From Salinisphaera shabanensis E1L3A (GTDB lineage: Bacteria; Pseudomonadota; Gammaproteobacteria; Nevskiales; Salinisphaeraceae), in NCBI RefSeq assembly GCF_000215955.2, contig NZ_AFNV02000009.1, positions 1-64,000 of the forward strand: a DNA stretch of 64,000 bases, written 5' to 3'. The notes under the pieces are model-generated. The model made no database searches, was not told the DNA's origin, and was given only the letters and a program-made list of their open reading frames with translations. A program made the position numbers and the translations under genes. This document shows, piece after piece, positions 1-64,000 of this stretch (positions are counted from its first letter, which is position 1; each line of letters opens with the position of its first letter).

Positions 1-1
1 G

Positions 2-1714
2 GCCGCTCGGGTCAAGCCGGTGCTCGTGCTGCAGACGCGCCGCGCGGTCGACGACGGTCCGCTGGGCCCGGACCCGGTGCGCTCTGCGGCCTTCGCCCGT
101 GCCGGACTGGTCGAATGCGAAAACCTCGGCGGTCTGTTCGACGGGCTTGCAGCGATGGAGCTTCTGCCGACCATCGGCAGCCATCGGGTAGTCGTGGTCG
201 GCAACGGCGCCGGCGCATGCGCACTCGGCACCGACGCCATGTTCCGCCATGCCATCGAACCGGCGCGTCTATCGAGCGAAAGCCGCGAAGCACTCACCGC
301 AAAGGCGCCACAAGCCGTCGACCTGGGCGTGGCTATCGATATCGGCCGCTCGGATCTGGGAGACACACTCAACGCACTGGATCACATCTGCCGCGACGAA
401 AACGTCGATGCCGTTCTATTCATACACAGCCCGATCGCCGGTCAGCCGCACGAGCCGATGGTCAAGGCAATCGCCGATGCCGAGTTCTCGCATCGGGTCA
501 TGACCGTGTGGCTTGGCTTGCATACGGCGCTGCCCGCCCGCGCGGCCAGCGCGCAGGCTCGCCTGGCAACGTTTGTTTCCGCCGACGATGCGATGCGTGC
601 GGTGCGTTATCGCGCACGCTATCAGTTCACCCGCGAGCTGTTGACCGCAACGCCACCGCCCGACCCGACCGTCACCGCCGATGTCGACAGCCTGCGCGAA
701 CGGCTGGGCATGCTCGCCAACAGCGGCGTGGAATGGCTGTCCAGCGACGAGGCGAGCCATTTGCTCAGCGCTTACGGCATCGCCGGCGAAACGCCGGCGG
801 AGACGGCCGTACGGGTACGTGTACGCGTCTATCGCCATGCCGAACTGGGCATGGTGATGAGCGTGCGCGATGAAGCGCTCGGTATCGAGCCGGCCTATGG
901 ATTCGCGCCCCTCGACGCGCTGCTGGCCCGGCGTATGCTCGAAGGCGCAAGCGCTGGACGACTGCGCGGCACGCGCGCGGCCTTCGAAGCCCTGGCCCAG
1001 GCGCTGGTGCGTCTGGGCAAGATGGTAGTGGACTTGCCGCAACTTTCGGGCCTGGATATCCGGGTTGCGGCCGGACCACGCGGTCGGCTGCAGGCGCCGG
1101 CCGATAGCCTGATCGAAATCACCGGAAAACCCGCGCCGGCACGAGACCGGCTGGCGATGTCGCCCTACCCGGCACGCATGCGCCACGTGGTTTCGCTGCG
1201 CGGCGACAGCCGTTATATTGTGCGCGCTATTCGGCCATCGGACGAGCCGCTCGTACTCGATCTGCTCGAGAGTTTAAGTCCAGAAGAGATTCGGCTGCGG
1301 TTTTTCAATTTCATCCGTCATTTTTCGCACGATATGGCCGCGCGTATCACCCAGGTGGATTACGATCGGGAAGTCTCGCTCGTGGTCAGCCCATACGATC
1401 GGCCGGAGGCATTGGCCGGCATGGGCACACTGATTGCCGACCCGGACAACATGGAAGCCGAATTCGCGATTCTCGTCCACCGCGATCACACCGGTGTGGG
1501 CCTCGGCCGCCACTTGCTCGATTGTCTGCTACGCCAGGCCAGCGCCCGCGGTACGGAAATCGTCTATGGCGACGTACTGGCACAAAACCGCCCGATGTTA
1601 CAGCTTGCACGCAGCCTCGGTTTCAAGGTGAAGCGCTCGCTCGACGATGCCAGCAGCGTGCGGGTGGAAATTCCCACACGCAATTATACGAGCCCTACTC
1701 AGGCCGATAGCTAG
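2..1714 (+). CDS. Pat-like protein: acyl-CoA synthetase-type region fused to a GNAT acetyltransferase (3' part only)
   Basis: The frame is open from the first codon of the window, so the 5' end lies outside. The 571 residues seen match the middle and C-terminal parts of PatZ/YfiQ-type enzymes, in which an inactive ADP-forming acyl-CoA synthetase region is followed by a GNAT domain that acetylates protein lysines, classically acetyl-CoA synthetase. Residues about 1-210 form the CoA-ligase-like region, 220-390 a reduced ATP-grasp-like part, and about 395-550 the GNAT domain. Its acetyl-CoA pyrophosphate loop is visible as DHTGVGLGRHLL, followed by the AQNRPMLQLARSLGF stretch typical of the GNAT C-terminal half. 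The family is usually about 880-900 aa, so roughly the first third is missing from view. The substrate is inferred from the family only. Confidence 0.85.
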   Translation, partial: AARVKPVLVLQTRRAVDDGPLGPDPVRSAAFARAGLVECENLGGLFDGLAAMELLPTIGSHRVVVVGNGAGACALGTDAMFRHAIEPARLSSESREALTAKAPQAVDLGVAIDIGRSDLGDTLNALDHICRDENVDAVLFIHSPIAGQPHEPMVKAIADAEFSHRVMTVWLGLHTALPARAASAQARLATFVSADDAMRAVRYRARYQFTRELLTATPPPDPTVTADVDSLRERLGMLANSGVEWLSSDEASHLLSAYGIAGETPAETAVRVRVRVYRHAELGMVMSVRDEALGIEPAYGFAPLDALLARRMLEGASAGRLRGTRAAFEALAQALVRLGKMVVDLPQLSGLDIRVAAGPRGRLQAPADSLIEITGKPAPARDRLAMSPYPARMRHVVSLRGDSRYIVRAIRPSDEPLVLDLLESLSPEEIRLRFFNFIRHFSHDMAARITQVDYDREVSLVVSPYDRPEALAGMGTLIADPDNMEAEFAILVHRDHTGVGLGRHLLDCLLRQASARGTEIVYGDVLAQNRPMLQLARSLGFKVKRSLDDASSVRVEIPTRNYTSPTQADS

Positions 1715-1738
1715 GACAACCAGCAGAGACCAACGGAC

Positions 1739-2303
1739 ATGGCCGGCTGTTGCAGCGAAGACGGTGCCCATTTATAGGCCATGCGCGATGGTCAGCAACC
1801 CGTGCTCTGAATCATGCTCGCGCTGAACGCGGCCATGTTCGTGGGTGAGTCACCGCCGGCTGGCTCGCCAACGCCACCCCTTGCTTGCCGATTCCCTGGA
1901 TATGCTCGACGACACCCTCGTTTACGCGCTCAGTCTGCTCCTCGGCGCGCAGGTAATCGCCAAGCGCCGTTACGGCTTGCCGCCGCAGGCGCCGCTCGTG
2001 GCAGTGGTCGACACAGACGCGCTGGCCGGTAATATCATCTGTCTGATACTGACCCGCCACCGTGAAGACGATGAGAACATGAGCTCGGTATGGATTTACT
2101 CGCGCAACGACCTGTTTGCCGACAGCGGCGTCGCCGCCGCCGCGCTTGTCGCCCGGACCCACAGTAACTGGCCCGATTTGCTCATCGGTGCAGCGATCAC
2201 CGCACTGTTCCTTCGGCCGTCGTTGCATGTGATCAGCGACGCCCGGGCTGCCTACCATGCGTCCATTGTCGAAAATCAGACGAGCGTGCGTGGCCGTGGC
2301 TGA
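1739..2303 (+). pseudogene. Decayed cation diffusion facilitator (CDF) metal exporter
   Basis: Pieces of one CDF/cation transporter protein can be read across two frames. From the ATG at 1739 the peptide starts MAGCCSEDGAHL, hits TAG at 1775, continues AMRDGQQPVL to TGA at 1808 (probably a former TGG Trp codon), then reads IMLALNAAMFVGE. Near 1855-1890 the reading shifts through AGWLANATP into the frame LLADSLDMLDDTLVYALSLLL. That frame runs to NMSSVWIYSRND and WPDLLIGAAITALFLR, all hallmark CDF stretches. The middle looks shortened, as if transmembrane segments were deleted. Two in-frame stops plus at least two frameshifts make a functional product unlikely. The 3' end overlaps the start region of the next gene. 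Confidence 0.75.
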
Positions 2304-2883
2304 GCGGGGCTACAACACACCTCGCGAACAGCGCAACGAAACCGCGTCACCCGAGCAGGTTGTACAGTTCTGGTTCGACGAACTGGCACCGCGTGACTGG
2401 TTTCGCAAATCCGCTGCGCTGGATCAATCCATCCGGCAGCAATTCGGCACTACACTCACGGTAGCGGCCAACGGTGGCCTGGCCCACTGGCGCACCCGCC
2501 CGCCAGGCCGTCTCGCCGAGATTCTCGTCCTCGACCAATTCTCCCGTAATATCCATCGAGACAGTGCCCGCGCGTTCGAGAACGACGCCGCCGCATTGGC
2601 GCTCGCTCGTGAAGCGATCGCAGCCGGCGACGACAAGCGGCTCACCGCACAGCAACGGGCGTTTCTCTACATGCCGTTCATGCATAGCGAGTCGCTCGCC
2701 GACCATGCCATTGCCGACTCGCTCTATCAGACGCTTGGCCTGGCCGGTCATCTGAAAGCCGAGCGCCAGCATTACGCCATCATCGAACGTTTCGGACGCT
2801 ATCCCCATCGCAATGCACTACTCGGGCGTGAAAGCACGCCGGCCGAAAAGGCTTTTCTGAGCGAACCCGGATCGTCATTCTGA
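2257..2883 (+). CDS. DUF924 family protein
   Basis: A 208-residue protein with the DUF924 pattern: VVQFWFDEL near the start, DWFRKSAALDQSIRQQFG, LAEILVLDQFSRNIHR in the middle and QRAFLYMPFMHSESLADHA further on. The family is a small all-helical fold of unknown biochemical role that is common in proteobacteria. Length is normal. The ATG at 2257 lies inside the tail of the decayed CDF gene. GTG codons at 2290 and 2296, closer to the conserved part (which begins near ASPEQVVQF), are plausible alternative starts. No operon partner is evident, since a repeat array and a tRNA follow. Confidence 0.8.
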   Translation: MRPLSKIRRACVAVAERGYNTPREQRNETASPEQVVQFWFDELAPRDWFRKSAALDQSIRQQFGTTLTVAANGGLAHWRTRPPGRLAEILVLDQFSRNIHRDSARAFENDAAALALAREAIAAGDDKRLTAQQRAFLYMPFMHSESLADHAIADSLYQTLGLAGHLKAERQHYAIIERFGRYPHRNALLGRESTPAEKAFLSEPGSSF

Positions 2884-2910
2884 AAAGCATGGTACGGACG
2901 AGCCGACGCC

Positions 2911-3264
2911 CGAGCAGCCATATTCGCGGCTAACGTCGCTTACCCTGCGAGGGCTTGTCGCTGACGCGACGATTCGGCTTCGCTGCGCGAAGCCGTCGAA
3001 CCATGCTTGTTTGTCTGTCGCAGGTTCGACGCTTATTCGAGAGACCATTGCTAAACCCGGCGGCGCGCCGGGTTTAGCAATGGTGCCCCGAGCAGGAGTA
3101 TTCGCGGCTGGCGCCGCTCACCCTTCGGGCTCGTCGCTGCGCGACGATTCGGCTTCGCTGCGCGAAGCCGTCGAACCAGTATTGTTGATCTGTCGCAGGT
3201 TCGACGCTTATTCGAAAGACCATTGCTAAACCCGGCGGCGCGCCGGGTTTAGCAATGGTGCCCC
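2911..3264. repeat. Tandem repeat of about 175-178 bp ending in the tRNA-Arg 3' half
   Basis: Two imperfect units (about 2911-3088 and 3089-3264) lie head to tail. Each contains a stretch starting ATTCGCGGCT (2922 and 3100), a hairpin CGGCTTCGCTGCGCGAAGCCG, a T-arm-like piece GTCGCAGGTTCGAC, and the long inverted repeat TTGCTAAACCCGG/CCGGGTTTAGCAA. The first unit ends with TGGTGCCCCGAGCAGGAGT at 3081-3099, an exact copy of the CCA end, acceptor stem and part of the T arm of the adjacent tRNA gene (3256-3274). No gene is seen here. Confidence 0.8.
3223..3255 (-). terminator. Inverted repeat directly behind tRNA-Arg, possible terminator
   Basis: The arms TTGCTAAACCCGGC and GCCGGGTTTAGCAA flank a short GC loop and abut the encoded CCA of the tRNA on the minus strand. 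There is no clear U-run, so an intrinsic terminator is only likely. The same structure occurs at about 3047-3081. Confidence 0.4.
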
Positions 3265-3332
3265 GAGCAGGAGTCGAACCTGCGACCTGCCGCTTAGGAG
3301 GCGGCTGCTCTATCCTGCTGAGCTACCGGGGC
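3256..3332 (-). tRNA. tRNA-Arg (anticodon CCT)
   Basis: On the minus strand the acceptor stem GCCCCGG pairs with TCGGGGC, followed by A and an encoded CCA (TGG at 3256-3258 on the plus strand). The anticodon stem GCCGC/GCGGC encloses the loop CTCCTAA, giving anticodon CCT, which reads the AGG arginine codon. The T arm contains GTTCGACTC and the D arm contains AGCTCAGCAGGATAGAG. It stands alone with no neighbouring tRNA. Confidence 0.95.
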
Positions 3333-3543
3333 ATGGGCACGTATCGCGCCGCGGCTAGACTACCGCATGACGTCCCATTTCTCGACCGTGTTTTCACCCT
3401 ACCGTTGAACAGCCGCGCGGACGCCATACTATTCGCTTTCCATACCTGGTGGATTCGCCGTCGCAAGACAGTCAGCGTGCGGTCACCGCTGTCACCGCGC
3501 ATCGATGGCTCGCGATTGACGGCGGTTGTATAGCGCAGCTAGC

Positions 3544-4197
3544 ATGAATGAGACATATCCTATGACTCATACCTCCGTGACCGGTAACGAAAAGTCGTCG
3601 CTGAAGCCGACCACTGCGCGTGGCGAGGCGACTCGACAGAAATTGCTGTCGGCGGCCGAAGAAGCATTCGGCAATACCGGTTTTTTCCGCGCCTCGATAA
3701 GCGACATTACCCGCGGTGCGGGCGTAGCTCAAGGCACGTTCTATCTTTATTTCAAGAACAAGGAAGACGTGCTCGCCGAGCTGGTACGGCATATGGGGCG
3801 CGAGCTGCGTCGCATGCTTGCCCATTCGATACCGCCAGGCTTATCGCGGCTGGATGCCGAACGCGAAGGCATGGCCGCGTTCATCCGCTTTGTAGCCGAG
3901 CGCCGCAACCTCTACCGGGTCGTGCAGGAATCGCTGTTCGTCGACGAACAGATCTATAAGGACTACTACATGGATTTCGCGCGGGGTTATATCAGCGCGC
4001 TTGAGAAGTCCGTGGAAAAGTACGAAATTCGAGATGGTGATCTGGATGTGTGGGTATGGGTGCTCATGGGCACCGCGCACTTCCTCGGCCTGCGCTACGG
4101 GCTCTGGCAGAACGAAGGTCTGAACGATGCCGAACTGGATGCCGTAATGGACTTCATTCGTAACGGTATCGCTATCCGGTCGAGCGATACGCCCTGA
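3544..4197 (+). CDS. TetR/AcrR family transcriptional regulator
   Basis: A 217-residue regulator. After a poorly conserved N-terminus, an HTH domain spans about residues 20-75: TRQKLLSAAEEAFGNTGFFRASISDITRGAGVAQGTFYLYFKNKEDVLAELV. This is the canonical TetR_N signature, including the TFYLYFKNKEDV recognition end. The remainder is a helical ligand-binding domain. The ATG at 3544 is chosen because upstream in-frame starts are only TTG. An ATG at 3562 (MTHTSV) is also possible. The target and ligand are unknown. The gene stands alone between the tRNA and a long intergenic region, and an autoregulatory role is a guess from the family. Confidence 0.88.
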   Translation: MNETYPMTHTSVTGNEKSSLKPTTARGEATRQKLLSAAEEAFGNTGFFRASISDITRGAGVAQGTFYLYFKNKEDVLAELVRHMGRELRRMLAHSIPPGLSRLDAEREGMAAFIRFVAERRNLYRVVQESLFVDEQIYKDYYMDFARGYISALEKSVEKYEIRDGDLDVWVWVLMGTAHFLGLRYGLWQNEGLNDAELDAVMDFIRNGIAIRSSDTP

Positions 4198-4863
4198 CCT
4201 GCCCCGGCAGGCCGCACCGATATACGTCTCGCACCATGCGTGCGGCCCTCGCACCATTCATCGTCTATACGACAGGTATGCGGGCGGCGACTGCCTCGGG
4301 CAACGTCTTGTCGTGGAAAGCCTCGCCATATCGAGCCGCGTTCAGATACCCCTACTACTTCTGAGCGAGCCCCATCACGCAACAGGCAAAGGTCAGATCC
4401 AGAATCTCAGCAATGCCGGGCATCGGCGGGACGACGGCGCCGAGGGGAAAGATGCGCCCTAGATCGAGCAGCGCGACGAAGACGTAACCCCAGTCGCTTT
4501 AATGACTGACATTGATGGCAAGGCCTCGCTGCCCGAAGCTTTTCTATCTCCTCGCCCTCTACTGAAGACAACACGCAAATCCCGCCAGATTCTCGTCCAT
4601 AGCGACCCGCTTATCCGGGCAATCTAACCAAGGATTTCGCGCAGCGATGTCGGCGCATCTATTTATCTGCATGTAGCACGCATTTTATTTGAATTTATTT
4701 TCTACGGTTAATTAACGCGTTACAGCGCAAACTCAAAAATGTTGCACCGCATTCCTTGAATATACACATATCTGGCAATACCATTTATCCATCGCTGAAA
4801 CGCAATACGACTTTCGTTTAATAGCGCGCTGAATAGCGCGTTACCGTCTTCAAGGAGTCCGTC
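4198..4863. other. Intergenic region, 666 bp
   Basis: No convincing gene is seen. Short open frames here have no recognisable content. From about 4660 the sequence becomes much more AT-rich, as expected of the promoter area for the secreted protein that follows. A short direct repeat AATAGCGCG occurs just upstream of the AAGGAG ribosome site near 4852. Confidence 0.5.
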
Positions 4864-5313
4864 ATGAACACTCAGATCACTACCAAGGCCCTATCCGCAG
4901 CCCTGATCGCCGGCCTGGTCGGTTTTTCCTCGCTCGGCTTCGCTCAATCCGAAGCCGTGGAAGCGCTCAACGCACAAGAAGCCGAGCCGGCAACAACCAC
5001 GCAGGTCGCAGCGCACCCGCAGGCGGATCAGCTGGCCGACGAGCTGGACGCCTTCAACCGTCAGGACACCGAGGGCCGGATCGTAGGGCATCGTCTGACG
5101 GGCGATAGCCAGCCCGCCCAGGTGTCGCAAACGGCCATGCAGCTGAGCGACGAGATCGAAAATTATAACGCCGATGCCAGCAAGGGCCTCGTGCCGGAAA
5201 CGCATATGCCCGCCGGCACGACGCCGAACACGTATCCGCACAGTCAGGCGATCGCCGCTGAGCTGACCCGTTATAACGAGACCGGTGGCAACCTGAACGC
5301 ACTGCGCTTCTAA
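4864..5313 (+). CDS. Secreted repeat protein A
   Basis: A 149-residue protein with a signal peptide (MNTQITTKALSAALIAGL, cleavage likely after GFA near residue 27), so probably periplasmic. The mature part carries three copies of a short helical motif: QADQLADELDAFN, TAMQLSDEIENYN and HSQAIAAELTRYN. The same motif occurs three times in the next gene, so the two are paralogues. I do not recognise a named family. The start is supported by a strong AAGGAG site 7 bp upstream. An intrinsic terminator follows at 5339, so the gene forms its own transcription unit. Confidence 0.75.
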   Translation: MNTQITTKALSAALIAGLVGFSSLGFAQSEAVEALNAQEAEPATTTQVAAHPQADQLADELDAFNRQDTEGRIVGHRLTGDSQPAQVSQTAMQLSDEIENYNADASKGLVPETHMPAGTTPNTYPHSQAIAAELTRYNETGGNLNALRF

Positions 5314-5338
5314 ACGTCACCTGACATCGTCGGATCAA

Positions 5339-5372
5339 GCCGGGAGCAAACCCATTGCTCCCGGCTTTTTTA
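5339..5372 (+). terminator. Intrinsic terminator
   Basis: GCCGGGAGCAA pairs with TTGCTCCCGGC and is followed by TTTTTT. It lies 26 bp after the stop of secreted repeat protein A. Confidence 0.9.
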
Positions 5373-5519
5373 TGCGCGATATAGGCCTGGATATAGGTAT
5401 AATCGAAGACGCGTTACTTTCGTACTGCGGCGCCAAAATAAATATAACGCCGCGATCGAGCGCATAAACCAGAATAAAGGCGGCCTGAAGGCTAAGCCGA
5501 CCAATCAGGAGAAAGTACG

Positions 5520-6005
5520 ATGCAAGGACCGGCAAAAACACGTTACGCACTGATCTGCGGCTTTGCCTTGGCGGGCACGATGGGCAGCGTTGGCGTTGCA
5601 CTGGCCGAGCAGGATCAGGCCAATGAGCCGACCCGCGCCGAGGAATTGTCGCAGGAAGTCGAGCAGTTCAATCAGAACCACGGCTCCTTGAAAGAAGAAA
5701 GTGCGGCCCGCTCGGGCGCACCCACCGGGCATATCGACGCCGATGGCGAATCGCTGCCAAAAACACCGGCGGATCATGAACGCGCTGATGAACTGGCCAA
5801 CGAGGTACGCGATTACAACCGTAGCGGCGGCTCGCTCAACCGCGACAGCGCGGCCGACAGCCAGGTCAACGACGATCTGTCCACGTCGAAGCCGGTCGAT
5901 CGCGAACGTGCGGATGAACTCTCGCATGAGGTTCAAGACTTCAACAAGAGTGGTGGTTCACTCAACAGCGACAGCGCGGCCGACAGCGACCTCGATGATG
6001 ACTGA
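5520..6005 (+). CDS. Secreted repeat protein B, paralogue of protein A
   Basis: A 161-residue protein with a signal peptide (cleavage likely after GVALA near residue 29). The mature region is almost entirely three repeats: TRAEELSQEVEQFNQNHGSL, ERADELANEVRDYNRSGGSL and ERADELSHEVQDFNKSGGSL. The last two are each followed by a DSAADS linker. The consensus RADEL-x2-EV-x2-YN-x2-GGSLN-x-DSAADS is strongly acidic, which suits a periplasm exposed to salt. Function is unknown. AGGAG precedes the ATG, and a terminator follows at 6049. The near-identity of the last two repeats suggests recent internal duplication. Confidence 0.78.
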   Translation: MQGPAKTRYALICGFALAGTMGSVGVALAEQDQANEPTRAEELSQEVEQFNQNHGSLKEESAARSGAPTGHIDADGESLPKTPADHERADELANEVRDYNRSGGSLNRDSAADSQVNDDLSTSKPVDRERADELSHEVQDFNKSGGSLNSDSAADSDLDDD

Positions 6006-6048
6006 TTAGCGCTCTGTCTCTACGGGTAGATAGCGTGTTAATCTAGGA

Positions 6049-6083
6049 CGCCGACAGGTTTTACAGCTTGTCGGCGTTTTTTT
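6049..6083 (+). terminator. Intrinsic terminator
   Basis: CGCCGACA pairs with TGTCGGCG and is followed by a run of seven T. It ends the transcript of secreted repeat protein B. Confidence 0.88.
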
Positions 6084-6162
6084 ACGTTCTCTCCACAGCC
6101 AACGGCATCGATCCTCGGCCCGATCAGGGCGCTCGAAGCCCACCCCTGGAGCGCTTGACGGC

Positions 6163-6194
6163 AAAAAAAAACGCCGGCATAAAGCCGGCGTTTT
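6163..6194 (-). terminator. Intrinsic terminator of the lipoprotein gene
   Basis: On the minus strand AACGCCGGC pairs with GCCGGCGTT and is followed by a long U-run (A-run at 6163-6171 on the plus strand). It lies 16 bp after the stop codon of the gene at 6211. Confidence 0.88.
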
Positions 6195-6210
6195 CACAAG
6201 CCAAAAGGCC

Positions 6211-7182
6211 TCAGTCAGCGTAGGTCAGTCGATCCTTGGGTTTGGGCATTTGACCAGACACCTGCTCGGCCAGCGAAATGTTCTCGCCGACAAATTCCTT
6301 GATTCGAACACGGCCAACTTCCGGGCCCGGCTCCCAGGCGATCACCTGGCCGCTGGGCGAACGCACCAGCGAGCCTTCGCTGTGTACCGCCAGCTCGTCA
6401 CCCACTTCAAGGCCCGCAGCCCGGCCGGCATTGATATACATGTCCTCACCCTTGAGGGCGAAACTGTGACCGAACCAGGGCGCGATGCCAATCCGATCGG
6501 CCGCGGTATCGAGAATACGATCGCTCCAGATTTCCAGGTCCGAGTTCGATCCGTCCGCAACCTGCACGCGCGTGGACAACGGCTCGTAGCGGATATCGAA
6601 ATCCGGATCCATCATGCGCGACTCGAGCGTTACCGAGTTGCCACTGCCTTTGGGGTCCACGACCAGCAGACCACGAATACCGGGGAAGATCGCCAGCAGG
6701 CGCGGACAGTCGAGCGGGCTTTCCGAGCCACAGGCATCCGAGCCGCCAACGGCTTCATCCAGTTCGTTAGGCGAGATCAACGTCAGCCCATGCCGCGCCG
6801 ACTGGCGTTCCAGCGCCGCGAGCAGACGATAAGCGGTCATCGAATCGCGCTGATCCTTCGCGATATAGACCCCGATCTTGGGTTTCATCCCGGATGAATC
6901 GATCGTCTCCACCGGCGCCGCAGCCACTGCGGCCGCCGGCGCCTGACCGGATCGTATGGCGTCGGCGCGTCCTTCTTCACGCGCCTTGTCCATCCATTTT
7001 TCCCAGAACGGTTTGCCCCAGTCCGTCTGCTCGTAACCAAACGCCGCGTCCGAATCGGCCAGAGGCGCTTCGCCGTTGTCACCGGCCGGGTTACCGGGCC
7101 CCGAGGCACAGCCAGCCAGAACACCTGCCGCCGCGGCGGCCCAGACAAGCGATTGAACGCGTTTGAAACGATTCGACAACAC
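6211..7182 (-). CDS. Putative outer-membrane lipoprotein with FlgT-C-like end
   Basis: A 323-residue protein with a lipoprotein signal: a basic N-terminus, a hydrophobic stretch and the lipobox LAGC at residues 22-25. After a low-complexity linker (about 40-95), residues about 100-215 form a domain starting KPKIGVYIAKDQRD with conserved cysteines in SDACGSESPLDC. The end (about 255-310, INAGRAAGLEVGDELAVHSEG then EVGRVRIKEFVGENISLAEQ) resembles the C-terminal beta domain found in FlgT-like and curli-associated proteins. No flagellar genes are near, so a flagellar role is not supported. The porin gene lies upstream on the same strand, 68 bp away, so the two may be co-transcribed. Confidence 0.7.
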   Translation of the reverse strand: MLSNRFKRVQSLVWAAAAAGVLAGCASGPGNPAGDNGEAPLADSDAAFGYEQTDWGKPFWEKWMDKAREEGRADAIRSGQAPAAAVAAAPVETIDSSGMKPKIGVYIAKDQRDSMTAYRLLAALERQSARHGLTLISPNELDEAVGGSDACGSESPLDCPRLLAIFPGIRGLLVVDPKGSGNSVTLESRMMDPDFDIRYEPLSTRVQVADGSNSDLEIWSDRILDTAADRIGIAPWFGHSFALKGEDMYINAGRAAGLEVGDELAVHSEGSLVRSPSGQVIAWEPGPEVGRVRIKEFVGENISLAEQVSGQMPKPKDRLTYAD

Positions 7183-7250
7183 AGCGACTCCCGATACAAA
7201 AAAAGAGGGGCCTTCGCCAACGGCGAAGACCCCTTCAACCTTACTGACGC

Positions 7251-8657
7251 TTAGAACTGTACGCCAAGATTCACGCTGCCGGCGATTACCCGATCGTCGG
7301 CAAAGGTGCCGCCGTTCGGCGTGGTACCGCCAATCAGGCTATTGCCACGCAGCATACCGACGTCGTTCTCCTTGAGCATACCCAGCGTGGCCCAGGTACG
7401 GACCGCTTCGTTGAGCTGATAGCTGGCCTGCAGGTCGTAGACCGTGCTGGTGTCGCTGGTTTCGCCGTTGACCGCGGCGGAATCCGGCACTTCGATATCC
7501 AGGAAGCCCAGCGCGCCGCGCAACGCGAACTTCTCGGTCACATTCATGCCGATACTCGCGATATACAACGACTCGTCGAAGCCTTCACGCCCGAGATAGC
7601 GACCCATCTGATACAGACTGGTCGGATTGGCGGTGGATTCCGGGCTGGAGTTGATCAGGCTCGAGTAGGTATCGAAGCCGGTCGACATCAGACCACCGTC
7701 GCGGGTCGCCACGTACTGTGCCTTGAGTTCGAACATGCCGACGTCGGCGCCGATGCGGAAGTAACCCGAATAGGCGTCGTCGTTGAAGTAATCGCCGCCT
7801 TCTGCGGTCTGGTTCGCATTGACGTTGCCGCCTTCCAGCCAGTTACCACCGAAGGAAATATCCACCGGGCCCACGCTACCCTGCATGTACGGCGAGTAGA
7901 TATTCGTGTTCGACAGCACATAGGTGTTACGCGGCCCGGCCGGCCCCACCAGGTCGCCGTTGTAGTTGTCGAGCCAGTGCACGTAGAGGAAGCCCAGCGA
8001 CCAGCCGGATTCGCCCAGCGGCGCTACGAAGCCCGGGAAGATTTGGTCGCCGTTGTCTTCGTTAAGGTAGCCGGTGTTGTCCTGACGACGGTCATAACCG
8101 ATGAACGCACTGACCTTGCCGAGCTTGGTCAGAAACAGCGCACGATCGCGACGGTCGTCGCAGACCAGGAGACAGTTGTTCCAGTTCGCTTCCTGCCGGC
8201 CGACGCGCAGCAGACCGAACTTGAACGGAATCTGGACAAAACCGAGATCGAGCCGGACGTTGTCGCCGCGGTTGTCCGCGTTGAACGAGTTATCGGAACT
8301 GGTCTGGTAATCGCGCTGGTCGCCACTCCAGCGATCACCGGCCAGTTCGACACGGGTATGGACTTCCACACCGGTTTCTTCGTGCTTGAGATCAGCCTTC
8401 ACGCGCAGGTAATGCGCAAAGCCGTTATCGTTGTCTTGCGGGGTGATTTCCGGGTCGGTCGCGGGCGTGGCAAACGACTCGGATTCGACATAGAAACCGG
8501 TGGCGCGATAGTCGACGCCGATATCGGTCTTGATGGTGGCATTGGCTGTACCCACACAGCCCAGCGCTGCCAGGGCGGACAAACCGATGACGCGGGTCAG
8601 ATGTCCCCGACGGCCAGGCTGTTTCGCCTCGATTGCTTTATTGAGATCGCGGATCAT
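7251..8657 (-). CDS. Outer-membrane beta-barrel (porin-like) protein
   Basis: A 468-residue protein with an N-terminal export signal (the hydrophobic stretch IGLSALAALGCVGTANA, cleavage near residue 41). Alternating hydrophobic strands separated by Asp/Asn/Gly-rich loops follow throughout. It ends in NLGVQF, with the terminal aromatic Phe that Bam-dependent barrels carry. No specific substrate signature is evident. The 5' leader appears long, about 230 nt from a candidate promoter at 8896-8923, and it contains a perfect palindrome. The lipoprotein gene downstream on the same strand may belong to the same transcript. Confidence 0.8.
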   Translation of the reverse strand: MIRDLNKAIEAKQPGRRGHLTRVIGLSALAALGCVGTANATIKTDIGVDYRATGFYVESESFATPATDPEITPQDNDNGFAHYLRVKADLKHEETGVEVHTRVELAGDRWSGDQRDYQTSSDNSFNADNRGDNVRLDLGFVQIPFKFGLLRVGRQEANWNNCLLVCDDRRDRALFLTKLGKVSAFIGYDRRQDNTGYLNEDNGDQIFPGFVAPLGESGWSLGFLYVHWLDNYNGDLVGPAGPRNTYVLSNTNIYSPYMQGSVGPVDISFGGNWLEGGNVNANQTAEGGDYFNDDAYSGYFRIGADVGMFELKAQYVATRDGGLMSTGFDTYSSLINSSPESTANPTSLYQMGRYLGREGFDESLYIASIGMNVTEKFALRGALGFLDIEVPDSAAVNGETSDTSTVYDLQASYQLNEAVRTWATLGMLKENDVGMLRGNSLIGGTTPNGGTFADDRVIAGSVNLGVQF

Positions 8658-8864
8658 TTGTTATTTCTCCCCTCTTTATTACTACGGGAACGCTTGGCTG
8701 GTGTTCTCGAGTACTCCGCACACTGCTTGGGTATCGACGACTGGTTCGTGCCGAAGGCTCGCCTTGTCTTTATCGCTCGCACCCGAGTCGCCCAACAAAC
8801 CTGTCCGCCGCGGCGAACGGCAGGCTCCTGGCCGACTTGCTCGTTACTGAATACTCCCCCTGGG

Positions 8865-8878
8865 TGACTCATGAGTCA
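8865..8878. promoter_or_regulatory. Perfect 14-bp palindrome in the porin leader
   Basis: TGACTCATGAGTCA is an exact inverted repeat between the candidate promoter and the porin start. It is a possible operator, and the binding factor is unknown. Confidence 0.4.
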
Positions 8879-8895
8879 GAAGTCACGAGTATCTG

Positions 8896-8936
8896 TTTAT
8901 AGTATTTTTTTTTACCGTGCAAGCCGTTCATGAACG
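8896..8936 (-). promoter_or_regulatory. Candidate porin promoter with upstream palindrome
   Basis: On the minus strand CTTGCA (8918-8923) and TATAAA (8896-8901) are separated by 16 bp within an AT-rich stretch. The perfect palindrome CGTTCATGAACG at 8925-8936 lies immediately upstream of the -35 element, a position suited to a regulator. Confidence 0.4.
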
Positions 8937-9394
8937 ACCGTTTCATTTTTATGATCGAAACATAAAACGTGTCTTTTCACACTTGCTTTTGCTGATGTTA
9001 ATGGATTGTTTTTACGCTGATTATTCGAATTTTATGGCGCATTGCAGCACGCCACTCGACTTTAATCGAATGCACGATACAGGCGCCGATGTGCATTGCA
9101 GCATGCGCATAAGGCCGGTCCACTAACCGCTACTCGAAATAAACGCCAAGTCCGCTTGCGAGCCGAGGGAAGCGGACAGTTCTTTGACGATCGAGGCCAT
9201 GCACAAGCCCGTTCGCGCGATCCGTTGAATCATCAACGGCACCACATCCAATGCGACGGCCCGGGCCAGAGCTCCACACGTCTGATACTGCCCTGTTTCA
9301 GTGGTCCACAGGGCCATGAATACGTCTCACATAACTCCTCGTCTTGGGCGCAACGGCGACACAGCCTAGACTGAGCCGCTTCTGCGCGTTATCG
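8937..9394. other. Intergenic region upstream of recC
   Basis: AT-rich to about 9070, then ordinary composition. A small inverted repeat CCGTTGA-ATCA-TCAACGG lies at about 9224-9241. No gene with recognisable content is seen on either strand. Confidence 0.4.
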
Positions 9395-12300
9395 ATGCCC
9401 CGGCGAATGTTCTATCTCTACCATCACAACGATCTGTCGCGCCTGGCGGAACTGTTCGGCGCGTTGCGACGCAATCGCCCGGCACCGCCGCTGGCGCGCG
9501 ATACCGTGCTCGCGCCCAATGCCGGCATCGGCCGCTGGTTGCGTATCCAGCTGGCCGAAAGCGAGGGCATCGCCGCGAATATCGACGGTCGTCTGCCCGG
9601 CGAGTTCATCTGGGAACTGCTGCATGCCGTCATCGACGATGCCGATGCCGGCGATCATTTCGAAGCCGACTGCCTACCCTGGCATCTCTATGTTGCGCTA
9701 CCGGCGATGGCGCAGGAGATATCGGCCATCGCCGATTACCTGGGCGATCCGGTCGACGAGGTACGCCGCTATCAGCTGGCCCGCCAACTCGCCGACGTGT
9801 TCGATCAATACCTTGTCTACCGCGCCGACATGCTCGCGCGCTGGGAAAGCGGCGAGACGCCCGGCCACAACCCCGGCCGTTGGCAGGCCGAAGTCTGGCG
9901 CTGGCTCACCCGCGACGAGCGCCTCGGCACGCGTCACCGGGCGCGCGTACTGACCGAGTTCATCCAGCGCCTTGCAACCGACCGCGCTTTGCAACGCCGC
10001 GTTGTCGAGCAATGTCCCGATCCGTTGTACTGCTTTGGTCTGGTCGCGCTGGCGCCGGACCACCTGCGCCTGCTCTATGCATTGGCCGAACATATCGATG
10101 TTCATTTTCTCCTGCCCAACCCGAGCGAAGCGTATTGGGGCGATATCACCGCCGGACGTCTACCGCTCGAACTGCCGGATGCGGATGCCGGCGATAGCGC
10201 CGCCCTGCTGCCGGGCGAAGCGTTGGTCGAAGCCGGGCATCCATTGCTCTCCGCACTGGGCCGCATGGCGCGCGACACTGTACGCGTCCTGTATTCCGAT
10301 GAATTCGCCGGCATGATCGAGCCCGAGCTGGGCGATCTGATGGCCTACGACGCGCCCGGCGACGACAGCCTGCTGCACCGTATTCAGACCGATATCGTGC
10401 ACCTGGACTGCAGCCACGCCGCCCAAGGCATCGCCGACGGCGACACCTCGTTCGAAGTGCATGCCTGTCACAGCCCGCTACGCGAGATTCAGGTACTCCA
10501 GGATCAGCTCCTCGACCGGCTCGCGGCAGACGACAAGCGCGTGGCCGCTGGCGATATCGAACCCCAGCACCGACTGGCCCCGCGCGACATCATCGTCATG
10601 CTGCCGGACGTGTCGGCCTACGCCCCCGCGATCGAGGCCGTCTTCGGCGGCGCGCCGCCCGACCGCTACCTGCCTTTCGGTCTGGCCGACCGTGCCCGCT
10701 CGGCCGCGCACCCGATTGTTACCTGTGTATCCGCCCTGCTCGATTTACCGCTGTCGCGCTGGCAGGCCAGCACCCTGCTCGATCTGCTCGCCGTCCCCGC
10801 CGTCATGCGCCGCTTCGGCCTGTCGGCCGGTGAACTGGATGCGATCACTGACTGGGTAGGCGAAGCGGGCATCCGCTGGGGCCGCGATGCCCGCCACCGC
10901 GACGAACTCGGCGCGGGCGCATTCGAACAGAACAGCTGGCGTTTCGGGCTCGACCGCCTGTTGCTGGGCGTGGCCCAGTCCGACGACGAAACGCTCACCG
11001 CCGGAGTCGCCCCCTGGGCGGATCTGGAAGGCGGCATTACCGCCGCACTCGGCAAACTGTGGCGCTTCGAACACACGCTGGCCGATACCGCCGACGCACT
11101 GGCGCAATCCGCCACGCCCGGCGAATGGCAGACCCGGCTCAACACGCTGCTCGACGCACTCATCGAACCCGCAGCCGACGCGCCCGATGAACAACGCGCG
11201 GTCGACAGCCTGCGTAACGTCTTTGCGCGTTTCGAAACTGCGGAACGCTGTACCCAGACACGCCCGCTCGCTGCCGATCGCCGTATCTCCTGGCCGGCCG
11301 TGCGCGATATGTTGCGTGCGACGCTCGAATCCGCCGCCGAACGCCAGCCCTTTCTGGCCGGCGGCATCACCTTCTGCGGCATGGTGCCGCTACGCGCGGT
11401 GCCATTTCGCATGGTCTGCGTGCTGGGCATGAACGATGACGCATTCCCGCGCCAGGACACCGCGCGCGCCTTTAACGTCATGTTCGATGCACCGCGCCTG
11501 GGCGATCGAAATATTCGCGACGACGATCGGCTGCTGTTTCTACAGGCGCTCACCGCCGCGCGCAACACCTTCTATATCAGCTATATCGGCCAGGACATGC
11601 ACAGCGGTGAAAACCTGCCGCCCTCGCCGATCGTCGGCGAAACACTGGAGTTCGTGCATCGCACTTATTTTCGCGACCATAGCGCGAAGGCGTTTCGGCA
11701 CCAGCTCGTTCACGAACAGCCCATGCAACCGTTCTCGCCCCGTTATTTCACGCCGAATGAGACGGATCCACGCGTATTCACCTTTGCCGGCGACTGGCGC
11801 GACGCTACCCGCGCCGCCATCAGCCCGCGTGCCGCTCGCACGCCCCTGCTCGATAACAGCACGGCACCGGTACGCGAGCCGCTGGAAGCGATTGACCTCG
11901 AAAGCCTCAAGCGCTTTTTCGACCACCCGCCACGCGCCTTCTTTCGCGAACGCGTGAAACTCAATCTCGAAATCGACGACCACCGCCTCGACGACGCCGA
12001 ACCGATCGCCCTCGATCCGCTCGCGGCCGCCCACCTTAGGCAGCGCCTGTTCGACAGTGCCGATGTCGGCGAACTAAACGCCATCGATCTCGAACCCACA
12101 GCGCTTGAACGGGCCCGCGGCACCTTGCCCCCGCCACCGCTGGCCGACGTCAACTACGCCGATCAGGCCGAGGCAGTGAATACGCTGTTACCGATCTGGC
12201 AAACATGGAAGGCACAGGGCACGCCGACCACCGTAGACATCGATCTGGCAATCGCCGGTATGCGTGTCACCGGGCGCGTACCGCAGCTCTGGCCGGATGC

Positions 12301-12787
12301 CTTGCGACGCCTGCGTACCGGCAAGCTCAAGACCCGTTTCCGGCTGCGCTACTGGATCGACTATCTTGCCGTCGTCGCCGCCGGCCACGATGTTTCTCTG
12401 GAAATGGCCGGCTTTGCGCCGAAGAAAAAGACGCTCGAAGTCGCCCACTACGCAGGACAAATCGATCAACAAACCGCCGAAACCACGCTGGCCGATCTGA
12501 TCGCGATCTACAATGCCGGCCAATGCCAACCGCTGGCGTATCACCCCGACCTCGACGACGAATACGACCCGGCTCAGAACAAGGCATTCGACAACGTCAG
12601 CTTTCGCTTCAAGCCGGATGCCTACTTCCCGCACCATCTCATTCGCGACCCGTATTTCCTGCGGCTGCTCGGCGACGATGACGCACCGCTGGGCGAAAGC
12701 GCCGACAACAGCGTGTTCATTCAGGCCATCGAAGCAATCAGCGGCCCGATGAACGCCGCCCTGCAATCGGTCGAACCCGGGCCCTGA
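9395..12787 (+). CDS. recC: Exodeoxyribonuclease V subunit gamma (RecC)
   Basis: A 1130-residue protein, close to the usual RecC length of about 1120. RecC is the scaffold of the RecBCD helicase-nuclease that processes double-strand breaks and degrades foreign linear DNA; it also recognises Chi. The N-terminus (MFYLYHHNDLSRLAELF, then the GIGRWLRIQLAESEGIAANIDGRLPGEFIWELL block) matches the inactive helicase domain 1A of RecC. The LGMNDDAFPRQDTARAFN and DDRLLFLQALTAARN stretches match the UvrD-like second half. Start ATG 9395 is chosen; ATG 9407 fits the family start equally well. recB and recD follow on the same strand, with one unrelated gene between recC and recB. Confidence 0.95.
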   Translation: MPRRMFYLYHHNDLSRLAELFGALRRNRPAPPLARDTVLAPNAGIGRWLRIQLAESEGIAANIDGRLPGEFIWELLHAVIDDADAGDHFEADCLPWHLYVALPAMAQEISAIADYLGDPVDEVRRYQLARQLADVFDQYLVYRADMLARWESGETPGHNPGRWQAEVWRWLTRDERLGTRHRARVLTEFIQRLATDRALQRRVVEQCPDPLYCFGLVALAPDHLRLLYALAEHIDVHFLLPNPSEAYWGDITAGRLPLELPDADAGDSAALLPGEALVEAGHPLLSALGRMARDTVRVLYSDEFAGMIEPELGDLMAYDAPGDDSLLHRIQTDIVHLDCSHAAQGIADGDTSFEVHACHSPLREIQVLQDQLLDRLAADDKRVAAGDIEPQHRLAPRDIIVMLPDVSAYAPAIEAVFGGAPPDRYLPFGLADRARSAAHPIVTCVSALLDLPLSRWQASTLLDLLAVPAVMRRFGLSAGELDAITDWVGEAGIRWGRDARHRDELGAGAFEQNSWRFGLDRLLLGVAQSDDETLTAGVAPWADLEGGITAALGKLWRFEHTLADTADALAQSATPGEWQTRLNTLLDALIEPAADAPDEQRAVDSLRNVFARFETAERCTQTRPLAADRRISWPAVRDMLRATLESAAERQPFLAGGITFCGMVPLRAVPFRMVCVLGMNDDAFPRQDTARAFNVMFDAPRLGDRNIRDDDRLLFLQALTAARNTFYISYIGQDMHSGENLPPSPIVGETLEFVHRTYFRDHSAKAFRHQLVHEQPMQPFSPRYFTPNETDPRVFTFAGDWRDATRAAISPRAARTPLLDNSTAPVREPLEAIDLESLKRFFDHPPRAFFRERVKLNLEIDDHRLDDAEPIALDPLAAAHLRQRLFDSADVGELNAIDLEPTALERARGTLPPPPLADVNYADQAEAVNTLLPIWQTWKAQGTPTTVDIDLAIAGMRVTGRVPQLWPDALRRLRTGKLKTRFRLRYWIDYLAVVAAGHDVSLEMAGFAPKKKTLEVAHYAGQIDQQTAETTLADLIAIYNAGQCQPLAYHPDLDDEYDPAQNKAFDNVSFRFKPDAYFPHHLIRDPYFLRLLGDDDAPLGESADNSVFIQAIEAISGPMNAALQSVEPGP

Positions 12788-12861
12788 ACGGGCGGCGGTC
12801 GGAAGTACACGAAAGCCACTTAACGTGCAGCGCGACTGAAACAACGAGGACAACGGCGGGC

Positions 12862-13944
12862 GTGAAATATTATCGGATTCTGGCGTTTGGGCTTATCGCG
12901 GCCGCGGGGCTCGGCCTGGCGTTTGCGAACCTGCTTTCGCTGATTTCCAGCGATATCTGGTGGATTCGCATCACCGATTTCCCGCGTCTGCAGAGCGCGT
13001 CGGCTCTGGCCATCCTTGTGGCATGCACAGCCTGCTTCCTTGGCCGATATCGACGCGCGAGCATGGCACTGATCGCCCTCATGCTCGCCACCTTGATTTA
13101 TCACGCCGTGGTACTGCTGCCGTACATGCCGCTGCACGGCACGCTGACACATGCCGCATGCACACCCGAAAAACGCTTCACGGTCATGGTCGCCAATGTG
13201 CGTTTTCACAACGACCCGAACGGGCGGCTGATCGAACAGGTGCGGCGCTATAAACCCGATGTGTTCGTCGTGCTCGAAGTCAACGACGCGTGGGTGAACG
13301 CGCTTTCGCCACTCGAACGGTCCATGCCGTATACGATCACCCACACCACGGGTTCGTATTTTGGTATCGCCCTGTATTCGCGCCTGCCGCTGCATTCGAG
13401 CGAGGTGCGCTATCTCGCCGGGCAGGATACGCCGCAGATCGTGACCGAGGTCGAACTGCCTACCGGCGAACGTATCGATTTTCTCGGCATTCATCCACGG
13501 CCGCCGCATCCGTCGCAATCCGCGCTTGGGCGCGATGCGGTCTTGCTCAAGGCCGGGCTGCTTCTCAACGACAGCGATCGCCCCGGCGTAATCGCCGGCG
13601 ACCTGAATGCCACCCCGTGGGAACGCGCCGTGAACCAGATGCGCGAGATCGGCCGTCTGGTCGATCCACGCCAGGGCTACGGCTTTCTGCCGACCTACGA
13701 CGCCCAATCCTGGTGGATGCGCTGGCCGCTCGACCATGTGTTCTACGAGGCCGGCTTCGATGCCATCGAACTGATCCGCGGTGACGACTTCGGCTCCGAT
13801 CACTTCCCCTACGTCGCCCGCCTGTGCCGAGTCGACCAACGCGATAGCGAAAACCGCGACAAACCAGACGACGACACTATGCGCGCCGCACGCGCCACCA
13901 TCGAACGCGCCCGTGCCCAGGCCGGGTCCGCATCCGCCGGTTGA
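12862..13944 (+). CDS. Membrane-anchored endonuclease/exonuclease/phosphatase family protein
   Basis: A 360-residue protein. Three hydrophobic segments at about residues 5-28, 45-62 and 68-92 anchor it in the membrane. An EEP-fold domain covers about 105-330, with its diagnostic residues in order: MVANVR (Asn), LEVND (metal Glu), GIHPRPPH (His), AGDLNATPW (Asp and Asn), PLDHVF (Asp) and GSDHFP (catalytic Asp-His). The fold cleaves phosphodiesters in DNA, sphingolipids or inositol phosphates, and membrane-anchored bacterial members are largely uncharacterised. The start is GTG at 12862. The gene lies between recC and recB on the same strand, with 74 bp and 170 bp gaps. A link to DNA processing is possible but only positional. 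Confidence 0.85.
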   Translation: MKYYRILAFGLIAAAGLGLAFANLLSLISSDIWWIRITDFPRLQSASALAILVACTACFLGRYRRASMALIALMLATLIYHAVVLLPYMPLHGTLTHAACTPEKRFTVMVANVRFHNDPNGRLIEQVRRYKPDVFVVLEVNDAWVNALSPLERSMPYTITHTTGSYFGIALYSRLPLHSSEVRYLAGQDTPQIVTEVELPTGERIDFLGIHPRPPHPSQSALGRDAVLLKAGLLLNDSDRPGVIAGDLNATPWERAVNQMREIGRLVDPRQGYGFLPTYDAQSWWMRWPLDHVFYEAGFDAIELIRGDDFGSDHFPYVARLCRVDQRDSENRDKPDDDTMRAARATIERARAQAGSASAG

Positions 13945-14114
13945 TGCTCGATCATGCCACCGCTGCGAGCCCGGCTCGCCAACCACGCCACGGGGACGCT
14001 AGCCTACGGGCAGATTCATCAGGCCGCTTAATCATCATGCCCTGCTTTGTAATCGACGCCGGCCCGCCTAGCCTGCGTCGGTGCAGCCGTTTTCTCGACC
14101 GCGAACCCAACTGA

Positions 14115-17100
14115 ATGCGCACTACTCAGCCTTTCGATGCCGCAACGCTGCCTCTGCACGGCCTGCGCCTGATCGAGGCCAGCGCCGGCACGGGCAAGAC
14201 CTTCAGCCTGGCCGGGCTTTATCTGCGACTTATCGTCGAAGAACGCGCCAGCGTGCGCGAAATTCTGGTGATGACCTTCACGCGCGCGGCCACCCAGGAA
14301 TTGCGCGAACGCATTCGCGCGCGGCTGGCCGATGCGGCGCGTATTGCCCATGCACCGGAACATGCCATCGCCGGTAACGCCGAGCACGATTTCACTCGAC
14401 GCATTCTCGACAACAGCGACGAAGACGCGGCAGCGCTGGCACGCCGACTGGCAGACGCCGCCGCCCGCGTGGACGAAGCCACCATCGTCACCATCCACGG
14501 CTTTGCCCAGCGTGCGGCCACCGAAAACGCATTCGAATCCGCGCTCGCCTTCGATCGCGGCGACCCCATCGACGACCCGTCGATCTATCGCGAAGCCGCC
14601 GCCGACTATTGGCGGGAACACGTGTTCGGCACGGCCGCCGATGCCGGCGACACGCTCGCGCTCTGGCCCTCGCCCGACGCGCTGTATGCCACGCTCGCAC
14701 CGATTTTGGCCCGTCCGCATGTACGCCTCGCCGGAATTGACCACCAGCGCATGGCCACGCTCGGCGAAGAACTGGCACACCACTGGCCCGGGACGGCAGA
14801 GACGTTGTCGAAGACGCTGGCCGAAGCGGTCGAGGCCGATGCCCTGCTCAAGAGCGCGGATCTCTACAAAGCACTCGCCGCGATCGACGATATCGAAGCC
14901 GAGATTCAGGCGATCGATCAGCGTATTGGCAACGCCATCGCCGCCGGCTCGGCCCCGACCCTGCCGGACTGGGTGCGCGCCCTCGCCGTGCCCGCGCCGC
15001 ACTTCAAGAAAGCCGCCAAACACCAGGCGTATGCCGAACCGCTCGCCGAGCTCCCGGCACTGGCGATTCTGGCGGAACTACAACCGCTGGCCCGGCTGAT
15101 CGCGATCGACGCGGCCGCGCAGGCGGTGCGCGCCCGGGCTGCCCAACGCAAGATCGAGCGTCGCCAATACAGCTTCGACGACCTCATCGCCGCCCTGCAT
15201 GCCGCGCTGAATACCCCGGGCACCGGCGATACGCTCGCCGATGCCCTGCACGACCGCTGGCCCTATGCACTGGTGGACGAATTCCAGGATACCGACCCGC
15301 TGCAGTACGCCAGCCTGTCGCGCATCTATCTGCACACGCCGCGCGAACGCGGCGCGCTGCTGCTCATCGGCGACCCCAAACAGGCGATCTACGGGTTTCG
15401 CGGCGGCGATATCTATGCCTATCTCGCCGCCGCCCAGGCCGCAGGCGATGCGCGCTATACGCTCACCACCAACTTTCGCTCCACCCAGCCCGTACTCGAT
15501 GCAATCGAAGCACTCTACGGCGTGCCGGATGACGCCCCGTTCCTCGTCGACGCGATCGATTTCCCGCATGTCGAGGCCGGGCGGTCGCGCGACGACAAAC
15601 GCATCGTCGGCGCCGACGGCCAGGCACTGTCCGCGCTCACCGTCTGGCAGCTGACCGGCGGCAAGGGCACCAAAGGCGAAGACCGCCCGCTGCTCGTCGA
15701 CCACACCGTGGCGGCGATCGCACAGCTGCTCGACGGCGCCACGCACTGGCAATACAGCGACGGTACAAGCCAACCCGTCGCCCCCCGCGATATCGCCGTG
15801 CTGGTGAACAGCCACCACGAGGCCACGTCTATTCAGGCCGCGCTTGCCGCCACCGGCGTCATGGCCGTCTGCCAGCATCGCGATTCGGTATTCGCCACCG
15901 AAGAAGCCGACGATCTGCGGCTCGTGCTGCGCGCCATGGCCACGCCGGACGATGCCATGGCCGTGCGTGCAGCCCAGCCCACGGCACTGATCGGCAAGCG
16001 TCTGGCCGATCTCATCGCACTCGCCGACGACGACCACGCCATGCAGCAGGCGATCGAACGTTTTCACGTACTGCACGAAGCCTGGGCCACGCGCGGCGTG
16101 CTCACGGCGCTGGAACGACTGTTCGCTGCCTGTGCGCCCGAGCTGCTGGCGCTCATCGACGGCGAGCGGCGCATGAGCAACTATCTGCAGCTGGGCGAAC
16201 TGCTTGCCAACGCCGAAGCCGAATGCTTTGGCATGGCCAGCCTCGTGCGCTGGCTCGACGAACGTATGGCCGCAGCCCTCGAAGGCACCGCCAGTGCGGT
16301 GGACGACGACAGCCAGCTGCGCCTGGAATCCGACGCCGATCTGGTACGCATCACCACCGTGCACGCGGCCAAGGGCCTGCAGTACCCGATCGTGTTCATG
16401 CCGTTCGCGCTCTGGCTGGGCACCGCGGGCGCACCGGACAAACCGCCGCTGATCTTTCACGACGCCAACGGTCACGCCATGATCGACCTGGTGGGTGACG
16501 ACGACGCCCACCGCGAACAGGCCGTACTCGAAGCCCGCTCGGAAGCACTGCGCCTGCTCTATGTCGCGCTCACCCGGGCCGAACAGGCGTTAATCGTTGG
16601 CTGGCGCGATGCCTCCACGACGCGTAGCAGCGCCCTGGCGAACCTGATCGCCCGCGGCGATCAGAACGCAGATGCCGCGCTCGAACAACTCGCCCGTGAG
16701 CAGCCGATTACCATCGAACCCATCGATGCCGAACGTACCCCACCCGCTATCGAACGCCGCGCGCCGTCGACCGTCGATACATTGACCGAAGCGCGCAGCG
16801 ATCTGCCCGCAGCGCGCCTGCGCTGGTCGACCTACAGCTTCTCGCGGCTCGCCCATGCGCCCGCCGACAACCGGCCAGCCGAACTACCCGAGGCCGGCGC
16901 CGAAGACGAACTGACCGCGGCCCCCGCGGAAACCCGGACGGCCGACGCCGAAGGCACGCTGCCCCGACTGGACGCCCGACTGGCCGGCGTACGGTTCGGC
17001 TCGGCGGTGCACGATGTGCTCGAAGAATGGGTCGGCAACGCAAAGCGCAAAACCTGGCCGGCACCCGGCGACGCCCTGACCGCCGAGCAGCACGCCTTTC

Positions 17101-17744
17101 TGGTCAAGACCCTGCGCCAATACGGCCTGATCGGCGACGACGAAAGCGACCCGCGTATCGACGACACCGCCGCCCTCGTCGGCCGTACCGTCCATACGCC
17201 GCTCCCCGAGCTCGGCCCGCTGGCCGGGTTGCAACACCACCAAACGCTCGCCGAAATGGAGTTCATGCTGCGCCTGCGCGGCAACCGCCTTGGCGCGCTC
17301 GTTGAACTGCTACGCGACGCCGGTTACCTGCCCGCCGCGCTCGGCGGCGCACCGCAACAGACGCTCTGCGGGCTGATGCAAGGGTTTATCGATCTCGTGG
17401 TGGAACACGACGACGCCTATTACATCCTCGACTACAAGACCAATCGTCTTGGCGATACGCCCGCCGCCTATAACGCCGCCGGCCTCAAACACGCCATCGG
17501 TCGGGCCCACTACGACCTGCAATACCTTATCTACACCGTCGCCCTGCACCGGCATTTACGCCAGGCGCTCGGCGACAAATACGATCCGGCGCGCCATCTC
17601 GGCGGCGTGCAGTATCTGTTCGTACGCGCCATGGACGGCCAAACGAGCGCCGGCGTTTTTTCGGACAAGCCGGATGTCGGCGTGATCGAGGCGTTGGATG
17701 GGTTGTTTGATGCCGAACAGGCGGATCAGAGTTTGACGGCATGA
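14115..17744 (+). CDS. recB: Exodeoxyribonuclease V subunit beta (RecB)
   Basis: A 1209-residue protein (family about 1180). This is the 3'-5' helicase and sole nuclease of RecBCD. Walker A EASAGTGKT is at residues 21-29 and the Walker B region VDEFQDTDPLQ near 385. LIGDPKQAIYGFRGGDIYAYL follows near 417-437, then TTVHAAKGLQYPIVFMP (motif V) and LRLLYVALTRAEQALIVG (motif VI). The C-terminal nuclease shows HHxxLAEMEF-type elements and ILDYKTN, with Asp about 1106 and Lys about 1108 as expected catalytic residues. recC is upstream. recD is not adjacent as usual but 931 bp away, across a non-coding repeat-rich spacer. Confidence 0.96.
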   Translation: MRTTQPFDAATLPLHGLRLIEASAGTGKTFSLAGLYLRLIVEERASVREILVMTFTRAATQELRERIRARLADAARIAHAPEHAIAGNAEHDFTRRILDNSDEDAAALARRLADAAARVDEATIVTIHGFAQRAATENAFESALAFDRGDPIDDPSIYREAAADYWREHVFGTAADAGDTLALWPSPDALYATLAPILARPHVRLAGIDHQRMATLGEELAHHWPGTAETLSKTLAEAVEADALLKSADLYKALAAIDDIEAEIQAIDQRIGNAIAAGSAPTLPDWVRALAVPAPHFKKAAKHQAYAEPLAELPALAILAELQPLARLIAIDAAAQAVRARAAQRKIERRQYSFDDLIAALHAALNTPGTGDTLADALHDRWPYALVDEFQDTDPLQYASLSRIYLHTPRERGALLLIGDPKQAIYGFRGGDIYAYLAAAQAAGDARYTLTTNFRSTQPVLDAIEALYGVPDDAPFLVDAIDFPHVEAGRSRDDKRIVGADGQALSALTVWQLTGGKGTKGEDRPLLVDHTVAAIAQLLDGATHWQYSDGTSQPVAPRDIAVLVNSHHEATSIQAALAATGVMAVCQHRDSVFATEEADDLRLVLRAMATPDDAMAVRAAQPTALIGKRLADLIALADDDHAMQQAIERFHVLHEAWATRGVLTALERLFAACAPELLALIDGERRMSNYLQLGELLANAEAECFGMASLVRWLDERMAAALEGTASAVDDDSQLRLESDADLVRITTVHAAKGLQYPIVFMPFALWLGTAGAPDKPPLIFHDANGHAMIDLVGDDDAHREQAVLEARSEALRLLYVALTRAEQALIVGWRDASTTRSSALANLIARGDQNADAALEQLAREQPITIEPIDAERTPPAIERRAPSTVDTLTEARSDLPAARLRWSTYSFSRLAHAPADNRPAELPEAGAEDELTAAPAETRTADAEGTLPRLDARLAGVRFGSAVHDVLEEWVGNAKRKTWPAPGDALTAEQHAFLVKTLRQYGLIGDDESDPRIDDTAALVGRTVHTPLPELGPLAGLQHHQTLAEMEFMLRLRGNRLGALVELLRDAGYLPAALGGAPQQTLCGLMQGFIDLVVEHDDAYYILDYKTNRLGDTPAAYNAAGLKHAIGRAHYDLQYLIYTVALHRHLRQALGDKYDPARHLGGVQYLFVRAMDGQTSAGVFSDKPDVGVIEALDGLFDAEQADQSLTA

Positions 17745-17953
17745 GGTCGCAACCACTCGTAGCCCAAGTAGGTCGACTTAGGCCGCAGGCCGTAAGCCGA
17801 CAACCCGGCCCGCCAGGCGGCGCTCAACCATCAGAAAGTCGTTCGTCGCCACGTGCGGGGCGCATCGCGTCACAAGTCGGCCAGCTCAAGCGACGGGGCT
17901 TTCGGCACTCACGAGTCCATCGGACCTTCTGTTTCGCGCTGCAGCGCGACCCC

Positions 17954-18503
17954 CTTTCGTTTGCTTGTCCAAACGAAAGTGGGCAAAGGAAAAGACACCC
18001 GGGTTACGCGTCGCCGCTGCGCGCCGAACCACTGCGATGCGCGGGCCGAAGGGTGCGGCCAGAACTCGGATCGCTTTCGCGATCCTCAGACATGCTGGCC
18101 GCATCGGCGCATTGCGCCGAAAACCCTTTACCCCTGTGCTTCTCGTTCGCTGCACACGGGGCCCAATACAGGCGGCTAGCTCATAGCGTTGAGTCGCTAC
18201 GGCGATGCACCGGAGTCAGGGCTAGTGGCCGCGGCCGCTCGGCATACGCTTCGCTAAGCCGACCTCTAAAAACCGTGACCTTGAGCGAGCGACAGCGACG
18301 CTTGCCTGTATTCGGGCCCCTTTGGCGTAGCGCCGCGCAGCGGAGGCGGCAAGCGGAACAAGGCGGCCGGATGTTTGAGCGCAGCGAGTTTCCGGCTGCC
18401 CCGCTTGCGGCCTTCGCTGGGCGGGAATCGATGCGAAGCATCGACGCAAGACAGGGTGTCTTTTCTCTTGGGTACTTCTCTTTGGACAAGCAAAGAGAAG
18501 TAC
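17954..18503. repeat. Non-coding element with inverted hairpin ends between recB and recD
   Basis: The left end has a perfect hairpin CTTTCGTTTG-CTTGTC-CAAACGAAAG (17954-17979) followed by AAAAGACACCC. The right end has GGGTGTCTTTTC followed by the perfect 13-bp hairpin GTACTTCTCTTTG-GACAAG-CAAAGAGAAGTAC (18472-18503). The two ends are inverted copies of one another, with complementary loops CTTGTC and GACAAG. The interior holds a smaller hairpin CGATGC-GAA-GCATCG and no gene with recognisable content, although all frames stay open for long stretches because of GC bias. Similar GGTGTCTTTTC/hairpin sequences are, from memory, common dispersed repeats in gammaproteobacteria and are often mis-annotated as proteins. 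Confidence 0.65.
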
Positions 18504-18675
18504 CTCGCACAGCAGTGCGAAACCCCGAGTACAAATCTACCCGCACAGTTGATCCAGCAACGCCGCACGTCCGAATCACGATCGCCTTGCAGCGCCAGGC
18601 GGTCGCACAACTCTCCCCATTCGCGACGTCCACCGTCCCCAAGATGTGTCGACGCCAGCGCGATCGAGGCCGCCC

Positions 18676-20592
18676 ATGAACGACTCCCGCACAGGCGATC
18701 TGTTCGCTGACGACCCGACCCCAGCTGAACCGGCCAAGCCGGCAAAGCCAGCCGACGCGCCAGAGTCCGCAACGCCCGAAGCCGCCGAAGAAGCAAACCT
18801 TTCGGATCTCGACCTCGCCCTGGCCGACTGGGCCCGCCGCCACGGCGCCGACCGCCTTGTGGCTCGTGCTTTCGCGCTGGCGAGTTGGGCGGTCGCCCAA
18901 GGCCATACCTGCCTCGCGCTGGATCAAATACCCGCGGCGTTGATGAGCGCAGCGAATCAGTCCGCGTTGCGCGAAGCACTCGCCGCCAGCGATCTTGTGA
19001 CCATACTCGACGGCAAATCGAACGATGACACACCCACCCGTCCGCTCATTCTCGAAGCCGGTCGGCTCTATCTCCAGCGCTACCACGCCTACGAAACGAA
19101 ACTCGCCGAACGTCTGAGCACGCTCATGGCCGCCGAACCCAACCCGGTGGACGTGGATACACTCAAACCCGGCAATGGGCTGTTCGCTGCCGACGCCAAC
19201 AACCCGAACGCCACCAACTGGCAGGCCGTCGCCGCGTTCGCTGCCCTGCGCCATCACTTCACGGTGATTTCCGGCGGCCCCGGCACAGGCAAGACCTACA
19301 CCATCGTTCGCCTGCTACGCGTGCTCATCGAAGCCGCACTCAGCAACGAGGACACACCGCCGCTCATAGCCCTCGCCGCGCCCACCGGCAAGGCCGCCGC
19401 ACGCATGCTCGAATCCGTACGCAACGGCCTGGAGGACATGGGCGCCGACGCCACCTTCGAAAAACAGCGCGTAGAGGAACACGTTCCGCAAACCGCGCGT
19501 ACGCTGCACCGCCTGCTCGGCCTGACCGGCGCCACCACCCGCGCCCGTTTCAACACCGACAACCCACTGCCGTATGACGTGGTCATCGTCGACGAAGCCT
19601 CGATGGTGGATCTGCCCATGATGGCCAAGCTCGCGGACGCGATACGCGACGACGCCCGGCTGATTCTACTCGGCGACCGCTACCAGCTCGCCTCGGTCGA
19701 GTCCGGCTCCGTACTCGCGGAAATCTGTGCCAACGCCGGGGTGAACCGCTTCACCGAAAAGCAGCAAACCGCCGCCGGCGAACTGCTCGCCCAACCGATG
19801 CAACCCGCCAACCATGCCCTGGCCGATCACGTCGTCACGCTACAAACCAGCCGCCGCTTCAACGCCGACAGCACCATCGGCCAACTTGCCGCCGCCGTAA
19901 ACGCAGGCGACGTAACAGCCGCTGAAGCTCTGCTTACCGCTGGCCACGACGATCTCGTCTATCACCCACGCGCCGACGCCGCGGCGATCAGCCAACTAAT
20001 CGATCGCCTGACGGAGAACTGCGCCAAACTGGTCGAAGCCACAGACCCTACGCTCGCCCTCGCCGAACTCGGCAAACAAACCGTACTCACCGCCGTGCGC
20101 CAGGGCCCCGCCGGCAGCGAAACCCTCAACGCCGGCATCACCGAACGCCTCGCTCGTCGCTTCGACTTCACCCCAGGCCAACCGTGGTACCACGGCCGAC
20201 CCGTCATGGTTAGACGAAATGACTACAAAACCGGGCTCTACAACGGCGATGTCGGTATTGCGCTCAAAAACGCAGACGGGCAACTTAGGGTCTGGTTCGA
20301 GGGGGACAACGGCCTGCGGGCCTTTCTGCCGAGCGCACTACCCGCGCACGACACCGTCTATGCAATGACGATCCACAAGAGCCAAGGCTCGGAGTTCGAT
20401 TCCGTCACACTCGTGCTGCCGGATTACGACGTGCCGGTTCTGACGCGGGAGTTGTTTTATACGGGGTTGACGAGGGGACGGGAGCAGTTGTCGATTTACT
20501 CGCAGCGGAACGCGCTTGAGCAAACCGTTACTCGTCGCGTCTTGAGAGTATCTGGGTTAGCAGAGCGCATCGCCCAACCTGGCGAAAAGTAA
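18676..20592 (+). CDS. recD: Exodeoxyribonuclease V subunit alpha (RecD)
   Basis: A 638-residue protein (E. coli RecD about 608). It is the 5'-3' superfamily 1 helicase of RecBCD. The first 150 residues are the N-terminal domain that contacts RecC, after a Pro/Glu-rich leader of about 40 residues. Walker A SGGPGTGKT lies near residue 200, APTGKAAARM (motif Ia) near 238, VIVDEASMVDLPMM (Walker B) near 305, and the C-terminal motifs RRNDYKTGLYNGDVG, AMTIHKSQGSEF and FYTGLTRGR follow. ATG 18676 is preferred over an upstream GTG. The last 30 codons differ strongly from those of a second recD 3' copy at 21519-21927, so the 3' end may have been replaced. Confidence 0.95.
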   Translation: MNDSRTGDLFADDPTPAEPAKPAKPADAPESATPEAAEEANLSDLDLALADWARRHGADRLVARAFALASWAVAQGHTCLALDQIPAALMSAANQSALREALAASDLVTILDGKSNDDTPTRPLILEAGRLYLQRYHAYETKLAERLSTLMAAEPNPVDVDTLKPGNGLFAADANNPNATNWQAVAAFAALRHHFTVISGGPGTGKTYTIVRLLRVLIEAALSNEDTPPLIALAAPTGKAAARMLESVRNGLEDMGADATFEKQRVEEHVPQTARTLHRLLGLTGATTRARFNTDNPLPYDVVIVDEASMVDLPMMAKLADAIRDDARLILLGDRYQLASVESGSVLAEICANAGVNRFTEKQQTAAGELLAQPMQPANHALADHVVTLQTSRRFNADSTIGQLAAAVNAGDVTAAEALLTAGHDDLVYHPRADAAAISQLIDRLTENCAKLVEATDPTLALAELGKQTVLTAVRQGPAGSETLNAGITERLARRFDFTPGQPWYHGRPVMVRRNDYKTGLYNGDVGIALKNADGQLRVWFEGDNGLRAFLPSALPAHDTVYAMTIHKSQGSEFDSVTLVLPDYDVPVLTRELFYTGLTRGREQLSIYSQRNALEQTVTRRVLRVSGLAERIAQPGEK

Positions 20593-20614
20593 TCCATTGG
20601 CGTACCCTCCTCGT

Positions 20615-20947
20615 ATGCAGACCGTAGCCGAGACGCCGGAGTTCTCGCGCAAGATTCGCAAGCTGATCGGCGATTCTGACTACCAAGCGCTGATCGCGTA
20701 TCTGGCAGAACATCCAAAAGCCGGCGACCTCATGCGAGGCACCGGCGGCATACGAAAGCTTCGATGGGCTCGCGACGGATCCGGCAAAAGCGGTGGCGTT
20801 CGTGTCGTCTACTACTTTCACGACGAACGCATACCCCTTTATCTGCTTACGATTTTCGGCAAGAACGAAAAGACCAATATCTCTCAAGCTGAACGCAACG
20901 CACTTGCTCAGCTTGTCGCACTGCTCACCAAGACAGCAGGAGTCTAG
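20615..20947 (+). CDS. RelE/HigB-type toxin
   Basis: A 110-residue protein of the RelE/HigB-2 toxin superfamily, which contains ribosome-dependent mRNA interferases. The pattern TPEFSRKIRKLIGDSDYQALIAYLAEHPKAGDLMRGTGGIRKLRWARDG, then GGVRVVYYFHDERIPLYLLTIFGKNEKTNIS is typical, with basic Arg/Lys in the GIRKLRW and GVRVVYY strands. The ATG at 20615 is used; a GTG lies 18 bp upstream. It starts 22 bp after the recD stop, and the antitoxin gene follows after 2 bp, in toxin-first order as in higBA. Confidence 0.88.
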   Translation: MQTVAETPEFSRKIRKLIGDSDYQALIAYLAEHPKAGDLMRGTGGIRKLRWARDGSGKSGGVRVVYYFHDERIPLYLLTIFGKNEKTNISQAERNALAQLVALLTKTAGV

Positions 20948-20949
20948 AC

Positions 20950-21282
20950 ATGAGCGACGCGTTTGAAAGTATCAAGGCCGGTCTCGAACAGGCGATCGCG
21001 CATCAAGCGAATAAGCCGAACGAGGTCGTCGTTCATGAAATGTCGGCTACAGACGTTAAGGCCGTACGCGATAAGGTTGGCATGACCCAGCGCGAGTTCG
21101 CTGCTTCGTTCGGTATCAGTCTCGGGACATTGCGGCATTGGGAGCGTGGGGATAGGCAGCCGCACGGCCCCGCTCGGGTTTTGCTAAATGTGCTTGACCG
21201 GCGGCCCGATGCTGTACTTGGCGCGCTTACGGAGTCCAATGTCATTGCGGCGGCGCACGATGCAAGACCTGACCCCAACTAG
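20950..21282 (+). CDS. HigA-type XRE antitoxin
   Basis: A 110-residue protein with a C-terminal helix-turn-helix: VRDKVGMTQREFAASFGISLGTLRHWERGDRQPHGPARVLLNVLDRRPDAVL (about 45-96). This is the classic HigA-2/XRE pattern. The N-terminal part would wrap the toxin. It is 2 bp behind the RelE/HigB gene, so the pair is one operon and is probably autorepressed by the complex. A ParE remnant abuts its 3' end. Confidence 0.9.
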   Translation: MSDAFESIKAGLEQAIAHQANKPNEVVVHEMSATDVKAVRDKVGMTQREFAASFGISLGTLRHWERGDRQPHGPARVLLNVLDRRPDAVLGALTESNVIAAAHDARPDPN

Positions 21283-21283
21283 T

Positions 21284-21424
21284 CCATTATCTCACGCCCC
21301 CGAGCTGCGGGAGCTGGTCATCCCATTCGGCGATGCCGGTTACGTCGCGCTGTACCGGCATGCACCCGGCGACGATGCGGTTTACATCCTCGCCTTCAGG
21401 CATCAAAAAGAAGCCGGGTTTTGA
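21284..21424 (+). pseudogene. 3' fragment of a ParE-type toxin gene
   Basis: The frame ends with APELRELVIPFGDAGYVALYRH and then AVYILAFRHQKEAGF, which matches the last 40 or so residues of RelE/ParE toxins (strands plus the FRHQKEAGF end). The N-terminal half is missing, and the reading frame runs straight out of the preceding antitoxin gene region. It is a leftover of a second toxin-antitoxin module and is unlikely to be active. Confidence 0.7.
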
Positions 21425-21518
21425 CTCCAATTGGTCGCTACCGATTGTGCGGCTATGGAGCGACTCAGGATTGCACGAGCAGACACCGCCCCAGCCTGTC
21501 GCCCATACTCATATCGCG

Positions 21519-21927
21519 GCCGCGCGTCGCCGTAAGACGAAATGACTATAAAACCGGACTCCACAACGGCGATGTAGGTATTGCGCTAGAAAACGATGAC
21601 GGGCAACTTAGGGTCTGGTTCGAAGGGGATAACGGGCTGCGGGCTTTCCTATCAAGCGCACTACCCGCGCACGACGCCGTGTATGCAATGACAATTCACA
21701 AAAGTCAGGGCTCGGAGTTCGATGCGGTCACGCTCGTGCTGCCAGACTACGACGTGCCGGTTTTGACGCGGGAGTTGTTTTATACGGGATTGACTCGAGG
21801 TCGGAAGCGGGTGGTTGTGTTTGCTAACCGGAAGGGCTTGTGCCGTGCTATTAGTCGACGGGCTTCTCGAGTTTCGGGGCTTGCCGATCGGATTATGGGC
21901 GCAAATCAGAACGAGATCGAGCCTTGA
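21519..21927 (+). pseudogene. Second copy of the recD 3' end
   Basis: From RRNDYKTGLHNGDVG to LTRGR, 84 of 90 residues equal those of the complete recD. In the next 30 codons only 12 match (KRVVVFANRKGLCRAISRRASRVSGLADRI here). It has no helicase core, so it cannot act as RecD. Both tails look like genuine RecD ends. Either this is the native 3' end displaced when a module brought its own recD tail, or it is an imported piece. It lies between the toxin-antitoxin genes and PARIS. Confidence 0.85.
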
Positions 21928-22010
21928 GCACAACCTGCGCCAAGACCTCATACCGCATACTAACTTTGCGCCTAGACAACTATACCCACACGTTTAACCA
22001 ATTCGAATAG

Positions 22011-23363
22011 ATGGAACTTAAACCAAAATCAAACACGGTAGAAAGTGTAGCGATTCAAGATCTTTGGAATGAACGCGACGTAGAGTTACATTTGAATTCG
22101 GATGTTACATTTCTGATCGGGGAAAACGGCACTCGAAAAACAACAACTATAAATCTTCTCGTTGCAGCGTTAACTGCCGATCTACCAACGCTCGATCGAA
22201 TACCGTTTACAAAAATTTCCATCAAACTCTCCTCAGCGGCGGATCGAACGAAACCCGTTATAGAGATAGCTAAAAAGCACCGCAAGCAAATGCCATTCGC
22301 GGAAGTAAGTTATCGAATCCGCGACACCACCAGTGGCCCTGCGACCGATTATTCACTAGATGAGTTTTACGACCAATTCGATATACACAAACCGGGGTAT
22401 CGACGACGTAGGCGCGTATATAGGCAGCCCGACGGCACCCTTATTCACCGGCAGGCTATAGAACGGAAGAGTAACGAAAAATCGATTTATCAGCACCTCC
22501 GTGAGCTAACATCCGTCAGTTGGCTTTCCGTTCATCGTTCTCCAGTAGGGACGGACCCCGGAGGCGACTCGCAAAAATCCGCTGTGGACACGAAAGTAGA
22601 TGAACTTTCCGACCGGATGATACGATATTTTTCTCAGCTCGAGAAATCAGCTTCCGATCTAGTAAACAGCTTCCAAAAAGAGATATTTTTCAATTTGTTA
22701 GCCGATCGAAATATTCCGCTAACAACTGCTGATAATTCTGACGATACAATAAAACAAGAAAAGTCGTCCTTAAGCGATATATTCGAGCAGTTCAACTTAC
22801 ATCACGATCAATACAGCGCTAAGCTGGAAAAACACTTCTCTAATTACGGAAAAGCGGCCGAAAAACTTCAGAACGATGAACCTCTCAAAACGCTCGACAT
22901 AGCTGCGGTTATCCTAACCTCAAGAATTCATTCGTTAGTACAAGAATGGACAAAAATGAAGGCGCGGGAAAACAAAATACACGAGCCTCGCACCCTTTTT
23001 CTTAATCTAATTAATAGCTTTTATAAGAGGAAAAAGCTTACTATTAGCGATCAAAATGAACCGGTAATAGAAACTGCAAAGCAAAAGAACATACCGCTAA
23101 GTTATCTTTCATCGGGTGAAAAACAGATATTTATCATTCTTGGAGAGGCATTACTTCAAGAGAACCGGCCTTCTATCTATGTCGCCGACGAACCGGAGCT
23201 ATCTTTGCACGTCGCTTGGCAAGAAAAGCTGGTGGATTCGATAACTTCGATGAACCCCAATGTTCAGTTATTTATAGCTACGCATTCTCCCGATATCGTC
23301 GGCCGGCATTCAGACAAACTCATCGATATGGGGCAATACTTTGGCGACGACGAAAGCGTTTAG
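22011..23363 (+). CDS. ariA: AriA-like AAA/ABC-type ATPase of a PARIS anti-phage system
   Basis: A 450-residue ATPase of the AAA_15/AAA_21 type. The Walker A region VTFLIGENGTRKTT is at residues 33-45; its 42nd residue is Arg (codon CGA) where the family has Gly. The ABC signature LSSGEKQ is near 366-372, Walker B SIYVADEPELSLH at 388-400 and the H-loop FIATHSPDIVG near 421-431. The middle (about 130-340) is a charged helical insertion that likely forms a coiled coil. In PARIS, AriA holds the toxin AriB until a phage anti-restriction protein such as Ocr is sensed. The next gene encodes the matching AriB and overlaps by 23 bp. The sequence is far more AT-rich than its neighbours, pointing to horizontal transfer. 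Confidence 0.82.
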   Translation: MELKPKSNTVESVAIQDLWNERDVELHLNSDVTFLIGENGTRKTTTINLLVAALTADLPTLDRIPFTKISIKLSSAADRTKPVIEIAKKHRKQMPFAEVSYRIRDTTSGPATDYSLDEFYDQFDIHKPGYRRRRRVYRQPDGTLIHRQAIERKSNEKSIYQHLRELTSVSWLSVHRSPVGTDPGGDSQKSAVDTKVDELSDRMIRYFSQLEKSASDLVNSFQKEIFFNLLADRNIPLTTADNSDDTIKQEKSSLSDIFEQFNLHHDQYSAKLEKHFSNYGKAAEKLQNDEPLKTLDIAAVILTSRIHSLVQEWTKMKARENKIHEPRTLFLNLINSFYKRKKLTISDQNEPVIETAKQKNIPLSYLSSGEKQIFIILGEALLQENRPSIYVADEPELSLHVAWQEKLVDSITSMNPNVQLFIATHSPDIVGRHSDKLIDMGQYFGDDESV

Positions 23364-24246
23364 TCGGACTCCGGCCGGATTGTCTAACTTACCAAGATTC
23401 TTTAAAGCTGATCTAATTTTTTTCGTGGAAGGCGGGAAAAGCAACGGAAGTGACGCGCAGTCATTTTATGAACAACCAAATCAGAGTGACGATGCGGTTT
23501 TCTGGAGGGCTTTCGCAAAACGCTTTTTCCCTAACCTCTCTGTTCACATCGCGCCGCGCGGACGCAAACTGCATTTGCTCGATATTGCAGAAAAAATAGA
23601 AAGCGAGGCAATTCGCAATGTCGTTATTGCGATCGACCTCGACTACGATTGGTCTAACAGTGACCGAGTTTATCCGCACTGCGTAATAACTACTTACGGA
23701 TACAGCTGGGAGAACGACGTTTGCTGTACCGAGCATATTTTTGATCTCGTCGCTGACTTGTTCGGTAATGAGCTTCCACGCCATATTGGCAATGAATTTC
23801 ACGAGCTTATTAGCAAGTATAAACCGATATTTTCTCGAATCGGAACGATAGATAACGCGATGTTAACTTATCATGCCCACCCCCTGATCGAGAGAGAGAA
23901 GCCTGGGTCCGTAGTTGTAGCTCGAAAGAAGGGCGACCAGCCAGAATTGAATTTTCGTGGGATGTGCAATAATTATCGCACTGCCAGGTCAGCAGCCAAT
24001 GGCAGCGTTCCTGTCAGCAAGTTCCAGCTAATCGATGGATTTAGCACTCTTTACGGCAAAGTAGTGTTGCACTTTTTCTACTTAACTTCTTCTTGGCTAT
24101 TCCAGCAATTACAGCTCTCATCACCGCGTAAAGATGTCTTTGCTAGACAGTTATCAATACACCTTTTCAAAAGCTTAGACGATATTGCTCACTTGCACGC
24201 GCATTATTCTGCGAATGCTGCACGTGTAGGTTTGTGTATAAAATGA
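23341..24246 (+). CDS. ariB: AriB-like TOPRIM (DUF4435) effector of PARIS
   Basis: A 301-residue protein. The TOPRIM hallmarks are LIFFVEGG (Glu30) and VVIAIDLDYDW (Asp99, Asp101), followed by the DUF4435 stretch TYGYSWEND. A conserved-looking helical C-terminal half follows. In characterised PARIS systems AriB is released from AriA and cleaves tRNA, stopping growth of the infected cell. No ATG precedes the TOPRIM Glu. The start must be TTG 23341, which overlaps ariA by 23 bp, or TTG 23380, so translation is probably coupled to ariA. An IS3 remnant starts just after the stop codon. The assignment rests on the ATPase/DUF4435 pairing. Confidence 0.8.
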   Translation: MATTKAFSRTPAGLSNLPRFFKADLIFFVEGGKSNGSDAQSFYEQPNQSDDAVFWRAFAKRFFPNLSVHIAPRGRKLHLLDIAEKIESEAIRNVVIAIDLDYDWSNSDRVYPHCVITTYGYSWENDVCCTEHIFDLVADLFGNELPRHIGNEFHELISKYKPIFSRIGTIDNAMLTYHAHPLIEREKPGSVVVARKKGDQPELNFRGMCNNYRTARSAANGSVPVSKFQLIDGFSTLYGKVVLHFFYLTSSWLFQQLQLSSPRKDVFARQLSIHLFKSLDDIAHLHAHYSANAARVGLCIK

Positions 24247-24254
24247 CCCTGGGA

Positions 24255-24540
24255 ATCCGGGGACAGTATGAGATGCCCCGACTTCTTCGGACAGCCAGAT
24301 CAGGGGTTAGTGGTTAGCTTACGTTCGTAGTTTTCCGGTGTGTGATAGTTCAGCGATTGGTGTAGTCGCTGTCGGTTATAAAAGACTTCGATGTAGTCGA
24401 AGATCGCAGATTCGACCTGTGATTGCGACTCAAACCGCCGGTCCCAGATTAGTTCGTTTTTCAGCGTACTGCAGAAGCGTTCGGCCACCGCATTATCCCA
24501 GCAGTCTCGCTTCCGACTCATACTCGGTGTGCTGTCTCGG
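24255..24540 (-). mobile_element. IS3-family remnant, copy 1 (3' end of orfB)
   Basis: The minus strand encodes 73 residues of an IS3-family transposase C-terminus: CWDNAVAERFCSTLKNELIW (with the Glu of the DDE triad), FDYIEVFYNRQRLHQSLNYHTPENYE. The element end ATCCGGGGACAGTATGAGATGCCCC is shared with copy 2 at 25644. The 5' part of the transposase is lost and the homology decays near 24540. Not mobile by itself. Confidence 0.85.
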
Positions 24541-24643
24541 CGAGCCTAATAATGACGGTGATCACGGCGCGGGAAGTACGTGAGCCGATTGATCAATAAG
24601 ATCAGGTGTTGTCGCAATTAAAGACTTAGTATTACACCGCAAA

Positions 24644-24691
24644 TTTTAAAAACTCGAGGGCAGCTATGTTTCCGCCCTCGAGTTTTTTAAA
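24644..24691. terminator. Bidirectional intrinsic terminator
   Basis: TTTTAAAAACTCGAGGGC pairs with GCCCTCGAGTTTTTTAAAA around a 12-bp loop, one of the strongest hairpins in the window. It has T-runs on both strands and would terminate the minus-strand gene at 24792. Confidence 0.85.
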
Positions 24692-24791
24692 ATGCCCGCT
24701 GCGGATCACTTCGCGGGAAGATCGAGCCCTAACATTGTCCTCTCGGCTATCGATCTCGTCTCAGCGGGGTGAGCCAAAGGCAAGCGAGTGA

Positions 24792-25376
24792 TCAGTTTAG
24801 GGGATGCATCGCAGCTTTCTCGCTTATTGCTCGCTCCCAGTCTACCGCCGTTATGACCCTTCCCCCTGGAGAAAAAACGCCTTGTATAGAGTCATCGAAG
24901 TAGAAACGGCAGAGATCGTCAATAAGCCCAAGGAAATGATCTACTTGGTAATCTGGACATAGTAATCTAGGATCTTTCCGAAACTCGTCAGGCCACTTCT
25001 TCTTCTGGATTTGGAGCGCTGCGTCCAACAGGGCACCAGTGCTGCCGAGCTGGCGCAGAAAAAAGATATAAGGTGCAAACTCACCTTCGAAAACGACAGC
25101 TCGCTTATCTGGCACGAAGTACCAGTAACCGCGCCTGAACGTAGCACGTGCCTCCGCCCAGTCTGCGTACGACATTCGTTCTTTCGAAAATCGCTTGTCT
25201 TTTGCAAGACCCGCTTTGGCCTCGCGCACCACTTGCTGGTAGTCAGCTGCGCCGGAAATCGCATGAGCGGCGATATCGAGCAAACGAGTATGCTTTTCGT
25301 TCGGAAGCGCAGCACCAAGGCGCTTAGCAGCAACCTTGATATCACGAACGATGGAAGGCGTAATTTCTTTAGACAT
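24792..25376 (-). CDS. Protein of unknown function between two IS3 remnants
   Basis: A 194-residue soluble protein. The first 50 residues (VRDIKVAAKRLGAALPNEKHTRLLDIAAHAISGAADYQQVVREAK) resemble a small helical domain seen at the N-terminus of some glyoxalase-superfamily and other accessory proteins, where it ends in a GYRDW-like motif; this is a weak match. The rest contains RRGYWYFVPDKRAVVFEGEFAPYIFFLRQ and an acidic FYFDDSIQGVFSPGG stretch I cannot assign. It is flanked by directly repeated IS3 remnants and ends before a strong terminator, so it reads as cargo of the island. The start ATG lies just after a run of AT-rich sequence. Confidence 0.6.
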   Translation of the reverse strand: MSKEITPSIVRDIKVAAKRLGAALPNEKHTRLLDIAAHAISGAADYQQVVREAKAGLAKDKRFSKERMSYADWAEARATFRRGYWYFVPDKRAVVFEGEFAPYIFFLRQLGSTGALLDAALQIQKKKWPDEFRKDPRLLCPDYQVDHFLGLIDDLCRFYFDDSIQGVFSPGGRVITAVDWERAISEKAAMHPLN

Positions 25377-25643
25377 ATTTTCTCTCAGAAGGTTAAAAGT
25401 TCCGTCGCCCGCTAACAGACTCTTCTGAAAAAAACCAATGTCTAAGATGAATGCTTACAGTGCTCTAGGCTTTGCCATAGCGGGCGGCACGCTCCTGTAA
25501 GCGCTGCGGAAAAACATACTCTATCCGAGTTGAAGTCGTCAAGAGCTACAATTCGGGGCCATGTAATTAGCCATTCGGGACAAACCCGAATGGCGCTAAG
25601 TAAGCTCCTTCAGCGTCTCTAGGTGGGCGATCCGGGGGCGGCG
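25377..25643. other. Intergenic stretch with a perfect hairpin
   Basis: GCCATTCGGG-ACAAA-CCCGAATGGC at 25570-25594 is a perfect 10-bp stem without a T-run. Otherwise nothing recognisable is seen between the unknown gene and the second IS3 remnant. Confidence 0.5.
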
Positions 25644-26063
25644 ATCCGGGGACAGTATGAGATGCCCCGACTTTTTCGGACAGCCAGATCAGGGGTTGGT
25701 CGTTAGCTTACGTTCGTAGTTTTCCGGTGTCTGATAGTTCAGCGATTGGTGTAGTCGCTGTCGGTTATAAAAGACCTCGATGTAGTCGAAGATCGCAGAT
25801 TTGGCCTGTGATGGCGATTCGAACCGCCGCCCCAGATCAGTTCATTCTTCAGCGTACTGAAGAAGCTTTCGGCCACCGCATTATCCCAGCAGTTGCCCTT
25901 GCGGCTCATGCTCGGTGTGATCCGTCGTCGGGCCAAATAATCACGATACGCGTGGCCGCTATACAACGCGCCCTGATCCGAGTGGTGGATGAGTCCAGGC
26001 CTTGGTTGTCTGCGCTGTATCGCCATATCGAGCGCATTCATAATCTGATCCGGCGACAGTGTA
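25644..26063 (-). mobile_element. IS3-family remnant, copy 2 (orfB fragment, frameshifted)
   Basis: Same element and orientation as copy 1, sharing the end ATCCGGGGACAG. The minus strand reads MNALDMAIQRRQ, LIHHSDQGALYSGHAYRDYL (second Asp of the DDE triad) and CWDNAVAESFFSTLKNELIW (Glu). One base is missing after ELIW compared with copy 1 (GCCCC for GGTCCC on the plus strand), which shifts the frame. The N-terminal half and first Asp are absent. Inactive. Confidence 0.85.
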
Positions 26064-26442
26064 CTTAACTCTACCGCCCTGCTTCGCTATGCACCCGATC
26101 TCACGCGCGAGCCCAAGCTTAGGGCTTCTATCCTGGATTCTGCCTGGCGAGTTCAAATCCCGCAGCAAAAGCCAAACTGCTCCAACCCCACTTCCGCTAA
26201 TTCCAGCCGCCCCATCACCCGCACTGAGCGCCGACGGCCACTGCTCTCGCCTTGTCGCGTTTTTCGTCGGCCACACACATCACCGGCCGGTTCCGGCCGT
26301 TAGGCGTGCGGGCGATGGCCACACTAGTACTTGCGCGAAGAGCGACGGTCAGGTCTTGCATTGCCACATTACGACCGCTGCTGCCTGGGCCTTAATCAGC
26401 ATCAGAGCAGTATGAAAAGGGCCTATGGGTTCCCGGCCCGGC
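26064..26442. other. Gene-free stretch inside the island
   Basis: No frame shows recognisable content. The sequence lies between the second IS3 remnant and the HEPN toxin gene and may be decayed mobile DNA. Confidence 0.4.
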
Positions 26443-26787
26443 TCAACCCAACTCGTCAAGCAGCTTCGAAACGTCTTCTTCGAGTTCCGGGAGCTTATCG
26501 GTCACGGCATTCCATACCAGGCTATCGTCCAGTTCCGCATAGCCGTGTATCAGAATATTGCGGAAACCGATGATATTACGGAAGTTGCGCACGCGCGCTT
26601 GTGTAGCGGGATCGAGCTTGCCCAGTTGGTTCAGCGCCTCGCCGATGATCTCGAACTGCCGCTCCACCGCAGAGCGAAACATCAGGTCGGATACATAGTC
26701 GTCGTAGGTTCTTTCCTCACTGAACCGACGAATCCCCCGTGCGGACTGCAGCATGTCGTATAGGTACATGGCGGTGCTACGCGACAT
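26443..26787 (-). CDS. HEPN-domain toxin (DUF86, HepT-like)
   Basis: A 114-residue all-helical protein of the DUF86/HepT family of RNases. The catalytic R-x4-H motif is present as RNILIHGY near residues 78-85, after the usual FRSAVERQFEIIGEALNQLGK helix. The family cuts tRNA or mRNA. Its start overlaps the end of the upstream nucleotidyltransferase gene by 11 bp, so the two form a classic MntA-HepT toxin-antitoxin operon. No truncation is seen; length is typical. Confidence 0.9.
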   Translation of the reverse strand: MSRSTAMYLYDMLQSARGIRRFSEERTYDDYVSDLMFRSAVERQFEIIGEALNQLGKLDPATQARVRNFRNIIGFRNILIHGYAELDDSLVWNAVTDKLPELEEDVSKLLDELG

Positions 26788-27085
26788 AAACAGTGCGCCG
26801 TGTCTCGTTCACGCTTTTCAGGAAATATGGGTTTTTGATCGCACGCGTACTCACAAGGTCGACATCCCGCCCGAACAATACCGTCAACTCGTGCAGTAAT
26901 CCGAAATAGTCGTTGAACTTGCCTTCAGGCCCCGGATTCTGGAACTCCACCAGAAAATCCAGATCACTGGTTTCCGGGTCGAACTCGCCGCTGGCGGCGG
27001 ATCCGAACAACTCGAGGCGCGCTACGCCGTAGCGGCGCGCCAGCGCTGCCAGTTCCTCTGTATGTTCATCCACTATGCCACTCAT
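26777..27085 (-). CDS. Minimal nucleotidyltransferase antitoxin (MntA-like)
   Basis: A 102-residue MNT-fold protein. The polymerase-beta-type motif is intact: LFGSAASGEFDPETSDLDFLVEF (the GS...D-x-D motif), with the third acidic residue in GRDVDLVS near residue 80. In the studied family MntA adds AMP units to HepT and so blocks it. It is the first gene of the pair and is overlapped by the HEPN toxin. The module lies at the edge of the island. Confidence 0.9.
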   Translation of the reverse strand: MSGIVDEHTEELAALARRYGVARLELFGSAASGEFDPETSDLDFLVEFQNPGPEGKFNDYFGLLHELTVLFGRDVDLVSTRAIKNPYFLKSVNETRRTVYVA

Positions 27086-27210
27086 GGTTGAAGTTTAAGC
27101 CAAATCGCATCACCAAGCAGCCTTGGACGATCTAGAGCTCACGACGAGTGAGGCCCGTTATTTGGCGGCGTATAATCGCTCGTGGTTTCGACATATCCGA
27201 CGGCGCGTCC

Positions 27211-27570
27211 ATGGTAAGAAAACGGTCGGTTAACCTCGGCGTCGAACGCGAATTACGCGATCGGTTCAACGCGGCTGCAAGATTAGAGCAGCGACCCGCA
27301 TCGCAAGTCTTGCGGGATCTCATGCATGGGTATATCGGCGAGGTCGAGCGCAAGCACGGCCCGATTGGTAACCGGAGTGCATGGGAGAACTTGAAGCGTG
27401 GCCGGCGCCTTGCCAATGCTCAGGCGTCGATCGAGCTCGAAGGCTACGTTATCCCTGACGACATGAAAGCGGTCGTTGAGCAGTTCATGCGGAATGAAGT
27501 AACCATTGACGCGGTAGGCGGAAAAGCCGATGAGCTCGCCCGCTCTCAATTCATTCGACGGTCCAAGTGA
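27211..27570 (+). CDS. Orphan antitoxin: RHH-like N-terminus with VbhA-type domain
   Basis: A 119-residue protein. Residues 5-42 (RSVNLGVERELRDRFNAAARLEQRPASQVLRDLMHGYI) look like a ribbon-helix-helix DNA-binding segment. Residues about 65-105 resemble VbhA-like antitoxins, with SIELEG (Ser73 to Gly78) matching the S/T-x3-E-G/N inhibitory motif of Fic-toxin antitoxins. IPDDMKAVVEQFMRNEVTID follows as the second helix. Normally a Fic AMP-transferase gene is next to it, but none is seen within the window on either side. The ATG at 27211 is chosen over a GTG 63 bp upstream because the domain begins there. Confidence 0.65.
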   Translation: MVRKRSVNLGVERELRDRFNAAARLEQRPASQVLRDLMHGYIGEVERKHGPIGNRSAWENLKRGRRLANAQASIELEGYVIPDDMKAVVEQFMRNEVTIDAVGGKADELARSQFIRRSK

Positions 27571-27760
27571 TTATTCATACTGGCATCCATCGACCGTGTA
27601 TCAGCACGGCTAAACTGAACCGCCGTGCGCCGCTTGAGCGGGCGTTACCGGGTATTTAAGCTAAGTTGCCTAGGCAATTGCTAGCTGGCCTTTTCAGCGA
27701 GGCGTTCCGATTAGCTTTTTCAACCACGCCATTCTGAGAATCAACGGCGCCCTATATCAA

Positions 27761-27958
27761 ATGATGGGCGAGCGTTGGCGCCCGTATCGGCTTGTGATAT
27801 TCATCGTGCTCGGCATCGGTTTCTTGAGCTTGGGTTTCACGCTGATTAAGCACAATGTGTTGACGGACGGCTTGGATCAACGCAGCGGTGCTGAGCGGAT
27901 CATGGGCGATTATTACTACGACAAAGACGCGGCGTCCCGAACTGAGTCCAACCCCTAG
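27761..27958 (+). CDS. Small single-span membrane protein
   Basis: A 65-residue protein with one transmembrane helix (YRLVIFIVLGIGFLSLGFTLI, about residues 9-29) and a charged 35-residue tail ending DYYYDKDAASRTESNP. Inside-positive Arg residues precede the helix. No family is recognised. A shared terminator lies 80 bp downstream. A modest call based on composition only. Confidence 0.5.
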   Translation: MMGERWRPYRLVIFIVLGIGFLSLGFTLIKHNVLTDGLDQRSGAERIMGDYYYDKDAASRTESNP

Positions 27959-28036
27959 TTTTCGTCGACGCCAATTCCTATAGCCCGCTTACGTGCTTGA
28001 GCACCGCACTGGCCAATTCCGCTCAACACCATGCAT

Positions 28037-28066
28037 AAAAAAACGCCCGACGAACGGGCGTTTCTT
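28037..28066. terminator. Bidirectional intrinsic terminator
   Basis: AAACGCCCG pairs with CGGGCGTTT around ACGAA. An A-run upstream gives a U-tract for the minus-strand gene at 28087, and TTTCTTTTC follows on the plus strand. Confidence 0.85.
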
Positions 28067-28086
28067 TTCTCAATCGGCTTGGCTAA

Positions 28087-28572
28087 TCAGCCGCCGAATT
28101 TCTCGTTCTCGCCGATGTCGGGCGTCTTGTCGCTTTTGATATTGGCCTTGGCCATTTCATACAGCTGAAAGACCTTGCTTTCCTTGGCCGCCCAGTGCTC
28201 GCCCATCTTGATGTCGATTTCGAGCATGACGACGTCCGGGTCTTCCTTCTCCGGCAGCCAGGCGGCGACGCCGGGATTCCAGTACTTATCGATGATGGCC
28301 TGATCGTCGGTAATACGTGCGGTACCCGACATCGATACATAAACGCCCTCTTCCTGGTCGGAGAACGTCAGGCAGATTTCGCTATCGCCCTTGGCTTCCA
28401 GAACCTTTTCCGAGCTGCGGCGGGTGTAGAACCAGATCGTGCCGTCGTATTCATCCTGTACCAGATGCATGGGACGGGCACGCGGCACGTCTTCGTCCAG
28501 CGTGACGAGCATCCCTACCTGGATGTCTTTGATGAGATTCCAGATCTTCTGCTTGTGTTCGGGGCTAGACAT
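28087..28572 (-). CDS. Pyridoxamine 5'-phosphate oxidase-like protein (general stress protein 26 family)
   Basis: A 161-residue split-barrel flavin/cofactor-binding protein. The pattern HKQKIWNLIKDIQVGMLVTLDEDVPRARPMHLVQDEYDGTIWFYTRRSSEKV, EICLTFSDQEEGVYVSMSGTARI, YWNPGVAAWLPEKEDPDVVMLEIDI is that of the GSP26/PNPOx-like group, which binds FMN or FAD and is stress-linked. The ATG at 28572 is preferred because AAGGA lies 10 bp upstream; the ATG at 28596 overlaps that site. It is monocistronic, with a terminator right behind. Confidence 0.88.
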   Translation of the reverse strand: MSSPEHKQKIWNLIKDIQVGMLVTLDEDVPRARPMHLVQDEYDGTIWFYTRRSSEKVLEAKGDSEICLTFSDQEEGVYVSMSGTARITDDQAIIDKYWNPGVAAWLPEKEDPDVVMLEIDIKMGEHWAAKESKVFQLYEMAKANIKSDKTPDIGENEKFGG

Positions 28573-28596
28573 AATCGTGCAATCCTTCGAGTTCAT

Positions 28597-28875
28597 TTGA
28601 AGTGAGTCAAACCTATCCGCGGACCGGCCGATACGGCGTTCGATTTCGACACGCTTTGGGTTAAGGCAGATGAGCCGAAATCCGGGCGCTGAGCGCGATC
28701 ACCGCAATCGGCTTGCCGGTCTGTGGCAGCGGCCTGATACCAGCATAACGGGCGAATGGCCTGAGCGGATGCACAAGGCCAGCCCAAGTCCACGTTATAC
28801 CGGCGTTAACGACGGCCGCTGCGATGACGATGACGCCGCTTTTACGCACGGCGGCGACATCCGCGGCTAGAGAGT
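28597..28875. other. Intergenic stretch
   Basis: No supported gene. A 62-codon minus-strand frame at 28661-28849 begins with a hydrophobic segment (VIVIAAAVVNAGITWTWAGL), but it has no clear ribosome site or recognisable family. Confidence 0.35.
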
Positions 28876-30369
28876 TCAGGTGCCGCAGAACGTCCGTTCT
28901 ACGACTTCCTCCGGCTTGGGGGGTCGCGCATAGCCGGTGAGCTCGGGATGGTCGTCGAACGGCTTTGCGACCACCGTGAGCAGTTCATCCAGCGGTTGAT
29001 AGTCGCCTGCCTCGGCGGCGTCGATCGCCTGCTGGATACGATGGTTTCGCGGGATATAAGCCGGGTTGACCGCGCGCATGGCCGCACGGCGTGCCGCATC
29101 GTCGCGGGTGTCCGCCGCGAGACGCTGCCGCCAGCGCTCCGCCCAGCGATCGAAGCCGGCCGAGTCGTCGAATAACGTGCGTACGGCGTCGTCGCGCTCG
29201 TCCGAATCTTGACCAAGATCGGCCAGGTGCCGGAACGTGAGCGTGAAGTCGGCGCCCTGCTCGGTCATGCACTCGAGCAGTTCGTAGGCAAGGTCGGCAT
29301 CGCCTTCGCGGCGTTCTTGCAGGCCGATCTTGGCTGCCAGCCCGTCGTAATACGTGGTTTCGAAGCGCTTGATGTAACGTTCCAGCACGGCCTGGGCCTG
29401 GGCTACGGCTTGCGTCTCGTCTTCATCCAATATCGGCAACAGGCCCTCGGCGAATCGTGCCAGGTTCCACTGCCCGATCCCCGGCTGCTGGTTGTAGGCA
29501 TAACGCCCGCCCCGATCGATAGAGCTGTACACGGTTGCCGGGTTGTAAGCGTCCATGAACGCACAGGGGCCGTAGTCGATCGTTTCGCCGGCGATGGAAA
29601 CGTTATCGGTGTTCATCACGCCGTGAATAAAGCCGACCAGCAACCACTGCGCGATCAGGTCGGCGGTGCGTTCCGCGACCTCTTCTAGCAAGGCCTGGTA
29701 AGGATTCTCCGCATCGGCGACGTTCGGGTAGTGGCGCTCGATGACATAGTCGGCGAGCGCGCGTACTGCGTCCTTGTTACCGCGTCGCGAAAAGTATTCG
29801 AAGGTACCGACGCGGACATGGCTGGCGGCGACGCGGGTGAGCACGCCGCCTGGCTCGGCGCCCATGCGAAATACCGATTCGCCGGTGGCCACCATCGCCA
29901 GCGCGCGTGTGGTTGGGATACCGAGGCCCGCCATGCCTTCGCTGACGACGTACTCGCGTATCACCGGGCCGAGCGCGGCGCGGCCGTCACCCCGGCTCGA
30001 AAAGGGGGTCGGACCAGCGCCCTTGAGCTGAATATCGCGACGGGCGCCGTTGCGATCGGTGATTTCACCTAAAAGAACGGCGCGACCATCGCCCAGCGTG
30101 GGCGAGAAGTTGCCGAACTGATGCCCGGCATAGGCCATCGCCAGCGGTTCGGCGCCTTTCGGAACGCGATTGCCCGACAGAATCTCGACACCTGCCGAGC
30201 CTTCGAGCGCCTGCGCATCGAGGCCGAGCTGATCGGCCAGGGGCCGGTTGAGCCGGAGCAAGCGCGGTGCGGCGACAGCGGTCGGCGCCGCGTGTGCATA
30301 GAATTCGCCCGGCAGGCGCGCGTAGGTATTGTCGAGCGTGAACGGCTCGGCGGTTGCGGTTTCGGTCAT
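28876..30369 (-). CDS. selO: Protein adenylyltransferase SelO (YdiU/UPF0061 family)
   Basis: A 497-residue pseudokinase-fold enzyme that transfers AMP to protein Ser/Thr/Tyr residues, linked to redox homeostasis. Clear signatures: [51 protein letters not shown]-type block near 115-145, and [25 protein letters not shown] with the metal-binding Asn and Asp. The third residue from the end is Cys (FCGT), the position taken by selenocysteine in eukaryotic SelO. Length is normal (E. coli 478). No operon partners. Confidence 0.95.
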   Translation of the reverse strand: [497 protein letters not shown]

Positions 30370-30573
30370 TGGGAATGCCTCCGCGGCGAACGTTGTCGCC
30401 AGCGTTGTCTCAAGCGGCGGTTTGAAGTCTACTTATAAGACGGTGCGGGCCACGGCCGCTACGTTCAATGGCGAAACGTGGACGCTCGAGGTCGTGTTCG
30501 CGTTGGCATGCGGAGTCAACGCGTGAGCGTTTACCTGCATTCAAGGTCGTCGTGGTTCTTACACGAATTCAGG

Positions 30574-31638
30574 CTAATCACACTCATGCGCTAGAACCAC
30601 GCGGTTGCGCCCGCCGCTTTTCGCGGCGTAAAGGGCGGCATCGGCCTGGCTCAGCAAATCGTGGCTGCGACGCCGGTCGGGCCCGGCCACGCTGACGCCG
30701 ATGCTTACCGTAACTTGCGACGCCTCGCCGGGCCTGGGCTCGAAGCAGACACCGGCGACGGTCTCGCGCAGCCGTTCGGCCACCGTGAACGCCTGGGCCG
30801 CAGTAATGTCGTAAAGCACGGTGGCAAATTCTTCGCCGCCCAGCCGCGCGAACAGATCGCGGCGTTTGATTCGTGCACCGCAGGCGCTGCATACGGCACA
30901 GATCACCGCATCCCCTGCGGGGTGGCCATATCGGTCGTTGATGGTCTTGAAGCGGTCGATATCCATGATCAGCAAGGCGATGCGGCCGTTCTCGCTATCG
31001 AGTTTAGCGAGCGATTCGTTGAGCGCGTCCATCAGACGTCGGCGATTGGGAACGCCGGTCAGCTCGTCGGTTTCGCTCAGGCGACGCAAACGTTGCTCTA
31101 TTTCGTGGCGGGTGGTGATGTTGCTCGCCAGCCATAGCACCGCGCGCTCGCCGTTGACGGACGAGCGCAGCGGCTGCACGCGCCCCTCGAAGCGAATCGG
31201 CGCGGCCGGCCCGTGGTTGGTATCAACACCCGCCACATCGGCAGCGGCCAGGTCGTACTCGACGATGCGCAGACAATCGGCGGCCAGGGTGGCGCGGATC
31301 TCGGCGAGAAACCAGTCGGCCTGTTCCCGCGACAAGACATCGTAGAGGCTGAAGTCCACCAGACAGGAGCCATCGTGGTAATAGCCACGATCCTGGCCGC
31401 CGAAGATCGCCGCATAACGGCCACTCTCGGTGAGCACGAAGACCGGGTCCGGTAGAGCCGCCAGCGCCTCCCCCATGAGTTGCGTCGCCCGCCGGTCGAA
31501 ACTTTCGATGTTGATCCCCCGATCGATCAGATCTCCAAATCTGACCCGTCCCCGGCCAATCTGCAAGTCCGAATCGGCGAAGGTTGCCCCCTTCGAATGT
31601 GTTTGTGCGCGTTCGGACGACCCCGCTCGGCTTAGCAC
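30574..31638 (-). CDS. Diguanylate cyclase with N-terminal PAS-like sensor
   Basis: Up to 354 residues. A PAS-like region spans about 50-175 (LPDPVFVLTESGRYAAIFGG, then LRSSVNGERAVLWLASNITTRHEIEQRLRRLSETDELTGVPNRRRL). A GGDEF domain covers 185-350, with the active site RLGGEEFATV and metal Asp in IMDIDRFKTINDRYGH. It makes cyclic di-GMP. The position of the inhibitory I-site holds KRRD rather than RxxD, so product inhibition may be absent. No transmembrane segments are seen, so the sensor is cytoplasmic. The start is uncertain; the first 35 residues are poorly conserved and a downstream start is possible. Confidence 0.9.
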   Translation of the reverse strand: MLSRAGSSERAQTHSKGATFADSDLQIGRGRVRFGDLIDRGINIESFDRRATQLMGEALAALPDPVFVLTESGRYAAIFGGQDRGYYHDGSCLVDFSLYDVLSREQADWFLAEIRATLAADCLRIVEYDLAAADVAGVDTNHGPAAPIRFEGRVQPLRSSVNGERAVLWLASNITTRHEIEQRLRRLSETDELTGVPNRRRLMDALNESLAKLDSENGRIALLIMDIDRFKTINDRYGHPAGDAVICAVCSACGARIKRRDLFARLGGEEFATVLYDITAAQAFTVAERLRETVAGVCFEPRPGEASQVTVSIGVSVAGPDRRRSHDLLSQADAALYAAKSGGRNRVVLAHECD

Positions 31639-31914
31639 TGGGCGCGCTTTCGGTTCAACTTCCCGTTACTACCACGTTGCCTTGTTTTGGGACTCGGGTT
31701 TTGGATAACCGGGACGGGACTGTTCGAATTCAGATTCCGGCCGATGTTTTCATGTGCTTGCCGGAGCAGCGTACCGAACGCGTATACGCGCCCTGCTACC
31801 CCGCCGAGAGAACCCCGGCCGAGGGAAACGTTCACCGCGGCTGCGCCGTGCATTCGATCGCAGCGAATCCGATGCAGGACGCATTCGGAAGCGGCTGGCC
31901 AGTATCGATCCGGC
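31639..31914. other. Intergenic stretch, 276 bp
   Basis: Nothing recognisable. Short overlapping frames have no family resemblance. Confidence 0.4.
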
Positions 31915-32502
31915 TCAAAGATATAAGCGGACGGCCCAGTCCGGTATCGGCCTGTGCGTTTGTGCGATGACTACGCCGTGGTCCAACGACAACAACCATT
32001 GTGGTGGGTGGCCGCGTTTCGAATTATCGAACACCAAGGTGGCGCTCGCCCTCGACGCGGCCTGGCGAATCAGCGGCAGGTTGCGCTCGTAGCGTTCGCG
32101 AATCTTGTTCTCCGGCACAGCGTGGCCGCCGACGACCGTGCGCGCGGCGACACGGGCGACCGACATGCCCGGTAGGCGCACATGTACGTGATAGAGCACG
32201 ACACGATAACCGGCGGCCAACGCTGTTTCGACGAGCGCGAGCTTGCTGGGGTGGGAAAAAACCGTTTCGGTGACAAACGATCGGCGTTCGTCGATCAATC
32301 GTTGCCGTTGTACGGCTGCTTCCCGGCTGGCGGCATAAGCGTCGCGTTCGATGCCTTCGGCCGCCCATTGGCGGGCGATCTCGTCGGCGTTGATGAACGG
32401 CGCACGCGTAGCAGGCCTGACACGATCGGTATAAAGCGTGGATTTACCAGCGCCGTTGGGGCCCGCGAGGATGAACAGCGACGGCTGGGCAACCTCGGCC
32501 AT
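31915..32502 (-). CDS. Zeta-toxin-like P-loop kinase
   Basis: A 195-residue P-loop protein. Walker A LAGPNGAGKST at residues 12-22, FINADEIARQWAAEG (substrate-binding Asp as in Zeta toxins), SFVTETVFSHPSKLALVETALAAGYRVVLYHV, and RVAARTVVGGHAVPENKIRERYERNL with the basic lid. Zeta toxins phosphorylate UDP-sugars of peptidoglycan synthesis; this short group is less studied. Its ATG overlaps the stop of the upstream gene (TGATG), so the two are translationally coupled as a putative toxin-antitoxin pair. Confidence 0.85.
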   Translation of the reverse strand: MAEVAQPSLFILAGPNGAGKSTLYTDRVRPATRAPFINADEIARQWAAEGIERDAYAASREAAVQRQRLIDERRSFVTETVFSHPSKLALVETALAAGYRVVLYHVHVRLPGMSVARVAARTVVGGHAVPENKIRERYERNLPLIRQAASRASATLVFDNSKRGHPPQWLLSLDHGVVIAQTHRPIPDWAVRLYL

Positions 32503-32837
32503 CAGTCACCGAGCGTATCGACATCCACGCCGTTATCGCGAAACACATTCATTCGCCGCTCATGGGTCCGTACTTCGTCGGTGTTGGCGTCACGCATGGC
32601 TTCGTCATGCATGGCATCGAAGACCGGTTTCTCGTAGGCCGAGAGATCATCCACCGGAATCTCGGCCTTGAGCGCTCGCGCGATATGCTGATAGTCGAAC
32701 TGGCCAGACTGTTCGATCGCGCGGCCGATCCGCGCCCAATACTCGATCTGTCCCGCCTGGGAGCGGTGCATGAGCCGGGATTCGGCTTTGGACGCGTTCG
32801 ACAGTTCTTCTGAAACACGAATGGACGTGGCACTCAT
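32502..32837 (-). CDS. ParD-like antitoxin partner of the Zeta-like gene
   Basis: A 111-residue protein beginning MSATSIRVSEELSNASKAESRLMHRSQAGQIEYWARIGRAIEQ, the pattern of ParD-like antitoxins (TA-associated RHH-type N-terminus). The acidic C-terminal half (ALKAEIPVDDLSAYEKPVFDAMHDEAM) would contact the toxin. The ATG at 32837 is chosen because the family begins here; the open frame extends 25 codons further without conserved content. The stop codon overlaps the start of the Zeta-like gene by one base. Confidence 0.78.
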   Translation of the reverse strand: MSATSIRVSEELSNASKAESRLMHRSQAGQIEYWARIGRAIEQSGQFDYQHIARALKAEIPVDDLSAYEKPVFDAMHDEAMRDANTDEVRTHERRMNVFRDNGVDVDTLGD

Positions 32838-32951
32838 CGTCTGACACTGGTGAAATAGCGCATACGCAAAGCATAGCAATTTGCTACACACGACGCTATT
32901 CGCTATGGGCAATGCCCCGCTTTTATCGTCGGCAATGCCTTTTACCTATGC

Positions 32952-33971
32952 TCAGCACACCACCCGATTGCGGCCACCGAACTTGGCTTGATATAGCTTT
33001 TCATCGGCCGCGTGCAGCATCGGGTCCAGGTGACCACCGCGTTTGACAGTGCTTGCCACACCAATACTGGCGGTAAGCGCGAGCAAGGCGTCGTTATGAC
33101 GACAGCAAAGCGCCTCGATCGCTTCGCGCAGGCGTTCGGCCATGCGGTAGGCAGCGTCGCTATCGGTACGCGGCAGCAATATGCAGAATTCCTCGCCACC
33201 AAGACGACAGACCACATCGTCGACACGCGTCTGCTCACGCAGGGTGTCCGCGATTTTTTTCAGCACGGCATCGCCGCAAGCATGGCCGTGCTCGTCGTTG
33301 ATGCGTTTGAAATGGTCGAGGTCGAGTATTAGCACCGACAGCGGCAGCGCGCCCTCGTTTGCTGCACGATGAAATGCCTGTTCGAGATGAACGCGGTTGG
33401 CAAGACCGGTGAGCGAGTCGGTGAGAGCCTGTTGCGAAAGTTGCTGCTCGGCGGATTCGCGGCTGGCCTCGTAGAAATAGGAAAACAGGTAGGTCCAGAT
33501 CGTGACGGCGACGATATTGGCAGTGGCGCCCGGCGCACTCACGGCCACGTCCGTGCCGAACCGCCAGAAAAACAGGCCGGCCGCCACCGCGAGATAGAAC
33601 ACCGAAAACAGACCAACCAAGCGGCGCCCCAATAACAGGTGCGCGGTAAGCGGCATTATCATAACCCAGCTGAATACCGTGACCGAGGTGGTCGGCGACG
33701 CCAGGGCATAGATCGTCGCGGCATAGAGCAGGCCGAGATAGCACAGGCACCAGCGCCTCAAGTGGTAGGTGGTTCGCACGACCGGCAACAAGGACAAGGT
33801 AAGCAGGGTAAGCGCCATCTCGACGGCCATCAGCGCGTAGCGTGCGCCGAAGAAGTTCACGACCACGAAGATCGCACCGAACAGCGCGGTGAACATCAAC
33901 AGCAGGGTCAGCAGCTTGCGGCGATGGCGATGGGACAGCGGCATACCGTCGTCTGGCGAGGCGCGGCTCAT
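32952..33971 (-). CDS. Membrane-bound diguanylate cyclase
   Basis: A 339-residue protein. About six hydrophobic segments between residues 18 and 170 form a membrane sensor with no recognised MASE signature. The GGDEF domain (about 180-338) has LILDLDHFKRINDEHGHACGDAVL and the active site CRLGGEEFCILLP. Five residues upstream lies RVDD, a proper RxxD inhibitory I-site. It is predicted to make cyclic di-GMP with product inhibition. Alone in its transcription unit. Confidence 0.92.
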   Translation of the reverse strand: MSRASPDDGMPLSHRHRRKLLTLLLMFTALFGAIFVVVNFFGARYALMAVEMALTLLTLSLLPVVRTTYHLRRWCLCYLGLLYAATIYALASPTTSVTVFSWVMIMPLTAHLLLGRRLVGLFSVFYLAVAAGLFFWRFGTDVAVSAPGATANIVAVTIWTYLFSYFYEASRESAEQQLSQQALTDSLTGLANRVHLEQAFHRAANEGALPLSVLILDLDHFKRINDEHGHACGDAVLKKIADTLREQTRVDDVVCRLGGEEFCILLPRTDSDAAYRMAERLREAIEALCCRHNDALLALTASIGVASTVKRGGHLDPMLHAADEKLYQAKFGGRNRVVC

Positions 33972-34447
33972 TTGTTCCCCTGTCTATACGGATGGCATAC
34001 CTTTTCCTCGATATGCGTTTATCGGCCGTGCGTGGCAGTTTTTAAGCTGGTCGCAGCCTGCAAACCGACCGTGATGATCAACACGAGGGATAAAAGCCTG
34101 GCCGCACGACAGGCAGCTCGTGGCGACGCCTGATCCGCGCCGCGCCATCGAGAAGGCAGGCGACAATCCGCTTTACTTCAAAAGAAGAACAGCCCGGCCG
34201 ACGAATGCCGTCGTCGATGAGGCGCGTGACGCACACCGCGGGTCTGGCGGGCGCCGAGGTGCCGCTCTGCTCTAGCGGTGTTATACCGTGACCGCGGCCA
34301 GTTATGTCGGGGTTTGGCCGGCTGCTCTCGATTCGGCGATATCAGGCAACCCGGCCGAAAAGACGCCGTTGGTTATTGTTCAGCGAACGCCGGTGAACGC
34401 GTACCTGGGCGCACCCGAACCAGGACGATACGTGGCGCCATTGTCTT
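33972..34447. other. Intergenic region, 476 bp
   Basis: No supported gene on either strand. Contains no strong hairpin with a T-run that I can see. Confidence 0.4.
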
Positions 34448-34756
34448 CTAGCGCTCTGCCAGATCGAGGTCGAGCAGGTAGGCACTGCGGCTCTTGCCAT
34501 GGGCATCCAGTGCGACCGATCGAGTCACACCGCCGCCCAGAGCCTGGGACAACACGAAATTGAAGGCGCCCAACTGCGGCAGGTCGTAACGTTTCACGGT
34601 CCCCTGCACAATGCTGGAAAAAACCGTGGCGACACGCTGTTCGTCCAGCTCACGGGCAAGATAGTCGAAATCGGCCGGATCGTAGGCAATCACCGATATA
34701 TTGGAAATATTGCCTTTATCGCCAGTACGCGCGTGCGCGATATCGCATAGCTTCAT
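34448..34756 (-). CDS. AtuA-associated small protein (AtuA-like ferredoxin-fold domain)
   Basis: A 102-residue protein starting MKLCDIAHARTGDKGNISNISVIAYDPADFDYLARELD, the standard beginning of the small protein encoded next to AtuA, which elsewhere is fused to the AtuA C-terminus. The family accompanies acyclic terpene or branched-acid catabolism. The end GGGVTRSVALDAHGKSRSAYLLDLDL is also typical. The ATG at 34756 is chosen because it begins the conserved domain. The partner gene upstream is broken, so this one may be a relic of an inactivated locus. Confidence 0.85.
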   Translation of the reverse strand: MKLCDIAHARTGDKGNISNISVIAYDPADFDYLARELDEQRVATVFSSIVQGTVKRYDLPQLGAFNFVLSQALGGGVTRSVALDAHGKSRSAYLLDLDLAER

Positions 34757-34873
34757 AAATTGCCTCCACTGCTGTCTTCTCGCCCTGGACCGGCGCTGCT
34801 GACGCGCCTGTTCGCCGGCGCATGCCTCGCCCGTCCACGATGCGGGCTCAATTCGTGCCACGCGGATGATCGC

Positions 34874-36035
34874 TCATACCGAAAGATAGTGAACCGCGGG
34901 GTTCACCTGGCCCCGCGGTAGCAACACCGAAGCGACCGCGAGCACTTGGCGCACGCTACGGCTGGCGCCACCGCCGCCGGCCGGCCCATTGGTATACAGC
35001 GCTTCAACTTCGCGCCCGACCAGTTCAGCCACGTCGGGGTCCTCTGTACGCAGGGCCACACGCATACGCACCTCGTTCGGCTGCGCTTTACACGCCGTGT
35101 TGAGCAATGCGTCATGGCCGATCAGGTCGTAACTGACGTCATCGGCAATCACGCCCAGCAGGGCCAGACGTTGCCGGATGATGTCCAGCGCCAGGCGCCC
35201 ACGAGCGACGGCGCCGGGCCCTCCGTAGGAAATCTGCCCCTCGCCGATATACCCTTCGAGGTACCCCATAGAAACCTTCAGGGTTTCCGGCCTGCTGCGG
35301 CCTGATCCGCCACGAACCTGCACCCGATCGCTACCCAATGCGGTCATTTCCACCTGCGAAAAGTCCGCTTTAACGTCCGGCGTGAGATAGCAGGCGGGAT
35401 CATGAATTTCATAGAGCAGCTGCTCCTTACAGGTGGCCAACGTGACGTGGCCACCGGAGCCGGGCACTTTGGTAATCACCACCGTGCCTTGCTCGTCCAC
35501 TTCGGCGAGTGGGAAGCCGAGTCGGCCCAGGTCGGGCACATCCTTGAAACCGGGGTCGGCGAAGTAGCCGCCCGTGATCTGACCAGCACACTCCAGCAAA
35601 TGACCGACAAGTGTCGCCTGGCCCATTTTGTGCCAGTCAGTCATCGACCAGCCCAGCTCGTGAATGAGCGGTGCGGCGAACAGCGCCGGGTCAGCGACAC
35701 GTTCGGTGAGGACCACGTCGGCACCGCCGGCCAGGGCCTCGACGATCGGCGCAGCGCCCAGATAAGCATTGGCCGAAACCAGGTGCGCGTTCAAGGTCGA
35801 GGAGCGAGCGCCCGTTTCGAGCACCGGAAGATCGCGCTGCTTGACCTGGTCCAGGACATCGTCCCCGGTTACATAAGCGATCTTCAGACCGGTGGGCCCT
35901 AGCGCTTGTGCAATCTCCCGCGTCTTTTCTGCAGCCTGAGCAGATTCGCCGCCCCCATGTTGGAGATGATGGTAATACCGCGCTGCTGGCAAATCGGTAA
36001 TACCGTTTGCATACGCGCCTCCAGCAGGGGGTCGA
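34874..36035 (-). pseudogene. AtuA-family gene, 5'-truncated and frameshifted
   Basis: The main frame holds most of an AtuA (acyclic terpene utilisation) protein: LGPTGLKIAYVTGDDVLDQ, LGAAPIVEALAGGADVVLTERVADPALFAAPLIHELGW, GQITGGYFADPGFKDV, QISYGGPGAVARGRLA. Upstream the correct reading moves to another frame: FDPLLEARMQTVLPICQQRGITIISNMGAAN. The shift lies near 35938-35946, where CT is seen for an expected CCT codon. About the first 80 residues are missing, because the sequence joins a piece of an unrelated dehydrogenase gene near 36035. Confidence 0.82.
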
Positions 36036-36040
36036 ACTGT

Positions 36041-36304
36041 GCGACCAAATACGCGGTACGCGCTATCTCGGACGGTCTGCGCCAGGAAAATGACAAGCTC
36101 CGTGTGACTTGCGTCTATCCCGGCGTCGTCACGTCCGAACTCGCCGACAGTATTACCGACGAAAGCGCTGCCGAGGCCATGGCAACGTATCGGTCCATAG
36201 CGCTCAAGCCTGAGGCGATCGCCAACGCCATCGCTCACGCGATTGAGCAGCCCGAGGATGTCGATACGACAGAAATAGTCGTCCGGCCTACGGCGAGTGC
36301 CTGA
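36041..36304 (+). pseudogene. 3' fragment of a short-chain dehydrogenase/reductase gene
   Basis: Reads ATKYAVRAISDGLRQENDKLRVTCVYPGVVTSEL and continues to ALKPEAIANAIAHAIEQPEDVDTTEIVVRPTASA. This is the last third of a classical SDR, beginning inside the YxxxK active-site motif (the Tyr itself and the NAD-binding half are lost). It is fused head to head with the 5'-truncated atuA, so one rearrangement removed both 5' ends. Confidence 0.82.
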
Positions 36305-36380
36305 GACCGTATGCGGGCCGGCCTATTCGCCGGCCTGGGCCTGGCGCCGAAAACCACGGCCTCTCGCGGGCGGTCATGAA

Positions 36381-37325
36381 TCAGTTTTTCGATTCGTGGC
36401 GAACGGTATCAATGACGCCGCGCAGAAATGCGGCAGAGTCGTGCAGACGCTTGCGCTCTTCGTCCTCCAGCGGGCAGTCGATCACACGCGCCACGCCGGT
36501 GCGATCGATAACCGCCGGTACGCTGAGAACCACATCGTCGAGACCGTACTCGCCCTGCAGCATCACACCGACCGGCAGGATCGAATGTTCGTTGACGCTC
36601 ACTGCTTGCACGATGCGAAACACGCTGGCAGCGATTCCGTGGTCGGTGTTGCCCTTGCGTCGAAAGATTTCCAGGCCGACCTGCTTGACGTCCTCCAGCA
36701 CGCGGTCGCGGTCGAGTATCGGCAGATCGTGGCGAGCGCAGTAAGCGTCGAGCGGCACGCCGGCGATATTGCTCAACGACCAGGCGATGAAGGCTGTCTT
36801 GCCATGTTCGCCGAGCACGTAGCCAAAAACGTTCTTGGGATCGATGCCCAGATGATCGCCGACGATCTTCATGAAACGGGCGGTATCGATGATGCAGCCG
36901 GAACTGATCACACGGTGCCGCGGATAGCCGGTGTTCGCGATCACGAAATACGCGGTTATGTCGACCGGGTTCGTCACCAGTATCAACAGCGCATCAGGCG
37001 CGTAACGCTCCACCTCGCGGGCGATGTCGATGGTGATCTCGGCGTTGATGCTGGCGAGCTCGTCGCGCGTCTGGTCGCGCTTGATCTGGGCGCCGGCGGT
37101 GATGATGACGATATCGGCATCGCGACAATCGCTGTAATCGCCGCTGACCAACCGGGTATTGCGCGCGAACGTGAGTGCCGTGGTGTGCGAGAAATCCATG
37201 ATCTCGCCCTGGGCACGTTCGCGGTCGATATCGACCAGCACAAGCTCCGAGCAGGAGCCCATCAATAGAATATAGTCACAGATGCTCACGCCGACGTTGC
37301 CGGCGCCGATGACCGCGATTTTCAT
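36381..37325 (-). CDS. Lactate/malate dehydrogenase family protein
   Basis: A 314-residue NAD-dependent 2-hydroxyacid dehydrogenase. IGAGNVGVSI (NAD loop) is at residues 5-14, LVDIDRERAQGEIMDFSH near 30-46, LVTNPVDITAYFV near 116-128, and the catalytic His in GYVLGEHGKTAF near 170. The substrate loop reads AGAQIKRDQTRDEL. The residue that is Gln in lactate and Arg in malate dehydrogenases appears to be Ile, so the substrate is unclear. The substrate-carboxylate Arg (in TRDEL and in the ISSGCIIDTARF helix) is kept. Single gene. Confidence 0.82.
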   Translation of the reverse strand: MKIAVIGAGNVGVSICDYILLMGSCSELVLVDIDRERAQGEIMDFSHTTALTFARNTRLVSGDYSDCRDADIVIITAGAQIKRDQTRDELASINAEITIDIAREVERYAPDALLILVTNPVDITAYFVIANTGYPRHRVISSGCIIDTARFMKIVGDHLGIDPKNVFGYVLGEHGKTAFIAWSLSNIAGVPLDAYCARHDLPILDRDRVLEDVKQVGLEIFRRKGNTDHGIAASVFRIVQAVSVNEHSILPVGVMLQGEYGLDDVVLSVPAVIDRTGVARVIDCPLEDEERKRLHDSAAFLRGVIDTVRHESKN

Positions 37326-37439
37326 AGGCTGATTTTTCCGCGTGTTGATGCCTAAGCCGGTCTGTCTGACCGCAGAGATTCCAGCCTAAGCATGCAACGA
37401 TAGGGCCAGTTCGCGCTCTCGCCCATGGGTGGAAACGGG

Positions 37440-37643
37440 TTATTCGACCGCGCCCACCGCCCGGCTAACGGCCGCGGCATCGCTGTATTCGTCGTCGGGC
37501 AGCGCATCGATCACGGTCCGTACGCCCAGCGTGGCACCCTGCTGCTCTGCATGCGCGGCGAGCTGTTGCTTCGAGGCGGGGTATTCCATACCGCTCAGGT
37601 ATGTCTGGATTTCTGCCGCGCTCGCATGATCGGGACGGGCCAT
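37440..37643 (-). CDS. DUF2795 domain protein
   Basis: A 67-residue protein: ASAAEIQTYLSGMEYPASKQQLAAHAEQQGATLGVRTVIDALPDDEYSDAAAVSRAVG. This matches the DUF2795 pattern, a small helical domain of unknown function. ATG 37643 is chosen; an AGGAG-like site (GAAAGGAG) lies just upstream on the minus strand. Monocistronic. Confidence 0.82.
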   Translation of the reverse strand: MARPDHASAAEIQTYLSGMEYPASKQQLAAHAEQQGATLGVRTVIDALPDDEYSDAAAVSRAVGAVE

Positions 37644-37787
37644 AAGAGACTCCTTTCGAATAAAGCGACACCTTGCCAGCCCGTTGTTCGTCCGGCTAGC
37701 CCGCGCCGTGCTTTCCAAAGCTGTCCTACCACGATGAGCTGACTCAAAAACATCCTGCAGGCGACTCATCAGCGCTGTAGCTTGCGG

Positions 37788-38219
37788 TCACGGCCGGCCC
37801 AGCAATTCATGCAATACGTCGCCGTTGACCACCAGATCACTCAAATCGTAGCCATCGAGCACCTGCAGAAACGCTTGCTGTGCCTCGGCCAGCGCCCGTT
37901 TGAGCACACAAGCCGGGTCGATCGGGCATGTCGAATCCGGGCCGAAACATTCAAGCAGACGCAAATTCTCCGTACGGCGGACAAGCGCGCCGATGTTGAT
38001 GGACTCGGCCGGCATGGCCAATGCGAGTCCGCCGCCGCGGCCGCGAAAACTGTGCAGATAACCGAGCTGCACGAGTGTCTGCGCCACCTTGGCGACGTGG
38101 TTGGCGGAAATACCGTAGCGGGCAGCTGCATCCTGTACGCGTGCCGGCGTACTGTCCTTGCGCACGGCCATAAAAATTAGCAGGCGCAACGCGTAATCGG
38201 TATGGGTGGTGAGCTGCAT
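37788..38219 (-). CDS. nsrR: Rrf2-family nitric-oxide-sensing repressor NsrR
   Basis: A 143-residue Rrf2 protein. A winged HTH occupies residues 1-80 (MQLTTHTDYALRLLIFMAV, GISANHVAKVAQTLVQLGYLHSFRGRGGGLALA). The three cluster-binding cysteines occur in ECFGPDSTCPIDPAC, the NsrR spacing. NsrR carries an iron-sulphur cluster, and NO damages it and lifts repression. The gene is divergent from hmp, its classic target, with 74 bp between the starts, so hmp is probably under its control. Length is normal. Confidence 0.93.
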   Translation of the reverse strand: MQLTTHTDYALRLLIFMAVRKDSTPARVQDAAARYGISANHVAKVAQTLVQLGYLHSFRGRGGGLALAMPAESINIGALVRRTENLRLLECFGPDSTCPIDPACVLKRALAEAQQAFLQVLDGYDLSDLVVNGDVLHELLGRP

Positions 38220-38223
38220 GTGC

Positions 38224-38268
38224 TTGACCCCAAATAGGTAAACTATATACTCATTTTAAACAGGTAAA
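38224..38268 (+). promoter_or_regulatory. hmp promoter with possible NsrR-region repeats
   Basis: TTGACC (38224-38229) and TATACT (38246-38251) are 16 bp apart, a good sigma-70 promoter for hmp. The heptamer AGGTAAA occurs twice, at 38236-38242 (inside the spacer) and 38262-38268, 26 bp apart in direct orientation. An NsrR site is expected here, but the canonical palindrome is not clear. Confidence 0.6.
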
Positions 38269-38293
38269 TCAGATGCCACTTTAGGAGGCACGC

Positions 38294-39520
38294 ATGCTCA
38301 CCGACCAACAGACAGAAACAATCAAGGCCACGGCGCCCGCCCTTCAGGCCTGTGGCGAAGAGCTGGCGCGCGACATGTATGCCCGCATGTTCCGCAACAA
38401 CCCCGAGGTAAAGCCCTACTTCAACCCCGCCCATCAGCAATCCGGCCGTCAGCAGCGTGCCTTGGCGTCGGCGGTGTGCGCCTACGCACAGTATGTAGAC
38501 AACCCGGCCGCCCTGAGCGACGTGGTGGAGCTGATCGCGAACAAGCATGTTTCGCTCGGGATTCTTCCGGAACACTACCCGATCGTCGGCAAGAACCTGC
38601 TCGCGAGCATCGAACACGTAATGGGCGCCGCCGCCACTCCGCAAGTGCTCGATGCCTGGGCCGCCGCCTACGCACAGCTGGCCGATATCTTCATCAAGCG
38701 CGAACATTCATTGTACGACGCCAAGCAGCAGCGCTACGGCTGGACTGGCTTCAAGCCGTTCGTTGTCACCCGACGCGAACCGGTATCCGACAACATCGTG
38801 TCGCTGTATCTCGAGCCCGAAGACGGCCAGCCGCTGGCCGCCCACAAGCCGGGTCAGTACGTGGCCATTCACACGTCGCTACCCAACGGCGGCACGGCCT
38901 TGCGCAATTACAGCCTGTCGAACGCGCCCGGCACGCCCTATTACCGGATTAGCGTGAAGCGCGAAGAGGCGGCGAGCGCCGGGGCACCCGCCGGCGTGTT
39001 CTCGCACTATGCACACGACGAACTGGCCGTCGGCGATCGCGTACGTCTGAGCCCGCCGTGCGGCGAATTCACGCTGTCCCCGGCCACACAACCCAGCCAC
39101 CCTCTGGTGTTGCTGGCCGGCGGTGTCGGCATCACGCCGTTGCTGTCCATGCTTCACGCGGCGCTCGAGGAACAGCCGGCCCGCCCGGTGATCCTGATTC
39201 AAGCAGTGCGCGAAGAACGGCTACGGCCTTTTGTCGAGGAGTTAGGCGCGCTTGCGACCACGCATCCGAGTTTCACGCTGCACGTGCGCTATAGCGACGC
39301 GGCACCGCGAACCACGCCCGACGGCGCGCAAGTTAGTCAAGGCGTCATCGACAACACGCTACTCGACGAGCTACTGGGTGATCAGGCCGGAGAGTATTAC
39401 TTCTGCGGCCCGCCCGCCATGCTCTCGCACGTATGCCAGGTTCTGGATACACGCGGCGTTGGCGCGGGCGACATGCACTACGAGTTCTTCGGTCCGGCCG
39501 ACTCATTGGAGGCCGCATGA
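38294..39520 (+). CDS. hmp: Flavohaemoglobin nitric-oxide dioxygenase
   Basis: A 408-residue protein (family about 395-400). Globin domain about 1-140, with the proximal-His helix ANKHVSLGILPEHYPIVG. FAD domain 150-260 with RNYSLSNAPG and GVFSHY. NAD domain 265-400 with VLLAGGVGITPLLSML and FCGPPAML. It converts NO and O2 to nitrate with NADH. The start is supported by AGGAGG 6-7 bp upstream. Its stop overlaps the ATG of the Rieske gene (ATGA), so the two are coupled. Divergent nsrR supports NO-induced expression. Confidence 0.97.
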   Translation: MLTDQQTETIKATAPALQACGEELARDMYARMFRNNPEVKPYFNPAHQQSGRQQRALASAVCAYAQYVDNPAALSDVVELIANKHVSLGILPEHYPIVGKNLLASIEHVMGAAATPQVLDAWAAAYAQLADIFIKREHSLYDAKQQRYGWTGFKPFVVTRREPVSDNIVSLYLEPEDGQPLAAHKPGQYVAIHTSLPNGGTALRNYSLSNAPGTPYYRISVKREEAASAGAPAGVFSHYAHDELAVGDRVRLSPPCGEFTLSPATQPSHPLVLLAGGVGITPLLSMLHAALEEQPARPVILIQAVREERLRPFVEELGALATTHPSFTLHVRYSDAAPRTTPDGAQVSQGVIDNTLLDELLGDQAGEYYFCGPPAMLSHVCQVLDTRGVGAGDMHYEFFGPADSLEAA

Positions 39521-39840
39521 CATCGTCGGACTGGACCGCGGTTGCCCGCGTCGGCGAAATCCCCGATCAGCAGTGTTTACGCTGCGATATCGACGATGAG
39601 CCGATCGCGGTCTACAACCTCCGCGGTGAGTATTTCGCGATCGAGGATCGCTGCAGCCACGACGACGGCGAACTCGCCGACGGCTGGGTCGAAAACGGGT
39701 GCGCGGTCTGTCCGCGTCACGGTGCGCGCTTCGACATTCGCACTGGGCGGGTAACCGCGCCGCCGGCCTACGAGGATATTCACAGCTTTCCGCTGCGAGT
39801 CGTCGGCGATGTGATTGAAGTGTACGACGATCGCGACTAA
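39517..39840 (+). CDS. Rieske [2Fe-2S] ferredoxin-like protein
   Basis: A 107-residue small Rieske protein of the non-haem dioxygenase ferredoxin type. Both cluster motifs are present: C-x-H in DRCSHDDGELADG and C-x2-H in CAVCPRHGARFDIRTG. ATG 39517 overlaps the hmp stop codon by 3 bp, so it is translated with hmp. Such a pairing suggests electron transfer or cluster repair under NO stress, but that role is inferred only from position. Confidence 0.9.
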   Translation: MTSSDWTAVARVGEIPDQQCLRCDIDDEPIAVYNLRGEYFAIEDRCSHDDGELADGWVENGCAVCPRHGARFDIRTGRVTAPPAYEDIHSFPLRVVGDVIEVYDDRD

Positions 39841-39888
39841 GCCGCGCCGGAGACGTGCTCTGGTTATGACGAGTCCGGGATGAACGCG

Positions 39889-40578
39889 CTACGCAGAATA
39901 ACGGCGCAGCGCGCTCACGCTCGGGATATGCACGTGCGCGCCTTGCATACGAATGATGTCTTCTTCCTGGAGTACGCGCAGCACGCGCGAAAGCGTTTCC
40001 GGGGTTACGCCCAGATGGTTGGCGATCACACCCTTGCGCGTGGGCAGGCTCAGATCCGCGCTCGGGGCTTCGGCAGTCGGCACCAGACCGAGCAGATAAT
40101 GAACGATGCGGTATTGCGTGTTCTGCAGCGTCAGCGCTTCGATTTCGTCCCAGTGCGACTGGATGCGCTCCGTCATACGGGCCATCACGGTCCGGCAAAT
40201 CGCGAACGAAGTTTCCATCACACGCATATAGGCCGGGGTCGAGATCGACACCAGCCGTCCCGGCGTGAGCCCCTGCGCATTGACCGGGTAACGCGGCTCT
40301 CCCATGAACATCACGCTTTCGGCGAAGCTCTGCCCTGCCTGGATCAGGCGCATGATCTTTTCATGACCGCCGGCTGACACGCGAAACAGCTTGATAGTGC
40401 CACGGTCCAGCATGAAGAACGACGATGCATGATCGCCCTGGTCGAACAGCGTTTCGCCCTGTTCGAATGCCCGCACATGCAAATGCGGTCGAAGCTCCGC
40501 CATCTGCGCGTCGCTCAGATCGGCGAACAGATAGTGCTTGCGCAGTTCCGCCACCAGGCGTTCATCCGGGCTACTCAT
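39889..40578 (-). CDS. dnr: Crp/Fnr-family regulator, Dnr type
   Basis: A 229-residue protein. The cyclic-nucleotide-type beta barrel is at about 20-130 (GETLFDQGDHASSFFMLDRGTIKLFRVSAGGHEKIMRLIQAGQSFAESVMFMGEPRYPVNAQGL). A dimerisation helix follows (RMTERIQSHWDEIEALTLQNTQYRIVHYLL), then the HTH at 175-215 (TRKGVIANHLGVTPETLSRVLRVLQEEDII). The E-x2-SR recognition helix (PETLSRVL) predicts TTGA-N6-TCAA targets. It lacks the N-terminal cysteines of FNR, so it is Dnr-like, sensing NO through haem. A matching box lies 48 bp upstream, and another precedes nrdJa. ATG 40578 is chosen over 40608. Confidence 0.88.
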   Translation of the reverse strand: MSSPDERLVAELRKHYLFADLSDAQMAELRPHLHVRAFEQGETLFDQGDHASSFFMLDRGTIKLFRVSAGGHEKIMRLIQAGQSFAESVMFMGEPRYPVNAQGLTPGRLVSISTPAYMRVMETSFAICRTVMARMTERIQSHWDEIEALTLQNTQYRIVHYLLGLVPTAEAPSADLSLPTRKGVIANHLGVTPETLSRVLRVLQEEDIIRMQGAHVHIPSVSALRRYSA

Positions 40579-40597
40579 CGACAATCCTCGATCAGCC

Positions 40598-40639
40598 AGT
40601 ACAAGCAAGACTGGCCACTGTTTCCTTGATGCCGGTCAA
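40598..40639 (-). promoter_or_regulatory. FNR/Dnr box and class II promoter of dnr
   Basis: On the minus strand TTGACCGGCATCAA (40626-40639) fits TTGAT-N4-ATCAA with one mismatch. A -10-like TGTACT lies at 40603-40598. The centre-to-centre distance is 32 bp, as expected for a box at -41.5, suggesting autoregulation. Confidence 0.65.
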
Positions 40640-40881
40640 TGGCCTGCCAGCCCAGCATCGCTATATTCCGGGCACGGAGCCTACCCGCTCAAGCGCCTGT
40701 CTTCACAATCGCCTCATAGCCGAGCACGCCCCCAAGCCACCATGATCTTCGACGAGGCCTGCATCACTATGCCGTCTATTGTACCGAGGCCATCGCACCG
40801 GCCGCATGCGCACGTGCACCACGACCCCGCGATAGCCCGTTCTTGCTGGCAACGGATACAGAACAGCGGGCACACGTGCAG

Positions 40882-41343
40882 ATGACACTGCCCGGATTCG
40901 CGCTGGCGGTGCACGTGCTCTCGGTCGTCTGGTGGATCGGCGGACTGGCGTTCGTCACGCTCGTGTTTCTGCCGGCACTGCGGCGTGAACTCGATGACGA
41001 TCCACCCCGGCTCTTTGAAGCGATCGAGCACCGCTTCTCGCTGCAAGCACGCATCGCACTCATTCTGACCGGGCTGTCCGGCTTTTACCTGCTATACGCC
41101 TTCGATGCCTGGGCATGGCTGGCATTACCGCGTTTCTGGTGGTTGCAGGCGATGATCGGCTACTGGCTGTTGTTCGCGCTGGCACTGTTCGTCGCCGAGC
41201 CGCTCGGTCTAATGCAACGGCTATTTTTCGGCGCGCGCGACCCAAATCGTGCGTGGCGATACTTTCATGCTCTACATGCTGCTCTATTGGCCGGCGGCGC
41301 TGTCATCATCGCCGCAGCCGTTGCAGCCAATCACGGGCTCTAG
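40882..41343 (+). CDS. CopD-like integral membrane protein
   Basis: A 153-residue protein with four transmembrane segments: LAVHVLSVVWWIGGLAFVTLVFLPAL, IALILTGLSGFYLLYAF, WLQAMIGYWLLFALALFVAEPLG, and LHAALLAGGAVIIAAAVAA. His in the first helix and WWIGG are typical of the CopD/YkoY-like haem-binding or copper-transfer membrane group. No copper genes are near; the setting is between dnr and nrdJa. ATG 40882 is chosen, directly before the first helix. Confidence 0.7.
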   Translation: MTLPGFALAVHVLSVVWWIGGLAFVTLVFLPALRRELDDDPPRLFEAIEHRFSLQARIALILTGLSGFYLLYAFDAWAWLALPRFWWLQAMIGYWLLFALALFVAEPLGLMQRLFFGARDPNRAWRYFHALHAALLAGGAVIIAAAVAANHGL

Positions 41344-41499
41344 CCACCCCGGCGCTGCTATCCGCCAGCCCAAGCCGTCAAGCGTTTGCCGGCGGAGCCC
41401 TTGAAAACTGCGACGCGACGACGCGCCCGAGCGCTACAGGCCGCGCTATCGACGCTAGCGCCTCAATGCACGCCCTGCATTAAACACAACATGTAGCGA

Positions 41500-41541
41500 T
41501 TGACGCAGATCAAACCACAACATGGCGCGTTCCGGGATAGT
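41500..41541 (+). promoter_or_regulatory. FNR/Dnr box and class II promoter of nrdJa
   Basis: TTGACGCAGATCAA (41500-41513) has the same half-sites as the box upstream of dnr. A -10-like GATAGT lies at 41536-41541, again 32 bp centre to centre, placing the transcription start near 41548 and about 34 bp before the ATG. Confidence 0.7.
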
Positions 41542-41581
41542 GCCGCGCATATTCGGCTTACTGCCGCTCCAGGAGAACGGT

Positions 41582-43738
41582 ATGACATCCATCGCCCTCG
41601 CCCGTCGCCCTTCCAGCGCCGATTTCGACATCCCGCTACAGGCGGCGTCACTGGATATCTGGGATAAAAAATATCGATTGAAGTCCAAGGACGGGCAGCC
41701 GCTGGACGCGGATGTGGACGCCACCCGTCAACGTGTCGCCCGGGCGCTCGCCGACGTCGAGACGAACGACGACAAGCGCGAGGAATGGTATAAGAAATTT
41801 CTCTGGGCGCTGCGCCACGGCGCCATCCCGGCCGGCCGTATCATCTCCAATGCCGGCGCACAGGCACACAAACCGGCCACGTCCACCATCAACTGCACGG
41901 TCTCGGGCATCGTCGAAGACTCCATGGATGCGATTCTGGGCAAGGTGCACGAAGCCGGGCTCACGCTTAAAGCCGGCTGCGGCATCGGCTACGAGTTCTC
42001 CACGCTGCGGCCGAAGGGCGCCTATGTTTCGGGGGCTGGCGCCTATACATCCGGGCCGCTGTCGTTCATGGATATCTACGATCGCATGTGCTTCACGGTG
42101 TCCTCCGCGGGCGGTCGCCGGGGCGCGCAGATGGCCACCTTCGATGTCGGCCATCCGGACGTGCTCGACTTCATCCGTGCCAAGCGCGAATCCGGTCGGC
42201 TGCGGCAATTCAATCTGTCGCTGCTGATCACCGACGAGTTCATGCAGGCCGTACAAAGCGATGCCGATTGGCCGCTCGCGTTCCCGCTGCTCGAAGAAGA
42301 AGCATCGAGCGGCGAAGTGAATGTCGATGATCCGGCCCAGGTGATCTGGCGGGAGTGGCCATGCAGCGAGGGTTACGTCTCGCGCGAGGACGGCGCGGTG
42401 GCGTGCCGCATCTATCGAACGGTCAAGGCCCGGCGTGTATGGGACATGATCATGACGTCGACCTATGACTACGCCGAACCGGGCTTCATTCTCATCGACC
42501 GCGTCAACGAACTGAACAACAACTGGTTCTGCGAAGAAATCCGGGCGACCAATCCCTGCGGCGAGCAGCCGCTGCCGCCTTATGGCGCCTGTCTGCTGGG
42601 CTCGATCGACCTGACCTGTTTCGTGCGTGACCCGTTTACCGACAACGCCCATTTCGACTGGGACGAATACGCCCAGGTGGTCGACGTGTTCACTCGAATG
42701 CTGGACAACGTCGTGGAGATCAACGGTTTGCCACTGGCACGCCAGCGCGAAGAGATCATGCGCAAGCGGCGCCACGGCATGGGCTTTCTCGGGCTCGGTT
42801 CCGCGCTGACCATGCTGCGTATGAAATACGGCGATCCCGACTCGCTGGAATTCACCGAGCGCGTCGCAAAAGAGATGGCCCTGCAAGGCTGGCGTGCCGG
42901 GCTACAGCTCGCCGAGGAAAAAGGCGCCGCGCCGATCATGGACGAAGAATTCACGGTCAGCGAGGCAATGGTCACGCGCCGCCCGGAGATGATCGCCGAC
43001 GGCTATAGCGTCGGCGATACGATCAAGGCGCGCGTGCTGCACGCCAAGTACAGCCGCTACATGCAAAAGATCGCCGCCGAAGATCCGTCACTGGTCGAAC
43101 GGCTTGCCGAACACGGCGCCCGCTTCACCCACCACAGCTCGATCGCGCCCACCGGCACGATCTCCTTGTCGCTGGCGAACAACGCCAGTAACGGCATCGA
43201 GCCGAGCTTTGCACACCACTACTTTCGCAACGTCATTCGCGAAGGCCGCAAGTCGAAAGAAAAGGTGGATGTCTTTTCGATGGAGCTGCTCGCCTATCGG
43301 CACCTCATCGATGCCGAGGCACGCCCAGGCACCGATCCACAGACACGCAATCTGCCGGCGTACTTCATCACGGCCGATGAGATCACGCCCAAACAGCATG
43401 TTGATGTGCAGGCCGCGGCCCAGAAATGGATCGACTCCAGCATCTCGAAGACGGCCAATGTGCCGACCGATTATCCGTACGAGGATTTCAAGGACATCTA
43501 TCGCTACGCCCATCAACAGGGCCTCAAGGGCTGCACCACGTTTCGCTTCAACCCGGAGGCGTTCCAGGGCGTGCTGGTCAAGGAAAGTGACCTGAGCAAC
43601 ACCACGTACCGCTTCGTACTGGACGACGGCGCCGTGGTCGAAGCCAAAGGCGGCGACGAGATCGAATACGACGGTGAAACCCATACCGCCGCCAACCTGT
43701 TCGATGCCTTGAAAGAAGGCTACTACGGCCGCTTCTGA
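41582..43738 (+). CDS. nrdJ: Adenosylcobalamin-dependent ribonucleotide reductase, large part (NrdJa)
   Basis: A 718-residue class II reductase that makes dNTP precursors independently of oxygen, using coenzyme B12. STINCTVSG (redox Cys), LKAGCGIGYEFSTLRPKGAYVSGAGAYTSGPLSFM, NPCGEQPLPPYGACLLGSIDL with the radical Cys near 326, and SSIAPTGTISLSLANNASNGIEPSF are the expected blocks. As in pseudomonads, the C-terminus is moved to a separate gene 30 bp downstream. ATG 41582 is chosen for its AGGAG site. The upstream box suggests induction by Dnr under low oxygen or NO. Confidence 0.95.
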   Translation: MTSIALARRPSSADFDIPLQAASLDIWDKKYRLKSKDGQPLDADVDATRQRVARALADVETNDDKREEWYKKFLWALRHGAIPAGRIISNAGAQAHKPATSTINCTVSGIVEDSMDAILGKVHEAGLTLKAGCGIGYEFSTLRPKGAYVSGAGAYTSGPLSFMDIYDRMCFTVSSAGGRRGAQMATFDVGHPDVLDFIRAKRESGRLRQFNLSLLITDEFMQAVQSDADWPLAFPLLEEEASSGEVNVDDPAQVIWREWPCSEGYVSREDGAVACRIYRTVKARRVWDMIMTSTYDYAEPGFILIDRVNELNNNWFCEEIRATNPCGEQPLPPYGACLLGSIDLTCFVRDPFTDNAHFDWDEYAQVVDVFTRMLDNVVEINGLPLARQREEIMRKRRHGMGFLGLGSALTMLRMKYGDPDSLEFTERVAKEMALQGWRAGLQLAEEKGAAPIMDEEFTVSEAMVTRRPEMIADGYSVGDTIKARVLHAKYSRYMQKIAAEDPSLVERLAEHGARFTHHSSIAPTGTISLSLANNASNGIEPSFAHHYFRNVIREGRKSKEKVDVFSMELLAYRHLIDAEARPGTDPQTRNLPAYFITADEITPKQHVDVQAAAQKWIDSSISKTANVPTDYPYEDFKDIYRYAHQQGLKGCTTFRFNPEAFQGVLVKESDLSNTTYRFVLDDGAVVEAKGGDEIEYDGETHTAANLFDALKEGYYGRF

Positions 43739-43768
43739 GCCTACGGCTTACCACCAGAGAACAAGATC

Positions 43769-44464
43769 ATGGCCATAAGAATCGACCGCAAGATCGTCGA
43801 CTACAACGTCGCCCGACCGGACGACGAAGCGCCGCAAGCGCCCGCCGCACCGGAAATCGAGCACATGCACGAGCAGCTGCAGCGCCCGGACCGGCTCGAA
43901 GGCAAGAGCTACAAGGTGAAAACACCACTGTCCGACCATGCGTTGTACGTCACCATCAACCACGTCGTACTCAACGCCGGTACCGAGCACGAGTCACGCC
44001 GTCCGTTCGAGATGTTCATCAACTCGAAGAACATGGACCATTTTCAATGGATTGTGGCGCTCACGCGTATCGTGTCTGCCGTATTCCGCAAGGGCGGCGA
44101 CTGCACGTTTCTGGTGGAAGAGCTCAAGAGCGTATTCGACCCGCGCGGCGGTTACTTCAAGAAAGGCGGCAAGTTCATGCCGTCGCTGGTCGCCGAGATC
44201 GGGGACATCCTTGAGCAGCATCTTCAGCATATCGGGATGCTCGATGTCGACCCGCTGGATGAACACCAGAAAGCGTTCATTGCCGCCAAGCGCGCGGAAA
44301 TCGACGCCCGGCAACCGCAAAAACAGACCGACGCCGATTGCGACGACAGCGCGGCCGAATTCCCTGACGGCGCGCAGCTGTGTACCAAGTGCCATACCAA
44401 GGCCATGGTGATGATGGACGGCTGCCTCACCTGCCTGAACTGCGGCGACTCCAAGTGCGGCTAG
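43769..44464 (+). CDS. nrdJb: Ribonucleotide reductase class II C-terminal subunit (NrdJb, TSCPD)
   Basis: A 231-residue protein that supplies the C-terminal part of split class II reductases. The TSCPD-like domain covers about 45-160: YKVKTPLSDHALYVTINHV, RRPFEMFINSKNMDHFQWIVALTRIVSAVFRKGG. At the C-terminus CTKCHTKAMVMMDGCLTCLNCG carries paired CxxC motifs, a zinc ribbon or redox relay. It forms an operon with nrdJa (30 bp gap). Confidence 0.93.
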   Translation: MAIRIDRKIVDYNVARPDDEAPQAPAAPEIEHMHEQLQRPDRLEGKSYKVKTPLSDHALYVTINHVVLNAGTEHESRRPFEMFINSKNMDHFQWIVALTRIVSAVFRKGGDCTFLVEELKSVFDPRGGYFKKGGKFMPSLVAEIGDILEQHLQHIGMLDVDPLDEHQKAFIAAKRAEIDARQPQKQTDADCDDSAAEFPDGAQLCTKCHTKAMVMMDGCLTCLNCGDSKCG

Positions 44465-44850
44465 CGGCTCGCCGCGCCGGGAACCAGTAACTGCCGGTGT
44501 TTTGCCGGTACCGGCGCATAGTCGCCGCCCTGCGGCAGGTGTTAACAAAGAAACCGGCATGTCAGCTGTCGGCAAGCAGTTATTGCGGTTGCCTTGTCCA
44601 CGCACGCCTGATGCGAACGTAATCGAATCGTTCTTCGACCTTCCCCACGGGATTCTCTTGAATACCATCCGGGCTTACCGGCCGCACGCTCGGGTGATTG
44701 ACGGGCGCGTACAGCCCGCTAGAGCGAGCCGGCAGAAGACCGAATCGACGCAGAGCGCTCCCTGCGGATACGCCCGGCCACGTGCCCGGCTCGCGCGTAT
44801 CGTCGCGAGCCGCTAACGTCTGTTACGAAATTGAGCACGACGCTTTCAGA
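44465..44850. other. Intergenic region between nrdJb and bluB, 386 bp
   Basis: A small imperfect hairpin GCCGGT/ACCGGC follows nrdJb. I looked for the conserved parts of a cobalamin riboswitch and did not find them. No gene is supported. Confidence 0.45.
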
Positions 44851-45522
44851 ATGGACACCCACCGCTACAGTGCCAGCGACATCGACGCGGTCTATCGCGT
44901 GATCGCCCAACGACGCGACATGCGCCATTTCCGACCCGATCCGGTCGCGCCGGAGATGCTCCAGCGCGTACTGGCCGCGGCGCATTGCGCGCCGAGTGTC
45001 GGCTACATGCAGCCCTGGCGATTCATTCGTGTGCTCGACCGCGCCTTGCGCGCGGCCATTCGCGACGATGTGGAAGCCGAGCGGCTACGCACCGCCGAGG
45101 CCATGGGCGAACGACACGATGAATTCATGCAGCTCAAGGTCGAAGGCATGGACCAGTGTGCCGAACTGCTGGTAGTCGCCTTGACCGACGGTCGCGCGCG
45201 CCATGTATTCGGGCGCCGCACGATGCCGGAAATGGATCTGGCCTCGGCCGCCTGTGCGATTCAGAATCTCTGGCTGGCCGCGCGGGCCGAAGGCCTGGGC
45301 ATGGGCTGGGTTTCGCTTTTCGAACCCGAGGTACTGGCACGTCGGCTTGATATGCCCGCGGGTGCCGCACCGATCGCCATTCTCTGTCTCGGCCACGTGG
45401 ACGCGTTCTACGATCGCCCCATGCTCGCTGAACAGGGCTGGGCCGAACGTTTATCGCTGACCGATCTCATCGGCGTCGACAGCTGGCCGCGTGCGTCGGA
45501 TGATACGAAACGCTCGTCTTAA
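44851..45522 (+). CDS. bluB: 5,6-dimethylbenzimidazole synthase BluB
   Basis: A 223-residue nitroreductase-fold enzyme that breaks FMNH2 with O2 to give dimethylbenzimidazole, the lower ligand of B12. The signature RRDMRHFRPDPVAPEMLQRVLAAAHCAPSVGYMQPWRFIRV, then GMGWVSLFEPEVLARRLDMP is diagnostic. It sits behind the B12-dependent reductase genes, so cofactor supply and use are neighbours. The ATG at 44851 begins the conserved region; a long upstream extension has no conserved content. Confidence 0.93.
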   Translation: MDTHRYSASDIDAVYRVIAQRRDMRHFRPDPVAPEMLQRVLAAAHCAPSVGYMQPWRFIRVLDRALRAAIRDDVEAERLRTAEAMGERHDEFMQLKVEGMDQCAELLVVALTDGRARHVFGRRTMPEMDLASAACAIQNLWLAARAEGLGMGWVSLFEPEVLARRLDMPAGAAPIAILCLGHVDAFYDRPMLAEQGWAERLSLTDLIGVDSWPRASDDTKRSS

Positions 45523-45762
45523 ACCACGTCAATGCGCATGTCGACTGTTTGACGCCAACATTCTTTTGTAGAACGCACCAAAGCGATCGTCACCGGCATT
45601 GGCCACCGCGTGAGCGTCCAACCTGCGCCTGCGGTCGGTTCTGCCTCAAGATGTGTCGTATACCGGCGTCGTTTCATAAGCCTTCGCGGCTCATACCACG
45701 TTCGCACAAGAACGCATGCGCACTCTAGTGTTCGGGCGGGCCCCACGATACGCCCGTCCCCA

Positions 45763-46197
45763 TCAACGCTCGGTCGCCGGATCGCCGCCGCGCCCGTCAT
45801 TACGATCACGCGCCGTATCGCCGCTGCCGTGGCTGCGTTCGGTGCTGTGATCGTTTTCGGCTGCACCGGTACGGCGTAAGTCGCGATCGCTTTCGTCGTC
45901 GTTGTCGCGGTCGGTGGCAAGATCGTCGTCCGGCGCCCCGGTACGGTTCCGGTCGCGATCGTCGTCGCTGCGCTGGGTGGCATAGTAACGGTCATCCGGA
46001 CGACCCTGATCGCGGGTGGCACGCCTATCGTCCGCCGCATTGCCCATAGACCGTCCCGGCTCGGTCGCGCCATCGGCCATGGCGGCCGGTGCGTTGCCGG
46101 ACCGACGTGCGGCTGGATCTGCGGCCTGGGCCGCGCTTGCGCCGAACAATACGGTCGCAACGAGTAATGTCGTACGAAAAATCATGGGGCACTCCAT
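45763..46197 (-). CDS. Secreted Asp/Arg-rich low-complexity protein
   Basis: A 144-residue protein with a signal peptide (MIFRTTLLVATVLFGASAAQA). The mature part is rich in Asp, Arg, Asn and Thr, with a doubled unit: DRDRNRTGAPDDDLATDR and DRDLRRTGAAENDHSTER. No hydrophobic core is evident, so it is probably disordered and extracytoplasmic. ATG 46185 is an alternative start; MECPMIF begins at 46197. An inverted repeat AGACCG-TC-CGGTCT lies at 46203-46216 just upstream. Function unknown. Confidence 0.6.
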   Translation of the reverse strand: MECPMIFRTTLLVATVLFGASAAQAADPAARRSGNAPAAMADGATEPGRSMGNAADDRRATRDQGRPDDRYYATQRSDDDRDRNRTGAPDDDLATDRDNDDESDRDLRRTGAAENDHSTERSHGSGDTARDRNDGRGGDPATER

Positions 46198-46228
46198 GGT
46201 TGAGACCGTCCGGTCTTGAGTTCGAGCC

Positions 46229-46259
46229 AAAAAAAGGCGGCCATTCAAGCATGACCGCC
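46229..46259 (-). terminator. Intrinsic terminator of the baeRF gene
   Basis: Minus-strand hairpin (GGCGGCCAT/ATGACCGCC on the plus strand, one mismatch) followed by a seven-base U-run (A-run 46229-46235). It lies 53 bp after the stop of the gene at 46312. Confidence 0.7.
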
Positions 46260-46311
46260 CTTGCCTTTCGTTACCAGCCGTTAGCGGCTGCCCACACGGC
46301 CTTCGACGCGC

Positions 46312-47472
46312 TTATGCCTCGGGCTGCATGGCGTAACGCAGAACGGCAGCCACGCCCGTATCCGTGGGCATGAGGTTGCCGGGCACGAATTTGACGTCAC
46401 CATCACTGGCGATCACGAACTCGGCGATTTTGTCGAGCACGTCGTCGGTTTGACCGTCGCCCGCGGCGCCGTATTCGACTGCGCCATTGCTATCGACCGT
46501 GCCTTCGATACGCGCGGTCTCGTCGATCAACAGGGTATCGATTTGCCCGATGGTGGCCGAGTAAGCGACGTCTTCCAGCGCGTTTGCGCCTTCCTTATGC
46601 GCGGCACGCTCGTGATAGCGCTCAATGATCTGCTCGATATTGTCGCGCGTGGCGCGTTCGGCCACTTTCCAGGCCTGCTCGCCGAGATTGCTCTGGCGAA
46701 TCGCTTCGAACGGATCATGGTCCAAGCCGTTCTCGAGCAGATTCGGATGCTCGCTGACCTCGCGATACAGGCCTTGATGCTCGGCGACGGCTGCCAGCAC
46801 CAACGGCCGGTTGGTGTTGCCGTGGTACTCGCGGATCGCCTTGTCGACTTCCTTGAAATAGTTCTTCAGATCGGTGCTGTTGCTGCCGGCGCTCTCGGAA
46901 TCCTTTCGATTCGGCGAGGTGTCCGGTTTGCCGAGCGCTTCGCCCATGCCGCGCGGCACGTCACTGTGCAGGTCGATTTCAACGATGGCGTCCTGGTTGG
47001 CGTCGTAGAGTGCGACCTCTTGAACGCTCACGCACAGAATCTGATAAGACATCCAGTTCGAAGCCGCACGCAGCGCCGGGCGCAGGTGGAACGACTCGGC
47101 GACGATCCCCTGTGCTTCGACCGGGCTGGTCATCATGCGACGCACGGTGAAGCGCTTGGGCGATGCGAACACGGCCAGCCCGTACTGCTGATGTGTCCAG
47201 AACTCGTCATTGGCGCCGACCGATTCGAGCTTTTCAAGCAGCGCGTCGCGCTCGTACTTGTCCATATCACGCCGATCGAGCGCTTCGCCGACCTTCTTGA
47301 CCTGATCCTTATAAAGGATGCGGTTTTCTTCGCGATAGTTCGATACCGGCGTGGTCGGTACATAGATCGTCACGCAGGGCGATTCGTCCGCCAGCGTAAG
47401 CGAATTGATGTCGCGCGACTGCAGCATCGGCGCATCGGTTTCGGGCATATCGTTCTCTTTAGAATCGGTCAT
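46312..47472 (-). CDS. baeRF-family protein (bacterial archaeo-eukaryotic release-factor-like)
   Basis: A 386-residue protein of the baeRF3-like group. The N-terminus INSLTLADESPCVTIYVPTTPVSNYREENRILYKDQVKKVGEAL and the central LVLAAVAEHQGLYREVSEHPNLLENGLDHDP match that group. Its three-domain layout recalls eRF1, with roles proposed in ribosome rescue or hibernation. C-terminal DTLLIDETARIEGTVD and a Rossmann-like end (DDVLDKIAEFVIASDGDVKFVPGNLMPTDTGVAAVLRY) also fit. Divergent from the MFS gene. Confidence 0.82.
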   Translation of the reverse strand: MTDSKENDMPETDAPMLQSRDINSLTLADESPCVTIYVPTTPVSNYREENRILYKDQVKKVGEALDRRDMDKYERDALLEKLESVGANDEFWTHQQYGLAVFASPKRFTVRRMMTSPVEAQGIVAESFHLRPALRAASNWMSYQILCVSVQEVALYDANQDAIVEIDLHSDVPRGMGEALGKPDTSPNRKDSESAGSNSTDLKNYFKEVDKAIREYHGNTNRPLVLAAVAEHQGLYREVSEHPNLLENGLDHDPFEAIRQSNLGEQAWKVAERATRDNIEQIIERYHERAAHKEGANALEDVAYSATIGQIDTLLIDETARIEGTVDSNGAVEYGAAGDGQTDDVLDKIAEFVIASDGDVKFVPGNLMPTDTGVAAVLRYAMQPEA

Positions 47473-47708
47473 GATGATCGATCGATCTCCAACTGTTGTT
47501 CAATTCGTATGCTGCGTTACCTATTCTCGATGCTGGCCGTACCGCCTTTTTCAACAGTTCATTTTCAGTTCGGCTGTCTGACCCATGGTGTGCATCCGAC
47601 TCGAGCACGCGGCCGAAGCGACCGTCCGCCGTCGAATACACGAATCACATCCCGTTGCAGGCAGTCTTCGTGGCAAAGTAAGCGCCGTTTTCCGACTCGA
47701 CGCGTTGA

Positions 47709-49160
47709 ATGAATCGCCTCTCCGATACCGCATCGGCCTCGCCGCTAACGAACCCCCTACTGCTGGTCATGGTCCTGGCCGCGTTCACGAGCGTGCTCAA
47801 CAACAGCATGGTCAACGTGGCGATTCCGACTATCAGTACCCACCTCGACGTATCGCCCAGTCTGTCGGGCTGGGTGATCACCGCGTTTTCGATCGTGTTC
47901 GCCACGGGTGTGGCGCTGTATGGGCGCGTATCCGACAGCTACAGCTTTCGCGTGACGTTTCTCGCCGCGCTCGTGATCTTCGGCGTGGGGTCATTGACCT
48001 GCGCGCTTGCCCCCAGCTTCGGCTGGCTTGTCGCCGGTCGTGCGATTCAGGCAGCGGGCGCGGCAGCCATACCGTCGCTGGCGTTCGGCTCGGTGGCCCG
48101 CCTTTTCCCGCCGGGCAAGCGCGGCGTGGTTTTCGGCACCTTGTCTTCGGCGATCGGGCTCGGCGCCGCAACCGGGCCGTTGATTGGCGGCCTCGGCGTG
48201 AGTGCATTCGGCTGGCGCGTGTTGTTCTACGGCACGCTTGCCGTAATCGGCCTGCTGTTCGTTGCGGCGTGGCGGTTCCTGCCCGATTTGAACGCCCAGC
48301 GCGAGCGCCAGCCACACCGTTTCGCCCGGCTCGATCTACCGGGCGGATTGCTGCTCGCGCTCGGTGCGGCCACTCTACTATTCGGCGTGACGGCGGCGAA
48401 CCATTCCGGCTTGGCGGCGCCTCAGTCCTGGGGTGCACTGCTTTTGTCCGCGAGCATGATCGGCGGCTTCGTATGGCGTATCCGAACGGCCACGCATCCT
48501 TTTGCGCCGCCCCGGTTGTTTGCCAACCGACAATTCCTCTCGGCGGCCGCGATTGCACTGTTGTCGCAGGCTGCCTTCATCGGCGGCGGGCTGTTTCTCA
48601 CGCCGCTTTTGTTGATCAACCAGCTTGGTCTGACAGCATTTCAGACCGGGCTTGTGGTAGCGCCCGGCGCAATCGCGGTCGCACTGCTGGCGCCCACGAT
48701 CGGTCGGTTGTCGGACAAGTTCGGCCCCCGTGCGGTTCTCGGCATCAGCCTGACATGGCTTCTGTTCGGCCTGTTGTTCATGTCGTCGTTCGCGGTGGGC
48801 GCCTCGCCGTGGATGGTCGCGATCGCCCTGGTCATCGCGAGCATCGGCTATGCGGGCGTGACATCGCCGGCGGCAAATGCCGCCTCCAAGGCCTTGTCGC
48901 CGGAGATTGCAGGCGTCGGCTTTGGTATCTATCAGCTGTTCTTCTTCATGGGCGCGGGCACCGGCGCCGCGGTATTCGGTTCGGTGCTTTCCGCGCGCCA
49001 GCAAAGTGCGGGCGCTGCACTGAACCCACTTTATGAAGGCGGCTTGGCGACGGCGGCGTTCTCGGACGCGTATCTGGTCGCCTGTATTGCGGTCCTCGTC
49101 GCCATGACCTTGCTGGTCGGCCTCGGACGTAGCGAACCGGCACGAGCCGATCCGGCCTGA
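47709..49160 (+). CDS. MFS transporter, DHA2-like drug/proton antiporter
   Basis: A 483-residue protein with about 14 hydrophobic segments. NSMVNVAIPTISTHLDVSPSLSGWVITAFSIVFATGVALYGRVSDSYSFR (TM1, motif D and loop 2-3 motif A, here GRVSDSYSFR) and GLGAATGPLIGG (motif C of antiporters) place it in the DHA2 type. It probably exports hydrophobic drugs; the substrate is unknown. Divergent from the baeRF gene across 236 bp. Confidence 0.9.
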   Translation: MNRLSDTASASPLTNPLLLVMVLAAFTSVLNNSMVNVAIPTISTHLDVSPSLSGWVITAFSIVFATGVALYGRVSDSYSFRVTFLAALVIFGVGSLTCALAPSFGWLVAGRAIQAAGAAAIPSLAFGSVARLFPPGKRGVVFGTLSSAIGLGAATGPLIGGLGVSAFGWRVLFYGTLAVIGLLFVAAWRFLPDLNAQRERQPHRFARLDLPGGLLLALGAATLLFGVTAANHSGLAAPQSWGALLLSASMIGGFVWRIRTATHPFAPPRLFANRQFLSAAAIALLSQAAFIGGGLFLTPLLLINQLGLTAFQTGLVVAPGAIAVALLAPTIGRLSDKFGPRAVLGISLTWLLFGLLFMSSFAVGASPWMVAIALVIASIGYAGVTSPAANAASKALSPEIAGVGFGIYQLFFFMGAGTGAAVFGSVLSARQQSAGAALNPLYEGGLATAAFSDAYLVACIAVLVAMTLLVGLGRSEPARADPA

Positions 49161-49269
49161 TGCCGGAAAAGCGAACTGGACATCGCCAAGCGAAAATCAG
49201 CGGGCGATGTCCGCCCGCGCAGCATTGACCCGCCACAAGTGATAACGACTGACTCGGGCGCTCAGCGGA

Positions 49270-50085
49270 TCACCCCGTAACCACGGGAGACGCCCGGCGT
49301 GGCGCGATCTGATAGCGCACGCCCCACGAATCGGCGATCTCGACGGCGCGGGTCGGCCCCGGCGCCAGTCCGAGCGCAATCTGCTGCAAGCCGGCCATGG
49401 TACGGGGGCGCTCAGCGGCGCCGGCACTGTTCCAGCTATTGGCCGCGATATGGTGGTGATAGCCGTCCCGCGAGAAGAAACTCGCACCCGGGTACCGACA
49501 AGTCAGATCGAGCCCGATCTGTTCGCCGAAAAATGCTTCGGCCCGGCGCGTATCGCCAACCTGCAGATGCACGTGGCCGATACGCGCGTCCCGGGCGACA
49601 CCCGCCCAGGCGCTTTCGTCCGCGTCGGCAAGCAACGCGGGCACATCGAGCCGCGTGGTCGCCATCTGTACGCGGCTGTCGTGCCAGTGCCACGTCTCGC
49701 GCGGCCGGTCGGCATAGACCTCCACGCCGTTGCCTTCCGGATCGTGCAAATAGAGCGCTTCGCTGACTCGATGATCGGAGGCGCCATCGAGGCGCACGCC
49801 GCGCTCGATCGCATGCCGAAGCCAGCGTGCGAGCTCGGTGCGCGACGGCATGAGAAAGGCCGTATGAAACAGTCCCGCAGCATGCGGATCGGGCACATCG
49901 GCATGCCGTCGTTCGGTCAGTCGCAGAAAGCCCCGACCGCCGGCGCCGAGCGTGACCCAATTGGCCTGTTCGTGTACCGGATGCAGTCCAAGCACGTTTT
50001 CATAAAATGCTCGCGTAAGGGCAAGATCACGCACCGCGAGTTCGACCTGCTCGATGGTCACGGTATCGGTTGCTGATGTGCTCAT
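49270..50085 (-). CDS. VOC-family protein, catechol-2,3-dioxygenase-like (CatE type)
   Basis: A 271-residue protein with two vicinal-oxygen-chelate modules. The first begins IEQVELAVRDLALTRAFYENVLGLHPVHEQANWVTLGAG. The second begins around IGHVHLQVGDTRRAEAFFGEQIGLDLTCRYPGASFFSRDGYHHHIAANSW. Metal-binding His and Glu residues are in these strands and in LYLHDPEGNGVEVYADRP. Its ATG overlaps the DoxX stop (ATGA), so the two are coupled. Substrate unknown; quinone or electrophile detoxification is a common theme for such pairs. Confidence 0.85.
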   Translation of the reverse strand: MSTSATDTVTIEQVELAVRDLALTRAFYENVLGLHPVHEQANWVTLGAGGRGFLRLTERRHADVPDPHAAGLFHTAFLMPSRTELARWLRHAIERGVRLDGASDHRVSEALYLHDPEGNGVEVYADRPRETWHWHDSRVQMATTRLDVPALLADADESAWAGVARDARIGHVHLQVGDTRRAEAFFGEQIGLDLTCRYPGASFFSRDGYHHHIAANSWNSAGAAERPRTMAGLQQIALGLAPGPTRAVEIADSWGVRYQIAPRRASPVVTG

Positions 50086-50528
50086 CGGACGCTTTCCTTC
50101 GAGCGAGCCGCCACTACCGTTGCGCGCGACTGCCAGGCCGCCGCACCGTTGCCGCATAACGCCTGCACCACAAGGGCAACGATCCAGAACGCCGGATATT
50201 CCCAACCGCCGCCTTCATTGCTGAACATGAAACCGTTGGCGCCGTGGGCGGAAACGATCGTGCCCAACAGCAACGGCACCATGGCCACCGCCACCAGTCG
50301 CGGCCAGAGACCGACGATCAGCGCAGCGCCGCCAGCAAGTTCCCACGCGATCGCGATATAGGCGAGTGCGGCCAGCAAACCGAGGCTGGAAAAATACTCG
50401 GCCGTGCCGGCCGGGGTGAACACGAATATCTTCACACCGGCATGAAACAGAAACAGCCCGCCGAGAACGACGCGCAGGATAAGGAGCCCCCAGGGCGCAA
50501 AACGATTATCGATCATGAAAAACCTCAT
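50082..50528 (-). CDS. DoxX-family membrane protein
   Basis: About 148 residues with four transmembrane helices: WGLLILRVVLGGLFLFHAGVKIF, LGLLAALAYIAIAWELAGGAALIVGLW, RLVAVAMVPLLLGTIVSAHG and FWIVALVVQALCGNGAAAW. RVVLGGLFLFHAGVKI is the DoxX hallmark. ATGs at 50537, 50528 and 50516 are all possible starts. It overlaps the VOC gene and follows a LysR gene on the same strand, forming a small cluster. Confidence 0.85.
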   Translation of the reverse strand: MRFFMIDNRFAPWGLLILRVVLGGLFLFHAGVKIFVFTPAGTAEYFSSLGLLAALAYIAIAWELAGGAALIVGLWPRLVAVAMVPLLLGTIVSAHGANGFMFSNEGGGWEYPAFWIVALVVQALCGNGAAAWQSRATVVAARSKESVR

Positions 50529-50624
50529 GGATGCCATATAACTCGGACACGCAGGATGCGCGCTAGCCGAACCGGCCACTAGCCGGGCAATCGCGATTTA
50601 ACAATTTCGATAATGGAAAGAATG

Positions 50625-51548
50625 TCAGGGGCCGGCGTGCCCCGTCTCCCAGCTGGGCGGATCATCGAAATGGTCCACCAGCCAGTCGATCAGAAGCCGA
50701 ACCTTGCGCGGTGGGCGCTGTCCGGCCGGATGCAGTACATAGACACCCGTTCCCGGCGACGTCCATTCCGGCAGCAGTCGTACGAGGTCCCCCGATGCCA
50801 CGCTGGCAGCGGCCACGAAGCTGGGTATACGTGCGATCCCGAGTTCCGCACAGGCTGCATCGAGCACCGCCTCGGCGTTCGAAAAGCTGAGCCTTGATTC
50901 GACTGCCACCCGTGTAGCGGGCGTGTGCTCACCCGCTTCGAACCCCCAGATGCATGGATCACGAAAGTTGGCGTCGATGATGCAATCGTGTGCGGCCAGA
51001 TCAGCGGGCGTCTGCGGCGTGCCGCGGGCCTGCAGGTACGCCGGTGCCGCGACCAGCCAGTCCCGCGATGAAGTCAGACGACGCGCAATCAGCGTACTGT
51101 CCGCCAGGCGGCCGATACGTACCGCCGCATCGTAACCTTCCTGGACGAGATTCACGGCCTCGTCACTGAATGTCACGTCGAGACTGATACGCTCATAATG
51201 GGCCGCGAACGCATTCAGACTGGGCACCACCCAACGCACCCCAAACGTATGCGGCACCGAAATACGCAGGCGCCCGGTCGGCTCGACAGTACCGGCCGTG
51301 ACGGCGGCGTCCAGTTCATCCAGGGATTCCAACAGCCGCCGCACGCCCTCGAAATAGGTCTGGCCGGCTTCTGTGACCGACAATGCCCGCGTCGTTCGCT
51401 TGATCAGCTGCACGCCGAGTTCGGTTTCCAGGCGCGCAATCATTTTCGACGCCGTTGCCGCACTCACCCCCATGCGCCGTGCTGCGGCCGCAAAACTGCC
51501 CAGTTCGAGCACCGCCACCAGCATCCGGTCACATTCGTAACGATTCAT
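50625..51548 (-). CDS. LysR-family transcriptional regulator
   Basis: A 307-residue LysR protein. The HTH is at 1-60 (MLVAVLELGSFAAAARRMGVSAATASKMIARLETELGVQLIKRTTRALSVTEAG). A substrate domain at 90-300 has ISVPHTFGVRWVVPSLNAF and PADLAAHDCIIDANFRDP. It lies directly upstream of the DoxX-VOC pair on the same strand, about 100 bp away, and probably regulates it. Effector unknown. Confidence 0.92.
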   Translation of the reverse strand: MNRYECDRMLVAVLELGSFAAAARRMGVSAATASKMIARLETELGVQLIKRTTRALSVTEAGQTYFEGVRRLLESLDELDAAVTAGTVEPTGRLRISVPHTFGVRWVVPSLNAFAAHYERISLDVTFSDEAVNLVQEGYDAAVRIGRLADSTLIARRLTSSRDWLVAAPAYLQARGTPQTPADLAAHDCIIDANFRDPCIWGFEAGEHTPATRVAVESRLSFSNAEAVLDAACAELGIARIPSFVAAASVASGDLVRLLPEWTSPGTGVYVLHPAGQRPPRKVRLLIDWLVDHFDDPPSWETGHAGP

Positions 51549-51675
51549 TCACGTATTGTGGCCAGCGCCAGAGGCGTTGGCGAGCCCCGTGCACAAGACC
51601 TTATTGACCAAGCCCGCGTAGCGACGCTTTTATCCGCGTACTCGGCAATGGACATTCGCACGATGAGCAATGGCT

Positions 51676-53022
51676 CTATTGCTGTTGCGACTGGCGATGA
51701 TTCGGTGGCGCCCGGTAGCGAAATACCGTGGTATTGCGCCCGCGGCATTTGGCGGCATAAAGCGCGTGATCGGCGCGCTCCATCCAGATTTCGATGCTAT
51801 CTGCCGGTTCGAACGCGACGCCGCCGCTGAATCGTACGGGCCCATGCTCAAGCGGTTGCTTTTCGCACGCTTCGCGCAGCAATTCGTCGACCTTTTCGAC
51901 CTTCGCCTGGTCGGCGCCGGGCAGAAGCACGGCAAACTCCTCGCCGCCGCAGCGCCCCGCGGTACCGCCGTGCGCGCGAACCACGTTTCGCAACACCCGC
52001 GAGAAAAACTTCAAGGTCGTGTCACCGTAGACATGCCCGTAGGTGTCGTTGATGTCCTTGAAGTAGTCCAGATCGTAAAGAATCAACGCGCCTTCTACGC
52101 CGCGCTCGGCCTCGGTCTGTCGACAGTAAGCGTCGGCGATCGCATAGAACGAACCGTGGTTGAACAAGCCGGTAAGACTGTCGCGCCGGCCTGCCTCTCG
52201 CAGTTTTTCCGCATACTCGTTGATCAGACGTTGTTCGCTTTCGAAGCGGCGAAAGAATCCACCGACCATGACCAGCAACAAGCCAATGCTGAGCGTATAG
52301 GTCATCGCGGCATCGATGGCATGCGCCGCCCGGGAGGGATAGGGGTCGATCCAGCCCGGTGAACGATAATCCAGCCATAGCAAAAGATAAGGAACGGCCA
52401 GAAAAAGCAAAGCGATCAGCAGGCGTTGCCAAGGCGCCACGAGCAGCACGCAGAACGCGTAGCCGGCGACCACCAGGAACAGCAGAAGGCTCGGGCCATC
52501 CATGCCCTGGTTGTATATCCAGTTCAGCGGCAATAGTGCGATTGCGATGAGACAGCAGGAGACCTTCGCGGATTGCCTGGCGTAGTGCCCACGGCGCAAA
52601 TAAGCCCAGATGGATAAAAGTCCCGCGCCGATAATCGTCACTACGACGATGAAAAACGTATCGGTCAGATTCGCCAGATAATTGAGCAACGCGCCGCCAA
52701 AGCAGCCCACTGCCGCGAAGAAGACGAACCCGCGGTTCATTCGCTGTTCGGGCGATTCGACATTGCCTTCAAGCAGCCAGCGCCAGTACCGGGTGAGCGT
52801 ATGCACCAGATTCTTGTCGGGATCTGTCATGAAAAACCGGCCCACGCCTGTACTGGTCCCAATATGGCTCGCCGTGCCGACAACGAGCATCGCAGCCGTA
52901 ATCATACGGAGAATGCGCGTTCCGACCACGCGCTCTCTGAGCGGGCCGCCTCGTCTGCGCGGACCAGCATAGCGAACCGACTGCTCGTCCAACCGGAGAA
53001 CCCGACGCAAAGCGCATTCCAT
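51676..53022 (-). CDS. Membrane-bound diguanylate cyclase
   Basis: About 448 residues. A basic N-terminus is followed by about six hydrophobic segments (between residues 40 and 265), then a linker helix and a GGDEF domain at 275-440: GRRDSLTGLFNHGSFYAIADAYCRQ, LILYDLDYFKDINDTYGHVYGD, active site RCGGEEFAVLLPG. It predicts cyclic di-GMP synthesis. The I-site position (AHGGTAG) lacks RxxD. Start uncertain: ATG 53022 is used; ATGs at 52905 and 52830 would shorten the N-terminus. The third such enzyme in the window. Confidence 0.9.
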   Translation of the reverse strand: MECALRRVLRLDEQSVRYAGPRRRGGPLRERVVGTRILRMITAAMLVVGTASHIGTSTGVGRFFMTDPDKNLVHTLTRYWRWLLEGNVESPEQRMNRGFVFFAAVGCFGGALLNYLANLTDTFFIVVVTIIGAGLLSIWAYLRRGHYARQSAKVSCCLIAIALLPLNWIYNQGMDGPSLLLFLVVAGYAFCVLLVAPWQRLLIALLFLAVPYLLLWLDYRSPGWIDPYPSRAAHAIDAAMTYTLSIGLLLVMVGGFFRRFESEQRLINEYAEKLREAGRRDSLTGLFNHGSFYAIADAYCRQTEAERGVEGALILYDLDYFKDINDTYGHVYGDTTLKFFSRVLRNVVRAHGGTAGRCGGEEFAVLLPGADQAKVEKVDELLREACEKQPLEHGPVRFSGGVAFEPADSIEIWMERADHALYAAKCRGRNTTVFRYRAPPNHRQSQQQ

Positions 53023-53118
53023 ACGGCCGACCAACGTTCATTTTGCTAAGAAACGTAGGCACGCGGCGGTACGCGCACGCCTATAATTACGCCCAAATCT
53101 TCCCCCAAGGCTGTGTTA

Positions 53119-53655
53119 ATGCTTTCTTCTCGATTCGCCCGTTTGGGTGTGGGCATGCTGGCAGCCAGTACGCTGTTTCCGCTGTCGGCATGTGCGTATG
53201 CCCGAAACGTTACAGCTGAAACACCCCCGCCGCCGGTGATCGAGCTGGCTTGCGCGGACAGTGCCAGCGATGCGCCTACAGGCGATGCCAAGCGCTACTC
53301 GCTACCGGACTCCGACGGCACGCTCTGGTTGGTCCCCTGTATTCGCGGCGCGTACCAGACCGCCTACAACGTGGTGGTCGCGCCCCAACACGGACACGCT
53401 CGACGACTGCTTTTCGCCCAGTGGCGCGATGAAAGCTGGACCGGCACAGCCGATGTGTTCGATCCCGCGTTCGACATGCAATCCGGCGTGTTGACCGACC
53501 GTTACAAGGCCCGCGGCGTAGGCGACTGCGGCGGTGCACGCCGGTGGCAATGGAACGGCTATGATTTCCGGCTGCTCGAGTATCGGGCAAAGAGCGATTG
53601 CGACGGCACCAACACCGCGTTCCCCGTTATATTCGAAGCGCCGGCTTTACCCTAG
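53119..53655 (+). CDS. Putative lipoprotein, DUF1176-like
   Basis: A 178-residue protein with a lipoprotein signal ending LSAC (Cys about 25). The mature domain contains ADVFDPAFDMQSGVLTDRYKARGVGDCGGARRWQWNGYDFRLLEYRAKSDCDG. This matches the end of DUF1176 proteins, where paired cysteines and a W-x-G-x2-F-x-L motif recur. That family usually is longer, so this may be a shortened member. ATG 53119 has AAGG 8 bp upstream. Confidence 0.65.
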   Translation: MLSSRFARLGVGMLAASTLFPLSACAYARNVTAETPPPPVIELACADSASDAPTGDAKRYSLPDSDGTLWLVPCIRGAYQTAYNVVVAPQHGHARRLLFAQWRDESWTGTADVFDPAFDMQSGVLTDRYKARGVGDCGGARRWQWNGYDFRLLEYRAKSDCDGTNTAFPVIFEAPALP

Positions 53656-53712
53656 CGCCCATCACCGCCGACATTCGCCCGCCCGATCCGCTGTGCGTGC
53701 CCGGCCTGCGTG

Positions 53713-54309
53713 TCACGGCCATTCGGCTGCACAGTTAGGCGTTTCCCAGACCACGACCCGCGCCAGCCGTGCACGGCCCTCGCTGCGTGTGGCCACGCGG
53801 GGCGCAAGCCGTTCGAACCAGTGGCGTGCCAGGTTCTCCGCGGTCGGCGGTACCGGAATCACATAGAGTTTTGTACCCAGTGCCGTATGGTCGGGCACGG
53901 CGAACCCCTGTTCGCGCACTGCCGTATCGAGTTTTTCGACGAATTCGACGCGGCCCGCCTCAGCCGGCGTGAACATGGCGAGAAGTTCGATGTCTGCCAG
54001 TTCGGCAATAAAGCCATGATCGCACGGCGCATCGATCTGGCCGATCATCTCGTCCTTGAGAAAAGCAAAGTCGAGCACCATGCCGGCCTGTTCGCCCTCA
54101 CCGGCCAGCTGGTCCGCCTCGCAAACCGCTTCGATGGTGTAGCGGTGGCCGTGCAGGTGTCTGCACTTGCTGCCGTGCAGGCGTATGCGGTGGCCGGCGT
54201 CGATGCCGATCTGGCGGCGAATACGATAGGCTGCAGTCAAGACCTCTCCCGGCGTGTAGTGGCGGCTGGCACGATTACGCACCGCGTGCTGTGCTGGCGC
54301 GCAACGCAT
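53713..54309 (-). CDS. queD: 6-carboxy-5,6,7,8-tetrahydropterin synthase (QueD)
   Basis: A 198-residue member of the PTPS/QueD family in the queuosine (7-deazaguanine) pathway. Zinc His residues are in AGHRI (His40) and HLHGH (His53, His55), and the catalytic Cys49 is in SKCRHLHGH. CDHGFIAEL and the end PTAENLARHWFERL complete the pattern. It is longer than E. coli QueD (121 aa) because of an N-terminal extension (the start could be internal) and an insertion at about 105-150. It follows queE by 58 bp on the same strand. Confidence 0.9.
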   Translation of the reverse strand: MRCAPAQHAVRNRASRHYTPGEVLTAAYRIRRQIGIDAGHRIRLHGSKCRHLHGHRYTIEAVCEADQLAGEGEQAGMVLDFAFLKDEMIGQIDAPCDHGFIAELADIELLAMFTPAEAGRVEFVEKLDTAVREQGFAVPDHTALGTKLYVIPVPPTAENLARHWFERLAPRVATRSEGRARLARVVVWETPNCAAEWP

Positions 54310-54367
54310 GCCGGCACATCTGGCGCGCTTATTCTACGCACCCAGGCGCCCCAGCGATCTTGAGGCC

Positions 54368-55009
54368 CTAGGCAATCCCGATCATCTTGTGAGTCTGTAG
54401 CGACAGGCGCCACTGCGGACGGCGTAACGCGGTATCGATACAGCGGGCCACGTTGGCCTCGCGTACCGGGCCATCCATGGGTTGCAGATAAAAGCGCTCG
54501 AAATCGAGTGCTTCGAACTGTTCTAGAGCGAACGCCGGCTGCGGCCAGACGAGCTTGAGTTCATTGCCGTGTGTCTGCACAAGCGTACTGCCGGCCTTGG
54601 GGCTGACGCATATCCAGTCGATACTCGGCGGTGCTTTCAGGGTGCCGTTGGTTTCGACCGCTATTTCGAAACCCACCGCATGCAGCGCGTCGATAAGTGC
54701 GTTATCGAGTTGCAGCAAGGGTTCGCCGCCCGTGCAGACGATATACGGCGTGCCGCCCGCGTTCGCGGTTTCGCGCCAGATTTGTGCTGCACGTTCGGCT
54801 AGTGCCTGCGCGGTTTTGAAACGGCCACCGCCTGGACCATCCACGCCGACGAAGTCGGTATCGCAGAACTGACAGATGGCCTTGTCGCGATCCTTCTCAC
54901 GGCCGGTCCATAGGTTGCAGCCGGAAAAACGGCAGAACAGCGACGCGCGCCCGGTTTGTGCGCCTTCCCCTTGCAGGGTCAGAAACATTTCCTTGACCGA
55001 GTAGCTCAT
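54368..55009 (-). CDS. queE: 7-carboxy-7-deazaguanine synthase (QueE)
   Basis: A 213-residue radical SAM enzyme that rearranges carboxytetrahydropterin to carboxydeazaguanine. SVKEMFLTLQGEGAQTGRASLFCRFSGCNLW starts the family. The cluster motif is C31-x14-C46-x2-C49, the extended QueE variant, followed by DTDFVG. IVCTGGEPLLQLD and VSPKAG are also present. ATG 55009 begins the family pattern; no upstream extension is conserved. queD is the next gene downstream. Confidence 0.95.
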   Translation of the reverse strand: MSYSVKEMFLTLQGEGAQTGRASLFCRFSGCNLWTGREKDRDKAICQFCDTDFVGVDGPGGGRFKTAQALAERAAQIWRETANAGGTPYIVCTGGEPLLQLDNALIDALHAVGFEIAVETNGTLKAPPSIDWICVSPKAGSTLVQTHGNELKLVWPQPAFALEQFEALDFERFYLQPMDGPVREANVARCIDTALRRPQWRLSLQTHKMIGIA

Positions 55010-55256
55010 CGCGCACAAACCCTCGCCGCTTTCTTGTGCTTCGCTCGCGAAACACGGCTCGTGGCTTTCATCGACATCCTTGAATAGCACGGCAATCGAG
55101 GCGCAGTTTAACGCTCTGATAGCTCGCGCGAAGCCTCTACCGCACCGGGCGCTCTGTTTCGCAGACTGTTCTGCGCAGATATTCGCAGGGCACACGTTAC
55201 CTTGCCGTGTGCGCCCTCGTGCTAGCGTTCGCTGATCATCAGAGGAGCTGCCTGCC

Positions 55257-56039
55257 ATGTTGGCCACAGAACGCGATACCGATCTGATCACCGAAACCCT
55301 CGAGCACGGCGTACTTACGCTGACGCTTGGCGCACCGCCAGCCCACCCGCTGTCGCTGGCGATGATAGACGTATTGCACGCTGCAGTGAGCCGCGCGGCA
55401 CAGAATGACGCCGCCAAGGTCATCGTGATTCATGGCCCGGGCAATATCTTCTGTGCCGGGCACGACCTCAAGGAGATTGCCCGCCATCGTGCCGACGCGG
55501 ACTGCGGCCGCGACTACCTGCAACGCCTGTTCGATCGCTGCGCGCAAATGATGCAGGCGCTCACGCTGTCGCCCAAACCGACCATTGCCATGGTAGAAGG
55601 CATTGCGACCGCCGGCGGGCTGCAACTCGTAGCCGCCTGCGATCTGGCGTTCGCGGCCGATAGCGCCACGTTCTGTCTGCCGGGCATCAACAACAAGGGT
55701 TTCTGTACCACGCCGGCGGTTGCTGTCGCACGCAACCTCACGCGCAAGCACGTTATGGAAATGCTGCTGTCGGGCGATACCTACGACGCGCAATGGGCGC
55801 GCGAGACCGGGCTTATCAATCGCGCGTTGCCGGTAGCCGAACTGCCAGCGTTCGTGGAAGACTTCGCGCGCAAGCTGGCCAGCCGCTACGGCGAGAACGT
55901 CGCCGACGGCAAACGCACACTATACCGCCAAGTCGAGATGCCGCTGGCCGAGGCCTATGCGCATGCCACCGAAGCGATGATTGGGCATTTCATGGATCCA
56001 GACCTGATCGAACACGATCAGAAGGCCTGGGGCGCCTAG
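55257..56039 (+). CDS. Enoyl-CoA hydratase/isomerase family protein
   Basis: A 260-residue crotonase-fold protein. The oxyanion-hole segments are HGPGNIFCAGHDLKEIA (about 60-76) and IATAGGLQLVAACDLAFAADSATFCLPGINNKGFCTTPAVAVAR (about 115-160). The catalytic-Glu position of hydratases around GINNKG is replaced, so it may be an isomerase or a non-canonical member. GAGGAG precedes the ATG. Single gene. Confidence 0.9.
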   Translation: MLATERDTDLITETLEHGVLTLTLGAPPAHPLSLAMIDVLHAAVSRAAQNDAAKVIVIHGPGNIFCAGHDLKEIARHRADADCGRDYLQRLFDRCAQMMQALTLSPKPTIAMVEGIATAGGLQLVAACDLAFAADSATFCLPGINNKGFCTTPAVAVARNLTRKHVMEMLLSGDTYDAQWARETGLINRALPVAELPAFVEDFARKLASRYGENVADGKRTLYRQVEMPLAEAYAHATEAMIGHFMDPDLIEHDQKAWGA

Positions 56040-56134
56040 CGCGAGCGATGGCCGCCCTTGGCTGCAACGGGCACATCGCATCCGGGGCGTTGCGCTGAAC
56101 ACAGGTCCCGCGCGCGGGATCCGGCAAGCACGTC

Positions 56135-56527
56135 TCAGTCCAACCCGCGGTATCGGTTGCGTGCTTCAACAATCACGCGGTGGTTGGCATCAGCCCATTG
56201 CACCAGCGCTTGCATGGGGCCTCGGAACGACTGGCCCAGATCCGTAAGTTCGTACTCGACCCGCGGTGGCACTTCTGGATAGACCGTACGGGTGATGAAG
56301 CCGTCCTGCTCGAGCTGTTTGAGCGTGCGCGAGAGCATCTGCTTGGAGATATCGCCAATCTCGCGTCCGAGCTCGCTGAACCGCTTGCGACCCGGCGCGA
56401 GCGATTCAAGCAGCAGCAGACTCCATTGGTCGCCAATCCGATCCAGTACGTCGCGAATGGGGCAGGGCTGCTCGAACGGCGGAAAATTCGTCGGCGTGTC
56501 TACGCGTTGTTTCGGAAGATCAGTCAT
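56135..56527 (-). CDS. HxlR-family transcriptional regulator
   Basis: A 130-residue winged-helix protein: CPIRDVLDRIGDQWSLLLLESLAPGRKRFSELGREIGDISKQMLSRTLKQLEQDGFITRTVYPEVPPRVEYELTDLGQSF. This is the complete HxlR signature with its N-terminal Cys. Such proteins sense electrophiles or redox changes through Cys. The ATG at 56527 is chosen because the domain begins soon after. Divergent from the NmrA-like gene with a candidate operator between them. Confidence 0.93.
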   Translation of the reverse strand: MTDLPKQRVDTPTNFPPFEQPCPIRDVLDRIGDQWSLLLLESLAPGRKRFSELGREIGDISKQMLSRTLKQLEQDGFITRTVYPEVPPRVEYELTDLGQSFRGPMQALVQWADANHRVIVEARNRYRGLD

Positions 56528-56636
56528 CGCATTTGCTCTCGCTCTCGGCGCAGCACCAAAGGTCACTTGCGTGTGACCAGGTGACGTTCCCGTGACGTCT
56601 TGTGCAAGCCACGAGAGTGGCATAACTTGCGGCAAC

Positions 56637-56671
56637 GGTCTACTTCTTAGACCAGTCTTTTATAACAGACC
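56637..56671. promoter_or_regulatory. Candidate HxlR operator over the NmrA-like gene promoter
   Basis: GGTCT (56637-56641) and AGACC (56649-56653) form an inverted repeat, and a second AGACCA (56667-56672) repeats 18 bp on. A TATAAC -10-like element (56661-56666) lies between the two AGACCA copies, a good repressor position. Confidence 0.55.
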
Positions 56672-56688
56672 AAAGCAAGGAGCCAAGC

Positions 56689-57299
56689 ATGTCAAACGTT
56701 GCACTCATCGGCGCCTCCGGCAACGCTGGATCGCGCATCCTCAAGGAACTTTCCGACCGCGGTCACCGTATTACCGCCATTGCGCGCAATCCGCAACGCA
56801 TTGGGCTACTGCCCGGTGTGACCCCGGTCGCCGGCGACGCCAACGACCGCGCGCAACTGCCGGCCTGCTCAAAGGGCACGATGCGGTAATCAGTTCCGTA
56901 CATTTCACTGCCAGCGATGCGCCCACGCTGGTTGGCGCGGTGCGCGATGCGGGCGTGTCCCGGTACCTCGTGGTCGGCGGCGCGGGCAGCCTGGAAGTTG
57001 CCCCCGGCGAGAACCTCATCGACCAGCCCGACTTTCCCGAGGCCTACAAGGCAGAGGCCGGTGCTGGCGGCGTCTTTCTGGACTACCTCCGCGCTATCAA
57101 CGATCTCGACTGGACGTTTCTATCGCCGTCGGCGGTATTCGAGCCTGGAGAACGAACCGGGCGTTTCCGCCTGGGCCGGGATGCCTTGATCTCGAGCGAG
57201 ACCGGCTCCCGCATCTCGTTCGAAGACTTTGCCATCGCGTTCGTCGACGAACTGGAGCAGCCGGCCCACCGACGCCAGCGCTTCACTGTCGGCTATTGA
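56689..57299 (+). pseudogene. NmrA-like NAD(P)-binding reductase, frameshifted
   Basis: Residues 1-55 (MSNVALIGASGNAGSRILKELSDRGHRITAIARNPQRI, then GVTPVAGDANDRAQL) give the Rossmann start with GASGNAGSR. Near 56850 the correct reading moves to a second frame: AGLLKGHDAVISSVHFTASDAPTLVGAVRDAGVSRYLVVGGAGSLEVAPG, ending FTVGY at 57299. One missing base near 56850 would explain it (CTG-CC for CTGGCC). Divergent HxlR genes usually control such reductases. It is either a real inactivation or a single-base sequencing error. Confidence 0.8.
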
Positions 57300-57325
57300 A
57301 CATCAAACACGGCAAGGAAATCGCC

Positions 57326-57787
57326 ATGAAACGGATCGCACCGACACTCTTAACCGCCCTCGCCCTACTGTTGCTTGTACCGGCGATCGCCCTGGCACAG
57401 GACCATGAAAGCCAGCAGGCCGAGAACGAGGCTTTGGTCGTGAATTTTTACAACCGCTTTTTCAACGATCACGACGTGCGTGAAGCGGCACAGGTCGTCG
57501 CCGAAGATTACCGCCAGCACAATCCACACGTGCCGGACGGCAAGGCGCCGTTCGTCGACTACTTCGCGGGCTTCTTCAAGGATCATCCGAACTCGAAAGC
57601 GCGTATCGTTCGCAGCGCCGCCAAAGACGATCTCGTGTGGCTACACGTGCACTCGCAAGAGGATGCCGAAGATCGCGGCGAGGCCGTTGTCGATATCTTT
57701 CGTGTTCGGGACGGCCAGATTGTCGAGCACTGGGACGTCATACAGCCGGTTCCAGAAAAATCGGCCAACGACAACACCATGTTCTAA
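57326..57787 (+). CDS. Exported SnoaL-like (NTF2-fold) protein
   Basis: A 153-residue protein with a signal peptide (MKRIAPTLLTALALLLLVPAIALA). The domain contains VVNFYNRFFNDHDVREAAQVVAEDYRQHNPHVPDGKAPFVDYFAGFF and DLVWLHVHSQ, VVDIFRVRDGQIVEHWDVIQPVPE. This is the SnoaL-like polyketide-cyclase-type fold seen in the YesE/LinA-like group. The cone-shaped pocket binds small ligands, and the substrate is unknown. It follows the NmrA-like gene by 26 bp and may be in its operon. Confidence 0.85.
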   Translation: MKRIAPTLLTALALLLLVPAIALAQDHESQQAENEALVVNFYNRFFNDHDVREAAQVVAEDYRQHNPHVPDGKAPFVDYFAGFFKDHPNSKARIVRSAAKDDLVWLHVHSQEDAEDRGEAVVDIFRVRDGQIVEHWDVIQPVPEKSANDNTMF

Positions 57788-57935
57788 GGTGCGACGATTG
57801 GGCACAGCGCCTCGGTCGTTGTCACGTACCGGCGCGCCGAATGACGGGCTCGGTTGCGGCGTGCTTTCAATGGGATGAGTCGCGCCTGGCTGGCCGGCCG
57901 CATTGACGACCGGCCAGCGTTGGTCGCAGGGTCGG

Positions 57936-58967
57936 CTATCGCAAGATGTCGGCCACCGCCTCCGAGCGATAGAAGTCTTCGAGTTGGCGCCGAAGCGCGG
58001 GTTCGAGCAAGCCCTCGGCCCGTAGCGCGTCGACCACCTGCGGCAGAAAGCGCATGCCGTCGCGCACGATCATGTCGCGAGTCACACCAATATCGTCGAG
58101 CAGATCCACAAGCGTGGTGTCCCGATAGGTATCGAAAAATACTTCAACGCCACGTTCGATCACTTCGCGATAAATCGGTGTACGCCGCAGGCGCTGCCAG
58201 TATTCGTAGCCGATGACGAACAGTTCCTGGATATCGAGCTGCCCCGCTACATCGCGTACCGAGGCGACCGATCGATGTTTGTGGTCGTCCCAGAAATCGA
58301 GCACCGCCTGACGCAGCGCCTCCGACTCAAAGGCGTCGTGCAGATAGGCCGCACTGGCCTGGATGCCGGCTTCGGTATTGCGTGCCACATAACGCCGAAT
58401 GCCGCGCTCAAGCGCATCGCCCAACCTTGGCGAGGCCCGATCAACAACCGCGCGGCCGATCTTCAACGCCCGACCTGCACCCGGCACGCGGGCTGCCAGT
58501 CGCCCGCCCTGGGCGACATAGCCGCGCAGGCCTGAATACAGCAACTGTGCGACCAGATTGGCAAACACCGGATTGGAAACCGAGTGGTGAATCACCTCTT
58601 CGCGCAAGCGCTGCATTTCCAGCAACTTGTCGAGCAGCTCTTCGAATTCTCGATCGGGCAGCAACTCGGCAAGCGTTGTGTGCTCGTGGACAGGGTGCTC
58701 GTAGACCGCGGCCGCGATATCCCCGACCAATGCGGGAATACCGCCGCCCAGGCGCATATGCGCCGCGTAGTCGATAGCAGTCTGTTTGATCGATGCCTCG
58801 CTGATCACATCGCCCAGGCGCAGCCGTGCCGCGTCAGCCAGCACCCAATCGACGCGACGCTCGAGTTCGAACTGTAGCGCCGGCCCTTGCAGCCGAGCGG
58901 CAAGATACGCCACGTGAGCGTCGAGCAAGGCTTGTGCTTTGGACCCTGCGAATTCGTCGGTGTCCAT
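57936..58967 (-). CDS. Conserved-looking helical protein of unknown function
   Basis: A 343-residue soluble protein, almost entirely helical by composition, without signal peptide or transmembrane segments except a weakly hydrophobic stretch VFANLVAQLLYSGLRGYVAQGGRLAARVPGAG (about 140-170). The C-terminal third (TRDMIVRDGMRFLPQVVDALRAEGLLEPALRRQLEDFYRSEAVADIL) suggests a packed helical bundle. I do not recognise a family. Length and steady codon bias support a real gene. Single gene between SnoaL-like and ion-channel genes. Confidence 0.72.
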   Translation of the reverse strand: MDTDEFAGSKAQALLDAHVAYLAARLQGPALQFELERRVDWVLADAARLRLGDVISEASIKQTAIDYAAHMRLGGGIPALVGDIAAAVYEHPVHEHTTLAELLPDREFEELLDKLLEMQRLREEVIHHSVSNPVFANLVAQLLYSGLRGYVAQGGRLAARVPGAGRALKIGRAVVDRASPRLGDALERGIRRYVARNTEAGIQASAAYLHDAFESEALRQAVLDFWDDHKHRSVASVRDVAGQLDIQELFVIGYEYWQRLRRTPIYREVIERGVEVFFDTYRDTTLVDLLDDIGVTRDMIVRDGMRFLPQVVDALRAEGLLEPALRRQLEDFYRSEAVADILR

Positions 58968-59130
58968 CGTCTGCCGTACATGCGGGTGGGCGGAGCGGCG
59001 ATCTTATCAGCCCTGAATGACAACCCGGCCGCGGCGCCGTCTGCGCGCCAAGGCCCGCATAGCGGCGCCAGCGCTAGCGATAGAAATGGGCGACCTGGTG
59101 CCGCCCGGTTGAAGCGGCTGCCTGTCGTGA

Positions 59131-59622
59131 ATGCGCGGCGCAGGATACGCTTGTGCGAGCAGTCTCCAACTAAAGCCTACCGTGCCGAGCATCATCGCTA
59201 TCAATATCGTCGTCGTGGCGCTGGCGGTGTTTATTCACTACGAATTTCTGTATCGCATGACCACGCTTTTGCCGCGCATGCGCCTTGCCCACCGCTTTCG
59301 TATCGTGCTCGGCGTATTCGGTTCGCTATGCGCGCACGCCGTGGAAGTGTGGCTATTCGCTTTTGCCTACTACGGCATGCTTGCCTGGGGCGGGTTCGGT
59401 GCATTCGAAGGTCAGTTCGACGGCAGCCTACTCGATTGCGCCTATTTCTCCTTTACCACGTTTACGACGCTCGGCTTTGGCGATATTCACCCGCTCGACG
59501 GCATACGCTATCTCACCGGCATCGAATCGTTGACCGGCTTGATCCTGATCACCTGGACCGCGTCTTTCTTGTATCTGGAGATGCAGCGCTATTGGCGCAG
59601 CGACGCAACCGTTGGACAGTAA
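59131..59622 (+). CDS. Two-helix ion channel (Ion_trans_2 type)
   Basis: A 163-residue membrane protein. Hydrophobic helices at about 20-38 and 53-80 precede the pore loop CAYFSFTTFTTLGFGDIHPLDGIRYLTG, with a TLGFGD filter (K+ channels have TVGYG), then a last helix LTGLILITWTASFLYLEM. It probably conducts potassium or other monovalent cations. GTG 59182 would shorten the N-terminus to a more typical start. Single gene. Confidence 0.85.
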   Translation: MRGAGYACASSLQLKPTVPSIIAINIVVVALAVFIHYEFLYRMTTLLPRMRLAHRFRIVLGVFGSLCAHAVEVWLFAFAYYGMLAWGGFGAFEGQFDGSLLDCAYFSFTTFTTLGFGDIHPLDGIRYLTGIESLTGLILITWTASFLYLEMQRYWRSDATVGQ

Positions 59623-59747
59623 GCAGGGCCTGCCTCCCGTTACCCGATGCGGCGACATGACGTGTCAAACACAAGTCACTGTATTCAGCAGCTGCTCATA
59701 TTACCGGCGCATACTGACGCGATCTTTAGCTGTCGCGAGGTGTACTC

Positions 59748-59987
59748 ATGCGCAATATTCGTTCTCTACTGGCCGTTGTGGTTCTCGGCCTGGCCGGCGT
59801 CGGGCTACAAGGCTGTGTACTGGCCGCAGCCGGTGCGGGCGCGGCGGGCGGCTATGCCGCGCATGAAGAAGGCTATCGTGTTCAGTCGCCGGTGAAGAAA
59901 GACGAGGTTGGCGGATACAAGGGCCAGAACCCCGTCACGCACGACGAAAGCAAAGACAAGACACCCGAGTCGAACGCGCAGAAATAA
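59748..59987 (+). CDS. Small lipoprotein with glycine-rich segment
   Basis: A 79-residue protein with the lipobox LQGC (Cys23), a Gly/Ala-rich stretch VLAAAGAGAAGGYAAHEEGYR of the glycine-zipper kind, and a charged tail. Probably anchored in the outer membrane. Function unknown. Confidence 0.72.
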   Translation: MRNIRSLLAVVVLGLAGVGLQGCVLAAAGAGAAGGYAAHEEGYRVQSPVKKDEVGGYKGQNPVTHDESKDKTPESNAQK

Positions 59988-60183
59988 ACCGCGCCGCAGC
60001 GCCGGCGCCGAACAGGCCTGGCGCTTATGCGACAAGCCTGCCGGCCCGATGCGGATTGTTTGGCCTGGTATCGTTCAACGCAGCCTGGCGTTAGCTACGC
60101 CGGTTAGGCCGAGACAACATATGCCCTGCTCCGCCAACAGCGAAGCGCCTGGCATCGCATCGCGAATCAGGACGCGCTTTGTC

Positions 60184-60975
60184 TTATTCGAGAATGTCTA
60201 CGGTCTCGCCGACGTTGATATCGCCCTCGTTCTCGGCGACGAGGTTCTGCCCGAAATAGACCTGGTTATCCGCGCCCTTGCGATAGCGCAGTAGCGTGCG
60301 CATGGGCTCGCCGTCGCTGCGGCGTTCGCCGCGTGCCGGGTCGACGGTGATCATGACGCAACGCGAACACGGTGCGTCGACACGAAACGTCACATCGCCG
60401 ATACGGATACGTTTCCAGCCATCTTCCGCAAATGCATCGGTATCACGTACCACCACATTGGGGCGAAACTGGGCCATTACATGCGAGCCGTCGGTACGGG
60501 CATTGAGATCAGCCAGCGAGGCTTCGCTGATGAGCAGCAACGGATAGCCATCGGCAAAACTCACCCGTACGCCGATCGTGTCGCGAAAGCGCGAGGACTG
60601 CTCGCCGAGCCAGAGCAGATGCACGGGCTCGCCGACAATACGGCTCACCCAGGCATCCAGTCGCTGGGTGGTGGTCCAGGCGGCGAAGTCGTCGGCCCAT
60701 ACACGGGTCGCGAAGTGCTGGCGCTCGAATTGGGCCACCGAGTCAGCCACCGCCGGATAGTCGTCGTGCAAAAGGGACAGCTGCGCGCCGTCGAAGCAAG
60801 CTGTGATCGTCTGTAGCACCGGATACTTGCGGGCGGTCACGAACACGCCGTCGGGCCTGGCAACCATGAAGCGCCGGTCATGGACCAGACCTTCCTGTTG
60901 TACGCGGGCCACATCGAGCGGCTCGGCTGCGCTCGACTTGACCGGATATCGATAGATTGAAGCAAGCGTTGGCAC
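60184..60975 (-). CDS. MOSC-domain protein with N-terminal beta-barrel domain (YcbX type)
   Basis: A 263-residue protein. The N-terminal MOSC_N domain: LASIYRYPVKSSAAEPLDVARVQQEGLVHDRRFMVARPDGVFVTARKYPVL. The C-terminal MOSC domain has the molybdenum-cofactor Cys in VDAPCSRCVMITVDPARGERRSDGEPMRTLLRYRK and GQNLVAENEGDINVGETVDIL. It resembles mARC/YcbX, molybdoenzymes that reduce N-hydroxylated compounds. The start is GTG 60975 (VPTLASIYRYPVKS); a longer reading to 61059 has no conserved content. Confidence 0.9.
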   Translation of the reverse strand: MPTLASIYRYPVKSSAAEPLDVARVQQEGLVHDRRFMVARPDGVFVTARKYPVLQTITACFDGAQLSLLHDDYPAVADSVAQFERQHFATRVWADDFAAWTTTQRLDAWVSRIVGEPVHLLWLGEQSSRFRDTIGVRVSFADGYPLLLISEASLADLNARTDGSHVMAQFRPNVVVRDTDAFAEDGWKRIRIGDVTFRVDAPCSRCVMITVDPARGERRSDGEPMRTLLRYRKGADNQVYFGQNLVAENEGDINVGETVDILE

Positions 60976-61164
60976 GGACTCTCCGGGGACTGACAACGTG
61001 CAGGAATGCGGTGCGCACAGCGCCCCGCAACGCGGGCCTGGACGCCGATGATAGAGCAAGCGTCGTTGAGCTCAAGCCACGGGCGTAGGACACATCTGTC
61101 CTATGCAGGCCAGACAGGCATAATTGTGCAATCGCTTGTCTCGAACAAAACAGTCGTGGTCGAT

Positions 61165-62112
61165 ATGTCCCCTAGCGCGAGCGAGCATGGCCGGACCGAG
61201 CGGCTGGCCGCACGTATCGCGCCCCACATCAGTCGTGACGGGTTCACGCCCACCGCACTGGATGGCCTGTCGCTACTCGGTTATGCCGGGCGCACCATTC
61301 GCCAACCGGAGGTATACGAACCGTCGCTGGTGTTCGTCGCCCAGGGCGAAAAAACGGCGCATCTGGAAGATCGCGTCATTCACTACGGCGCCGGGCACTA
61401 TCTCGTACAGGCCATTCCGGTGCCGTTCGAATGCGAAACCCGCGGCGAACGCGATATACCCGTGCTCGGCTTGTCGCTACGCGTCGAGCCGGCTGTGCTC
61501 GACGAACTCGTGACATCCATGCCCGATGAGGCCTGGCCCGAGCCGGACGCGACCGATACCGCGTCATTGCCCATGGCCGCGGTAGCGCTGGACGCGCATA
61601 TGACCGACGCGCTGCTACGGCTTCTCGACTGTCTCGAAGATGATCTGTCTGCCCGTGCGCTGTATGCCGCACGCGTTCGCGAAGTGATTTTTGAAGCGCT
61701 TCGCGGACCGCAGGGTCATCTGTTGCGGCGCTTGATACACGAACGCGGTGCCTATGCGCGTATCGGCACCGCCATCAACCATCTACACGCCGACTATGCC
61801 AAGTCGCTCTCGGTTGAAGAACTGGCGGCGAGCGTGCACATGAGCGCATCGAGCTTTCACCACCACTTCAAGCGGGTTACCCGGCTGTCGCCGCTGCAGT
61901 ATCAGAAACGTATTCGCCTCCTCGCCGCCCGCGATTTGCTCTCTAGTCAGGTGGAGAACGTGGCCGGCGCGGCCCACGCGGTGGGCTATGAAAGCGCCTC
62001 CCAGTTCTCGCGCGAGTACAAGCGCTACTTCGGGGTCGCACCGACGCACGACCGTACCCAGCTCGCAGAAACCGGTACGCTGGCCCTCAACGACCGCGCC
62101 GCCACCTCCTGA
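61165..62112 (+). CDS. AraC-family transcriptional regulator
   Basis: A 315-residue protein. The N-terminal AraC_N domain (PF06719-like, about 15-180: PEVYEPSLVFVAQGEKTAHLEDRVIHYGAGHYLVQAIPVPFECE). The C-terminal double HTH at 200-295: YAKSLSVEELAASVHMSASSFHHHFKRVTRLSPLQYQKRIRLLAARDLL, then VENVAGAAHAVGYESASQFSREYKRYFGVAPTHD. ATG 61165 is chosen over upstream starts. Related regulators control nearby reductases; here the adjacent MOSC gene is divergent (190 bp) and could be a target, which is inference. Confidence 0.92.
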   Translation: MSPSASEHGRTERLAARIAPHISRDGFTPTALDGLSLLGYAGRTIRQPEVYEPSLVFVAQGEKTAHLEDRVIHYGAGHYLVQAIPVPFECETRGERDIPVLGLSLRVEPAVLDELVTSMPDEAWPEPDATDTASLPMAAVALDAHMTDALLRLLDCLEDDLSARALYAARVREVIFEALRGPQGHLLRRLIHERGAYARIGTAINHLHADYAKSLSVEELAASVHMSASSFHHHFKRVTRLSPLQYQKRIRLLAARDLLSSQVENVAGAAHAVGYESASQFSREYKRYFGVAPTHDRTQLAETGTLALNDRAATS

Positions 62113-62156
62113 GGCAAACCCTTTCGTTTCAGGCGCGCGCCGGCGAACACACCCAT

Positions 62157-62190
62157 AAAAAAAGCCCTCGGCCATAGCCGAGGGCTTTTC
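62157..62190. terminator. Bidirectional intrinsic terminator
   Basis: AAGCCCTCGGC pairs with GCCGAGGGCTT around CATA, with an A-run before and a T-run after. It serves the AraC gene and the convergent dehydrogenase gene. Confidence 0.9.
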
Positions 62191-62228
62191 CACGCCATCG
62201 CAAAGGATGGCCATGCAGCAAGCGAGTG

Positions 62229-63605
62229 CTACTGCGCAATCATCAGCGATTTGCTGTTGACGAACTCGCGCATGCCGAAGCCGCCGTGTTCGCGGCCATA
62301 TCCACTATCCTTCACGCCGCCGAAGGGCAGGTTCGGCTGGGCGATGTAGTAGCCGTTGATGCTAACCATGCCGGTATCGAAATGATCCCGGGCCAGCCGT
62401 TCGGCACGCTTCTCGTCTTCCGAGAAGATGCCGCCGCCCAGACCGTAGACCGAGTCGTTGGCGATACGAATCGCATCGGCCTCGTCCTTGGCACGAATCA
62501 ACGAGGCAACCGGGCCGAACAGTTCGCCGTCATAGGCCGGCATGCCGGGCGTGACGTTTTCGAGCACGGTCACCGGATAGAAATAGCCTTCGCGATCGGG
62601 CACTTCGCCGCCCGTGAGGCAGGTCGCGCCCTTCTCGATCGACTCCTTGACCTGGGCATGCAGGTTGTCGCGCAGGTCTTCACGCGCGATCGGGCCGAGC
62701 TGCGTGTTTTCGTCGCTCGGATCGCCGAACTCGACCTGCTTCATCTTCGCGAGATAGGCATCACGGAACTGCTCGTACACCGCGTCCACAACCACGAAAC
62801 GCTTGGCCGCAACACAGGTCTGGCCGTTGTTGTTGATACGACCGGTCACGCAGGCATCCACGGCCTTGTCGATATCGGCATCTTCGAGCACGAGGAAGGC
62901 ATCGTTGCTGCCGAGTTCCAGCACCGTCTTCTTGAGATGCTCGCCGGCGGCCGCGGCAATCTTGCGGCCGGTGGCCGCACTTCCGGTGAAGGTCACGCCG
63001 CGTACGCGCTTGTGCTCGGTGACCTGGCTGGCCTGGTCTTCCTGAATATAGAGCACGTTGAATACGTTCTCGGGCATGCCGGCTTCGCGGAAGATGTCTT
63101 CCAGCGCTTCGGCACAGCCCCAGACGTTGGGCGCATGTTTGAGCAGGACGGTATTGCCGGCCATCAGGTTGGCGATGGTGTAGCGAATGACCTGATAGAA
63201 CGGGAAGTTCCACGGCTGAATACCAAAGATCACACCGATCGGCTGATGGCTGACGAGTGCACGTCCGCCCGGCAGATCGCGTTCTTCGTCGGCAAGGAAG
63301 CTCGCCGCGTTATCGGCGCTGTAGTGGCAAATGCCCTGGCAGAGCTGGAGTTCACCGGGCGCCTGATTAATCGGCTTGCCCATTTCTTCGGTAATGAGCT
63401 TAGACAGGCGGTCCTGGTTCTCCACCAGCAAATCGCCGACCTTGCGGATCAGCGCGCCGCGTTCGTCGAACGAGCGCTGCTTCCAGTCGAGAAACGCTTC
63501 GTGCGTCTTTTCGATCTTGTCCTGCAGCTGCTGGTCGGAAATCGTTTCGAATTCGCGGATGACCTTGCCGGTCGCCGGGTTAATGGTTTTAACGCTATTT
63601 GACAC
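62229..63605 (-). CDS. NAD(P)-dependent succinate-semialdehyde-type dehydrogenase
   Basis: A 458-residue aldehyde dehydrogenase. NPATGKVIREFE starts the domain, IQPWNFPFYQVIRY is near 135, and TFTGSAATGRKIA near 210. LELGSNDAFLV holds the general-base Glu, with Ser where most members have Gly. NNGQTCVAAKR holds the catalytic Cys near 268. ELFGPVASLIRAKDEADAI and PFGGVKDSGYGREHG also fit. Closest to the short GabD/YneI type. The start is GTG 63605, with GGAG 6 bp upstream; the TTG at 63617 lies upstream of that site. Ends 38 bp from the terminator. Confidence 0.92.
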   Translation of the reverse strand: MSNSVKTINPATGKVIREFETISDQQLQDKIEKTHEAFLDWKQRSFDERGALIRKVGDLLVENQDRLSKLITEEMGKPINQAPGELQLCQGICHYSADNAASFLADEERDLPGGRALVSHQPIGVIFGIQPWNFPFYQVIRYTIANLMAGNTVLLKHAPNVWGCAEALEDIFREAGMPENVFNVLYIQEDQASQVTEHKRVRGVTFTGSAATGRKIAAAAGEHLKKTVLELGSNDAFLVLEDADIDKAVDACVTGRINNNGQTCVAAKRFVVVDAVYEQFRDAYLAKMKQVEFGDPSDENTQLGPIAREDLRDNLHAQVKESIEKGATCLTGGEVPDREGYFYPVTVLENVTPGMPAYDGELFGPVASLIRAKDEADAIRIANDSVYGLGGGIFSEDEKRAERLARDHFDTGMVSINGYYIAQPNLPFGGVKDSGYGREHGGFGMREFVNSKSLMIAQ

Positions 63606-63727
63606 GCTAGCCTCCAAAAAGGGCTATAAATGAACACCGTCGAGGATAGTGGTATCTGTCAAAGAATGCGTGTCGCGGGCTGTCGATTATTTGCCCGATC
63701 CTCCAAGCGCCGGGCTTCGCGCGGGCC

Positions 63728-64000
63728 TCAATGTCGATCCGAGCCGATATCCAACAACGACACGAACAGCGAAATAACGATCAGGCTGAACAGAAAGCTG
63801 AACCCACTCTGCGCCATCACCAGCACCCATGTATCCAGGTCCAATGGCCGGTAGGCCCCGCTCATCGAAAACTGGACGGATAACGACTGAACCAGCGCAT
63901 GGCCGCCGTCCAGCACGCCGGATTCACCGTTTGGCAGATGGAAGCGCCCCATTTTCGTGTAGACGAACGCCATCAGTAGCGCGGCGGTCGCATAGTTCTC
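63728..64000 (-). CDS. Membrane protein, C-terminal fragment at the window edge
   Basis: The frame is open from the end of the window (ENYATAALLMAFVYTKMG...). It contains a pore-loop-like segment SLSVQFSMSGAYRPLDLDTWVLVMAQSGFSFLF and a final helix SLIVISLFVSLL. This could be the end of an ion-channel-like protein, though the usual TVGYG filter is absent in the visible part. The 5' part lies outside. Confidence 0.5.
   Translation of the reverse strand, partial: ENYATAALLMAFVYTKMGRFHLPNGESGVLDGGHALVQSLSVQFSMSGAYRPLDLDTWVLVMAQSGFSFLFSLIVISLFVSLLDIGSDRH

Follow-up and report, generated by a model that had tools for sequence, protein, structure and literature searches.

In Pseudomonas aeruginosa, nrdJ, the gene for the B12-dependent (class II) ribonucleotide reductase (RNR), carries an Anr/Dnr box centred at -84 relative to the start codon. 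Mutation of the box, of dnr or of anr lowers anaerobic induction of the gene, and Dnr dependence was documented with mutants, by mutating the box and on Western blots (Crespo et al. 2016, PMC4860495). Two NrdR boxes are reported for each P. aeruginosa RNR promoter in the accessible part of PMC4409342, and an excerpt of PMC12176259 gives the NrdR spacing as 15 bp between 16-bp boxes. For Salmonella nrdDG, the portion of PMC2892513 at hand describes an NrdR1 site that overlaps an FNR site and suggests that loss of NrdR binding lets FNR bind. Here, we compare these systems with a locus of the salt-loving denitrifier Salinisphaera shabanensis E1L3A, in which a dnr-like gene lies close to nrdJ.

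The dnr–nrdJ locus of S. shabanensis

The window, that is the whole stretch of DNA analysed, comprises 64 kb of the S. shabanensis E1L3A genome (3.76 Mb in 41 contigs). In the window, dnr is located on the minus strand (39889..40578, ATG at 40578) and encodes a Dnr-like CRP/FNR-family regulator of 229 aa with cNMP-binding and HTH_Crp_2 domains. The plus strand contains a gene for a small four-helix membrane protein (40882..41343, ATG at 40882), which lies between the two activator boxes described below, followed by nrdJa and nrdJb. Specifically, nrdJa (41582..43738) encodes the catalytic subunit of a class II RNR, its AdoCbl-dependent NrdJ catalytic domain scoring above the curated cut-off (TIGR02504, 576 bits versus 400), and nrdJb (43769..44464, plus strand) encodes the second part of the split enzyme, with a TSCPD domain and a match to the C-terminal part of PRK08665. 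We refer to the small membrane protein as CopD/DUF4149-like, noting that its DUF4149 match and the CopD matches of its homologues are all sub-threshold and that a fold search with a structural model (pLDDT 77, six sequences) returned nothing at E < 1. An Rfam scan of the 64-kb window at gathering thresholds returned one tRNA only and no cobalamin riboswitch.

The locus is shared with a sister species (L057), with identities of 86% for dnr and 90% for nrdJa, and these two are the only ones among 14 Salinisphaera genomes with a full-length NrdJ. A match to the class III enzyme NrdD was found in none of the 14 genomes, three of which are < 90% complete. Because the genus shows no class III enzyme in these genomes, of the routes to DNA precursors found in a Salinisphaera denitrifier, nrdJ would be the only one that works without oxygen during denitrification. 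On the other side of dnr, the interval 37788-39840 encodes the flavohaemoprotein Hmp (475.9 bits, cut-off 432), a Rieske ferredoxin whose gene overlaps hmp, and a divergent Rrf2-family regulator that is possibly NsrR. Because these genes lie beside dnr and are kept in the sister species, the dnr neighbourhood looks like an NO-response island.

The initial annotation had proposed that bluB, encoding 5,6-dimethylbenzimidazole synthase (44851..45522, plus strand; TIGR02476, 259 bits), provides the cofactor for the reductase. The gene starts 386 bp past nrdJb (the likely ATG is residue 52 of the longest ORF), but the 12 kb around the sister nrdJ contains no BluB match, and the reaction catalysed by BluB depends on oxygen (PMC3573010). 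The link to bluB is weak: a local nrdJ–bluB unit is not conserved, and bluB is probably not part of the nrdJ switch. Because 13 of the 14 Salinisphaera genomes, S. shabanensis among them, encode cobyric acid synthase, some cobalamin route is likely.

A probable activator box within an NrdR-like pair upstream of nrdJ

Only two perfect matches to TTGAYNNNNRTCAA are present in the window, and both are where the initial annotation had placed them: box 1 (40626..40639; TTGATGCCGGTCAA in the plus-strand reading, TTGACCGGCATCAA in the minus-strand reading, 40639..40626) and box 2, TTGACGCAGATCAA (41500..41513, plus strand). Allowing one mismatch, the window shows no enrichment (6 sites versus 3.9 expected, with 17 of 100 shuffles reaching 6). 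Genome-wide, there are 18 perfect sites versus 2 for the reversed control; no called ORF covers 14 of the 18, and another is situated just ahead of the likely internal start of nnrS. Perfect boxes precede nnrS, norC, nirK, ccoN, nosR-nosZ, hemN and paaA, and are also found at ompW/an FNR-type regulator gene, at genes for a universal stress protein, a pyridoxamine-oxidase-like protein, a second Dnr-like protein and a di-haem peroxidase, and at that for an arcD-like antiporter, in addition to box 1 and box 2; two more are inside genes (chorismate synthase and TerC/Alx-like). The names ccoN, nosR and norC were assigned from general family matches and by eye. The targets are typical low-oxygen/NO genes. 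We also note a perfect box between a CbiX/SirB-like chelatase gene and sufT (L025:7197-7210, corresponding to contig C34:12196-12209), which has no -10 by the spacing rule given below on either side; the box before paaA (L021:7387-7400, contig C8), which encodes an oxygen-using phenylacetyl-CoA epoxidase, likewise lacks a -10 by this rule. Three other Salinisphaera genomes (G002, G005 and G007) have 38-51 perfect boxes each, two to three times the number in S. shabanensis.

To define the spacing between boxes and promoters in S. shabanensis, we used 15 promoter sides of 14 boxes, a set that omits box 1, the site between the CbiX-like gene and sufT, and the two sites inside genes. When distances of 14-55 bp from the centre of the box are compared, hexamers at 32 bp resemble TATAAT most, with a mean of 2.53 of 6 matching positions; the mean is 0.93 at both 31 and 33 bp, and the second-highest value is 2.2, at 55 bp. 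At 32 bp, six of the 15 sides have at least four matching positions. We then counted as a -10 any hexamer that lies 32-33 bp from the centre of the box and has A as its second and T as its sixth letter (background ~0.03 per position), a rule set after a first look at the dnr-orthologue loci; by this rule, a -10 is found on 12 of 15 gene-facing sides and on 2 of 15 other sides. The 32-bp spacing proposed in the initial annotation fits this genome.

Box 2 is centred 75.5 bp before ATG 41582, which is the likely nrdJa start: it has AGGAG ahead of it, and the sister ORF begins at the same place, while the ATG of the longest ORF, at 41522, sits 8 bp past box 2. The candidate nrdJ -10, GATAGT (41536..41541, plus strand; four of six matches to TATAAT), is 32 bp from the box 2 centre and 33 bp in the sister species, and both elements are kept there despite a poorly conserved intergenic stretch. 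A class II FNR/Dnr promoter is expected to have its box centred about 41.5 bp ahead of the transcription start and 32 bp ahead of the -10, and the nrdJ promoter shows the second of these spacings. Our working hypothesis, to which we assign a probability of roughly two in three, is that the nrdJab promoter is predicted to be of the class II FNR/Dnr type, together with the readings of the NrdR-like bracket and of box 1 given below. A CRP/FNR-family activator dimer on box 2 would replace the -35 contact and recruit RNA polymerase to GATAGT, switching nrdJ on in the presence of NO or at low oxygen, and the result would be an oxygen-independent source of dNTPs in denitrification, only in species with nrdJ. 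As a prediction, the nrdJ half of the earlier finding is sound, with NirK, NorC, NosR/NosZ and NnrS encoded behind the same motif and NrdD found in none of the 14 genomes, and such control has a precedent in P. aeruginosa.

Conservation of the activator box before nrdJ across the class was not found: searching the 500 bp before residue 35 of NrdJ, we detected a perfect box in 8 of 110 regions (reversed control, 0), and a -10 by the spacing rule accompanies the box in S. shabanensis and the sister species only. These regions comprise the two Salinisphaera loci, 28 loci with flanks of up to 1.5 kb (three of them shorter) and 80 stretches with ~0.8 kb upstream, one region (L104) having just 326 bp; they were drawn from the top of the match list, NrdJ being present in 194 of 369 genomes, and exclude matches with internal stops, partial or lower-scoring matches and some others, e.g. 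near contig ends. Four genomes from another family of the order (loci L030, L034, L035 and L037) share an element like GCAAGTCTAGC ... GGGAATAACACCCAA before nrdJ. In addition, NrdJ matches are split within open frames of ~1,090-1,210 aa in G037 (contig C31) and in class genomes such as G295, G215 and G205, which would suggest inteins in these nrdJ genes.

Box 2 is bracketed by two NrdR-like boxes. Using a matrix trained on nrdJ promoters of other genomes, without S. shabanensis and the sister species, NrdR-like box 1, ACACAACATGTAGCGA (41484..41499, plus strand), scores 18.6 bits, more than any other plus-strand position of the window; NrdR-like box 2, CCACAACATGGCGCGT (41515..41530, plus strand), lies 31 bp from it and, with 10.0 bits, is weak alone, as four window positions, itself included, score as high. 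Together, they are the best 31-bp pair in the window. The arrangement has the layout of an NrdR operator, i.e. two 16-bp boxes ~15 bp apart, albeit with a weak second box, and the 14-bp activator box sits inside the 15-bp gap. The sister species has the same layout, again with a weak second box (10.3 bits), so that the NrdR-like pair with an activator box in its gap is present in both Salinisphaera species found with nrdJ, which are two species only. The S. shabanensis genome encodes NrdR (200.6 bits). With a consensus for NrdR boxes, tandem matches occur in 35 of the 110 nrdJ regions at 31 bp and in 40 at 32 bp (letter shuffles, 1.0 and 1.8); the peak is broad, with 34 regions at 29 bp, 31 at 30 bp and 6 to 24 at the other distances from 24 to 45 bp, and becomes sharper at a stricter cut, with 31 and 34 regions at 31 and 32 bp versus 19 and 24. 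No NrdR boxes were found before nrdA of S. shabanensis and the sister species in the fetched stretches; in that of S. shabanensis the inspected part is coding, and the nrdA promoter probably lies beyond it.

As part of the working hypothesis, we infer that NrdR represses nrdJ and that NrdR and the activator exclude each other. Against this, the centre of box 2 is 15 and 16 bp from the centres of the NrdR-like boxes, or about one and a half helical turns, so that NrdR and the activator would be on opposite faces of the DNA and might bind together. The layout suggests that activation of nrdJ by NO or low oxygen is gated by dATP repression. In its full form, this would be a composite operator: the activator site takes up the NrdR gap, the two proteins compete for this DNA or bind it jointly, and an AND-NOT gate opens only at low dATP combined with high NO or low oxygen; we offer this scheme tentatively, as one that may well prove wrong. 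The composite pattern of NrdR-like box 1 plus activator box matches exactly in S. shabanensis and the sister species only among 369 genomes, and with at most one mismatch in six (reversed control, three). Two of the four near-matches outside Salinisphaera precede class I nrdA genes by 72 and 275 bp, and a looser form of the composite operator may recur, though neither has a -10 by the rule; in the L210 near-match, TTGACA could simply be a -35. Our literature search found no paper joining NrdR, Dnr, nrdJ and NrdR boxes, although the layout may still be published. The locus would provide a compact promoter for testing how NrdR represses and how it interplays with an activator.

Orientation of box 1 and identity of the activator

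According to the initial annotation, box 1 controls dnr, and a -10-like hexamer lies 32 bp from each box. Such hexamers are present, TGTACT (40598..40603, minus strand) on the dnr side and GATAGT at nrdJ, each with four of six matches to TATAAT; but the second letter of TGTACT is not A, no counterpart exists in sister locus L057, in which box 1 itself is conserved, and the hexamer is probably not functional. A better match, TATATT (40662..40667, plus strand; five of six), faces away from dnr 32 bp from the box 1 centre, and has the same sequence and distance in L057. On the dnr side, a conserved -10 at 32-33 bp was not found. Across the dnr orthologues, 12 boxes could be compared, and a -10 by the rule lies away from dnr in 11 of 12 and toward it in 1 of 12 (background for the two positions, 0.079); these boxes include three pairs of close relatives, which inflate the count, and two boxes of one locus, and a binomial value is not to be taken at face value because of these relatives and because the rule was fixed after the first look. 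CopD-like homologues near dnr in L060, L061, L062 and L064 have their own box, with a -10 by the rule in all four; in L060 and L062 the expected transcription start (L060:6603 and L062:6606) is at or adjoining the CopD-like ATG, and the gene may be leaderless there. In other loci, the divergent neighbours of dnr encode NnrS (L058) or DUF3470 ferredoxins of the FdxA kind (L060, L065 and L069). Because the conserved -10 is on the opposite strand and because of the 11 versus 1 orientation among orthologues, we suggest that box 1 probably serves the divergent CopD/DUF4149-like gene, its likely target, and that the dnr half of the earlier reading probably had the direction wrong. Box 1 would then mainly drive this gene rather than dnr. 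A weakness of this reading is the 5' leader of ~200 nt that it implies for the CopD-like gene in S. shabanensis. A scan for plus-strand terminators between the CopD-like and nrdJ coding regions found none, and read-through into nrdJ is possible. The orientation serves as a warning that a box beside a regulator gene need not mean autoregulation.

Two other explanations of the boxes were considered. If Dnr (or FNR) activated both dnr and nrdJ through the two matched boxes, the result would be an NO-keyed feed-forward loop. Box 1 indeed precedes the dnr start by 54.5 bp, and by 55.5 bp in the sister species, a box lies within 300 bp before dnr in 11 of 15 loci (S. shabanensis and 14 others), Dnr activates nrdJ in P. 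aeruginosa according to the available text of PMC4860495, and a box could act on dnr from some other position; against this stand the orientation data described above, and a divergent nnrS or DUF3470 ferredoxin gene would account for boxes near dnr, making such a loop distinctly unlikely in our view. Far less probable still is that box 2 is a chance match and that NrdR alone controls nrdJ. The rarity of activator boxes at nrdJ in the class would agree with this, but box 2 is a perfect match, has been kept in the sister species together with a -10 at the right distance, and belongs to an enriched motif set.

A further question is which protein would bind box 2. Three CRP/FNR candidates are encoded: the neighbouring Dnr-like regulator, the second Dnr-like protein, which is 43% identical, and an FNR-type protein that has a CX2CX5C motif (C41:264537-265097). 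That the neighbouring gene encodes a Dnr-like regulator, as first annotated, was borne out: the best solved relative of its product is P. aeruginosa DNR (3dkw, E 5e-40, top match), it lacks the CX2CX(4-7)C motif that is present in the C41 FNR-like protein and in E. coli FNR, and in a tree both Dnr-like proteins group with P. aeruginosa DNR apart from FNR/CRP (99/97), the node to P. aeruginosa DNR having modest support (92/71) and long branches. Its ETLSR aligns with ETFSR of DNR, and we take E-x-x-S-R in the recognition helix to be a criterion for the DNR type. The half-sites shared by the two boxes, to which the initial annotation had pointed, carry no information on the activator. Asymmetry of the half-sites was tried as a signature of Dnr versus FNR and rejected, as the use of TTGAC or TTGAT fails to separate norC from ccoN boxes. 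NO-related sites in S. shabanensis looked asymmetric (TTGAC/ATCAA), but the sister norC box and box 1 are symmetric, and across the class at least one C/G half-site occurs in 10 of 17 boxes before norB (30 loci, 16 with a box, within 1.4 kb) and in 10 of 19 before ccoN (30 loci, within 450 bp); norB replaced norC here because the norC query gave 6 of 369 genomes, too few. The box sequence cannot separate Dnr, the second Dnr-like protein and FNR/Anr. It is in this light that activation at box 2 (and box 1) by the oxygen sensor FNR/Anr instead of Dnr, keyed to oxygen and independent of NO, has to be judged: the genome encodes an FNR-type protein beside two Dnr-like ones, half-site types leave the norC and ccoN boxes unseparated, and bioinformatic studies could not distinguish Anr from Dnr sites, according to the accessible text of PMC4860495. 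Pointing the other way, dnr is within ~1 kb of nrdJ in both species found with nrdJ, a proximity that favours Dnr as the activator, and in P. aeruginosa the authors credit Dnr with activation of nrdJ and nrdD, with Anr acting via dnr (available text of PMC4860495 and PMC5645315). A Dnr-like match near nrdJ was found in 0 of 28 class loci with flanks of up to 1.5 kb (three shorter). We consider direct activation by FNR/Anr rather unlikely but possible; Dnr would be the most likely activator at box 2.

Comparison with known systems

The P. aeruginosa nrdJ promoter shares with the one described here the split enzyme type, the box consensus and a similar distance to the start codon (-84 there, 75.5 bp here). 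The order of NrdR and Dnr boxes is not given in the accessible P. aeruginosa text, and the layout there may or may not be the same; P. aeruginosa also has NrdD, whereas none was found in the 14 Salinisphaera genomes. The Dnr box of P. aeruginosa nrdDG in clinical strains is identical to box 2 in all 14 letters, as printed in the available text of PMC5645315, but controls a class III RNR, while box 2 precedes a class II enzyme. In E. coli and Salmonella, nrdDG combines an anaerobic activator and NrdR on one RNR promoter, as here (PMC2892513, accessible part); this again concerns a class III enzyme, and in E. coli NrdR box 1 is preceded by the FNR-like sites, the second of which overlaps it by 4 bp, instead of being followed by one in the gap. 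Class II promoters of the FNR/Dnr family place the centre of the box 32 bp ahead of that of the -10, as in S. shabanensis, and the sole difference from them, and the new element here, is the NrdR bracket around the activator box.
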